From NCBI GenBank assembly GCA_020831585.1, contig JAFIGE010000032.1, positions 1 to 40,046 on the forward strand: 40,046 nt of DNA, given 5' to 3'. Shown here piece after piece: positions 1 to 40,046 of this stretch. Source of the stretch: Opitutales bacterium. GTDB taxonomy: Bacteria; Verrucomicrobiota; Verrucomicrobiia; Opitutales; Oceanipulchritudinaceae. How positions within the stretch are numbered: the first letter of the stretch is position 1; each line of letters starts with the position of its first letter. A model generated the notes under the pieces. That model saw only the letters and a program-made list of their open reading frames with translations, made no database searches and was not told the DNA's origin. The position numbers and the translations under genes are program-made.

Positions 1-82
1 AAAGCTGCCTCAAAAAACATGATATTTCCCTTGCCTGAGATACAGTTGCTCCAACAAAGCGTGCTCCATGAAAATTCAGAGT

Positions 83-115
83 CCCGGATCATTTCACGCT
101 CCGGGTCCATTTTTT
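83..115. terminator. Hairpin at the 3' end of the giant exported protein gene, possible bidirectional terminator
   Basis: A 6-bp inverted repeat (CCCGGA at 83-88, TCCGGG at 100-105) encloses an 11-nt loop that contains the leftward gene's TGA stop codon. On the + strand a T-rich run (110-115, then more T after one G) follows the stem. On the - strand only a weak TTTT lies downstream. It could end transcription in either direction, but the stem is short and overlaps coding sequence. Confidence 0.3.
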
Positions 116-1381
116 GTTTTCGCGGGCGAGGAGGATGGACTTCTCAACCTTCAGGCAGAGCGGACACCAGCCGAGTTCGGCTTTGAAGCGACCCTTGCCG
201 GCGAGGGCCAGACCGGTTGGCCGGGCGAGCCCGACGAGAGTGACTTCGCCGGTGATGCTGATGATGCAAAGCACGTCGCCGCTGACCCCGAGGAACATCT
301 TGCCAAAGACTGTCGGTCCTTCGAGGAAGAAGCCGGCGCCCGCGCCGACCCCGGCGGAAAGGTTGAAGAGGCAGGTGGAGGGGATGCCGATGAGAGTCGG
401 AATCGGTATCCAAAATTCTCCGTAACCATACATTCCGGTGAAAGGCGGTTGGCCAATGACAGCGGCCACCTCGGGATCCCAGAAAAAGGGATCGATGGAA
501 CAGGCGCGGCCCAGGAAGATGCCGCCGGTGCCCGCAAAACCCTGCACCTCCACCCCGGCGGCGGCACTGATATAAAATTCATCCTTCCCGAACATGACCG
601 AGGCCCCGAGCTTGAGAATCTTAACGGACTCCGCGAAAGAGATCTCCCCTTCGAGCATAAAACCTCCGCCAAAGCCGCGCAGGGGCATGCCCTCCATGTC
701 GGCGTCAAAGATGAACTTTGCCTGAATGGAGAGGCTGGTGTCGGGAAAGAGCCACTCCACTGCAATATCTTTCGCGCCCATCGTGACCTCGGTGGCTTTG
801 CCGGACGAGGGGAGGCAAACCGAAGCCGTATTCTCCGAGTTCAACTCGCGAATGAGGAGGAAGACGTGTACCTTCATCTCATCGGGGACGTTGAGCTGGG
901 CTTTGAGGTCGAGGCGCAGCTCGGTGAGGGAATCGTTGCGGATCTTGGCGTAGCCTTTGATGTCGGCGGTGAACATCGTTGTGTTGATATCGTCGCCCAG
1001 CATCTCGTTGAACTTGTCGTCGAGCCCGCCCACGACCTCCCGCACGACTTCGCGCACGGTCAGGTTGATCTGGTCGAAGACCTCGTCGATAGCGGCGGTG
1101 AAGAGGGCCGTGGTGTCGTAGATGCGCTGCTTGATGAGGCGGTTGAAATCGGCCACGACGCGCAGGCCAAGGACATAGTCCTCCATGCGCTGCTTCATCT
1201 CCGCGCGGATGGCGGCCTCCTTCGCGGGAAAGGAGTCGACGCCGGTTTTTATCGTCTGGAGCTGGGCAAGGATGTCGTTGCGGACAAAATCGAGGGTATC
1301 CTCGATGGCCCCGAGATTGCTGTTCACGAGGTCGGTGACCTGCGCGAGGAAGGCCCCACCCTCGCCCATGGCCTCGCGCAC
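89..1381 (-). CDS. C-terminal part of the giant exported protein, downstream of an in-frame TAG
   Basis: This is the continuation, in the same reading frame, of the gene at 1628-5404. The frame stays open from 1627 to the TGA at 89-91. The first usable start after the TAG is GTG at 1381, but coding-like sequence (for example EIDARLEQAEDALTAIEGF) begins directly after the stop, so this is probably not an independent gene. The first half is rich in predicted amphipathic helices (DTLDFVRNDILAQLQTIKTG region). The second half turns glycine-rich and beta-like, with a few cysteines near the C-terminus (ELGWCPLCLKVEK). I see no signal peptide or membrane anchor in this fragment. I do not recognise the family. 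Whether it is translated depends on readthrough, internal initiation at 1381, or the TAG being a sequencing error. Confidence 0.55.
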   Translation of the reverse strand: MREAMGEGGAFLAQVTDLVNSNLGAIEDTLDFVRNDILAQLQTIKTGVDSFPAKEAAIRAEMKQRMEDYVLGLRVVADFNRLIKQRIYDTTALFTAAIDEVFDQINLTVREVVREVVGGLDDKFNEMLGDDINTTMFTADIKGYAKIRNDSLTELRLDLKAQLNVPDEMKVHVFLLIRELNSENTASVCLPSSGKATEVTMGAKDIAVEWLFPDTSLSIQAKFIFDADMEGMPLRGFGGGFMLEGEISFAESVKILKLGASVMFGKDEFYISAAAGVEVQGFAGTGGIFLGRACSIDPFFWDPEVAAVIGQPPFTGMYGYGEFWIPIPTLIGIPSTCLFNLSAGVGAGAGFFLEGPTVFGKMFLGVSGDVLCIISITGEVTLVGLARPTGLALAGKGRFKAELGWCPLCLKVEKSILLARENKKWTRSVK

Positions 1382-1627
1382 CTGAGTAATGTAATCGCGG
1401 ATTTCCCCGATGACATTGCGGACCTCGATAATGCGCGGCTCAGCCTTCTCGAGAATGGCTTCGATCTTTTCGAGGAACTCCGGCTGCTTGAGGGCACCGG
1501 AAACGAGTTCGGCCAGCCCGATGACGGTGTCTTCCAGATCGCCGAGCGCTTTGCCGTCTTTCTCCGCAATAAAGCCTTCGATGGCGGTGAGGGCGTCTTC
1601 CGCTTGTTCGAGGCGGGCATCGATCTC

Positions 1628-4600
1628 CTAGAGGACACCGGCGACGCTGGCGGCGGCTTCGAGAACATTCCGCACCTGGGGCACAAGGCCGTTGCTCACG
1701 TGGACGAGTCCCTTGTCGATTTCCTGCACGAGATTGCCCGGTTTCCAGGTCTTCGGGTCGGGATTCCAGTGGTCCAGGAGGGCGGCCATAATGGCGTCGA
1801 CCGTCGTGTTGATGGCCGGTTGCATGGCGAGGGCGAAGAACTCGCGCTGTTTCACGTCCAGGACTTCGTTGAGTCCGGCCACGCCCTTGTCGACGACCTC
1901 GGTGTTGAGGTAATCGTTGAGGACCCCGAGCACGTCGGTGGCTTTGTCGGCGACGAAGTTCGCAAGGTTGACGGTGGGCGCAATGGAGATGCTTGCGCCA
2001 AAGGAAATTTCGACAAAATCCGGCGAGAGGTAATCGACCCGGTGCTCCGTGCGGAGAACAAGAAAATCGTTCTCCAGATCCTCGAAGGAAACGAAGGAGC
2101 GGGAAGCCGGACGCCAGGTGAGCGGATACTCAAAGTCGATGATATTGAGCCAGCGCTTGACGGCGGCGGGACGGTATTTGGCCACACCCGCGCGGTATTG
2201 CTGGAAGGTGACGTCGAGCGGGAAACCGCGGTTGGTGACATCGAAGATGGTCTGATTGAAGAAATGCTCGCCGTTCTTTGCGTATCCCTGGTTTGGATAC
2301 CCACCCATGATGTGGTAGAGGACGTTGTCGTCGTCCTTGAGGGCGCTGGTATGGATGTGGGTTTCGAGGTCGGCGAAGAAGGGCACGTCGAGGTAGGCGG
2401 CGATATTCATCCAACCGAAGTCGGCGGCGGGTGCGGCGGCCCAGTCGTTGAGATAGGCTTCGCCCACGGGCGTGGCGCGGTAGGTCTGCGTGCCCGGACC
2501 GGCGAGGGTGAAATTATTCGGCAGGCGGAAGCGCGAATCAAAGGGCGGGTCGAGATCGCCGGAGCCAAGGGTCACGAGGTTGCCGTTGAGCTGGAAGGCG
2601 ATGCGACCGGAGAGGGCCTGCGGGATGCCCCCGGCGAAGGCTTCCACCCCCAGAACGAGGCGGCGGTCGGAGGGGTCGCAGAGCGCCTCGGCCTTGCCTT
2701 CAAAGGAAAGGGCGAGCGGGCGGAAATCGGCGTTCCAGTAGGCGAGCTTTTTGGACGAGCCATGATCGGCGGGCGAAATCTCCGCCCCTTCAAGCGCCCC
2801 GAGGCAGGAAATCATGAGCTTGTCGAAGTCGAGATCGAAGTCCGAGGGCCCGCCGACGTAGAGGTTGCCCCCGGTGCGGCTGATGACAGCCTGGCCATCG
2901 AGAAAGCCCCAGCCAAGCGAGGAGAACTCAAAGTCCACCCCGTAAATCGTGGCAGTGGGGTTGAACTGTCCCGTAATGGCTTCGTGGATACCGGTGATGC
3001 CACCCATGCGGACAAGGTATTTGGCGCGGTTGGTGAGGGGGAAATTCGGCTGCGCCTGGCCCGCGAGAACGATGCGCCCGTCTTGGTCGCCCCAGTCGAA
3101 GACACGGAAGTTGAGCCCGGCATAGTCGCCCAAACCGGCCTTGTAGGCGCTTATTCCAGGGCGCTCGACGGTATCGGTGGCGTTGGGATCGACACCCGTG
3201 TAAAGGAGACGGGCGGGGAGCTGGGCGGGATTCGTTGAGCCCAACTGCGAGGCGGCGAGGAAGGCACCGGGCATGTGGAAGCCAGCGTCGACGAAGGTGA
3301 AAACCGAGTGCGCGAAATCGTTTTTTTCGGCGATCCAACCCCAGCGGAGGACATGGGGCGCGTCGAGGGTGCCGCTGGCCGCGATGCCCCCGTCGCGCGT
3401 AAAGCGGAGGAAATTGTCGTCGGCCTCGAAGTTGAGCGTTTGGTTGCCGGCCTGTCCACCGCAGTCGCCGCCGGGGCAATCGCGGGTATAAGTCTGGCGG
3501 GCAAAAATCAGCATACTGAGACCGCCAAAGGACGGAACTACACGATCATCGACGATGCGCTGGCTGCCGCTATTGAAGGCTACCTCGCTCCCGAGCGGAA
3601 AGTGCGGGCGAAAAGGGACGATGATACCCACGCCACCAAGGGAGAGGTCTACTGAGAGAAGTGCGCTGCCGCTGCCATCAATGCTGACCACAGCCTCCGG
3701 GCTGGTAACGCCGACGCCGAAATAGTAGAGATCGTTCGAGGGCTTGGAATTTTCCGCAAAGGGCACGTCGGGATCGCTGCGAAGGGCCCAAACCGCTTCC
3801 CGGCGCACGTAGAGCGCATCCCCTGTAGCGGCAAAACGGATACGGTCGTCGGCCACATCCCAATAGACAAAGGACGACTCGAAAATGAAGGGTTTGGATT
3901 CCTCGGAAACCCAGCGGCTGCCGGCGGCGACGAGGGTGGCGTCCACTGGGGTGAGTTGTGCGGTGAGAGCGATGCCGGGAAAGACGACATCCGGGTCGTG
4001 GATGCGGGTGTTGCTGTCGAAGCCGGTGCCCAAGCCGCTGGGATACCGGAGGCGCACGTTGCCGGAGAAACCGCTGGGGGTGGCCGTGACATTCTCAAGG
4101 GAATAGAAAATGTTCCCGGGCACCAGGGGCAGGCCCGTGCCGGAAAAGGTGATGGAGCCCCCGTCGAGGGTGGCGGTGCCGTTGTTGGCCAGGCGCACGG
4201 GCAGATCCGTGCCGTTGCCAAAGGAAAGGCCGAGAAGTTGGCCGCTCTGACCACTCACGCGCAGGCTCGTCTCCACGTAGCCCGCGCCCAGCGCGCCCGC
4301 CACCGGTCCAGGGGTGGCGATGGCGGAAAAGCTGCCGGTCACACCGTTGACGATGAGGTTTCCGTTGAAATCGAGGAGGCGGGTATCAGGCGTCGGGAGA
4401 TGGTTGCCCGCGATGGGAAAGGGCGAACCCGGAACCTCAAAGTGCCCCACCGTCACCGTGGCGGTGTAGGTGCGGGCGCGGGAGGCGAGCTGCCCGGTGG
4501 GACGCAGGTTGAGGACGCGGTTGTTGTTCGCGATGGAGGGCCGGTTGGGCTGAGCGAAGACGATGTTGTAGGAGTGCTGCTGGTGGGTAAAGTCGAAGGT

Positions 4601-5404
4601 CGATTGCTGCAAGGGGATGGTGTTTCCAAGGTCGTCGCGGAGAACCACGGACACCCGCGTTGTCACTTCCGAGGTGGCGGGAGCGACGTTGAACTCATCG
4701 TAGCGGTAAGCGCGCACCGACGCAGTCACGCGGAAGGCGTCGTTGCCCGCGTCGGTCTGCACCCGGTAAGCGCGGGTAACACTTGCGGAAAGCAGCTCGG
4801 TGATGACATTGAGGGCGGCGTCGCCCGTGACCACCTGGGGAAAGTGCTTGTAGCTTTGCGGGGTTGTCGACGCCGTGATCAGGTCGATGGAGTAAAAGAG
4901 GCTGGCCGGATTGAGGAGGCGACGGGCGACCTTCATCTCCACCCGGTAGTTCTTGTAGGGGCTCAACTTCGCCACACTCGCGGCTGGAGCGACGCGGACG
5001 CTGATAAAGCGGTCGATGACCGTCGGGTTGGCGGGGGACATGTTGACCTCCTCGATGATCTCCAACGTCGTTCCCGTCGAACCGCCCCCCAGGTCGAGCG
5101 TGTGCGCCACACCATCTTCATCAAGCAGCTGGAAGCGGCATCGGTAGTTGTAATGGTGCTGGTCCGTCCCGGACCGCGTAAAGCGCATGTGGGCCGTCAC
5201 TTCGATGGCGTCTCGGTTGTAGTCCGGATCGGCGTTGTTGCGGTCCGAGGTGATGACGTAGCCGGTGTAATTAGTCTCGTCGAAAGAGATGAGCTGGTGC
5301 CCCACCGCCGCGCGCGCCGCGCCGGACAAAGAGAGCGCGAGCGCACAAACGAAGAAAAGGGACGAGCGGCTCGGGAACGAGCGGGCAGGAAAGAAACTTT
5401 TCAT
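1628..5404 (-). CDS. Giant exported beta-rich protein of unknown function, interrupted by TAG
   Basis: The gene encodes 1258 residues from ATG 5404 to TAG 1628-1630; the frame continues for about 512 more codons to position 89, so the intact product would be about 1770 residues. The start at 5404 is chosen over an upstream one at 5449 because it gives a classic signal peptide: basic MKSFFPARSFPSR, a hydrophobic core, then AARA as the cleavage region. Most of the protein is predicted to be beta-rich, with many short Gly/Asn/Asp turns, and the last 130 residues before the stop become helical (VGLNEVLDVKQREFF region). I cannot assign a domain family. It is probably periplasmic or surface exposed. 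Two LuxR-type regulator genes lie directly upstream on the same strand, which makes them candidate regulators; that is inference. Confidence 0.7.
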   Translation of the reverse strand: MKSFFPARSFPSRSSLFFVCALALSLSGAARAAVGHQLISFDETNYTGYVITSDRNNADPDYNRDAIEVTAHMRFTRSGTDQHHYNYRCRFQLLDEDGVAHTLDLGGGSTGTTLEIIEEVNMSPANPTVIDRFISVRVAPAASVAKLSPYKNYRVEMKVARRLLNPASLFYSIDLITASTTPQSYKHFPQVVTGDAALNVITELLSASVTRAYRVQTDAGNDAFRVTASVRAYRYDEFNVAPATSEVTTRVSVVLRDDLGNTIPLQQSTFDFTHQQHSYNIVFAQPNRPSIANNNRVLNLRPTGQLASRARTYTATVTVGHFEVPGSPFPIAGNHLPTPDTRLLDFNGNLIVNGVTGSFSAIATPGPVAGALGAGYVETSLRVSGQSGQLLGLSFGNGTDLPVRLANNGTATLDGGSITFSGTGLPLVPGNIFYSLENVTATPSGFSGNVRLRYPSGLGTGFDSNTRIHDPDVVFPGIALTAQLTPVDATLVAAGSRWVSEESKPFIFESSFVYWDVADDRIRFAATGDALYVRREAVWALRSDPDVPFAENSKPSNDLYYFGVGVTSPEAVVSIDGSGSALLSVDLSLGGVGIIVPFRPHFPLGSEVAFNSGSQRIVDDRVVPSFGGLSMLIFARQTYTRDCPGGDCGGQAGNQTLNFEADDNFLRFTRDGGIAASGTLDAPHVLRWGWIAEKNDFAHSVFTFVDAGFHMPGAFLAASQLGSTNPAQLPARLLYTGVDPNATDTVERPGISAYKAGLGDYAGLNFRVFDWGDQDGRIVLAGQAQPNFPLTNRAKYLVRMGGITGIHEAITGQFNPTATIYGVDFEFSSLGWGFLDGQAVISRTGGNLYVGGPSDFDLDFDKLMISCLGALEGAEISPADHGSSKKLAYWNADFRPLALSFEGKAEALCDPSDRRLVLGVEAFAGGIPQALSGRIAFQLNGNLVTLGSGDLDPPFDSRFRLPNNFTLAGPGTQTYRATPVGEAYLNDWAAAPAADFGWMNIAAYLDVPFFADLETHIHTSALKDDDNVLYHIMGGYPNQGYAKNGEHFFNQTIFDVTNRGFPLDVTFQQYRAGVAKYRPAAVKRWLNIIDFEYPLTWRPASRSFVSFEDLENDFLVLRTEHRVDYLSPDFVEISFGASISIAPTVNLANFVADKATDVLGVLNDYLNTEVVDKGVAGLNEVLDVKQREFFALAMQPAINTTVDAIMAALLDHWNPDPKTWKPGNLVQEIDKGLVHVSNGLVPQVRNVLEAAASVAGVL

Positions 5405-5527
5405 AGGACAGGGGCTTGAGAGCAAAACCGGTAGACTGCATCGCGCCATTAGCCCGACGGGATGCTTTGATGATCACAGCTTATCACCATCCGGCAGATT
5501 TGAACATCCCCCAAAGGAGGGGGGTCC

Positions 5528-6538
5528 TCAACCTTCGCCGTATTGTCTGGCCGCTTCGGTGCGGCTTTTTGCGCCGAGCTTGCGGAAAATCTCCTTGAGG
5601 TAGGACTTCACGGTGTGGAGACGCAGCCCAAGAATGATCGCGATTTCCTCGTTCGTTTTCCCCTCCCGCACCCAGTGCAGCAATTCGCGCTCGCGCGGCG
5701 TAAGCGCGGCCACCGGGCGACTGGCTTCTTCCAGAAGCAACTGCCCCGACCCTTGCCAGTTGCGCGCCCAACGCAGCCGCAAACAACCGCGTGGTCCAGT
5801 GGCCTCAAAGGGAGCCAAGGCGCTATCCAAAACCCCTCTTCGCAGGAGGGCAAGCTGGACCGTGGCCCATCCGAGAAAGTCACGCTGGAGGTAGCTCGGG
5901 TCAGCCCCCACGACCTGCGCCCACGTGTCCTTCCGGGCACGAAAGAGCGGCGAAAGCTGACTGTTCTCTCTGATCACCTGGAGGGCACCGCCGGGAACAT
6001 TCTGCTGGTGCAATCGGGCAAAGAGAACCGCGTTTTGGAAAGCCTGTTTGCAATGGGGACCGATTTGACGAAGCGTTTCCACTTCGTTGGCGCGGAATCC
6101 ACGCCGCGAACGTAGCACTCCAATCATAAGGCTCAACTGGGAGTCGACCGGAAAGTCGAGAGTCACAAAATCCTCCACCGCATCAAACCGCAGAAGCTCC
6201 CGGTAGAGTGGATGCTCGTGCCAGCCAACCCGGCCGAACATGTGCGACAAGACCTTGGTGCCCAGAGGATCTCCCGGAGAAGGCTCCCAGATCGGGTGGT
6301 TCTTGGCCACTCCGGATGTGTTCAGCACCTCCGTGAAATCCGGTGCGGAAAAGGGATGGGCCAGACGCACTTGCAAGGCCTCGCGGGCCGCCGGGCGGTT
6401 GATCCCGACAAGCACGTTGTCGCCCGGGACCAAATCACGCAGATGCGCCACAAGGTGTTCGGCCAAGGATGCTTCATCCCGCAAAGTGAACAAATCGTGG
6501 GGAAAATCGAGCTGGCGAATACGGGCGGATGGAGGCAT
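5528..6538 (-). CDS. LuxR-type transcriptional regulator (first of a tandem pair)
   Basis: The product has 336 residues. The C-terminal part (about 270-330) is a LuxR/GerE helix-turn-helix: LTPRERELLHWVREGKTNEE, then a recognition-helix region HTVKSYLKEIFRKLG. The long N-terminal part (about 10-200) has no receiver-type phosphoacceptor motif and resembles a GAF/PAS-like sensory domain only in general pattern. It shares blocks with the neighbouring regulator: PGDN near residue 40, HPxW near 90, VLSxM, Wxx(H/N)Pxx.E.LR, and GV(L/M)RSRxGF. The pair therefore arose by duplication. Its start lies 17 bp after the end of the upstream regulator, so the two are probably co-transcribed. The ligand is unknown. 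The giant exported protein gene begins about 120 bp downstream on the same strand. Confidence 0.85.
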   Translation of the reverse strand: MPPSARIRQLDFPHDLFTLRDEASLAEHLVAHLRDLVPGDNVLVGINRPAAREALQVRLAHPFSAPDFTEVLNTSGVAKNHPIWEPSPGDPLGTKVLSHMFGRVGWHEHPLYRELLRFDAVEDFVTLDFPVDSQLSLMIGVLRSRRGFRANEVETLRQIGPHCKQAFQNAVLFARLHQQNVPGGALQVIRENSQLSPLFRARKDTWAQVVGADPSYLQRDFLGWATVQLALLRRGVLDSALAPFEATGPRGCLRLRWARNWQGSGQLLLEEASRPVAALTPRERELLHWVREGKTNEEIAIILGLRLHTVKSYLKEIFRKLGAKSRTEAARQYGEG

Positions 6539-6555
6539 TGCGGGATAACAGCGGT

Positions 6556-7584
6556 TCAGGATGGCGGATGGAGGGAACCTCCTCCGTGCTTGAAATATAG
6601 GCGGGCCGCCGCCGTGCGGTTATCCACACTCAGCTTGGCAAAGATCTGTTTCACGTGGTGACGCACAGTGTGTACACTCATCCCAAGGTCCCGTGCGATC
6701 CCGGCGTTGCGCCGACCCACGGCCAACCGCCCGAGAACCTCCCGCTCACGGGGGCTGAGGGTCCGTGGAGCTGGAACCGATTCGGTAATGGAAAGAAGAA
6801 TACGGAAGCCCCCTGCATTCCAGTCGCGGACCATGCGAAACTCAAAAATCCGTCCATTCTGCGGCAAGCACAGGGCCTGCAACATCCGCTCGGACACGCC
6901 GCGCTCCAGCAGCCTCGCCTGTTCGCACGCCCACGCGTCGAGCCGGGGCGCGGAAGCTGCCTGTGTATTAAAAACAGAGGACAACCCATTCCCCCTCGCT
7001 CCCCGCTCGAGGGCCGACGCCGAAGAGAAAGCGACACCACCAGAATCGCCTCCCCGGCAACAGCGCTCGGAAAACCGCGCGTTCTCAAGCGCATGCGGCA
7101 GGTGCGCCCGCAGAATCCCCAAGATCTGCCGGTCCCCCGCCGAAAAGCCCACGCGGGAACGCATCACCCCCACCGTGTGAAAGCAATCCGGCTGCCCGAA
7201 TTCGATATTGAGGTGGTCGAGCACCCGGTCCTCGCGCAAAACCTCGACAAAAAACGGATTCTTCCGCCATTCCCGCCCGGCCTCCATATCCGAGAGTACT
7301 TTGATGGGTTGGCGACGGTCGAGCAGGTGCCGCCAGAAAGGATGATGCCCGAGCAAGCCGGTCTCGTTGGCTTCACCAAGAAAACGCTCCCGACTGAGGG
7401 GATGCCGCGTAACGATGGCCGAGATCCGGCGGGTGGACGCATGGTGTCGGCCAAACATGTGGTTGTCACCCGGAATGAGCTCAGGCAAATCCCCGACAAT
7501 TGTTTGCGCCAAATCCGTCACGCTTTGCAAACGATAAGCGCGGACCAGGAAATCCAAAACCCTTCGGTGGCGAGCAGACACCAT
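6556..7584 (-). CDS. LuxR-type transcriptional regulator (second of a tandem pair)
   Basis: The product has 342 residues from ATG 7584; a TTG at 7611 would add nine residues and is less likely. The C-terminal LuxR/GerE helix-turn-helix reads LSPREREVLGRLAVGRRN, followed by HTVRHHVKQIFAKLSVDNRT. The N-terminal part aligns block by block with the downstream regulator (PGDN, HPFW, VLSDM, NPFFVEVLREDRV, GVMRSRVGF), giving two homologous proteins of nearly the same length. There is no receiver domain, so signal input is probably a small molecule or protein bound by the N-terminal domain; this is inferred from family behaviour. The gene is divergent from the iron-type dehydrogenase homologue across a spacer of about 260 bp. 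That makes control of both the dehydrogenase and the downstream exported protein plausible but unproven. Confidence 0.85.
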   Translation of the reverse strand: MVSARHRRVLDFLVRAYRLQSVTDLAQTIVGDLPELIPGDNHMFGRHHASTRRISAIVTRHPLSRERFLGEANETGLLGHHPFWRHLLDRRQPIKVLSDMEAGREWRKNPFFVEVLREDRVLDHLNIEFGQPDCFHTVGVMRSRVGFSAGDRQILGILRAHLPHALENARFSERCCRGGDSGGVAFSSASALERGARGNGLSSVFNTQAASAPRLDAWACEQARLLERGVSERMLQALCLPQNGRIFEFRMVRDWNAGGFRILLSITESVPAPRTLSPREREVLGRLAVGRRNAGIARDLGMSVHTVRHHVKQIFAKLSVDNRTAAARLYFKHGGGSLHPPS

Positions 7585-7847
7585 AACAGCAAGCACATGT
7601 CTCTGACCCAATCATGATTGAGGGTCAATTCCCATCTGGCCTCGATCAGGGGCTACCCCGAAAGCATAGACCAACCTCATTCCCTCACTTAACCGCAAAC
7701 CGTTGAGCAAGGAGAATCATCGTTTCCGGACTGCCTTGAAACAAAGAAATTGAAGCGTTCACACCCCCAGTCTTTCGCTTCGGGCGACGAAAGTCAAGGA
7801 ATAATACCACATTGCATCCACATTGCTTTTTGCCCTTTCCTTGACGG

Positions 7848-9086
7848 ATGAGGCCTTTCCGGCGATCAACGGCAGGCATGGATAGGATGGTAGATTTGAG
7901 CCAGCTGGCGGGCTTTGATCACGTGTTTACCGGAAGGGATTGCGCGAAGAGTTTACCAGATTGGATCTTATCCCTCGCAGACCGTCCGACCGTGACACTC
8001 GTCACCGGTGCCCAGACTATTGAACGCTCAGAAATGGCGCAGGATCTCATTTGTCGCCTCGCTTTGGTGGCGAAGCTCATCCATCTGCGTGTCGGCGGCG
8101 AACCATCTGACGAATGGGTGGATGCGGCGCGAAAAGAGGTGAGGGCGATGGGAGACACCACTTGTGTGGTTTCGATCGGAGGCGGTAGCGCTCTTGACGC
8201 CGGCAAAGCACTGGCCGCCCTGCTTTGCGAGAAGGCCCCGTCGATCGAATACCTCGAAGGCGTGGGCTTCCGCAACCCGTCCGGAAAGATGCTGCCTTGG
8301 TTCGCCCTCCCCACCACCGCCGGAACAGGAAGTGAAGCAAGCACTAACGCAGTGCTCAGCCGCCCGGGCTCCACCGGCTTCAAACGATCTCTCCGCCATC
8401 CCGCATACCGTCCCTCCGGTGTGTGGCTCGACCCCAATCTGACCGCCACCTGCACGCCCGCTGTCATCGCCTCCTGCGGAATGGATGCATTTACACAACT
8501 ATTTGAAGCCTGGTCATCCACGCAGGTTCCGGCGGATCTCGCAGAGGTCCTCGAAGATGCCCTCGTGGCCGTCTATCGCCATCTGCCGTCCCTTGTCGAG
8601 GGCACGGCTACGGATCCCACTCATGCGCGGGAAGCTCTCCTGATTGCGGCCTTTCTTTCCGGCCTGGGCTTGACACGGGCTGGCCTGGGAACGGCCCACG
8701 GGCTGGCGGGGCCGATTGGCGCAGTAGTTCCGATCGCCCACGGTCTCGTCTGTGCCCGGTTGGCCGGACCCTGTCTGAGGGAAACAGTGGAGTGGCTCCG
8801 TGCAAACCCTCAAGGTCGTCACGCGACCAAGGCTCTTGGAAAGATGACTCGTTTGCGCGAGCGGTTGGCACCCTATTCTCCGGGCAGCACCGATGCCTTC
8901 GCCGACATTCAAGGTTGGGCAGACCGCTGGGAGCTTCCACGGCTTGGAGAAGTGGGGCTCCATCCCGCGCACCACCCCGGGGTTCTTCGCCTCGCATCAG
9001 ACAGAAATAGCCCAGCCCAGCTTGGACCGACGGTTTGGAAGGCCATCCTCGCTGAGCAGAAGCCATTTCCCGGCGGATTGAAATGA
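7848..9086 (+). CDS. Iron-containing alcohol dehydrogenase family protein
   Basis: The product is 412 residues if translated from ATG 7848; ATG 7878 or 7887 are equally plausible because none has a strong ribosome site. Family signatures are clear: the NAD(P)-binding GGGS at about 111-114, PTTAGTGSE at about 155-163, and the metal-site region GMDAFTQ at about 211-217 with later histidines at about 284 (AHGLAGP) and 298 (IAHG). Members of the family (FucO, AdhB types) reduce or oxidise alcohols and aldehydes using a divalent metal held by one Asp and three His. Here the first His position is Gln, while Asp213 and the other two His remain. The substrate cannot be told. The gene stands alone, divergent from two LuxR-type regulators and upstream of gyrB. 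Confidence 0.88.
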   Translation: MRPFRRSTAGMDRMVDLSQLAGFDHVFTGRDCAKSLPDWILSLADRPTVTLVTGAQTIERSEMAQDLICRLALVAKLIHLRVGGEPSDEWVDAARKEVRAMGDTTCVVSIGGGSALDAGKALAALLCEKAPSIEYLEGVGFRNPSGKMLPWFALPTTAGTGSEASTNAVLSRPGSTGFKRSLRHPAYRPSGVWLDPNLTATCTPAVIASCGMDAFTQLFEAWSSTQVPADLAEVLEDALVAVYRHLPSLVEGTATDPTHAREALLIAAFLSGLGLTRAGLGTAHGLAGPIGAVVPIAHGLVCARLAGPCLRETVEWLRANPQGRHATKALGKMTRLRERLAPYSPGSTDAFADIQGWADRWELPRLGEVGLHPAHHPGVLRLASDRNSPAQLGPTVWKAILAEQKPFPGGLK

Positions 9087-9173
9087 TTCCCCGCTTCTAC
9101 CCCAATCCTTCCAACACGCGGGAGCCGTTGCCTTCTGCGTGAAAAAGCACCTAAGCAGAATCAATGAAACCCG

Positions 9174-9241
9174 CGATTTGCGACTAACTCTCAATAAGGC
9201 CGGCAACCCTTCCCTGCACTTTTAACTGAGCCCGCAAATCG
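9174..9241. repeat. 9-bp inverted repeat with 50-nt spacer upstream of gyrB
   Basis: CGATTTGCG (9174-9182) and CGCAAATCG (9233-9241) are perfect reverse complements about 110-180 bp before the gyrB start. The surrounding spacer (9087-9350) holds no convincing gene. The arms are short enough to be chance; a role in gyrB control is only a possibility. Confidence 0.25.
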
Positions 9242-9251
9242 ACATCAATAA

Positions 9252-11846
<2,595 letters not shown>

Positions 11847-11873
11847 CCCCTCCCCTTTCAGGTCCAGTCCGAC

Positions 11874-14300
11874 ATGTACACGGAAAAAGAAAAACTCACG
11901 CCGACCAACATCACCGAGGTCATGGAGCGCGCCTACATCGATTATTCGATGTCGGTCATCATCAGCCGCGCCCTCCCCGATGCCCGCGACGGTCTCAAGC
12001 CCGTGCAGCGCCGCATCCTCTACTCGATGATCCGCCAGGGCCTCTTCCACAACCGCTCCTTCGACAAATGCGCCGCCGTCGTCGGGGAAGTGCTCGGCAA
12101 ATATCACCCGCACGGGGACAGCTCCGTCTACGATACCCTCGTGCGCATGGCGCAAAACTGGGTCATGCGCGTGCCCCTCATCGACCCGCAGGGCAACTTC
12201 GGTTCGGTCGACGGGGATCCCCCCGCCGCCTATCGTTACACCGAGTGTCGCCTCACCGCCCCGGCGGAGGAACTGCTCCGCCAGCTCGACGAAAACACGG
12301 TCGACTTCGTTCCCAACTACAAGGAAGACACGACCGAGCCCTCCGTCCTCCCGGCGGCCCTCCCCAATCTCCTCATGAACGGCTCCACGGGGATCGCCGT
12401 GGGTATGACCACGAACATCCCGCCGCACAACCTCGGCGAGCTCATCGACGGCGTCTGCCACATCATCGAGAACCCCAACGCCACCGTCGATGACCTCCTC
12501 CCCATCATCAAGGGGCCGGACTTCCCCACCGGCGGGGCCATCCTCGGGCGCGACGGCACCATCAGCTACATGCGCACCGGGCGCGGCATCGTCCGTATGC
12601 GCGGGATCATCCACTCCGAGGAACTCAAAAACGGCAAAGAACAGCTCGTTGTCACGGAGCTTCCCTACAACGTCAACCGCGCCAACCTCGTCACGAAGAT
12701 CGCCGAACTCGTGCAGACCAAGGTCATCGAAGGCGTTTCCGACCTGCGCGACGAATCCGACGAAAACACCCGCATCGTCATCGAACTGAAGCGCGGCGAA
12801 ATCCCCCGCGTCATCGTTAACAAGCTCTTCAAGCACACCGCCCTGGAGTCGAGCTTCGGCGTGATCATGCTCGCCCTTGTCGACCGGCGCCCGAAGGAGA
12901 TGAACATCCGCGAAATGCTCGAGGTCTACCTCGACCACCGCCGCGATGTTGTCTACCGCCGCACCCAGTTCCGCAAAGACAAGGCCGAAGCCCGCGCCCA
13001 CATTCTCGAAGGCCTCAAGATTGCCCTCGATAATCTCGACGATTTCGTCCGCATCATCCGGGCGAGCGCCAACCGCGATGAGGCCAAGACCAGCCTCATG
13101 GCGAAATACCCGCTGAGCGTTCGCCAGACCGACGCCATCCTCGACATGCGCCTATACCAGCTCACCGGGCTGGAGCGCGACAAGATCGAGGCCGAATACC
13201 TTGAACTCATCAAACTCATCGCTGAACTGAACGAAATTCTCGAAAACGAGAGCCGCCTCCTCGAAGTTATCAAGGACGAGCTGACCGAGCTGCGCGGCAA
13301 ATACGCCACGCCGCGCCGCAGCCAGTTCATCGCCGCCGAAGGGGAATTCCGCATGGAAGACCTCATCGTCAACGAAGGCTGCATCATCACGGTGAGCCAC
13401 AAGGGCTTCATCAAGCGTACCCCCGTCTCCAGCTACCGCGCCCAAAAACGCGGCGGCAAGGGCGTTATCGGCTCGGGGTCGCATGACGAGGACTTTGTTG
13501 AGCACCTCTTCACCGCAAGCACGCACGATTACATGATGTTCTTTATGAACAACGGTCGTGTCTACGTGGAGAAAGTTTACGACATCCCCGAGGGCACGCG
13601 CGTCTCCAAGGGGCGCAGCATCGTCAACGTCCTCGAAATGCAAAAGGGCGAGTTCGTTGCCGCGATGATTCCCGTAAAAGATTTCTCTGAAGAGAAGCAC
13701 CTCCTCATGGCCACGAGCAAGGGCGTCGTGAAAAAGACCAACCTGAGCGAATACAAAAACTACCGCAAGGGCGGCATCATCGGCATCAATATCGATGAAG
13801 GCGATGCCCTCATCGGTGTGAAGCTCACCCGCGGGGAAGACGAAGTCGTCATGATTACCCGCGCGGGCATGTCCATCCGCTTCCACGAAAATGCCCTCCG
13901 CGACCAGGGACGGGCCACCCGCGGTGTGCGTGGTATCAGCCTCAAGGGCAAAGATGACTACGTCGTCACTATTGAGATTGTGAACACCGCCGAAACCCTC
14001 CTCGTGGCCGGCCAGAACGGCCAGGGCAAGCGCACCGAGTTCGGCGAATACCGCACGCAAAACCGTGGCGGCTCCGGCATCATTGCCATGCGCACAACCG
14101 GTGTGGCCGGTGCCCTCAGCGTTTCCGAAAACGATGAAATTATGCTCCTCACGCACCACGGGCAAGCCGTCCGCACCCGCGTGAACGAAGTCCGCGTGAT
14201 CGGGCGCACCACCCAGGGCGTGCGCCTCATCAATCTCGCCCCCGGCGACAAACTCATCGGCATCACCAAGGTTGTCGAAGTCGAAGAAGACGAAGCCTGA
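11874..14300 (+). CDS. gyrA: DNA gyrase subunit A
   Basis: The product has 808 residues and is the DNA breakage-reunion subunit of gyrase. Numbering coincides with Escherichia coli: catalytic Tyr122 lies in AAYRYTEC, and the quinolone-determining positions are Ser83 and Asp87 (HGDSSVYD), the residues usually found in sensitive strains. The GyrA box appears as QKRGGKG near residue 525, which supports true gyrase rather than topoisomerase IV. C-terminal beta-pinwheel repeats (such as QNRGGSGIIAM) precede a short acidic tail. It is somewhat shorter than the Escherichia coli protein (875), mainly at the C-terminal tail. It lies 27 bp after gyrB and 15 bp before the DUF1080 gene, within one apparent transcription unit. 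Confidence 0.98.
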   Translation: MYTEKEKLTPTNITEVMERAYIDYSMSVIISRALPDARDGLKPVQRRILYSMIRQGLFHNRSFDKCAAVVGEVLGKYHPHGDSSVYDTLVRMAQNWVMRVPLIDPQGNFGSVDGDPPAAYRYTECRLTAPAEELLRQLDENTVDFVPNYKEDTTEPSVLPAALPNLLMNGSTGIAVGMTTNIPPHNLGELIDGVCHIIENPNATVDDLLPIIKGPDFPTGGAILGRDGTISYMRTGRGIVRMRGIIHSEELKNGKEQLVVTELPYNVNRANLVTKIAELVQTKVIEGVSDLRDESDENTRIVIELKRGEIPRVIVNKLFKHTALESSFGVIMLALVDRRPKEMNIREMLEVYLDHRRDVVYRRTQFRKDKAEARAHILEGLKIALDNLDDFVRIIRASANRDEAKTSLMAKYPLSVRQTDAILDMRLYQLTGLERDKIEAEYLELIKLIAELNEILENESRLLEVIKDELTELRGKYATPRRSQFIAAEGEFRMEDLIVNEGCIITVSHKGFIKRTPVSSYRAQKRGGKGVIGSGSHDEDFVEHLFTASTHDYMMFFMNNGRVYVEKVYDIPEGTRVSKGRSIVNVLEMQKGEFVAAMIPVKDFSEEKHLLMATSKGVVKKTNLSEYKNYRKGGIIGINIDEGDALIGVKLTRGEDEVVMITRAGMSIRFHENALRDQGRATRGVRGISLKGKDDYVVTIEIVNTAETLLVAGQNGQGKRTEFGEYRTQNRGGSGIIAMRTTGVAGALSVSENDEIMLLTHHGQAVRTRVNEVRVIGRTTQGVRLINLAPGDKLIGITKVVEVEEDEA

Positions 14301-14315
14301 TCCCCCTTTATTCCC

Positions 14316-15047
14316 ATGATCCCCCGACAAGAAGAAAACGCCCACCTCGGCTACAGCGATACCCCCGTCCTCCCGGACTCGGGTTACACCGTGCACGATG
14401 GCACCCGGCCCCAACCGCCCACTGTCCGCTTCAGCGGCCCTCACCACGTCCCCGGCGACGCCGTTGTCCTCTTTGGAGGCGACTCGCTCGATGGCTGGGT
14501 AAGCAAGAAGACCGGAGAACCGGCCAAGTGGGCCGTGGCCGATGGTTGCATGACCGTCGTCCCCGGCACCGGCGATATCCGCACCGCGCGCGATCTCGGT
14601 GACGGGCATTACCACGTCGAGTTCCGCAGCCCCGCCGAAATCAAAGGAAAAGGCCAGGGGCGCGGCAACAGCGGCATCTTCCTCCTCGGTCTCTACGAGG
14701 TGCAGGTGCTCGACAACTACGACAACCCCACCTACCCCGACGGCACCGTGGGCGCGATCTACGGGCAGTTCCCTCCCCTCGCCAACCCCATCCACGCCCC
14801 CGGCGATTGGAACACCTTCGACATCATCTGGAAGGGCCCCATTTTCGAGGGCGAATCCCTCGTCTCCCCGGCGGTCATCACCGTTCTTCTCAACGGCGTC
14901 GTGCAGCACCATGCCAAGCCTCTCCAGGGGCCCACGAAACACAAGGAGCTCACCGGCTACGAGCCGCACGACCCCGCTCTGCCCCTCGCCCTGCAAGACC
15001 ACGGCGACCTCGTGAGTTTCCGCAATATTTGGTATCGACCGATTTGA
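14316..15047 (+). CDS. DUF1080 (3-keto-disaccharide hydrolase-like) domain protein
   Basis: The product has 243 residues. The N-terminal third leads into the DUF1080 hallmark VVLFGGDSLDGW at about 50-61. Further family blocks are a DGCM.VVPGTGDI segment, RGNSGIFLLGLYEVQVLDNY near 120, and a C-terminal VSFRNIWYRP. The domain has a concanavalin-like beta-sandwich fold and in characterised members acts on 3-keto sugars; it is abundant in planctomycete and verrucomicrobial proteomes. Unlike most relatives, this copy has no visible signal peptide, so it may be cytoplasmic. It sits 15 bp after gyrA and 28 bp before ndk, an odd place for a carbohydrate-related gene, and is probably co-transcribed with both. 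The substrate is unknown. Confidence 0.85.
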   Translation: MIPRQEENAHLGYSDTPVLPDSGYTVHDGTRPQPPTVRFSGPHHVPGDAVVLFGGDSLDGWVSKKTGEPAKWAVADGCMTVVPGTGDIRTARDLGDGHYHVEFRSPAEIKGKGQGRGNSGIFLLGLYEVQVLDNYDNPTYPDGTVGAIYGQFPPLANPIHAPGDWNTFDIIWKGPIFEGESLVSPAVITVLLNGVVQHHAKPLQGPTKHKELTGYEPHDPALPLALQDHGDLVSFRNIWYRPI

Positions 15048-15075
15048 AAGTGGCCAAACTCAGCTAACCTACCTT

Positions 15076-15495
15076 ATGGAAAAAACCCTTGTCATCCTCA
15101 AGCCCGATGCCTTCGCCAAACGCAAGGTCGGGGCTACCCTGGAGCGCTTTGAGAACGCCGGCTTTGAAATTCTCGGCGCGAAAATGATGCGCCTCACCCC
15201 GGCCCTCCTCAAGGACCACTACAGCCACATCGCGGACAAGCCTTTCTTCCCGGAGATCGAGCAGTTCATGGGCTCGCGCCCCGTCCTCGTGGTGGCCCTC
15301 GGGGGCCAGGGTGTGATCGACCGCGTGCGCCTCCTCGTCGGCCCGACCAACTCCCGGATCGCCCCGGCCGGCACCATCCGCGGCGACTTTGGCACCGACA
15401 TGATGCTCAACATCGTGCACGCCTCCGACAGCCCCGAAGCCGCCGAAGCCGAAATTAAGCGCTTTTTTGTCGACGGCGAAGTCTTTTCCATCTGA
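15076..15495 (+). CDS. ndk: Nucleoside diphosphate kinase
   Basis: The product has 139 residues, the usual bacterial length. It transfers the gamma phosphate of ATP to other nucleoside diphosphates through a phosphohistidine, balancing the NTP and dNTP pools. The active-site signature is NIVHASDS with His115. The nucleotide-binding KPDAFAK near the N-terminus (Lys9), and the NSRIAPAGTIRGDFG segment at 92-106 are also present. It is the last gene of the gyrB-gyrA-DUF1080-ndk run and is followed 97 nt later by an intrinsic terminator. Confidence 0.98.
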   Translation: MEKTLVILKPDAFAKRKVGATLERFENAGFEILGAKMMRLTPALLKDHYSHIADKPFFPEIEQFMGSRPVLVVALGGQGVIDRVRLLVGPTNSRIAPAGTIRGDFGTDMMLNIVHASDSPEAAEAEIKRFFVDGEVFSI

Positions 15496-15591
15496 TCGCG
15501 GGCTCGGAAGACGGAAACGCGCGGCCCGTCCGTCGCGCGCCTACTTCGTCGCCTAAGGCACTCGAAAACGCGTAGTCGCCTCTCCGCTGCG

Positions 15592-15623
15592 GTCCGGCGA
15601 TCCAATCAGCCGGACTCCTTTTT
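15592..15623 (+). terminator. Intrinsic terminator after ndk
   Basis: A perfect 7-bp stem (GTCCGGC at 15592-15598, GCCGGAC at 15609-15615) with a 10-nt loop is followed by TCC and five T residues (15619-15623). It is oriented to end rightward transcription of the gyrB to ndk unit. Confidence 0.75.
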
Positions 15624-15624
15624 A

Positions 15625-16168
15625 CCGAGCGCATCAGTAAGCAAGATGCGCGTTCTTCTGTTATTTCCCTGCTTGATCCGTGCGCCGCGCCATAGGCAAT
15701 GGGCAGGGGCCGAGGCTCTCGCGCAAGAATTTGTGGAAAAAGTGAGAGGCTGAAACTTTTCCGCTCTTGAGGGCGGACCCAATACCCCGCCCTCGCCCTC
15801 AGTCACCGACAGACCGGAAACCCCTCCTGCCTTCGTCGTGCCCCTCCGGCTTGTTCAAGCGCCCCTCCACGGACTGAATACGTGATAACCAAAAAAACGA
15901 ACCAATCCACCTCCCTGATTGATTCTGATTCATTGCTCCCCGCTCTAATCGCCATATCTCGCAACATTTTTATTCTGAACCATTTTTTAAAACCCATCTC
16001 CTGATACCCCGCAAACCACCCCATCTCATTCAACACTCTTGTATATAGATCCATAGCTAGCCCTTCCGCCTGGATTCGCATAAGTTGCAATTTTTTAATT
16101 CTGAACAATTATTGGGAATTTGATTTGCCGATTGCGGACGGAGGCAGCTTGAACAGGCTTTTGGGGGA
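15625..16168. other. Spacer between ndk terminator and EamA gene, AT-richer than its surroundings
   Basis: The right half of this spacer is visibly richer in A and T than neighbouring genes. It carries two diverged direct repeats of about 25 bp, one starting near 15960 (GCAACATTTTTATTCTGAACC) and one near 16085 (GCAATTTTTTAATTCTGAAC). A small 6-bp inverted repeat, GCGCAT (15629-15634) and ATGCGC (15646-15651), follows the ndk terminator. No RNA gene is recognisable. One weak leftward reading frame covering the repeats is listed separately. Confidence 0.4.
15803..16081 (-). CDS. Doubtful small hypothetical protein with an internal repeat
   Basis: A leftward frame of 92 residues begins at ATG 16081 (an upstream TTG at 16108 would extend it). 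It carries MRIQAEGLAMDLYTRVLNEM and later WFRIKMLRDMAIRAG. If the upstream extension is included, two versions of an FRIKxLxxMxIxAxG pattern appear; these correspond to the DNA-level direct repeats in this spacer. The C-terminal 30 residues are arginine- and glycine-rich and look non-coding. There is no recognisable family and no good ribosome site. It may be a remnant of a repeat family rather than a gene. Confidence 0.2.
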   Translation of the reverse strand: MRIQAEGLAMDLYTRVLNEMGWFAGYQEMGFKKWFRIKMLRDMAIRAGSNESESIREVDWFVFLVITYSVRGGALEQAGGARRRQEGFPVCR

Positions 16169-17050
16169 ATGCCTTACGTGATTCTTGTATTCGGGGTGTT
16201 TGCGTGCTCGACAGCGGTGCTCTTCATCAAGGTCTCGGAGACGGATGCAGCTCTGCTTTCCGCCTACCGGTTGCTGGTCGCCGCTATCCTGCTCGCCCCG
16301 CTCACCTGGCGGGCCTGGCGGGCGCATCCGCTGCCGCTCAATCGACAATACTTTGGGCGGATTGTCCCGCCCGCACTCTTCCTCGCCCTGCACTTCATCA
16401 CGTGGATCGTTGGCGCGCGGCTGACTCCATCGGCGAATGCGACCCTGATCGTGAATTTCGTACCCGTGGCTATGCCGTTTCTGCTCTACTTCCAGTTGCG
16501 GGAACGGATCTCCCGCGCGGAGGCGGGGGGCACGGCGATAGCCTTCGCCGGCGTCTTGGCCCTTGCCGTGGCCGATTTCCAATACAGCCAAACACACGCC
16601 TTGGGGGATGCCATTTGCTTCGGATCGATGCTGCTCTACACGGCGTATCTGGTGGCTGCACGGAAAAACCGGGATCTCGCTTCGGTCTACCTTTATATCG
16701 TTCCGGTCTATGCGCTTTCCGGACTCTTCAGTCTACTCTTCGCCGTGCTCCTGCTTCCCGTGACCGGCCCCATTCCGCTCATTGGAGAAAACTGGCCAAT
16801 GGAGCTGGTCTGGATTCTGGGGCTGGGCATTGTGCCCACCATCTTCGGCCACAGCAGTATAGCCTGGGCGTTGCGGGTGATTCCGGGCCAATCCGTTGCG
16901 GTCATCAACCTGGGCCAGTTCGTGTTCGCGGGAATCCTCGCCTTCTTCATTTTGGACGAGGTTCCGCACGCACCCTTTTATTTTGCGAGCGCGGCTGTGG
17001 TCGGCGGCGCGCTGGTGGTGATCCGTTACCGGCCAGCACTGCGTTCGTAA
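16169..17050 (+). CDS. EamA/DMT-superfamily transporter
   Basis: The product has 293 residues and is an inner-membrane protein with about ten predicted transmembrane helices in two EamA halves (roughly 1-140 and 145-290). Typical features are an early AYRLLVAAILLAP segment, the TPSANATLIVNFVP stretch in the first half and a matching VIPGQSVAVINLGQFVFAGILAF stretch, with a DE pair, in the second. The family exports metabolites or amino acids, but the substrate cannot be told from sequence. ATG 16169 follows a GGGGG tract closely and begins directly with the first membrane helix. The gene is monocistronic and convergent with the sigma-54 activator gene, with 30 bp between the two stop codons. 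Confidence 0.88.
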   Translation: MPYVILVFGVFACSTAVLFIKVSETDAALLSAYRLLVAAILLAPLTWRAWRAHPLPLNRQYFGRIVPPALFLALHFITWIVGARLTPSANATLIVNFVPVAMPFLLYFQLRERISRAEAGGTAIAFAGVLALAVADFQYSQTHALGDAICFGSMLLYTAYLVAARKNRDLASVYLYIVPVYALSGLFSLLFAVLLLPVTGPIPLIGENWPMELVWILGLGIVPTIFGHSSIAWALRVIPGQSVAVINLGQFVFAGILAFFILDEVPHAPFYFASAAVVGGALVVIRYRPALRS

Positions 17051-17080
17051 CCGGGGGAGGCGGTCCGGCCCGGTCGCGCT

Positions 17081-18595
17081 TCAATCCTCGGCCTGCAGGT
17101 GGTCGATGCGCTTGCGGAGGGTGGCCCGGGTGATGCCGAGGAGTTGGCTGGTTTTCACTTGGTTGCCACCAGTCTCCTTGAGCACGCGGAGGGTGATCTC
17201 CTTTTCGATGATCTGGAGGAGACCTTCATCGTGCTCGCGGCGCAGCAGTTCATAGAGCCGGTCGTAAACCGAGGAAAGGGAGCTTTCACCGGCCGCGGAT
17301 TTGACGACCGCACCCCCGTCTCCGACCACGCCCTCCGTCGCGGGCACCTCGGCGGCGGACGCGACCGGGGCCGCCTCCTCCGCTGGCGGAGCGACCGGGG
17401 AGGTGTTGGTCAAGACCTCCTGGGGCAGGTCTTTTGTCAGAATGGTGTCGCTCTGCGCGACAACGGCACTGCGCTGGATAACGTTTTCCAGCTCGCGCAC
17501 ATTACCCGGCCAGGGGTAGCGGCAGAGCCGGTCGAGCGCCTCTGTGGAGACCCGCCGCACACGCGTCTTGCGCGCCTTGGCGAGGCGCTGGAGCATGAAA
17601 TCGACGAGTGCGGGCACGTCGTCGGGGCGCTCTTTGAGGCTTGGCATGCGGATGCGCATGACGTTGAGGCGGTAATAGAGGTCTTCACGAAACTCCTTTT
17701 CCTCCACGAGCTTTTCGAGGTTTTTGTTCGTGGCCGCAATGAGGCGGACGTTGACCTTGATGATCTCGTTGCCGCCAACCCGCTGGATCTCGCCTTCCTG
17801 AAGCGCGCGGAGAATCTTGGTCTGCGTGGGCAGGGCCATGTCGCCGATTTCATCGAGGAAAAGCGTGCCGCCGTCGCACAGTTCAAACTTGCCCATGCGC
17901 TGCTGGGTGGCCCCGGTGAAGGAGCCTTTTTCGTGACCAAAGAGTTCGGACTCGATGAGGTTGTCGGGGATGGCCGCGCAGTTCACCGCCATGAAGGGGC
18001 GGCTGGCGCGGTGGCTGTGCTGATAGATGCAACGGGCCACCAGTTCCTTGCCCGTGCCGCTCTCGCCGGTGACCATCACCGTCACGTCGCTCGCCGCGAC
18101 CTGGCCAATGACCTTGAGCACCTGCTGCATGGGCTCGGAGCTGCCGACGATGCCCTCTTTGTAATCCTCACTGTTGAGAATGGGCTGGTACTGGGTCTGT
18201 TGGGCGGCGGACAGGTCTTGGTGCGCCTGCACCGCCTTGGCTGTAAGGCCGAGAACGCGTTTGATGTCGAAGGGCTTGATGATGTAATCGAAGGCCCCGA
18301 ACTTCATTGCCTCGATGGCCGTCTGCGTGGTGCCGAAGGCCGTCATGAGGATGGTCATGGAGTTGGGGCTGGCGGAGCGCAGATGCTGGAGCGTCTCGAG
18401 GCCGCTCATACCCGTCATGCGGTTGTCGAGAAAGATGACGTGGGGGTGTTCCTTCTCCGCCGTGACCACGCCTTCCTCCCCGCTTGAGGCGGTGAGGATG
18501 CGGTAGGGTTGCGAGCTGAGCACCCGTTCGAGCGAATAACGGATCTCGGAATCATCATCGATGATGAGAATGAGCGGCTTGGAATCGGGATTCAT
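17081..18595 (-). CDS. NtrC-family sigma-54-dependent response regulator
   Basis: The product has 504 residues. An N-terminal receiver domain (about 7-120) carries the acidic pocket Asp13-Asp15, phosphoacceptor Asp57 and Lys107 (IIKPFD). The central AAA+ domain has Walker A GESGTGKE (177-184), the sigma-54-contacting loop GSFTGA (224-229) and Walker [13 protein letters not shown] proline/alanine-rich linker then leads to a Fis-type helix-turn-helix ([20 protein letters not shown]). Such proteins activate sigma-54 promoters after phosphorylation by a sensor kinase. The start at 18595 places the receiver domain at the N-terminus; an upstream start at 18715 would add 40 unlikely residues. No histidine kinase gene is adjacent, so it is an orphan. 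It diverges from the membrane metalloprotease gene with only 49 bp between starts. Confidence 0.95.
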
Positions 18596-18644
18596 GGCAA
18601 ATTTTTCGCGCGGTCTTGCTTGTCCGCGCAGATCGGAGGAACGT
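18596..18644. promoter_or_regulatory. Divergent promoter region shared by sigma-54 activator and M50 protease genes
   Basis: Only 49 bp separate the start codons of two divergent genes, so at least one promoter must overlap coding sequence of its neighbour. GGAGGA at 18635-18640 is a good ribosome site for the rightward gene. I see no clear sigma-54 GG-N10-GC element here. Confidence 0.4.
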
Positions 18645-19760
18645 ATGGACATGGGCCAAAGTTGGTCAATTCCCTTGTTCAAGGTCTTCGGCATCCGCCT
18701 GGAGCTGCACCTCACGTTTTTCCTCCTTCTCTTCTATGCCGCCTGGATCGGCATGGATGCGGACGGGGCGGCGGGTGCGCTCTGGAGCCTGCTCCTGGTT
18801 TCGCTGCTTTTTGTGTGCGTGGTCCTGCACGAGCTGGGGCACTGCCTGGCGGCACGGGGATTCGGCATTTCCACACGCCGCATCCTCCTCCTGCCCATCG
18901 GGGGGATGGCGCAACTCACGGAGATGCCGCGCCAACCCTGGCGGGAGTTTGTCATTACGGCGGCCGGTCCGGCGGTGAATGTGGCCATCGTCCTTCTCCT
19001 CGGGGTGCCGCTCTACTCGGCGGGTTTGATCCCCGATACGGAGCAAGGGCTCCTGCGCCTGCTTTCCGAATACTCCCTCGTGAATCTGCTCGTGACGATG
19101 GTCATCTACAACGCCATCATGGCCGTCTTCAACCTCGTGCCGGTCTTCCCCATGGACGGCGGGCGGATTCTTCGTTCGCTCCTGGCCTTCCGCCTCCCCT
19201 ACCTGCGCGCCACGCAATTCGCCGTGTGGGTGGCGCGCCCGCTCGCCGCCGGCGCGGCGGTCTATGCCCTCTTCATCGCGGGAAATATCCTCCTCACCCT
19301 CCTTTTCGCCTTCATCTACTTTGCCGGTGATATGGAATACCGCATGGTGAAGCGGCAGGAAGCCTATCAGGGGCGCGCCGTCGGCGACCTCACGGCCCGC
19401 TTCTGCCGACGGGTGCCGGGCCATCTGTCCCTCGGGGAAGCCTTGCATGTGATGGGGCGCGAACTCCCGCCCGAACTGGTGGTGGACGACGGGTCGGGGC
19501 GCATGGCCATCTTCTCTCCCGAGACCCTGAGCCACCTCGCCCGCAACGAACACCCCTCCACTCCGCTCTCCGCCCTGCATCCGCTCAGTCCCCCGACGGT
19601 GCAGGCCAGCTGGCCCGTGGAAGTCTTCGCGCGGAGTATCGGCACGAGCGGCGAAACCCGCTTCGCCGTCTACGAGGGCAACGAGTTTATCGGGGTGCTG
19701 CGCGCCGACCAACTCGAAGAAGCCCTCCGCTGGGCTCCCGCCCCCCGCCGACGGCTTTGA
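18645..19760 (+). CDS. M50-family (site-2 protease-like) membrane metallopeptidase
   Basis: The product has 371 residues. The zinc motif HELGH is at 62-66 inside a membrane helix ([14 protein letters not shown]). The third ligand motif, [15 protein letters not shown], lies about 100 residues further on, and about six hydrophobic segments span residues 15-235. The C-terminal 110 residues look like a degenerate CBS-type regulatory domain, as in archaeal and bacterial group-3 site-2 proteases. These enzymes cut transmembrane segments of regulators or clean up membrane remnants; the substrate is unknown. The start at 18645 is chosen for the GGAGGA ribosome site five bases upstream. It is divergent from an orphan NtrC-type activator, which suggests but does not prove a shared stress or signalling circuit. 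Confidence 0.9.
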
Positions 19761-19848
19761 TCCCTGCAACTCGCCGGATGCCCGGTGGCCGCAAAAAGAG
19801 TTGAAATGCGGTTGAAGCCCGTCGGACAAAGGACGATGCTTCGCGCTC

Positions 19849-21621
19849 ATGCATGAGGCGACCATCGTTTACCTGATCCTCGGGGGCACCCTCGCTGCCT
19901 TCGTTTGGGGACGGTTCCGTTACGACATCGTCGCCCTCCTGGCACTTTTCGCCGCCGTGCTCTTCGGTGTGGTCGAGGCGGGGGCCGCCTTCGCCGGCTT
20001 TGGCCATCCCGCCGTCATCACCGTGGCCGCCGTGCTCGTCCTCAGCCGGGGCTTCCAACACTCCGGGCTGGTCGACTGGATTTCGCGCCTCACCCTCAAG
20101 GCAGGAGGTCGCCCCACCGTGCAAGTGCTCGTGCTCACGCTCACCGTGGCCCTGCTCTCCGCCTTCATGAACAACGTCGGCGCGCTCGCCCTCCTCCTTC
20201 CCGTGGCCATCCGCATGGCCCGGGAACACAACCTCCCGCCCTCGCGCCTCCTCATGCCCCTGGCCTTCGGGTCGCTGCTCGGGGGGCTCCTTACGCTCAT
20301 CGGCACGCCGCCCAACATCATCGTCTCGGCCTACCGCGCCGAACAGACCGGGGAGGGTTTTGGGATGTTTGCCTTTGCCCCCGTGGGCGGGGGCGTTCTC
20401 CTCGCGGGCCTTGTCTTCCTCGTCCTTCTCGGCTGGCGCCTCACCCCCGAGCGAAAAGGCCAATCCACCGCCGACGACCTTTTTGAAACCGCCGACTACC
20501 TCAGCGAACTGGAGGTAACAAAGGGCTCCAAAGCGCTCGGCTGGACCCTCCACCAACTCGGCGAGGCCTGCGGCGAACGCATTCCCATCGCTGCGGTCAT
20601 TCGCGGGGACAAGCGCCTGCCGGGTCACCGCTTCCGCCAGGCCCTCCAAACGGGCGACATTCTCCTCGTCGAAGCCGAACCGGAGGAGCTCAAACTCATC
20701 GAAGAGAAAGGCGGCTTGTCTATCGCCGGGACGGAGAAGTTTACCGGCAAACTCTCTGAGGCGGCGGACCTTCAACTCGCTGAGGCCGTCGTGCGCACCG
20801 GCTCCCAACTCGTCAACCGCAGTGTCGGCGAGCTGCGCCTCTTCGCCCGGCACAACCTCCAGCTTCTCGCCGTGGCCCGCGATGGCGGGCGCCTCAAAGA
20901 GCGACTGAGCAAAATCCGCCTGCGCCCGGGTGATGTGCTCCTGCTCCAGGGCGAGGAGAGCGAACTTGCCGAACAACTCCCCGAGATCGGCTGCCTGCCC
21001 CTGGCCAACCGCAATCTCCAGCTGGGTGTCCCGCGCCGCTTGATCCTCTCCGTCCTCCTCTTCGGTGGAGCCATTGTGGCCATGCTCACCGGCTGGCTTC
21101 CCGCACCGGTGGCGCTCAGCCTGGCCGCCGTGCTCTCCGTCATGGCGGGTGTGCTCCCCCTGCGGGAAGCCTATGCGGGCATCGACTGGCCCATCATCGT
21201 CCTTCTCGCGGCGCTCATCCCCGTCGGGCAGTCCCTCGAAACCTCCGGCGGCGCGGACCTGATCGCAAACGCGCTCCTCCACTACGGCTCCCAATGGCCC
21301 CCCGTGGTCGCCCTCACCCTCCTCTTTGTCATCACCCTGGCTCTTTCCAATGTCGTCAACAACGCCGCGGCGGCCCTTCTCATGGTTCCCATTGCCGCCG
21401 CCCTGGCAACCGGGTTTGGCACTTCCATGGATCCATTCCTCATGGCCGTCGCCGTGGGGGCCTCCTGCGCCTTCCTCACCCCCATCGGCCACCAATCCAA
21501 CACCCTTGTCATGGGGCCCGGCGGCTACCGCTTCAGCGATTACTGGAAAATGGGGCTGCCCCTGACGGGGATCGTCATCCTCACGGCGATCCCGCTCATC
21601 CTTCTCGTCTGGCCCTTCTGA
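19849..21621 (+). CDS. SLC13/DASS-type permease with two RCK-C (TrkA-C) domains
   Basis: The product has 590 residues. Membrane-spanning halves (about 1-200 and 395-590) flank a soluble central part. The first half has the NNVGALALLLPVA and IGTPPNIIVSAYR motifs and the second has SNVVNNAAAALLMVPIA plus TPIGHQSNTLVMGPGGYR, all characteristic of the ArsB/NhaD and SLC13 superfamily. The central part holds two RCK-C-like domains, the first around IRGDKRLPGHRFRQALQTGD and the second around RDGGRLKERLSKIRLRPGD. Such proteins carry anions such as sulfate or dicarboxylates, or cations, and the RCK-C domains bind regulatory ligands. The substrate is not determinable. It lies 88 bp after the metalloprotease gene on the same strand and converges with the amidoligase fusion gene with 20 bp between the stop codons. 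Confidence 0.9.
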   Translation: MHEATIVYLILGGTLAAFVWGRFRYDIVALLALFAAVLFGVVEAGAAFAGFGHPAVITVAAVLVLSRGFQHSGLVDWISRLTLKAGGRPTVQVLVLTLTVALLSAFMNNVGALALLLPVAIRMAREHNLPPSRLLMPLAFGSLLGGLLTLIGTPPNIIVSAYRAEQTGEGFGMFAFAPVGGGVLLAGLVFLVLLGWRLTPERKGQSTADDLFETADYLSELEVTKGSKALGWTLHQLGEACGERIPIAAVIRGDKRLPGHRFRQALQTGDILLVEAEPEELKLIEEKGGLSIAGTEKFTGKLSEAADLQLAEAVVRTGSQLVNRSVGELRLFARHNLQLLAVARDGGRLKERLSKIRLRPGDVLLLQGEESELAEQLPEIGCLPLANRNLQLGVPRRLILSVLLFGGAIVAMLTGWLPAPVALSLAAVLSVMAGVLPLREAYAGIDWPIIVLLAALIPVGQSLETSGGADLIANALLHYGSQWPPVVALTLLFVITLALSNVVNNAAAALLMVPIAAALATGFGTSMDPFLMAVAVGASCAFLTPIGHQSNTLVMGPGGYRFSDYWKMGLPLTGIVILTAIPLILLVWPF

Positions 21622-21641
21622 GGCGCCCTCCGGAACCGGCC

Positions 21642-23396
21642 TCAGGCGCGCGCCGCCTTCACCAAATGCTCAAAAATCCGCCGCTGCACCGCGAGCGTCG
21701 GAAGATACTCCGGGTGCCACTGCACGCCCAAAACGAAGCCCGCCGCCGGCACCTCGATGGCCTGCACCACCCCGGCCTCATCGCGCGCGGCCACCGCCAC
21801 CCCCTCGCCGAGGCGGTCGACCGCCTGCTTGTGGAGGCTGTTCACGCGCGTCGTGGCGCGGCCCAGCATGTCCCGTAAGCGCGAACCCTCCGCCACCTCA
21901 ATGCGCTTGCGCGGCTTCAGCGAATCGGGATTTCCCCGCTCCCCGTAAAACCCGTGCAGCTCCCCATGCAGCGAGCCCCCGAAATGCACATTGATGTACT
22001 GCGCGCCCCGGCAAATTCCAAGAACGGGCCAATCCTTTTCCAGCGCCGCCCGCAGACAGCGCTCTTCAAACGCATCCCGCGCCAGATCCGTCCCCGGCGC
22101 GCTCAGGGAGAAAAACCGCCGGAAAAGAAAGAAGAAGGGCGCAAGCAAAAAGGCTGCGCGGCGCTGCTTCTCTTCCCGGGGCGGTTTATCCGGTTGCGCA
22201 AAAATCTCCCGCAGAGGAATCCCCGCGCGGGTCGGCTCAATATCCGCCCCTCCGCCAAGGATAAGGCCCTGCAACGGGGGCAACGGGGTCCCTTCTCCAA
22301 ACCGCCCCGGGCGCAACCGCCGTGGACGCCCCCCGGCGCGCCAGACCGCCCAAGCCGTGCACACCCAGGCGGGAAATCCCCCCCGGGCCGGACCCGTGAT
22401 GCCAATAACCGGTCGACGGGCCCTCATTCGCCCCCCCCTCCAGCGCGCCAACCAAGCCCGCAGACGCGCCCGCCACGGATGCCGCAAACGGAAACGCTCC
22501 CGCTTCACCGCCCGGGCCAGCTCCGCTTCATCCGCTGCCAACGCTTCCACCCGGCACCACACCGCCCACTCCCGCCCCAGCGTCCAGGCAGGATCGTCGA
22601 TCCGGCAGTCCGGCAACCGGTAGTGCAGCGTCGGGCGTGCGCTGATCTTCTCCTTCGGCAAAGCCGCTCGCACGCGCGCATAGTCCACCTCCGCAAAAAT
22701 CGGCAGCAGGTCCAGCGGACGGTTCCGCGTCGGGTTCTCCGCCAAATAGTCGTCGATCAGCTCCGTCATCGATGGCGCGTAGTCCGCATCCAATACCCGC
22801 CGCACATATTTCTTCGGAAACGGATCGATAAACGGGCTGATCCGCCGGGCAGCATCCACCCCATGTGCCCGCCGCAACTCCCCATAGAGCGACAGAAAAG
22901 CCCGCAGATACCGAAGTATCCACCCGGCCTCCACCGCCGGCAGCTCCGGATTAAAGTGCAGCCCGAAGGCATTGTAAACCGACGCCCCCGTGCCCTCCGA
23001 TTCCGGCGCGAGGGCTGCCCGCACCGCCTCCAACTCCGGCAGCCGCCCCACCTCCAGGGGCGAAAAAACCACCTCAAAGGGCACAAACCGCCGTGCCTCC
23101 GTCGCCAAAATCCGCTCCACGGTGTCATCCAGATCCGCCTTGAGCTTGTTCAGCTGCAGCCCCTCCAGAAACCCCCGCAGCTTGAACTCCGTGAAAAGCA
23201 CCGCGTCCAGCTCCACCTTCACATCCCCCACCGCTGTCTCCCGCAGCTTCACCGCATACCGGCTAGTGCGCTCCACCTCGCCCCCCACAACCCCGCGCAC
23301 CCGCCTCACGATCTCCTCCAAATCCAAGCCCCCCAGCTCCAGCTCCACCCCCACCCGGCGCGGCCCACCGTCTCGTTTGATCCATGCAACTTCCAT
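21642..23396 (-). CDS. Amidoligase / class-I glutamine amidotransferase-like hydrolase fusion
   Basis: The product has 584 residues from ATG 23396. The N-terminal half (about 1-310) resembles putative amidoligases of the glutamate-cysteine ligase fold: the beta-strand motif GVELE (16-20) and GLHFNPE (145-151), which fits the family's conserved GxH block. The C-terminal half (324-584) is a class-I glutamine amidotransferase fold of the gamma-glutamyl-GABA hydrolase (C26) type: GLILGGGADIEP, nucleophile Cys462 in GICRGAQYIN, and His561-Pro-Glu563 in QWHPEY. Separate genes for these two enzymes are often neighbours in bacteria; here they are one chain. A hydrophobic run (AAFLLAPFFFLFRRFF, about 414-429) is inserted in the hydrolase half. 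The likely job is formation and cleavage, or ammonia-dependent formation, of an amide bond on a peptide or gamma-glutamyl compound; the substrate is unknown. Confidence 0.8.
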   Translation of the reverse strand: MEVAWIKRDGGPRRVGVELELGGLDLEEIVRRVRGVVGGEVERTSRYAVKLRETAVGDVKVELDAVLFTEFKLRGFLEGLQLNKLKADLDDTVERILATEARRFVPFEVVFSPLEVGRLPELEAVRAALAPESEGTGASVYNAFGLHFNPELPAVEAGWILRYLRAFLSLYGELRRAHGVDAARRISPFIDPFPKKYVRRVLDADYAPSMTELIDDYLAENPTRNRPLDLLPIFAEVDYARVRAALPKEKISARPTLHYRLPDCRIDDPAWTLGREWAVWCRVEALAADEAELARAVKRERFRLRHPWRARLRAWLARWRGGRMRARRPVIGITGPARGGFPAWVCTAWAVWRAGGRPRRLRPGRFGEGTPLPPLQGLILGGGADIEPTRAGIPLREIFAQPDKPPREEKQRRAAFLLAPFFFLFRRFFSLSAPGTDLARDAFEERCLRAALEKDWPVLGICRGAQYINVHFGGSLHGELHGFYGERGNPDSLKPRKRIEVAEGSRLRDMLGRATTRVNSLHKQAVDRLGEGVAVAARDEAGVVQAIEVPAAGFVLGVQWHPEYLPTLAVQRRIFEHLVKAARA

Positions 23397-23731
23397 AATG
23401 CTCCATCCACACCCTACCACACTTCCACCCCCCATTTCCAGAAAACCTCAAAACGTCCCCAAACCGGCCTCATCCCCATCGCCCTCCCCCCAAAGCAAGG
23501 CCCTCCGAACCCGCCATACCCTTCCGATGCCCACCCTCCTCCGCCTGCGTCAATTATATTTACGCGGTTTATAACATTCACGCGGTTTATAACATTCGCT
23601 CGCATACGGTCTTGTGATATATCTCTACACACACACCTCGCCCATCCGGCCGGATCGGCATGCAAGCAATTCTACCGTGTTTACGTTTGCTGCTGTTTGT
23701 CCGCAGGGGGAGTGGGTGCGGCGGATGGGGA
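23397..23731. other. Spacer between amidoligase fusion gene and small charged-protein gene
   Basis: The left part (23397-23550) is strikingly C-rich on the + strand and shows no gene. The middle is AT-rich and contains the 18-bp tandem repeat listed separately. The right part (23600-23731) has no recognisable element. Promoters for the leftward amidoligase gene should lie here, but I could not pick a convincing one. Confidence 0.4.
23562..23597. repeat. Perfect 18-bp tandem direct repeat, two copies
   Basis: ACGCGGTTTATAACATTC occurs at 23562-23579 and again, without a gap, at 23580-23597. Each copy contains a TATAAC hexamer, a plausible -10-like sequence. It lies 166-201 bp upstream of the amidoligase fusion start. 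Tandem operator, duplicated promoter element or simple replication slippage are all possible. Confidence 0.7.
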
Positions 23732-23896
23732 TCAGGAGCGTTCGGTGGCTTTGCGGGCCTTTTTGGTATCGAAGTGCTCGGCTTCCTTCTTTTCGCGGAG
23801 GGCGGCTTTTTTTTCTTCCGGTAGTTGGTCGAACTGGCGCTGGGCGGCGAGGGCGTCTTTTTTGAGATTTTCCTTATGTTTGCTGGAGTCTGTCAT
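23732..23896 (-). CDS. Small highly charged hypothetical protein
   Basis: The product has 54 residues from ATG 23896 and is very rich in Lys, Glu, Asp and Ala (KHKENLKKDALAAQRQF, then LPEEKKAALREKKEAEHF). It is predicted to be almost wholly helical and soluble, with no cysteine, no signal peptide and no aromatic core, so probably an extended helix or coiled coil. The frame continues upstream to 23971, but that segment looks non-coding. No clear ribosome site is visible. It is divergent from rho across about 330 bp. I do not recognise the family. Confidence 0.5.
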   Translation of the reverse strand: MTDSSKHKENLKKDALAAQRQFDQLPEEKKAALREKKEAEHFDTKKARKATERS

Positions 23897-24225
23897 GGGA
23901 ACGGGGAAGCAAGTGGTTGCGTTGAAATATGGAAATATGTGCGCGAATGCAGGTGCACCCGTGCGGAGCAACTCAAACCCAACGCCAGAAAAGCATCTCT
24001 GGCAAGACCCTGCTGCCGCAAGTCATCGCAAGCGCGGGAGTTTTCCTCTTTTGCACGGTTGACAGGGTTGAAAAAAACACACTCTATGCCGTTTCTCGAG
24101 CGCCGGAAGCCTGTCTCGCTCTTCGTCCACCGATTAGCTTGCTGAGATTTTTTCTTCCCAGCCCGAATCCGCCCCCCGGTGGGGAGCGGCGAGGCGACCC
24201 CTCTTTTTCGATTAAACTTTTGCCC
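23897..24225. other. Leader region upstream of rho
   Basis: This 329-bp stretch separates the small charged-protein gene from rho. It contains a candidate promoter at 24059-24088 and a C-rich segment (CCCCCCGGTGGGG near 24170) that could form a short hairpin in the rho leader. rho genes are often autoregulated through their leader, but nothing here proves that. Confidence 0.35.
24059..24088 (+). promoter_or_regulatory. Candidate sigma-70-type promoter for rho
   Basis: A consensus -35 TTGACA (24059-24064) is followed after 18 bp by TCTATG (24083-24088), a weak -10 match. It is about 140 bp upstream of the rho start and is the best promoter-like sequence I noticed in this spacer. Confidence 0.35.
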
Positions 24226-25359
24226 ATGGATACTTCCGATGAAGCGGGCTCGGTGATGACTGTTGAAGGCATTTTCGAGCCCCAAAACAACAAGACCGGC
24301 CTGCTCCTGAATCCTGCCAACCACGGCCGGACGCGCCCAAGCGATCCGTTTGTGACGCGCGAACTCGTGCGCCGGTTCAAGATCAACCGGGGCAGCTATG
24401 TGGTGGGGCGGGCCACTCAGGAGCGGAAGCATCCAAACCCCAAGCTCTCCTTCGTCGAGAGCCTCGACGGCCTGTCTGTGGATGACCGCCGCCAGCGCAT
24501 TCCATTCGAGCAGCTGCTCACGGTGGCTCCCGATAAGTGGCTGCGCCTCGAACGGGAGGGTTCGGGCAGCATGTGCGGTCGCGTCATGGATATTTTCTGC
24601 CCGATTGGCCGGGGCCAGCGCGGTCTCATCGTGGCGCCTCCCCGCACGGGCAAGACGACACTCCTGCAGGAGATTGCCCTGGGGGTGAAAGCCAACCACC
24701 CGGAGTGCGAAATCATCCTTCTGCTCGTCGATGAGCGCCCGGAAGAGGTCACGGATATGCGCCGTAATGTGCCCGGTCGCCTCTTCGCCTCGTCCAACGA
24801 CGAGAACGTGAAGAACCACCTCTTTGTGGCCGAGCTGGCCATCGAACACGCCAAGCGCAGCGTGGAGGCGGGCAAGGATGTCGTGCTCCTGATGGATTCG
24901 CTGACCCGCCTGGCACGTGCCTACAACTCCTCGCGCAGCGGCAGCGGGCGCACCATGACGGGCGGCCTGGATATCCGCGCCCTCGAACGGCCGCGGCAGC
25001 TATTCTCCGCCGCGCGCAACACCGAAGACGGCGGCAGCCTCACGATCATCGCCTCCGCTCTCATTGAAACGGGCAGCCGCATGGACGACCTCATTTTCCA
25101 GGAATTCAAGGGCACGGGGAACATGGAAATGGTCCTCGACCGCAAAGTGGCCGAACTCCGCCTCTGGCCGGCGATCAACGTAAACGCCTCTGGCACCCGC
25201 AAAGAGGAACTGATTCTGCCCCCCGAAAATCTCAAAAAATCGCACTTCTTCCGGCGCGCCCTCGCCACGATGAAGATTGAGGACGCTGCCGAGACCGCCA
25301 TCGAGCGCCTCGGTAAAACGACCACCAATGAACAGTTCTTCAAACTGCTTGATATATAA
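24226..25359 (+). CDS. rho: Transcription termination factor Rho, short N-terminus
   Basis: The product has 377 residues and is a hexameric RNA-dependent ATPase that ends transcription. The cold-shock-like RNA-binding domain (about 12-85) is divergent but recognisable (EGIFEPQNNKTGLL at its start). The ATPase core is strongly conserved: P-loop APPRTGKTT (137-145), LLVDERPEEVTDM, the DSLTRLARAYN Walker B region, SGSGRTMTGG, and FKGTGNMEM. Typical Rho proteins are about 420 residues and begin with a helical Rho-N domain of around 45 residues, which is missing here. The reading frame is open upstream to 23929, but that sequence looks non-coding and contains no Rho-N pattern. ATG 24226 is therefore preferred. 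The gene following, 125 bp downstream, is unrelated. Confidence 0.95.
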   Translation: MDTSDEAGSVMTVEGIFEPQNNKTGLLLNPANHGRTRPSDPFVTRELVRRFKINRGSYVVGRATQERKHPNPKLSFVESLDGLSVDDRRQRIPFEQLLTVAPDKWLRLEREGSGSMCGRVMDIFCPIGRGQRGLIVAPPRTGKTTLLQEIALGVKANHPECEIILLLVDERPEEVTDMRRNVPGRLFASSNDENVKNHLFVAELAIEHAKRSVEAGKDVVLLMDSLTRLARAYNSSRSGSGRTMTGGLDIRALERPRQLFSAARNTEDGGSLTIIASALIETGSRMDDLIFQEFKGTGNMEMVLDRKVAELRLWPAINVNASGTRKEELILPPENLKKSHFFRRALATMKIEDAAETAIERLGKTTTNEQFFKLLDI

Positions 25360-25484
25360 TTTCCAGTTACGCCGATTGCCGATAAATCCGGTGGTCCGCG
25401 CCCCCGCAAACCGTGATAGCCATTTTTCCCCATATTTAGGCTTGCTCGTGGAAATTCGGGCAACTTAATTCCTCACCTTTACGC

Positions 25485-27251
25485 ATGCAGAATTTTGCTG
25501 ATCAGTGCTTGGACATGGCCCGTTCGATGTTGGGCCACAACCTTCAGGCGATTAACTCGGACGGAACGATTCAGCCCTTTGAGGGCGAAGCTACACGGTT
25601 GGATGAGTCGGGCCACGCCGCTCTGGCGATCGGCGAGTTCTTCCGCGCCACCGGTGAACCCAAGTTCGACGATGTCGATCTGGTCGACCTCGCCGCCCGG
25701 TGTATCACCGCGCAGGTGTTCATCGAGGATGAGGACGACAACGAGAACGGGCTCGCCTATGCCGCGCTTGGGCTTCTCTCGTTCAGCCCGGCCAAGGAGC
25801 GCAACAGCGTTTGGGAGCGCCTGCTCGACCCCACGCGCGAGCGCCTCGACCGCCGCCTACTGGCCCGTTCGGACTACGACAATCACTTCCAGGCCTTCAA
25901 CATAGCGAAGTCCGTCACCCGTTTCAGCATCGGCCTTTCCAAGAAGGATGAGACCGGGCGCCTGATCGACCGCTATCTCCAGCGCGCGCAGGATGCCAGC
26001 TCGGCAAGCTTTCTGGACGACGGGCCGGGCGTGGGTGTGGGTGGTATGTTCGACCTCTACGGCCTCATGAGCCTGGTCTTCATCCGCCAGTCCCTGCAGC
26101 TGCACAGCAACGTCAACCTGCGCGAGCGCAAACTGCCCAGCATGCGCACCGTGGCGGAGAAGTATATCAAGCTCCTCCCCGACATCGTGCGCGCGGATGG
26201 TCTCGGCTGGGCCTTTGGTCGCGGTATCGGGGCGTATGGGCAGATGCACTGCATCTCCCTGATCCTTCAGGCTCTGCGCGACGGTTGGATCGCCGACGAG
26301 AAGCGCCCGCAGTATTTCGATATCCTGCGCCGCCTCTTCCAGTATTTCTTCCTTACCTACCTGGATCAGGAACACGGCGTCCTCGTCATCCGCGATTTCG
26401 AGCGCGACACCCAGGCGCAGCACACCACGCGCATGGCCAATTTCGACGGCGCGCGCTACCTCTGCCAGTGGTCCCGTCTCGCCCGTGCCATCGGCGGCCA
26501 GCTCTCACCAAAAGCGGCGACGACGCGCACTTCCGGTCGTTGGGTGATCTTCGACAAGGCCAATAAGAAGGAGCAGGGCCTCTTCATTTACCAGGATCCG
26601 GAGTCCCAGTTGCACGTGCAGATACCGCTCATCGGCGGGGGCAAGTCCAAGACATCCGACTACCTCGCCTTCCCCCGCTGCCCGGGCGTCTTCGACTGGC
26701 CGGTCAACCGCTACCTGCCCATCATGTTGCCCGAGTTGAAGTTTGGCGACAAGCTGGTGATCCCGTCCTTCTACGGCAAACGCTGCGTCACGGGCATGGG
26801 CCTGCGAAAGAGCTTTTATTTCCGCTACGAGCAACCGGAGTTTATCACCGCCGAGGAGGAAATCCTCACCGGCATGGGCAACGTAAAGGTCTCCTGGACC
26901 TTCTCCGGCAACCGCATTGTGAGCGAATTCATTTTCTCCGTGCGCCATCAGGTTCAGTGCGACCGCATGCGCTACGTGCTCGCCATCGGTGCGCCCCACT
27001 CGGAGAAACACGTGCCCATGGCCTTCACCCTCGGTGGCGAAGGCCTCGGCTGCTCCGTCGAGCACGATGATTTCCAAGCCGTGTGGCAGGACACCGAAGT
27101 GGTCACCAACGAGCCGGAATACCGCACCTACTGGGGCAAGCTCCACTATATCCAAACGCTCGAACGCGACCATCCCCTCATCATGCGCCCCGGCCAGCAA
27201 TACCGGCTCAAGATCGCCTTCGCGCCGGAAATCGCGCTGCTCGACGCCTAG
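25485..27251 (+). CDS. Uncharacterised 588-residue protein, predicted alpha/alpha-toroid plus beta-sandwich
   Basis: The product has 588 residues without a signal peptide or membrane segment, so it is predicted to be cytoplasmic. The first 350 residues are helical with repeated aromatic and glycine motifs (GVGVGGMFDLYGLMS, GWAFGRGIGAYGQMH, FDGARYLCQWSRLAR), a pattern reminiscent of alpha/alpha-toroid enzymes such as polysaccharide lyases and glycosidases. The remaining part is beta-rich (VSWTFSGNRIVSEFIFSVRH), resembling the sandwich that follows the toroid in heparinase-like lyases. That resemblance is structural intuition and I cannot name a family. The stop codon is only 12 bp from the start of hisF, which is itself 11 bp from a LolA-like gene, so the three are very probably one operon. 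No direct link with histidine synthesis is obvious. Confidence 0.75.
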   Translation: MQNFADQCLDMARSMLGHNLQAINSDGTIQPFEGEATRLDESGHAALAIGEFFRATGEPKFDDVDLVDLAARCITAQVFIEDEDDNENGLAYAALGLLSFSPAKERNSVWERLLDPTRERLDRRLLARSDYDNHFQAFNIAKSVTRFSIGLSKKDETGRLIDRYLQRAQDASSASFLDDGPGVGVGGMFDLYGLMSLVFIRQSLQLHSNVNLRERKLPSMRTVAEKYIKLLPDIVRADGLGWAFGRGIGAYGQMHCISLILQALRDGWIADEKRPQYFDILRRLFQYFFLTYLDQEHGVLVIRDFERDTQAQHTTRMANFDGARYLCQWSRLARAIGGQLSPKAATTRTSGRWVIFDKANKKEQGLFIYQDPESQLHVQIPLIGGGKSKTSDYLAFPRCPGVFDWPVNRYLPIMLPELKFGDKLVIPSFYGKRCVTGMGLRKSFYFRYEQPEFITAEEEILTGMGNVKVSWTFSGNRIVSEFIFSVRHQVQCDRMRYVLAIGAPHSEKHVPMAFTLGGEGLGCSVEHDDFQAVWQDTEVVTNEPEYRTYWGKLHYIQTLERDHPLIMRPGQQYRLKIAFAPEIALLDA

Positions 27252-27263
27252 TCCGGCAGCCCG

Positions 27264-28028
27264 ATGCTCTCCGTTCGCATCATTCCTTGCCTGGATGTTA
27301 ACGCGGGGCGCGTCGTGAAAGGCGTCCGCTTCGAATCTTTGCGTGATGCCGGAGATCCCGTGGCCATCGCCCGCGCCTACCAGGAACAGGGTGCGGACGA
27401 ACTGGTCTTTCTCGATATCACCGCCTCCAGTGATGGGCGTGGCATCATGCGCGAAATCGTCGAAGCCACCGCCTCGCAGTGCTTTATGCCCCTGACTGTC
27501 GGCGGAGGCCTGCGTAGCCTTGAAGACGTGCGCGCGATGCTTAACGCCGGGGCCGACAAGATAAGCCTGAACACTTCCGCTCTGCTCGATCCAGACCTCG
27601 TGAGCGCCGCCTCCAACCGCTTTGGGAACCAGTGCATCGTCGTGGCCATTGATGCCAAGCGGCGCGCCGACGGCAGCGGCTGGGAAGTCTACACGCACGG
27701 CGGCCGCCGCCCCACCGGGCGCGATGCCATCGCCTGGGCGCGCGAAGTGGCGGACCGGGGTGCCGGCGAGATCCTCCTCACAAGTATGGACGCCGACGGC
27801 ACAAAAGACGGTTATGATATTGCCCTCACGCGCACGCTGAGTGATGCTGTGACCGTTCCCGTGATTGCCTCGGGGGGTGCGGGCACGCTTGACCACCTTG
27901 TCGAGGCCGTCGCGGCAGGACACGCGAGCGCGGTTTTGGCCGCCTCTATTTTTCACTTTGGGGAATTCTCGGTCGCGGAGGCCAAGACCCACATGGCCGC
28001 GCGGGGAATCCCCGTCCGCACCCTCTAG
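27264..28028 (+). CDS. hisF: Imidazole glycerol phosphate synthase cyclase subunit
   Basis: The product has 254 residues, the normal length. As a (beta/alpha)8 barrel it uses ammonia supplied by HisH to convert PRFAR into imidazole glycerol phosphate and AICAR in histidine biosynthesis. The catalytic residues are Asp11 (PCLDV) and Asp130 (VVAIDAK). Phosphate-binding glycine motifs such as TVGGGLR (78-84) and ASGGAG are also present. It ends in TAG. It lies 12 bp after the 588-residue unknown gene and 11 bp before a LolA-like gene. No other his gene is in the window, so the pathway is dispersed or lies elsewhere. Confidence 0.97.
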
Positions 28029-28039
28029 AAAATCCGCAA

Positions 28040-28855
28040 ATGGCTCTTCCCCAACCACCTCACTGCTTGTCCAAGTTCCTTTTCGCCGTGGCTCTGGTGG
28101 TGATGGCCCCTCTTTCCAACGGGCTTTTTGGAGGAAAGGAAGTCGACCAAGATCCTCTTTTGGCACGGATTCCGGAACTGACCGTAGCTCAGGTGGCAGC
28201 CCGTTATGCTCAACGCCTCGGCGGCGATGGTGCCCTGCGTGATATGGATTCCATTCGTCTGCGCCTCGAAATCAGGCGGGATTCCGGCGATCTCGTAAGA
28301 ATGACCGTGTTGAAAAAACGCCCTGATCGGGTGCGCATCATGTTTTCGCAACAGGGAATCAACATCACGCAGGCATTCGACGGTCAGACGGCGTGGGTGC
28401 GCAACCAAGGGCAAGGCATCGACCGCATTCGGCACATGGATTCCGAAGAGGCGGAACGCTTTATTCGCGATGCGCCCATCGAGCACGTGCTCCTCCACGC
28501 CGAGCGAATGAACGCGGAATTGAAGATGGTCGGTCGAGTCCGACACTCCAACCGCCCCTGCTACGAGATCCATGCCCACTTCGCAAACGGCGACCGCTAT
28601 GAACTCCTCATCGATGCCGAGGAATTCGTTGACCGGCGCATCAGCCGCATCATCCGGCGTGCTGACGGCTACACGCGAACCGATATTATCCCAAGCCGAT
28701 TCGAATACATCAGCGGAATCCTCTTCGCCCTGCGCTACGTGTATTTTATTGATGGAAAGCGGGATTCCATAGTCGATGTGGTCGAAGCCACCGTAAACCC
28801 CGGCTTAATTGAGGAAATCTTTCGCATTCCGGCGACCCCGAATGCGGTGCCCTAG
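28040..28855 (+). CDS. LolA-like exported protein (outer-membrane lipoprotein-sorting fold)
   Basis: The product has 271 residues with an N-terminal signal sequence (KFLFAVALVVMAPLSNG). The mature part resembles the half-barrel fold shared by LolA and LolB: DSIRLRLEIRRDSGD, then RVRIMFSQQGINITQAFDGQTAWVRNQGQG and paired strands with YELLIDAEEFVDRRI. Proteins of this fold carry lipids or lipoproteins across the periplasm, but many homologues of this kind have no known role. It is the third gene of the 588-residue protein-hisF unit. Its last 51 bp overlap the 3' end of the leftward murJ gene, so the two transcripts are complementary there. It ends in TAG. Confidence 0.75.
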   Translation: MALPQPPHCLSKFLFAVALVVMAPLSNGLFGGKEVDQDPLLARIPELTVAQVAARYAQRLGGDGALRDMDSIRLRLEIRRDSGDLVRMTVLKKRPDRVRIMFSQQGINITQAFDGQTAWVRNQGQGIDRIRHMDSEEAERFIRDAPIEHVLLHAERMNAELKMVGRVRHSNRPCYEIHAHFANGDRYELLIDAEEFVDRRISRIIRRADGYTRTDIIPSRFEYISGILFALRYVYFIDGKRDSIVDVVEATVNPGLIEEIFRIPATPNAVP

Positions 28856-30382
28856 CATCCGCAGATCCTCCGCCCGCAAGAGCCACATTGCTCCCGCGTA
28901 GAAAAGCATACCAGTGGGAATGAACAAAACCACCCGCACAAAAGAACCCAAGCGGTCTGTCATCAGCCCCATACCGCCCAACGCGATATCCCCCGCGAGG
29001 ATCAAGCTGCCCATCAACAGCGAAACTCCCGTGATCGATGCGTAAGCGCGCAAACCCGTGAACGCCCCCAACGCCCCCATCACCCCCTCCCGCCGCCGCA
29101 AAACCCATTCGAGCGCAAGGGCGTGCGCGGCACTCGCCAAGACATTCGCCAAGGCCAAACCGGTCGCACCGAACGGCCCCATCAAAATGAGGCTGAGAAT
29201 GAGATTGAGGACCAAATTGACCACTGCCAGGCCCACCGGCGTGCGCATGTCCTGGCGCGCGTGAAAAGCCCGCACGGCCAGACCAATCCACGCGTAAAAC
29301 GGAATCCCCGCAGCCGCCACCGCCAGCGGCATACGCGTCAAGGCAACATCCGCCGCACCAAAACGACCCCAGGCAAAGAGCAACTGCAAGATGGGCCCCG
29401 CAAGAACAGCCAGACCGACCGCAGCCGGCAGTGTCACAAAAAAAGTGATCCGCAGCCCCCGCGCGTAGACCTCGGCGAACCCACGCGCATCCGCATTCGT
29501 ACGCAAACGCGCCAACTCCGGAAACAAGACCGTCGACACCGCAATCGCAAAGACCCCAAGCGGCAACTCCACGAGGCGCGCGGCGAGATAAAGCACCCCC
29601 GCCGCCGTGTCATCGAGAGAAAACGCGAGGAAACGCGACACCAGGATATTCACCTGAAAGACCGCCGCGCCAACCAAACCCGGAATGAGCAGCTGAAAGA
29701 CCTTTCCCAATCCCTCCACCGACCCCGGCACAATCTTCGGCCGCCAACCCGTGCGAAAGAGATCCGCCCCCGGCACGAGCAATTGCAGCGCTCCACCCAG
29801 AAGCACGCCCCCGCAAAGCCAGAGCACATGCGTCTCCATCGAATCCACCCAACCGGTGAAACCCAGCAAGAGCGCCGCGATCATGGCCAGATTCAGCCAA
29901 ACCGGGGAAAGGGCCGGCGAGAGAAAGCGCCGCTGGATGTTCAAAGCCGCCCCCACTAAAGCCGCAAGGCACACAAACCCCAGATAAGGCAGGAGCCACT
30001 GCGTCAAACGCGCTCCCAAATACACCCGTTCGGGAAAGCCTTCATACAAGGAGACAAAGCTGAGCAACCCCCAGGCCGCCACCATGATCAAGCCCAACAC
30101 CGCCGCCAGACGCGTCAGCACGGCATTGAGCAAGCGCCCGAAAGCCACCTCCCCCGAACGTTCCCGCACCTCCGTCAACACCGGTATCGAAGCAGACGAC
30201 AACGCCCCCTCCCCCAGCAACCGGCGGAAGAGATTCGGCAGCGTGAAAGCCAGAATAAAAGCTGAACTCACCGCCCCCGTCCCCAGAAACGCGAAAAGCA
30301 ACACATCCCTCAACAAACCGAGGCAGCGCGATAACATCGTGGTCGCCGCCACTATAGACACGTTGCGCAAAATATCGGCCAT
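28805..30382 (-). CDS. murJ: Lipid II flippase MurJ
   Basis: The product has 525 residues with about 14 predicted transmembrane helices (MviN/MurJ family). It moves the peptidoglycan precursor lipid II across the inner membrane. The N-terminus is typical: TMLSRCLGLLRDVLLFAFLG, then NLFRRLLGEGALSSASIPVL. Its central polar loop residues and repeated helix pattern fit the multidrug/oligosaccharidyl-lipid/polysaccharide exporter superfamily. It starts 21 bp after the exbB-like gene on the same strand and probably is co-transcribed with it. The last 51 bp overlap the tail of the convergent LolA-like gene. Confidence 0.95.
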   Translation of the reverse strand: MADILRNVSIVAATTMLSRCLGLLRDVLLFAFLGTGAVSSAFILAFTLPNLFRRLLGEGALSSASIPVLTEVRERSGEVAFGRLLNAVLTRLAAVLGLIMVAAWGLLSFVSLYEGFPERVYLGARLTQWLLPYLGFVCLAALVGAALNIQRRFLSPALSPVWLNLAMIAALLLGFTGWVDSMETHVLWLCGGVLLGGALQLLVPGADLFRTGWRPKIVPGSVEGLGKVFQLLIPGLVGAAVFQVNILVSRFLAFSLDDTAAGVLYLAARLVELPLGVFAIAVSTVLFPELARLRTNADARGFAEVYARGLRITFFVTLPAAVGLAVLAGPILQLLFAWGRFGAADVALTRMPLAVAAAGIPFYAWIGLAVRAFHARQDMRTPVGLAVVNLVLNLILSLILMGPFGATGLALANVLASAAHALALEWVLRRREGVMGALGAFTGLRAYASITGVSLLMGSLILAGDIALGGMGLMTDRLGSFVRVVLFIPTGMLFYAGAMWLLRAEDLRMLGHRIRGRRNAKDFLN

Positions 30383-30403
30383 CGCAAAAGAAAACCAGCC
30401 GCC

Positions 30404-31102
30404 TCAGCTTGCCTCCCCGGGCGATTTCGCCCCATCCCCCGCCGACGAAAGGGCCCCCTCCCCCTCCGCCTCAGCGCGCTCCCCGCTTTGCCCCAGATCA
30501 TGGGCGACAAACTGCAAAATACGGGTCCCCGCGTATTCCATGTCGTGCAACAACACCCGCACCCGCCCGCTCAAAAAATGGTGCGCCACATGCGCCATCA
30601 CCGCGATCACCAGACCCAGAATCGTCGTGTGCAGAGCCATCGCCGCCCCGCCCGCCAAATCCGTCAACCGCGGAAACGCCACCGCCTCTCCTCCAAAAAA
30701 CTGGAAAAAACCGTCATGGATCCCAATCAACGTCCCGATAATCCCGATAATCGGTGCGATCTGCGTGATCGCTGCCAGCGTCCCGATGCGCCGCTCAAGA
30801 ATGGGAATTTCCACCAAGGCCGCCTCCTGCATGGCCCCGCGCATCCGCTCCTCCCCCTCATCCGCCCGCAACAACCCCGCCTTCACCACCGAACCCACCG
30901 GACCCGGCGTCTCCTCGCACACCGTCAGCGCCTCAATCAAACGACCCCGCCCAAGCAAATTCTGAATCCCGCTCAGAAACTCATTCGTGCGGATCTGGCT
31001 CTTGTGCAGATACAGCGTCCGCTCAATGAAAATAACAAAACCGAACAGGCTGACCGCCAACAAAATCCACATAACAATCCCACCCTGTTCAAAGAGTTCC
31101 AT
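30404..31102 (-). CDS. MotA/TolQ/ExbB-type proton channel protein
   Basis: The product has 232 residues from ATG 31102; an earlier in-frame start at 31159 would add 19 unlikely residues. One helix near the N-terminus (VMWILLAVSLFGFVIFIER) and two in the channel core (ITQIAPIIGIIGTLIGIHDGF and a later ALHTTILGLVIAVMAHV) are the ExbB/TolQ signature. The C-terminal tail is rich in Glu, Ala and Gly. Family members use the proton gradient to drive TonB or Tol work at the outer membrane, always with an ExbD/TolR partner. No partner is adjacent here, since the next gene is murJ. It is divergent from the RAYT gene. Confidence 0.9.
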   Translation of the reverse strand: MELFEQGGIVMWILLAVSLFGFVIFIERTLYLHKSQIRTNEFLSGIQNLLGRGRLIEALTVCEETPGPVGSVVKAGLLRADEGEERMRGAMQEAALVEIPILERRIGTLAAITQIAPIIGIIGTLIGIHDGFFQFFGGEAVAFPRLTDLAGGAAMALHTTILGLVIAVMAHVAHHFLSGRVRVLLHDMEYAGTRILQFVAHDLGQSGERAEAEGEGALSSAGDGAKSPGEAS

Positions 31103-31212
31103 ATCCCCAAAGCGAACCCCTCCCCCCCAAAAAACGCAATCCCCAACAACAAATAACATACCGTTAATATTCTTCTTGCGTAAAGGGGCGATTTGGTTGA
31201 GGGTGGGATTCT

Positions 31213-32217
31213 ATGAATGCAAAGTTTTTGATTCCACCGAAGTCGCGGCGGATGCCGCGGATCTTGCGTAAGGGAGCGTGCTACCACGTGATCAGCCGGG
31301 TGTGCGGCCGGGCGTTTTTGCTGAAGGACGGGGAGAAGGAGACGTTTCGGGATCTATTGGAGCGGGTGTGTGGATTTTGCGGGGTGAAGCTCCTGACCTA
31401 TGCGTTAATGGACAACCACTTCCATTTGCTTGTGCAGATTCCGGCATCCCCGGGGGATCTGAGCGATGATGAGCTGCGGCAGCGGGCCCGCCTGCTTTAC
31501 GGCAACGAACGAAAACGCCAGCCCCTTTCGTTTGATCGAATTGACCGGGCACTGCGGGCGGGGGGCGAGGTTCGGTTGGCGATGCGTGGGCTGCTCCTCG
31601 GGAGGATGGCTTCGCTGCCGATATTTGTGAAGATTTTGAAACAGCGCTTTTCGCTGCTCTACAACCGGACGCACGACCGTGTGGGGACGCTCTGGGAGGG
31701 CCGTTTCCGTAGTGTTTTGGTGGAGGACACGTTTGCCTCGGTGCGTGCGGTCGCGGCCTATATCGATCTCAATCCTGTGCGGGCAGGTATTGTAAAGGAT
31801 ACTAAAGACTACCGCTTCAGCGGCTATGGAGCGGCGATGAGTCAAAGCAAGGGAATCAACCAAAGCCCCCTCTTTCAGCGTCTGGCGGAAGGTCGAGAGA
31901 TATCAAAGGAGCAGGTTGCGGCCGCTTATCGCACTTACTTGCATGCGACGGCTTTTGCGAAGGGGGGTCAGGGCGCACCCTCCGAGGAGAAGCTGCGGGA
32001 GGTTTTGGCTGCTGGCGGACGGATCCACCCGGGGGATCTTTTGCGCTGCCGTCTGCGCTACATGACCACGGGAGCGATTATCGGAACGCGGGCTTTCGTA
32101 GAAGGTTGGATTGCCCGGCGGCGGGAGAAGATGGGGCGGGGGACAAAGCGCGCCCGCCCCCCGAAGGAGACTCCCTTTCCCTCCGAGGATGGGAGTGGTC
32201 TCGTCTGTTTGCGTTAA
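31213..32217 (+). CDS. REP-associated tyrosine transposase (RAYT, Y1_Tnp family)
   Basis: The product has 334 residues. The Y1 transposase domain shows the HUH metal-binding motif MDNHFHLLV (His69, His71) and a C-terminal catalytic tyrosine in AAYIDLNPVRAG (Tyr183). An RAYT-type GTLWEGRFRS box lies at about 158-167, and a basic C-terminal extension follows. These single-strand DNA nucleases are domesticated or low-copy relatives of IS200/IS605 transposases and process REP hairpins. I could not see obvious REP repeats at its ends. The gene ends 59 bp before the purM start on the same strand and may feed transcription into it. A second, different RAYT-like gene is at the right edge of the window. 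Confidence 0.93.
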   Translation: MNAKFLIPPKSRRMPRILRKGACYHVISRVCGRAFLLKDGEKETFRDLLERVCGFCGVKLLTYALMDNHFHLLVQIPASPGDLSDDELRQRARLLYGNERKRQPLSFDRIDRALRAGGEVRLAMRGLLLGRMASLPIFVKILKQRFSLLYNRTHDRVGTLWEGRFRSVLVEDTFASVRAVAAYIDLNPVRAGIVKDTKDYRFSGYGAAMSQSKGINQSPLFQRLAEGREISKEQVAAAYRTYLHATAFAKGGQGAPSEEKLREVLAAGGRIHPGDLLRCRLRYMTTGAIIGTRAFVEGWIARRREKMGRGTKRARPPKETPFPSEDGSGLVCLR

Positions 32218-32276
32218 ATGCGGCTACAGAGCGTGGTTGCGTTTGCCCGCCGAGCTTGTTGAAGATTGGAGGCATC

Positions 32277-33356
32277 ATGGCAGAGCAAACCAAAGCCTAT
32301 GCCCGCGCGGGCGTGAATATTGCCTTGGCGGATGACCTCCTCGGGAGGATCAAACCTGACCTGCAGGCCGCCAAGCGTCCGGAGTCACTCGGGGCGATCG
32401 GTGGGTTCGGCGGGCTATTTGATATTTCGCGCATCCGCTTGAAACATCCTGTTTTGGTGGCGAGTACGGATAGTGTGGGCACGAAAGTGACGGTTTCCCA
32501 CATGGCAGAGGACTTTCGTTTTCTTGGGGCGGACATTGTACATCACTGTGCCAACGACATAGCCGTCTGCGGGGCGGAACCGCTTTTTTTCCTCGATTAC
32601 TACGCCACGGGAGTGCTTCAGGCGGGCCCCTATACACAGTTGATGCGGGGGTTAGCCCGCGCCTGCAAGGGGGCCAATATCGCCTTGGTCGGGGGAGAGA
32701 CAGCCGAGCTGCCGGGCGTCTACCGGGAGGGAGAGTTTGACATCGTGGGCACCATTGTGGGCGTGGTGGACAAGCCCCACATCCTCACGGGCGAACCCAT
32801 CCGCCCCGGCGATGTGGTCATTGGTCTGAGTTCCAGCGGCCTCCATACCAATGGCTACAGCCTCGCGCGCCGGATTTTCTTCAAGGATCTCGGCCTGTCG
32901 GTAAAGGACCCCCTCCCCGGCCGGAAGGGCCCGACAGTGGGGACTGCTTTGCTCAAGCCCCACACCAACTACGCGCCCTTCTTGCAAGCGGCTCTGAAGT
33001 CGCTCAACACCGCACCGCGCGCGGCCCAGCGCAGGGGCAACGCGCTCTTCGGCGCGGCCCACATCACGGGTGGCGGGTTCACCGGCAACATCCCCCGCGT
33101 TCTCCCCGACAACATTGACGTGGAGATCGATACCCGCGCCTGGAAGCGTCCGCCGGTGTTTCAGGCTCTCGCCGAAACCGGTCTGGTGAGCGACGATGAA
33201 CTGCACGAGGTCTTCAACATGGGCATTGGTTTGGTGCTGATCGCGGAGGAGGCTGCCGCCCCCGCCCTCATCGAACTCGCCCGCAAAGAGGGCCACACCG
33301 CGCAAAAAATTGGCCGGACCCTCAAAGGATCCGGCCAAGTGCATCTCAATTTCTAA
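32277..33356 (+). CDS. purM: Phosphoribosylformylglycinamidine cyclo-ligase
   Basis: The product has 359 residues. PurM closes FGAM to AIR with ATP in de novo purine synthesis. Recognised blocks are YARAGVNI at the N-terminus, GGFGGLFD, LVASTDSVGTKVTV, HHCANDIAVCGAEPLFFLDYYA, the GGETAELPGVY motif, SSSGLHTNGYSLAR, and AAHITGGGFTGN. A good Shine-Dalgarno, GGAGG at 32268-32272, is four bases from ATG 32277, which supports this start over frames opened further upstream. It is slightly longer than typical because of a short basic insert before AAHITGGG. It follows the RAYT gene and converges with a YugP-like gene whose terminator lies within its own 3' end. Confidence 0.97.
   Translation: MAEQTKAYARAGVNIALADDLLGRIKPDLQAAKRPESLGAIGGFGGLFDISRIRLKHPVLVASTDSVGTKVTVSHMAEDFRFLGADIVHHCANDIAVCGAEPLFFLDYYATGVLQAGPYTQLMRGLARACKGANIALVGGETAELPGVYREGEFDIVGTIVGVVDKPHILTGEPIRPGDVVIGLSSSGLHTNGYSLARRIFFKDLGLSVKDPLPGRKGPTVGTALLKPHTNYAPFLQAALKSLNTAPRAAQRRGNALFGAAHITGGGFTGNIPRVLPDNIDVEIDTRAWKRPPVFQALAETGLVSDDELHEVFNMGIGLVLIAEEAAAPALIELARKEGHTAQKIGRTLKGSGQVHLNF
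33304..33338 (-). terminator. Strong intrinsic terminator for the leftward YugP-like gene, inside purM
   Basis: A perfect 9-bp stem (TTGGCCGGA at 33310-33318, TCCGGCCAA at 33330-33338) with an 11-nt loop is followed, on the - strand, by six T residues (the A tract 33304-33309 of the + strand). It lies 57 bp beyond the stop of the leftward metallopeptidase gene and within the last codons of purM. No T tract follows on the + strand, so it is directional. Confidence 0.8.
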
Positions 33357-33395
33357 TTCGCCAAGGCTGGCTGTCGGGGCAGGCCCGCGCCCGCC

Positions 33396-34061
33396 TCAAC
33401 GCCGAGTAATGAGGATGAGGTAAAGCAAGTTGGCCAGCGAAGAGACAAACGCGGCCACGTAGGTGAGCGCGGCTGCGCCCAGGACCTTGTTCACGCCAAC
33501 CATTTCATCACTCTGGAGGATGCCCGTGGCGACCAGCTCCTGTTTCGCTCGATTGGAGGCGTCAAACTCCACGGGAAGAGTCACCAACTGGAAAACCGTG
33601 AGGACGAGGTAAACGGCGATGCCGAGATAAAGCAGCCCGAAGATCTGGAAAAAGAAACCCCCGATAATGACAAAGGGGAGAATCTGGGAAGCAAACATCG
33701 TCACGGGCACGAGCGACATGCGCAAACGCAGCATAGAGTAGCCCGTGGCGTGCTGGATGGCATGGCCGGCTTCGTGCGCCGCCACTCCAAGCGCGGCAAG
33801 ACTGCGGCCGGAATAATTCTCTTCGCTGAGGACCAGTTCCTTCTTCGAAGGATCGTAGTGATCCGTAAGGTGGCCACGTGTCGAACGGATGGCGACATCG
33901 TGAATACCGGCTTTGCGCAGGACATACTCAGCCGCCTCCCGACCGGTGATGCGGCTGCGCGAGGGGACCTTCACCCAATGATTGTAGGTCCCCTGGACCT
34001 TCATCTGGGCGTAGATGCCAAGAATAATCGTGGGAACGATGAGAACGAGGAAGAAGATCAT
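33396..34061 (-). CDS. YugP-like zinc-dependent membrane peptidase
   Basis: The product has 221 residues. An N-terminal membrane helix (1-18) is followed by the metallopeptidase region, with HEAGH at 96-100 (VAAHEAGHAIQH), and three further hydrophobic segments (about 110-155 and 195-220). The PVEFDASNRAK box at about 165-175 is characteristic of this neutral zinc metallopeptidase family (YugP, Zn_peptidase_2). Substrates are unknown; the protein is probably in the inner membrane. A moderate ribosome site lies ahead of ATG 34061. The gene is on the same strand as the metallophosphoesterase gene, 57 bp downstream of it, and its transcript should end at the terminator inside purM. Confidence 0.9.
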   Translation of the reverse strand: MIFFLVLIVPTIILGIYAQMKVQGTYNHWVKVPSRSRITGREAAEYVLRKAGIHDVAIRSTRGHLTDHYDPSKKELVLSEENYSGRSLAALGVAAHEAGHAIQHATGYSMLRLRMSLVPVTMFASQILPFVIIGGFFFQIFGLLYLGIAVYLVLTVFQLVTLPVEFDASNRAKQELVATGILQSDEMVGVNKVLGAAALTYVAAFVSSLANLLYLILITRR

Positions 34062-34118
34062 AGTGAGCTACCTTTTGATAAGATGAGAAAGGGAATGATC
34101 CCGCATCGGGGACGCTTT

Positions 34119-35129
34119 TCAAGCGAAAGGAAGTGAATTTTCCGCCGCCCGAAGCGTATGGATGACGATTTCCGGAGGTGCGCGAAAGCGAACCGGCAGT
34201 CCGCTCGCCCCGACCCCGCGGCTCGTGTAGCCCTGCATCGAGCCGAACCGCCAGTATCCACTCACACGCTCCGGCGGGATGCCCCGGCCCCCATTTGGAC
34301 GTGGCAAACCCGGCAGGCAGACTTGTCCGCCGTGGGTATGGCCGCACAGGCAAACGCTAAATCCAGCCGCGGCAGCCTCCTGCGCGATCACGGGACTGTG
34401 TGCAAGGAGCAGACGGAATACACCATCCGGCACCCGCGCACCGGCCCGCAAGAGATCGTGGCCCTCAAAGAGATGGGGGTCGTCAACACCGACCAAGCCC
34501 AGGACCGCCCCCCGGAAGGGCACGGCGACTGATTCGTTGAGCAAAATGGGCAAGCCCCTCGCCTCCAATGTTTTCGCCACGCAGAGGAGATCGTGATTGC
34601 CCAAAACCCCATACCGCGGCCCCTTCAATTGGGCGAGGATGCGGTCCATCCCTGATTCCAGTATCCCAAGGGTTTCCGGTGACATGCGGTCGACAAAGTC
34701 GCCCGTGAACACGGTCAGATCGTAAGAAAGATCGGCAAGATGAGCCGACAAGACCTCGGCCAGGCCCGGCACAAAGTCCAGATGCAGGTCGGAAAGGTGC
34801 AAAATGCGCAGCCCATCCAATTCAACGGGCAAATCAGGCATAAAAAACACATGCTCCGAGACTTCCGGTGCCAGCAAAGCCCGTTGCCCCCGGGCAAAGG
34901 TTCCGGTCATCCGCATCAGGATCACGAAGGCCCGGAAAGACAGCGGCTTGCGCGAAGCCCAAAGCCGTCGCAACACCGACCCGCGCCGACGCTCCTGAAA
35001 GAGCCGCTCCACCTCCCCCCGTCGCTTTCCATTTGGCCCCAGACGTTCCACCAAAGACGGTGGCAAAGACCACGCCTCCGCCCCCTCCCTCCGCCTGCTT
35101 TGGGTTTGCCTGTGTGGGAACCTGTTCAT
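34119..35129 (-). CDS. Metallophosphoesterase (YkuE/YaeI-type)
   Basis: The product has 336 residues from ATG 35129; an upstream GTG at 35174 would add 15. The calcineurin-like core carries all five motifs: LSDLHLD (Asp114, His116), FTGDFVD (Asp144), GNHD (177-180), a histidine in LLLAHSP, and CGHTHGGQV near 254. The first 100 residues form a basic, partly hydrophobic extension (RRGSVLRRLWASRKPLSFRA) that may contact the membrane, as in lipid-linked members such as UDP-diacylglucosamine hydrolase-like proteins. The substrate is unknown. The gene is divergent from the export operon across about 180 bp and is followed by the YugP-like gene. Confidence 0.88.
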   Translation of the reverse strand: MNRFPHRQTQSRRREGAEAWSLPPSLVERLGPNGKRRGEVERLFQERRRGSVLRRLWASRKPLSFRAFVILMRMTGTFARGQRALLAPEVSEHVFFMPDLPVELDGLRILHLSDLHLDFVPGLAEVLSAHLADLSYDLTVFTGDFVDRMSPETLGILESGMDRILAQLKGPRYGVLGNHDLLCVAKTLEARGLPILLNESVAVPFRGAVLGLVGVDDPHLFEGHDLLRAGARVPDGVFRLLLAHSPVIAQEAAAAGFSVCLCGHTHGGQVCLPGLPRPNGGRGIPPERVSGYWRFGSMQGYTSRGVGASGLPVRFRAPPEIVIHTLRAAENSLPFA

Positions 35130-35310
35130 TTTCAAGATCAAGCTTCGGCATGAGAGGGCAGACCCAAAGGACACGCGAGCCTTTCACGCAGAAATTAGCT
35201 TGCCCGGAATGAGGAGAGCGTGCGCCATAAGCGGCTTGCCCGGAGCCGAGCCTGCCAGCGAGAAAAGCAGGCCCGGTGCAACCCCGACCGCCCTCGTTGG
35301 TTCACCTCTT

Positions 35311-36660
35311 ATGATTTTGCTCAGACGCCTATTCATCGCCCTCTTCGCCAGCGCAATCCCTGCGAGTGCCCTGGCAACTCTCCCCGAAGCCTTCCGCGCG
35401 GACGGGCTCCTCTACCCGGAGGAAGTCTTCCCGGCTCTCCAATCTCTCCTGAGGGACGCCGCACGCCACTCGCCGGAGATCGGTATTCTCCAGCAGCGCA
35501 TAACCGAACGGGAGGGGAACCTCCTTGTCGCGGATTCTCACCGGCGGTTTCGTGTCGATGCCAACGCCCGCGTCCTCGGAGCCTATGAAATGCGCGAGGA
35601 CATTCCCGACCGCTTTCGGGGAGCATTCAACGCCAATACCTTGGTCAGCCGCCCACTCTATCACTGGGGCCGTCTGGAAAACCAATCGGCCATCGGCGAA
35701 CTTGCCCTTGAAGCAGCTCACTTGAATTTCGAGCGCGGCAGCCGTGAACACCTGCACGCGGTACGCGTTCACTACCTGCAATGGGTCCACCAGCACGAGC
35801 GCCTCGCCAAGGCCCGTCGATCAACCTCCCTTCTCGAACAACTCACCGCCGCCGAAGAACGCCAACTCGAAGCCGGGCGCTCCACGGAAAATGCCGTTAT
35901 CGACCTGCGTGCGCGACTCGCGGAGAGCATCGAATTCGTGGCCTTTATTGAGCGCGAAACCCTGCATCAGCGTCAGACGCTTGAGCGGTTGACCGGCTCC
36001 CGCGATCTCGCGGAACCCTCCACAGGAGCTGGTCTCGACTTCACACCCATGACCCTTGCCAACATCGAGCGCCTGCAACGCCGTTTTGCCCTGCTCCCAC
36101 CCGAAAACACCCCCACCGTGCGCCTGGAGGAAACGCTCCGTGAAATCGAAGACCGCCGCTACCAAATTGCGGAACGCAACCGCTACCCCCGCCTCGACTT
36201 CGTTGCGGGTGTGCTCACCGATCAGTTGGATGCCTTTGACTCAAGCGATTTCGCCCTGCGCATCCAATATTTCGCGGGCGTCCAAGTGTCTTGGAACATT
36301 TTTGACGGAGGTCGCACGCGGGGCGAGAAAATGGCCGCCCTTGCCCGACGGCGTATCCACGATCTTCAGGCTGAGGGCCAGCGCTTTCGCTTGGATGCGG
36401 AGACAGAGCGTATCTTCGCTGACATTGAGTTCGCCGTTAAGCAATTTTCTGCCCGCGCCACCCGGGCCGATTTGGCACGCCGCCGCCTGGACCTCATTCA
36501 ACGTCAGGTGGCGGACAACTTGGCCACCGAAACACAGCGGATCGAAGCCGAACTCGAACTCGCCGAGAGGAATCTGCGCGTAGGGGAATCCCGCGTGCAA
36601 TACCTCCTCGCATTGGCTCAACTGGCCTCCCTTCACTTTCCGGACCCGGCGGCCCGCTAA
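35311..36660 (+). CDS. TolC-like outer-membrane efflux factor
   Basis: The product has 449 residues and starts with a signal peptide (RRLFIALFASAIPASALA). The mature part is mostly long amphipathic helices with the two-fold repeat of the outer-membrane factor family: SPEIGILQQRITEREGNLLV in the first half and TVRLEETLREIEDRRYQIAE in the second. The short strand RYPRLDFVAGV fits the membrane barrel. Such trimers form the outer duct of tripartite exporters. ATG 35311 is chosen because it opens directly on the signal peptide; the frame upstream to 35200 looks non-coding. It is the first gene of a four-gene unit and the adaptor starts 16 bp after it. Confidence 0.88.
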   Translation: MILLRRLFIALFASAIPASALATLPEAFRADGLLYPEEVFPALQSLLRDAARHSPEIGILQQRITEREGNLLVADSHRRFRVDANARVLGAYEMREDIPDRFRGAFNANTLVSRPLYHWGRLENQSAIGELALEAAHLNFERGSREHLHAVRVHYLQWVHQHERLAKARRSTSLLEQLTAAEERQLEAGRSTENAVIDLRARLAESIEFVAFIERETLHQRQTLERLTGSRDLAEPSTGAGLDFTPMTLANIERLQRRFALLPPENTPTVRLEETLREIEDRRYQIAERNRYPRLDFVAGVLTDQLDAFDSSDFALRIQYFAGVQVSWNIFDGGRTRGEKMAALARRRIHDLQAEGQRFRLDAETERIFADIEFAVKQFSARATRADLARRRLDLIQRQVADNLATETQRIEAELELAERNLRVGESRVQYLLALAQLASLHFPDPAAR

Positions 36661-36676
36661 ACCGCGCCCCCTCCAC

Positions 36677-37783
36677 ATGAAGACCCTGCTCAAATGGCTC
36701 CTTCCTCTTCTCTGCATCGCCGCTCTCGTGGCATGGTTTGCCACGCGCCTGCGCGTTGAAGTCATCACGGGTGAAGCAACCGTAGGGACAGCCGTGAACG
36801 CGGTTACCGGAACGGTGGAAATCTTCGCATCGCAAGACCTCACTTTTCGCACCGAACGCCCCGGTCGCCTCGTCGAAGTGCCGGTCTCCGTCGGCACCGA
36901 AGTCAAAACCGGCGACCCCCTGGGTGTTCAGGCCTCCGCCCGCCTCGACTTGCGAATGGCCAACATCCGCATTCGCCTCGAATCCGCCGAAGCCCGCCTC
37001 GCCCTGCGGCATCCGCGGGAGTTTGAACTCGATAACCTTGATCGCGAAATTGAAGCTGCCCGCTTGGCCGTGGAACTCAATCAGGCACCCCGCTCCCGCC
37101 TCGAACAAGTGAAACGTGAACGCGAGCGCATCCAAACCGTCTACGAAGCCGAGAAACTCTCCGCAGCGGAGTTCATTGATCTCCTCAAAAACGATCTTGC
37201 GCAGCTCCAGCTTGAACAAGACGAACTCACCGTGCGCGCCACTTTCGATGGCACCGTGACGGAGGTCTTCCGGTTCGCTGGCGACTACATCGGCAGTGGC
37301 GTCGCCATTGCCCGCGTCATCGCTCCCGGCCGGTTTGGTGTCCTCACCCTCAACGAAGAAGATTTCTTCGGAGTTGCCAAAGGGCAGCCGGTCACCGTCC
37401 GCCTCGCCGGCTTTCCCGACCGCAGCTTTGAAGGCAGGGTGGGCGAGATCGGAGCGGTGGCGGATGCCAACGAAAAAACACGCACGCTCAACCTCTCGAT
37501 CGAAGATCCCGAGAAAGTCCTGGTCCCTGGCCTCACCGGCGAGGCCCTCCTCTACAAAGACATCCGTGAAGACGCGATCCTCGTGCCGCGGCGCGCGCTC
37601 ATCGGCAACCGGCTCTTTGTCGTCGAAGACGGACGCGTACAGATACGGGAGGTCCAACGGGGTTTCGTCGGCATCGACCGGGCGGAAATCCTCTCCGGCC
37701 TCCGCGCGGGGGAAATGGTCATTCTTGAAAACCAGGGCCTCGTTCGGGAGGGCATGCGCGTGCGCACACGGGCCGCACGCTGA
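36677..37783 (+). CDS. Periplasmic adaptor (HlyD/MacA/RND-type) subunit of export system
   Basis: The product has 368 residues. A single N-terminal anchor helix (LLKWLLPLLCIAALVAWF) is followed by a lipoyl/biotinyl-like half (PGRLVEVPVSVGTEVKTGDPL), a long coiled-coil hairpin (about 95-190, rich in Glu, Arg and Leu), and the returning lipoyl strand ATFDGTVTEVFRFAGDYI. Beta-barrel and membrane-proximal domains follow. This layout links an inner-membrane ABC transporter to a TolC-type duct. The gene lies between the outer-membrane factor (16 bp) and the ABC permease (25 bp). The exported compound is unknown. Confidence 0.9.
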   Translation: MKTLLKWLLPLLCIAALVAWFATRLRVEVITGEATVGTAVNAVTGTVEIFASQDLTFRTERPGRLVEVPVSVGTEVKTGDPLGVQASARLDLRMANIRIRLESAEARLALRHPREFELDNLDREIEAARLAVELNQAPRSRLEQVKRERERIQTVYEAEKLSAAEFIDLLKNDLAQLQLEQDELTVRATFDGTVTEVFRFAGDYIGSGVAIARVIAPGRFGVLTLNEEDFFGVAKGQPVTVRLAGFPDRSFEGRVGEIGAVADANEKTRTLNLSIEDPEKVLVPGLTGEALLYKDIREDAILVPRRALIGNRLFVVEDGRVQIREVQRGFVGIDRAEILSGLRAGEMVILENQGLVREGMRVRTRAAR

Positions 37784-37808
37784 TCGCCTTCCTAAAGACG
37801 TCTGACCC

Positions 37809-39071
37809 ATGGGCTCCGGAAAATTTCTCAACTTGCGAATCGCCTGGCGGCTGCTCCTCGCCAAGCGCCGCGCCATGCTCATGAGCCTCGGCGGAATCGT
37901 CTTTGGCATCGCCCTGCTCATTGTCACGCAGGCCCAAACCGCCGGATTCGAGCAGTTTTTCATTCGCACCATCCTGGGAACAAACGGTGCCCTCCGTATT
38001 CAGGACCGGTTCCAGCCAACCGTTGCGAGCATGGTGGCGCATGATGAAACAGGCGGCGCGGCCATGGAAATCGCCCTGCGCGAAGGCAGCACCTATGAAC
38101 CTGGAATTCGTCATCCCGCGCAAGTCCTGGAGGGCGTTTTCGCCTTCGAATCCGTTCTCGCGGCGGCACCGGTCCTCCGCGGCGAAGTGGCCATTTCAAG
38201 CGGTTTTCGCACCATGGAAGGCCGCCTTCACGGCATCGAAATCACCTCTTACCTCGCCGTCTCCGACCTCGACCAGCAAATTGTGCGCGGGTCTCTCCTC
38301 GATTTTGCGCAGCAGTCCGATGGCGTCATCCTCGGCTCCGTCCTCGCCGAGCGTCTCCAACTCCGGGTGGGCGATACGGTCTTCATGCGCAGCCGCCAGG
38401 AGCAGCGGCGATTCAGGGTCTCCGCCATCTTCGAGAGCGGCATCGAGCTCGTTGACCGCGTTCACTTCTATGCGCATATGCGGGAGACGCGGCGCGTGCT
38501 CAACGAATTCGAGCGGGTCTCCTACATCCAGGCGACACTCGTCGATCCCGACCTGGCCCCCATGATCGCCCGGCAAATGGAGTATGCTGTCGGTCATCAC
38601 GTCGCCAGTTGGCAAGAACGCGAACGCTCCTGGCTGGAAGTCTTCCGCGCCCTCAAGCTCTCCTCCGCCATCAGCATGACGACCATTCTCCTGATCGCCG
38701 GACTCGGCATGTTCAACACCCTAGCCATCATCGTCATGGAGCGCTCCCGCGAGATCGCCATCCTCCGCTCCATGGGCTACACCCGCCGCGATATCCTCGA
38801 AATCTTCCTCATGCAAGGGGTCATCGTTTACACCATCGGCACGCTCCTCGGTTGGATCTGCGCGGCAGCCCTCACCCGCACAATCGAAAGCATCCCCATC
38901 CGCATCCGGGGAATCTTTTCAACCGATCACTTTGTCATGTATTGGTCCTTTCAGCACTACCTGCTCGCCGCTGCCATCGCCGGTGTGGTGGTGCTCACGG
39001 CCGCCTTTATCCCCGCCCGGCGGGCCTCTCTCATTGAACCCGGTGACGTCGTGCGCGGAACCAGCGGCTGA
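37809..39071 (+). CDS. FtsX/MacB-family ABC transporter permease
   Basis: The product has 420 residues with the MacB/LolC/LolE layout: one N-terminal helix (MLMSLGGIVFGIALLIVTQA), a large periplasmic domain (about 45-270), then three C-terminal helices around 285-310, 335-365 and 375-405. The segment IVMERSREIAILRSMGYTRRDILEIFLMQG is the conserved cytoplasmic coupling region of FtsX-type permeases. Proteins of this class work by mechanotransmission rather than by moving substrate through the membrane. It pairs with the LolD-type ATPase encoded 25 bp downstream and with the adaptor upstream, forming a MacAB-TolC-like exporter. Confidence 0.92.
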   Translation: MGSGKFLNLRIAWRLLLAKRRAMLMSLGGIVFGIALLIVTQAQTAGFEQFFIRTILGTNGALRIQDRFQPTVASMVAHDETGGAAMEIALREGSTYEPGIRHPAQVLEGVFAFESVLAAAPVLRGEVAISSGFRTMEGRLHGIEITSYLAVSDLDQQIVRGSLLDFAQQSDGVILGSVLAERLQLRVGDTVFMRSRQEQRRFRVSAIFESGIELVDRVHFYAHMRETRRVLNEFERVSYIQATLVDPDLAPMIARQMEYAVGHHVASWQERERSWLEVFRALKLSSAISMTTILLIAGLGMFNTLAIIVMERSREIAILRSMGYTRRDILEIFLMQGVIVYTIGTLLGWICAAALTRTIESIPIRIRGIFSTDHFVMYWSFQHYLLAAAIAGVVVLTAAFIPARRASLIEPGDVVRGTSG

Positions 39072-39096
39072 TTTCCCTGTTTTGTCTCATCAACCC

Positions 39097-39780
39097 ATGC
39101 CCGCATCCGCACCCATCGTCGAAGTCCGCCGCCTCAACCGCTATCTTGGGGAAGGTGAAGGGCGCGTGCACGTTTTGCGCGATATCGACCTCACCCTCGA
39201 TGCGGGCCAGACCTACTCCATCGTCGGGCCCAGTGGTTGCGGCAAGAGCACGCTCCTTTACCTCCTCGGTCTCCTTGATCTTCCCGACAGCGGGGAAATC
39301 CACCTCAACGGCATCCGCGCCGACAACGCCGGCGAGGCCGAGCGCACCCGTCTGCGGGGAGCGCTGATCGGCTTTGTCTTTCAGTTTCACTTCCTCCTCG
39401 CCGAGTTCACGGCTCTCGAAAACATCCTCCTGCCCCTTCTCCGCCAGCGCACCATCCCCGAGCCCGAAGCCCGCGCCTGGGCCGAGGAAGTCCTTTGCCG
39501 TGTCGGTCTGCGCGACAAGCTCCACCGCCGCGGCAACCAACTCTCCGGGGGCGAACAGCAACGCGTCGCCGTCGCCCGTGCCCTCGCCAACAAGCCCCCC
39601 CTCCTCCTCGCCGACGAGCCCACCGGCAACCTCGACCAAGCCAACTCCGAAGCCCTCTTCGCCCTCCTCCACGAACTCGCCGCGACCCACAACCAAACCA
39701 TCCTCCTCGTCACCCACAACCCCGACCTCGCCCAGCGCTGCCACCACACCCTCCCCATGCGCGACGGTCGCTTCATCTGA
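39097..39780 (+). CDS. LolD/MacB-type ABC transporter ATPase
   Basis: The product has 227 residues, the usual size. Motifs are Walker [10 protein letters not shown] (44-52), the Q-loop region [17 protein letters not shown], signature [15 protein letters not shown], Walker [12 protein letters not shown] and the H-loop VTHN. The FQFHFLL variant of the Q-loop and ADEPTGNLD box are typical of the LolD/MacB/FtsE subgroup. ATG 39097 is chosen because the frame upstream overlaps the permease gene and looks non-coding. It is the last of four genes that together supply every part of a tripartite exporter. The palindrome and truncated RAYT-like gene follow. Confidence 0.95.
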
Positions 39781-39798
39781 CCCCCCTCTCATGGACGT

Positions 39799-39821
39799 AA
39801 TAATCTCTCAGACAGATTATT
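39799..39821. repeat. 8-bp perfect inverted repeat upstream of the terminal RAYT-like gene
   Basis: AATAATCT (39799-39806) and AGATTATT (39814-39821) are perfect reverse complements with a 7-nt loop (CTCAGAC). There is no T tract on either strand, so it is not an intrinsic terminator. It lies 38 bp before the start of the RAYT-like gene and could be the hairpin recognised by that protein or a promoter operator. Confidence 0.6.
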
Positions 39822-39859
39822 GCTTGACCAAAGCTCATTGGATACCGCATGGTGTGCGC

Positions 39860-40046
39860 ATGAAACGGATCAAGCTGAAGGGGCCTTGCTGCTATCATCT
39901 GATGGCGCGGTTGGGGCGGGAGGTGCCGGTTTGGACACGGGTTGAGCAGGAAGTCCTGCGCAAGATGCTGCGGCGCTTGGCGGACTTCGCAGGGGCGCGG
40001 ATTGTCACTTACTGCCTCATGAGCAATCACTTCCATGTGCTCCTGG
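39860..40046 (+). CDS. RAYT-like (Y1_Tnp) transposase, N-terminal part, cut by the window end
   Basis: Translation from ATG 39860 gives MKRIKLKGPCCYHLMARLG, and reaches MSNHFHVLL at the window edge. That last block is the HUH metal motif of Y1 transposases, at the same distance from the start as in the complete RAYT at 31213-32217 (conserved CYH near the N-terminus and HFH about 50 residues later). The two proteins are clearly different in sequence, so this is a second family member, not a recent copy. Its C-terminal part, catalytic tyrosine and downstream ends lie beyond the window. It sits directly after the export operon, about 80 bp away. Confidence 0.8.
   Translation, partial: MKRIKLKGPCCYHLMARLGREVPVWTRVEQEVLRKMLRRLADFAGARIVTYCLMSNHFHVLL

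Follow-up and report, generated by a model that had tools for sequence, protein, structure and literature searches.

An amidoligase and a C26 hydrolase read as one chain in an Opitutales bacterium: most likely an ordinary two-gene module whose apparent fusion rests on one base

The minus strand of the window, by which we mean the whole 40,046-base stretch of an Opitutales bacterium that was analysed, carries an open reading frame (ORF) that joins an amidoligase domain to a hydrolase domain (Table 1). The ORF is single-copy in its genome, the assembly of which comprises 5.28 Mb in 262 contigs and is 98.5% complete. With the start chosen in the first-pass annotation, the ATG at 23396, it encodes 584 amino acids; started from an alternative ATG further upstream, at 23435, the product would have 597. 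The matches of most relatives start at about residue 6-10. The first-pass annotation had described a fused double enzyme. The ORF and both of its domains are borne out, but the reading as one chain hangs on a single base at the border between the two halves.

Table 1. Features of the amidoligase-hydrolase locus (positions in the window) and the relative loci with a VTT-domain gene
Feature	Position	Strand	Basis or remark
Whole ORF	21642-23396	minus	584 aa, both domains, without interruption
Gene 1, Amidoligase_2 half	22429-23396	minus	residues 1-322 as read; PF12224, fold, conservation
Gene 2, Peptidase_C26 / class-I GATase-like hydrolase, 261 aa	21642-22427	minus	PF07722, PF00117, triad
G8 homopolymer at the gene border	22431-22438	minus	8 G, fused; 7 G, separate
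ATGA, in which the gene 2 ATG (22425-22427) overlaps an out-of-frame TGA (22424-22426)	22424-22427	minus	direct reading
GGAGG, likely gene 2 ribosome-binding site, running into the G8 tract	22437-22441	minus	motif read directly, role presumed
Basic/hydrophobic segment, fused residues 412-432	22101-22163	minus	insertion; low-confidence modelled helix
VTT-domain gene at L025, L037, L038, L045, L049, L057, L058, L059, L064, L076, L081, L088, L093			

Against Pfam, each half lies far above the cut-off. The N-terminal half matches Amidoligase_2 (PF12224) over residues 12-280 (E 5.5e-50; 171 bits against a cut-off of 22), covering model positions 2-243 of 245, so its earlier assignment to the amidoligases did not founder on the profile; both of the amidoligase motifs named at that time, GVELE and GLHFNPE, are present in the ORF. 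An alignment of 56 sequences has 20 invariant columns. The first joint alignment (A1) misplaced the C-terminal halves and was dropped for A4. Throughout the 84-sequence conservation set, made up of the window and 83 relatives, E108, N149, R184, R224, N225, D229, R254, H258, Y259, and R260 are invariant; R13, G16, E18, and E20 occur in 82 of the 84, the other two rows beginning after that part, and D64 is also among the conserved positions of gene 1.

The AlphaFold2 model of gene 1 (pLDDT 89.6, pTM 0.87) suggests that the amidoligase half has a glutamine-synthetase fold, with a best Z of 12.9. When the Foldseek candidates were re-ranked by Z, all 50 rows shown were glutamine synthetases or GmaS (Z 10.9-12.9, rmsd 2.9-4.3, 169-200 residues aligned). 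By itself, Foldseek returned nothing for gene 1 at E <=0.001: the best E was 0.056, and its top rows, 1tt4 and 1r8g (E 0.056 and 0.062), are presumably YbdK-type (GCS2-like) proteins, a likeness that is weak, whereas the Z ranking favours glutamine synthetase-type chains. The search for solved relatives of this half by sequence returned at best a fibronectin/fibrinogen binding protein (E 0.0051), a doubtful match that was not accepted. Passages in two articles mention amidoligases in phages or prophages (PMC10945688; PMC11318856). With regard to a phage origin, the amidoligase half was unmatched among 50,697 phage records (E 1e-3), and PHROG matches were confined to the hydrolase half.

The C-terminal half belongs to the peptidase C26 family. 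Peptidase_C26 (PF07722) matches residues 436-563 (E 6.7e-39; 134.3 bits against a cut-off of 20.5), and the Cys-His-Glu triad that had been called intact, Cys462, His561, and Glu563, is identical in all 84 aligned sequences, the window included. The class-I glutamine amidotransferase (GATase) model PF00117 gives a weaker match (E 3.3e-12; 46.9 bits). Among the NCBIfam models, the PuuD equivalog PRK11366 (gamma-glutamyl-GABA hydrolase) ranks first with 69.3 bits, and because this is far below its cut-off of 266 we do not call gene 2 PuuD. Its nearest solved chains are 7d4r, 7d53, and 7d50, titled probable glutamine amidotransferase and which we take to be Pseudomonas SpuA, followed by PuuD (6vtv).

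It appears that these hydrolases come in two forms. The distance from the GGGAD loop to the RD..E helix is 60-75 residues in 44 of 84 hydrolases, among them the window and four family relatives, and 10-40 residues, mostly 32, in the remaining 40 (the value of 10 is that of L058, whose matched part is short). The long form carries an insertion of about 35 residues beside the active-site loop. This extra stretch, RRAAFLLAPFFFLFRRFF in the window, has a basic and hydrophobic character in the 56 sequences inspected and is perhaps a membrane dock. On the tree of the amidoligase half the long or short label can be explained by 3 changes, whereas shuffled labels take 28.5 on average, and therefore the two partners have mostly travelled as matched pairs. 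The insertion, the presence of which tracks the amidoligase tree, is possibly new.

The coding strand at the junction between the halves reads TTG GCG CGC TGG AGG GGG GGG CGA ATG AGG. We worked out the reading frame for tract lengths of 5 to 11 G: a tract of 8 G yields the single ORF of 584 amino acids, and a tract of 7 G yields a gene 1 product of 323 amino acids that ends in ...ARWRGGE at the TGA of the ATGA. The 7-G reading leaves a 37-residue tail after A287, as against 36 residues in L002, the nearest relative; the median among the 44 long-form sequences is 39. Gene 2 has its own ATG with GGAGG upstream and therefore could be started in either reading; with these signals it presumably remains translatable. 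The retained ATGA alone is weak evidence, because an ATG will be followed by A about one time in four by chance. No other G/C run in the window reaches a length of 8. A first-order Markov model of the window expects about 4 runs of at least this length, so that a run of 8 is not remarkable in itself.

The arrangement in relatives is that of two genes. In the family and order set (55 genomes, the window genome included), both halves occur in four other genomes, G002, G006, G009, and G013, always as two adjacent matches, and a search of the family only (17 genomes) returned the same four. The ATGA overlap is present in all four, with gene borders of CGATGACG in G006, GCATGAGG in G013 and G009, and GCATGAAG in G002, none of which contains such a tract. 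In a wider contig search, at least 573 of at least 590 stretches encoded a relative, and the best 80 of these were used; together with L002-L005 they form 84 relative loci, 83 of them distinct since L002 and L022 are the same place. L022, from an Opitutales bacterium, is the closest relative with a name and shares its junction with family member G006. A sequence-level check found a single ORF over both halves in none of the 84: the genes lie in different frames in 80 and in the same frame with a stop between them in 4. A C26-type gene adjoins the amidoligase gene at every one of these loci, a set that is biased towards pairs and silent on solitary genes because the two-part protein was the query. 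At six Balneolota loci (L154, L155, L156, L158, L159, and L160) the genes lie in one frame with a single stop between them, and at L155 and L160 this stop runs into a TAGGAGG ribosome-binding site.

Broader surveys point in the same direction. Matches were found in 94 of 387 genomes of the phylum, the amidoligase half being covered only by the matches of the window genome and G002, and, for the class that includes a Marinobacter (G428), in 18 of 369 genomes; some matches may be missed in both surveys because at most three candidates were scored per genome. At the level of order, matches were found in 6 of 194 genomes for that of a Pontibacter (G429) and in 67 of 128 for that of a Balneolaceae genome (G432). 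Besides the window, none of these surveys (387, 369, 194, and 128 genomes) contained a stop-free match over both halves. The Balneolota genome G1120 was considered as a second fusion on account of an equal open-frame value of 661 for its halves, but three in-frame stops lie between them. The genes are separate at all 11 junctions fetched from the 128-genome survey, G1120 and ten others; two of the 11 appear to repeat contigs in the 84-locus set. Hence, a survey of how often the fusion occurs, which the first-pass annotation had suggested, has yielded no second case (0/84 loci and 0/11 junctions), and the arrangement that it cited as already known, separate neighbouring genes, is the one seen at all 84 loci and all 11 junctions.

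Since the fused frame depends on one base, the ATGA overlap is found in four relatives, and none of the 84 loci is fused, the locus is most likely an ordinary two-gene module of a known kind, and its apparent fusion rests on one base. The fused frame would have arisen through a one-base change in tract length, whether by an assembly error, by a fixed slip, or in a variable tract. With regard to the first of these, 18 G/C runs of 8 or more were counted in a sample of the same assembly (20 stretches plus the window; 338,361 bases including 2,694 N). A Pfam scan of ten ORFs that cross such runs gave two informative cases, a polyphosphate kinase and a BacA protein, in each of which the domain match contains a run of 8 and the frame is kept on both sides of it. 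The assembly is thus not generally wrong at such runs, and assembly error as the sole explanation is not upheld. Elsewhere in the same genome (L142:19363-19373), an 11-C run near the 3' end of a 3-dehydroquinate synthase gene is a possible length-variable tract.

A special case of the one-base explanation is that the tract is switchable, with a mixture of cells carrying 7 or 8 G, or slippage during transcription, giving rise to both forms of the protein. The position of the tract exactly on the gene border, as the only run of its kind in the window, would fit such a switch. There are also parallels elsewhere: tract-controlled merging of neighbouring genes is proposed for Helicobacter canadensis HCAN_0660/0661 in a passage of one article (PMC2823697) and described for gonococcal NGK_1211/1212 and meningococcal pglB2 in a passage of another (PMC5320596). 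As those passages present HCAN_0660/0661 and NGK_1211/1212, whether one protein or two are made depends on a homopolymer or repeat towards the end of the first gene. However, unlike these two systems, the window tract is known from one assembled sequence; moreover, G/C runs of at least this length are no rarity in a genome so rich in G+C (18 per 338 kb, with about 4 per 40 kb given by the model), and the four family relatives lack a tract at the same place. We regard a switch as rather unlikely.

We find it quite improbable that the Opitutales bacterium possesses a true, fixed bifunctional enzyme in which one chain coordinates two active sites. It is the case that the ORF is open across 584 codons in the assembly and that the two other in-domain runs of 8 are in frame in the same assembly. 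Against this stand the lack of a second case among the 84 loci or in the 369-, 194-, and 128-genome surveys, the retention of the start signals of gene 2, and a chain that contains no linker beyond two whole proteins. The whole-chain model (mean pLDDT 80.2) reaches a pTM of only 0.67, and its pLDDT falls below 50 at the junction (residues 321-325) as well as at residues 67-89, 399-407, and 420-434. Taken together, the dependence on one base of the G8 tract, the ATGA lying one frame off, and the low pLDDT of the junction give no sign of an evolved linker or a rigid pairing. The model lends a rigid joined enzyme no support and would be compatible with a complex of two separate proteins. It had been argued that holding both sites in a single chain implies channelling or editing; with the genes separate at 84/84 loci and 11/11 junctions, and a fusion that amounts to one base, that argument finds no support.

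What the two-gene module might do is suggested by comparison with E. coli. Glutamine synthetase-type ligases activate a carboxylate with ATP and couple it with ammonia or an amine. In E. coli, PuuA is a gamma-glutamylputrescine synthetase and PuuD a gamma-glutamyl-GABA hydrolase, and between them they make and break one amide in putrescine use. The pair described here resembles PuuA-PuuD in combining a ligase of glutamine-synthetase fold with a C26 hydrolase. Unlike PuuA, gene 1 is small and divergent, with a fold seen by fold comparison only; unlike PuuD, gene 2 is below the PRK11366 cut-off; and, in further contrast to that system, a polyamine gene was not found among the six neighbour ORFs scanned. 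We propose that the pair was ancestrally translated as overlapping ATGA genes for a glutamine-synthetase-fold, ATP-dependent amidoligase and a C26 gamma-glutamyl-type hydrolase. The gene 1 product would activate a carboxylate, probably a gamma-glutamyl one, with ATP and join it to an amine, and the gene 2 product would later remove the same acyl group, so that the pair would make and break one amide. Pointing to this role of the hydrolase are the higher score of the C26 model compared with the GATase model (134.3 vs 46.9 bits), the choice of PuuD as the best NCBIfam model, and its presence among the nearest solved chains.

Alternatively, gene 2 may encode a glutaminase supplying the amidoligase with ammonia in the style of a two-subunit amidotransferase, so that a carboxylate would be amidated. 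The class-I GATase match, the adjacency of the genes in the loci examined, the way in which the hydrolase subtype follows the amidoligase tree, the glutamine-synthetase fold of gene 1, and the titles of the nearest solved chains all agree with ammonia supply, but the C26 model fits much better and the PuuD chain is among the nearest solved structures. This alternative, which concerns the mechanism only, we consider possible though on the unlikely side. For the mechanism by itself, we lean slightly towards an ATP-dependent formation of a gamma-glutamyl-type amide by gene 1 and its removal by gene 2. As a joint explanation, a two-gene module with a one-base fused frame that makes and breaks an amide accounts best for the locus, and we think it probable. 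In a more elaborate scheme, an amide make-and-break cycle at the membrane surface would be run by two proteins or by one, depending on the length of G8 at the gene 2 ribosome-binding site; the basic/hydrophobic insertion beside the active-site loop would dock the hydrolase on the membrane, and this docked form would have co-evolved with a matching amidoligase. We think this scheme very unlikely.

The neighbourhood of the pair in the window gives few hints about the substrate. A gene for a CitM/SLC13-type transporter converges on one side and a Rho-like gene diverges on the other. The six neighbour ORFs scanned comprise the CitM/SLC13-type transporter with TrkA_C, an M50 peptidase, a sigma-54 response regulator, the Rho-like factor (with a Rho_RNA_bind match that falls short of the Pfam cut-off), HisF, and one without a match. 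They include no known pathway gene for such enzymes, in keeping with the first-pass annotation, and a look for further conserved neighbours of the pair near the window yielded none. Upstream of gene 1 on the minus strand, two exact copies of a 17-base sequence (AATGTTATAAACCGCGT) lie one base apart (23562-23596), and a small lysine- and glutamate-rich ORF of 54 residues, read by eye, occupies 23732-23896 on the same strand, upstream of the pair.

In 13 of the 84 relative loci, all titled gammaproteobacterial, a gene family recurs that codes for a VTT domain, by a Pfam match in the one member scanned (L081), and presumably for a DedA-like membrane protein; it is absent in the family of the window. 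Among the 12 of these genes whose distance was taken, 11 follow the pair at no more than about 210 bases and one lies 2.2 kb away. Clusters of neighbours in Marinobacter (TamB, LexA, SulA, and others) were considered as an operon context and seem to reflect no more than inheritance of gene order; because genes were called there by a simple longest-ORF rule, weak clusters may have escaped notice. A gene for a GlnE-type glutamine synthetase adenylyltransferase is located downstream of the pair at L026, L028, L036, L042, and L066 (Wenzhouxiangella/Lysobacteraceae), for instance at L028:7777-10329, the one tested with Pfam, and its position may likewise be inherited gene order.

The two families are not strangers to each other. 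Iyer and colleagues reportedly predicted in 2009 that Amidoligase_2 (PF12224) is paired with a GATase-like thiol peptidase. The locus described here has the same two families in adjacent genes; it departs from that pairing in that the frames are joined by one base, whereas the relatives examined have two genes. Our literature search, conducted largely without full texts, found no paper on the substrate of the bacterial pair. An apparent bifunctional enzyme leaves the list of curiosities, or waits there for the reads, and a fusion that is seen in one genome and at a homopolymer needs checking against relatives. What takes its place is the clear anatomy of a two-gene module found in several phyla, with a ligase of probable glutamine-synthetase fold and a C26 hydrolase whose two subtypes follow the ligase tree. 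With a VTT-domain gene downstream of the pair in some gammaproteobacteria, this anatomy would make the substrate testable in culturable bacteria.
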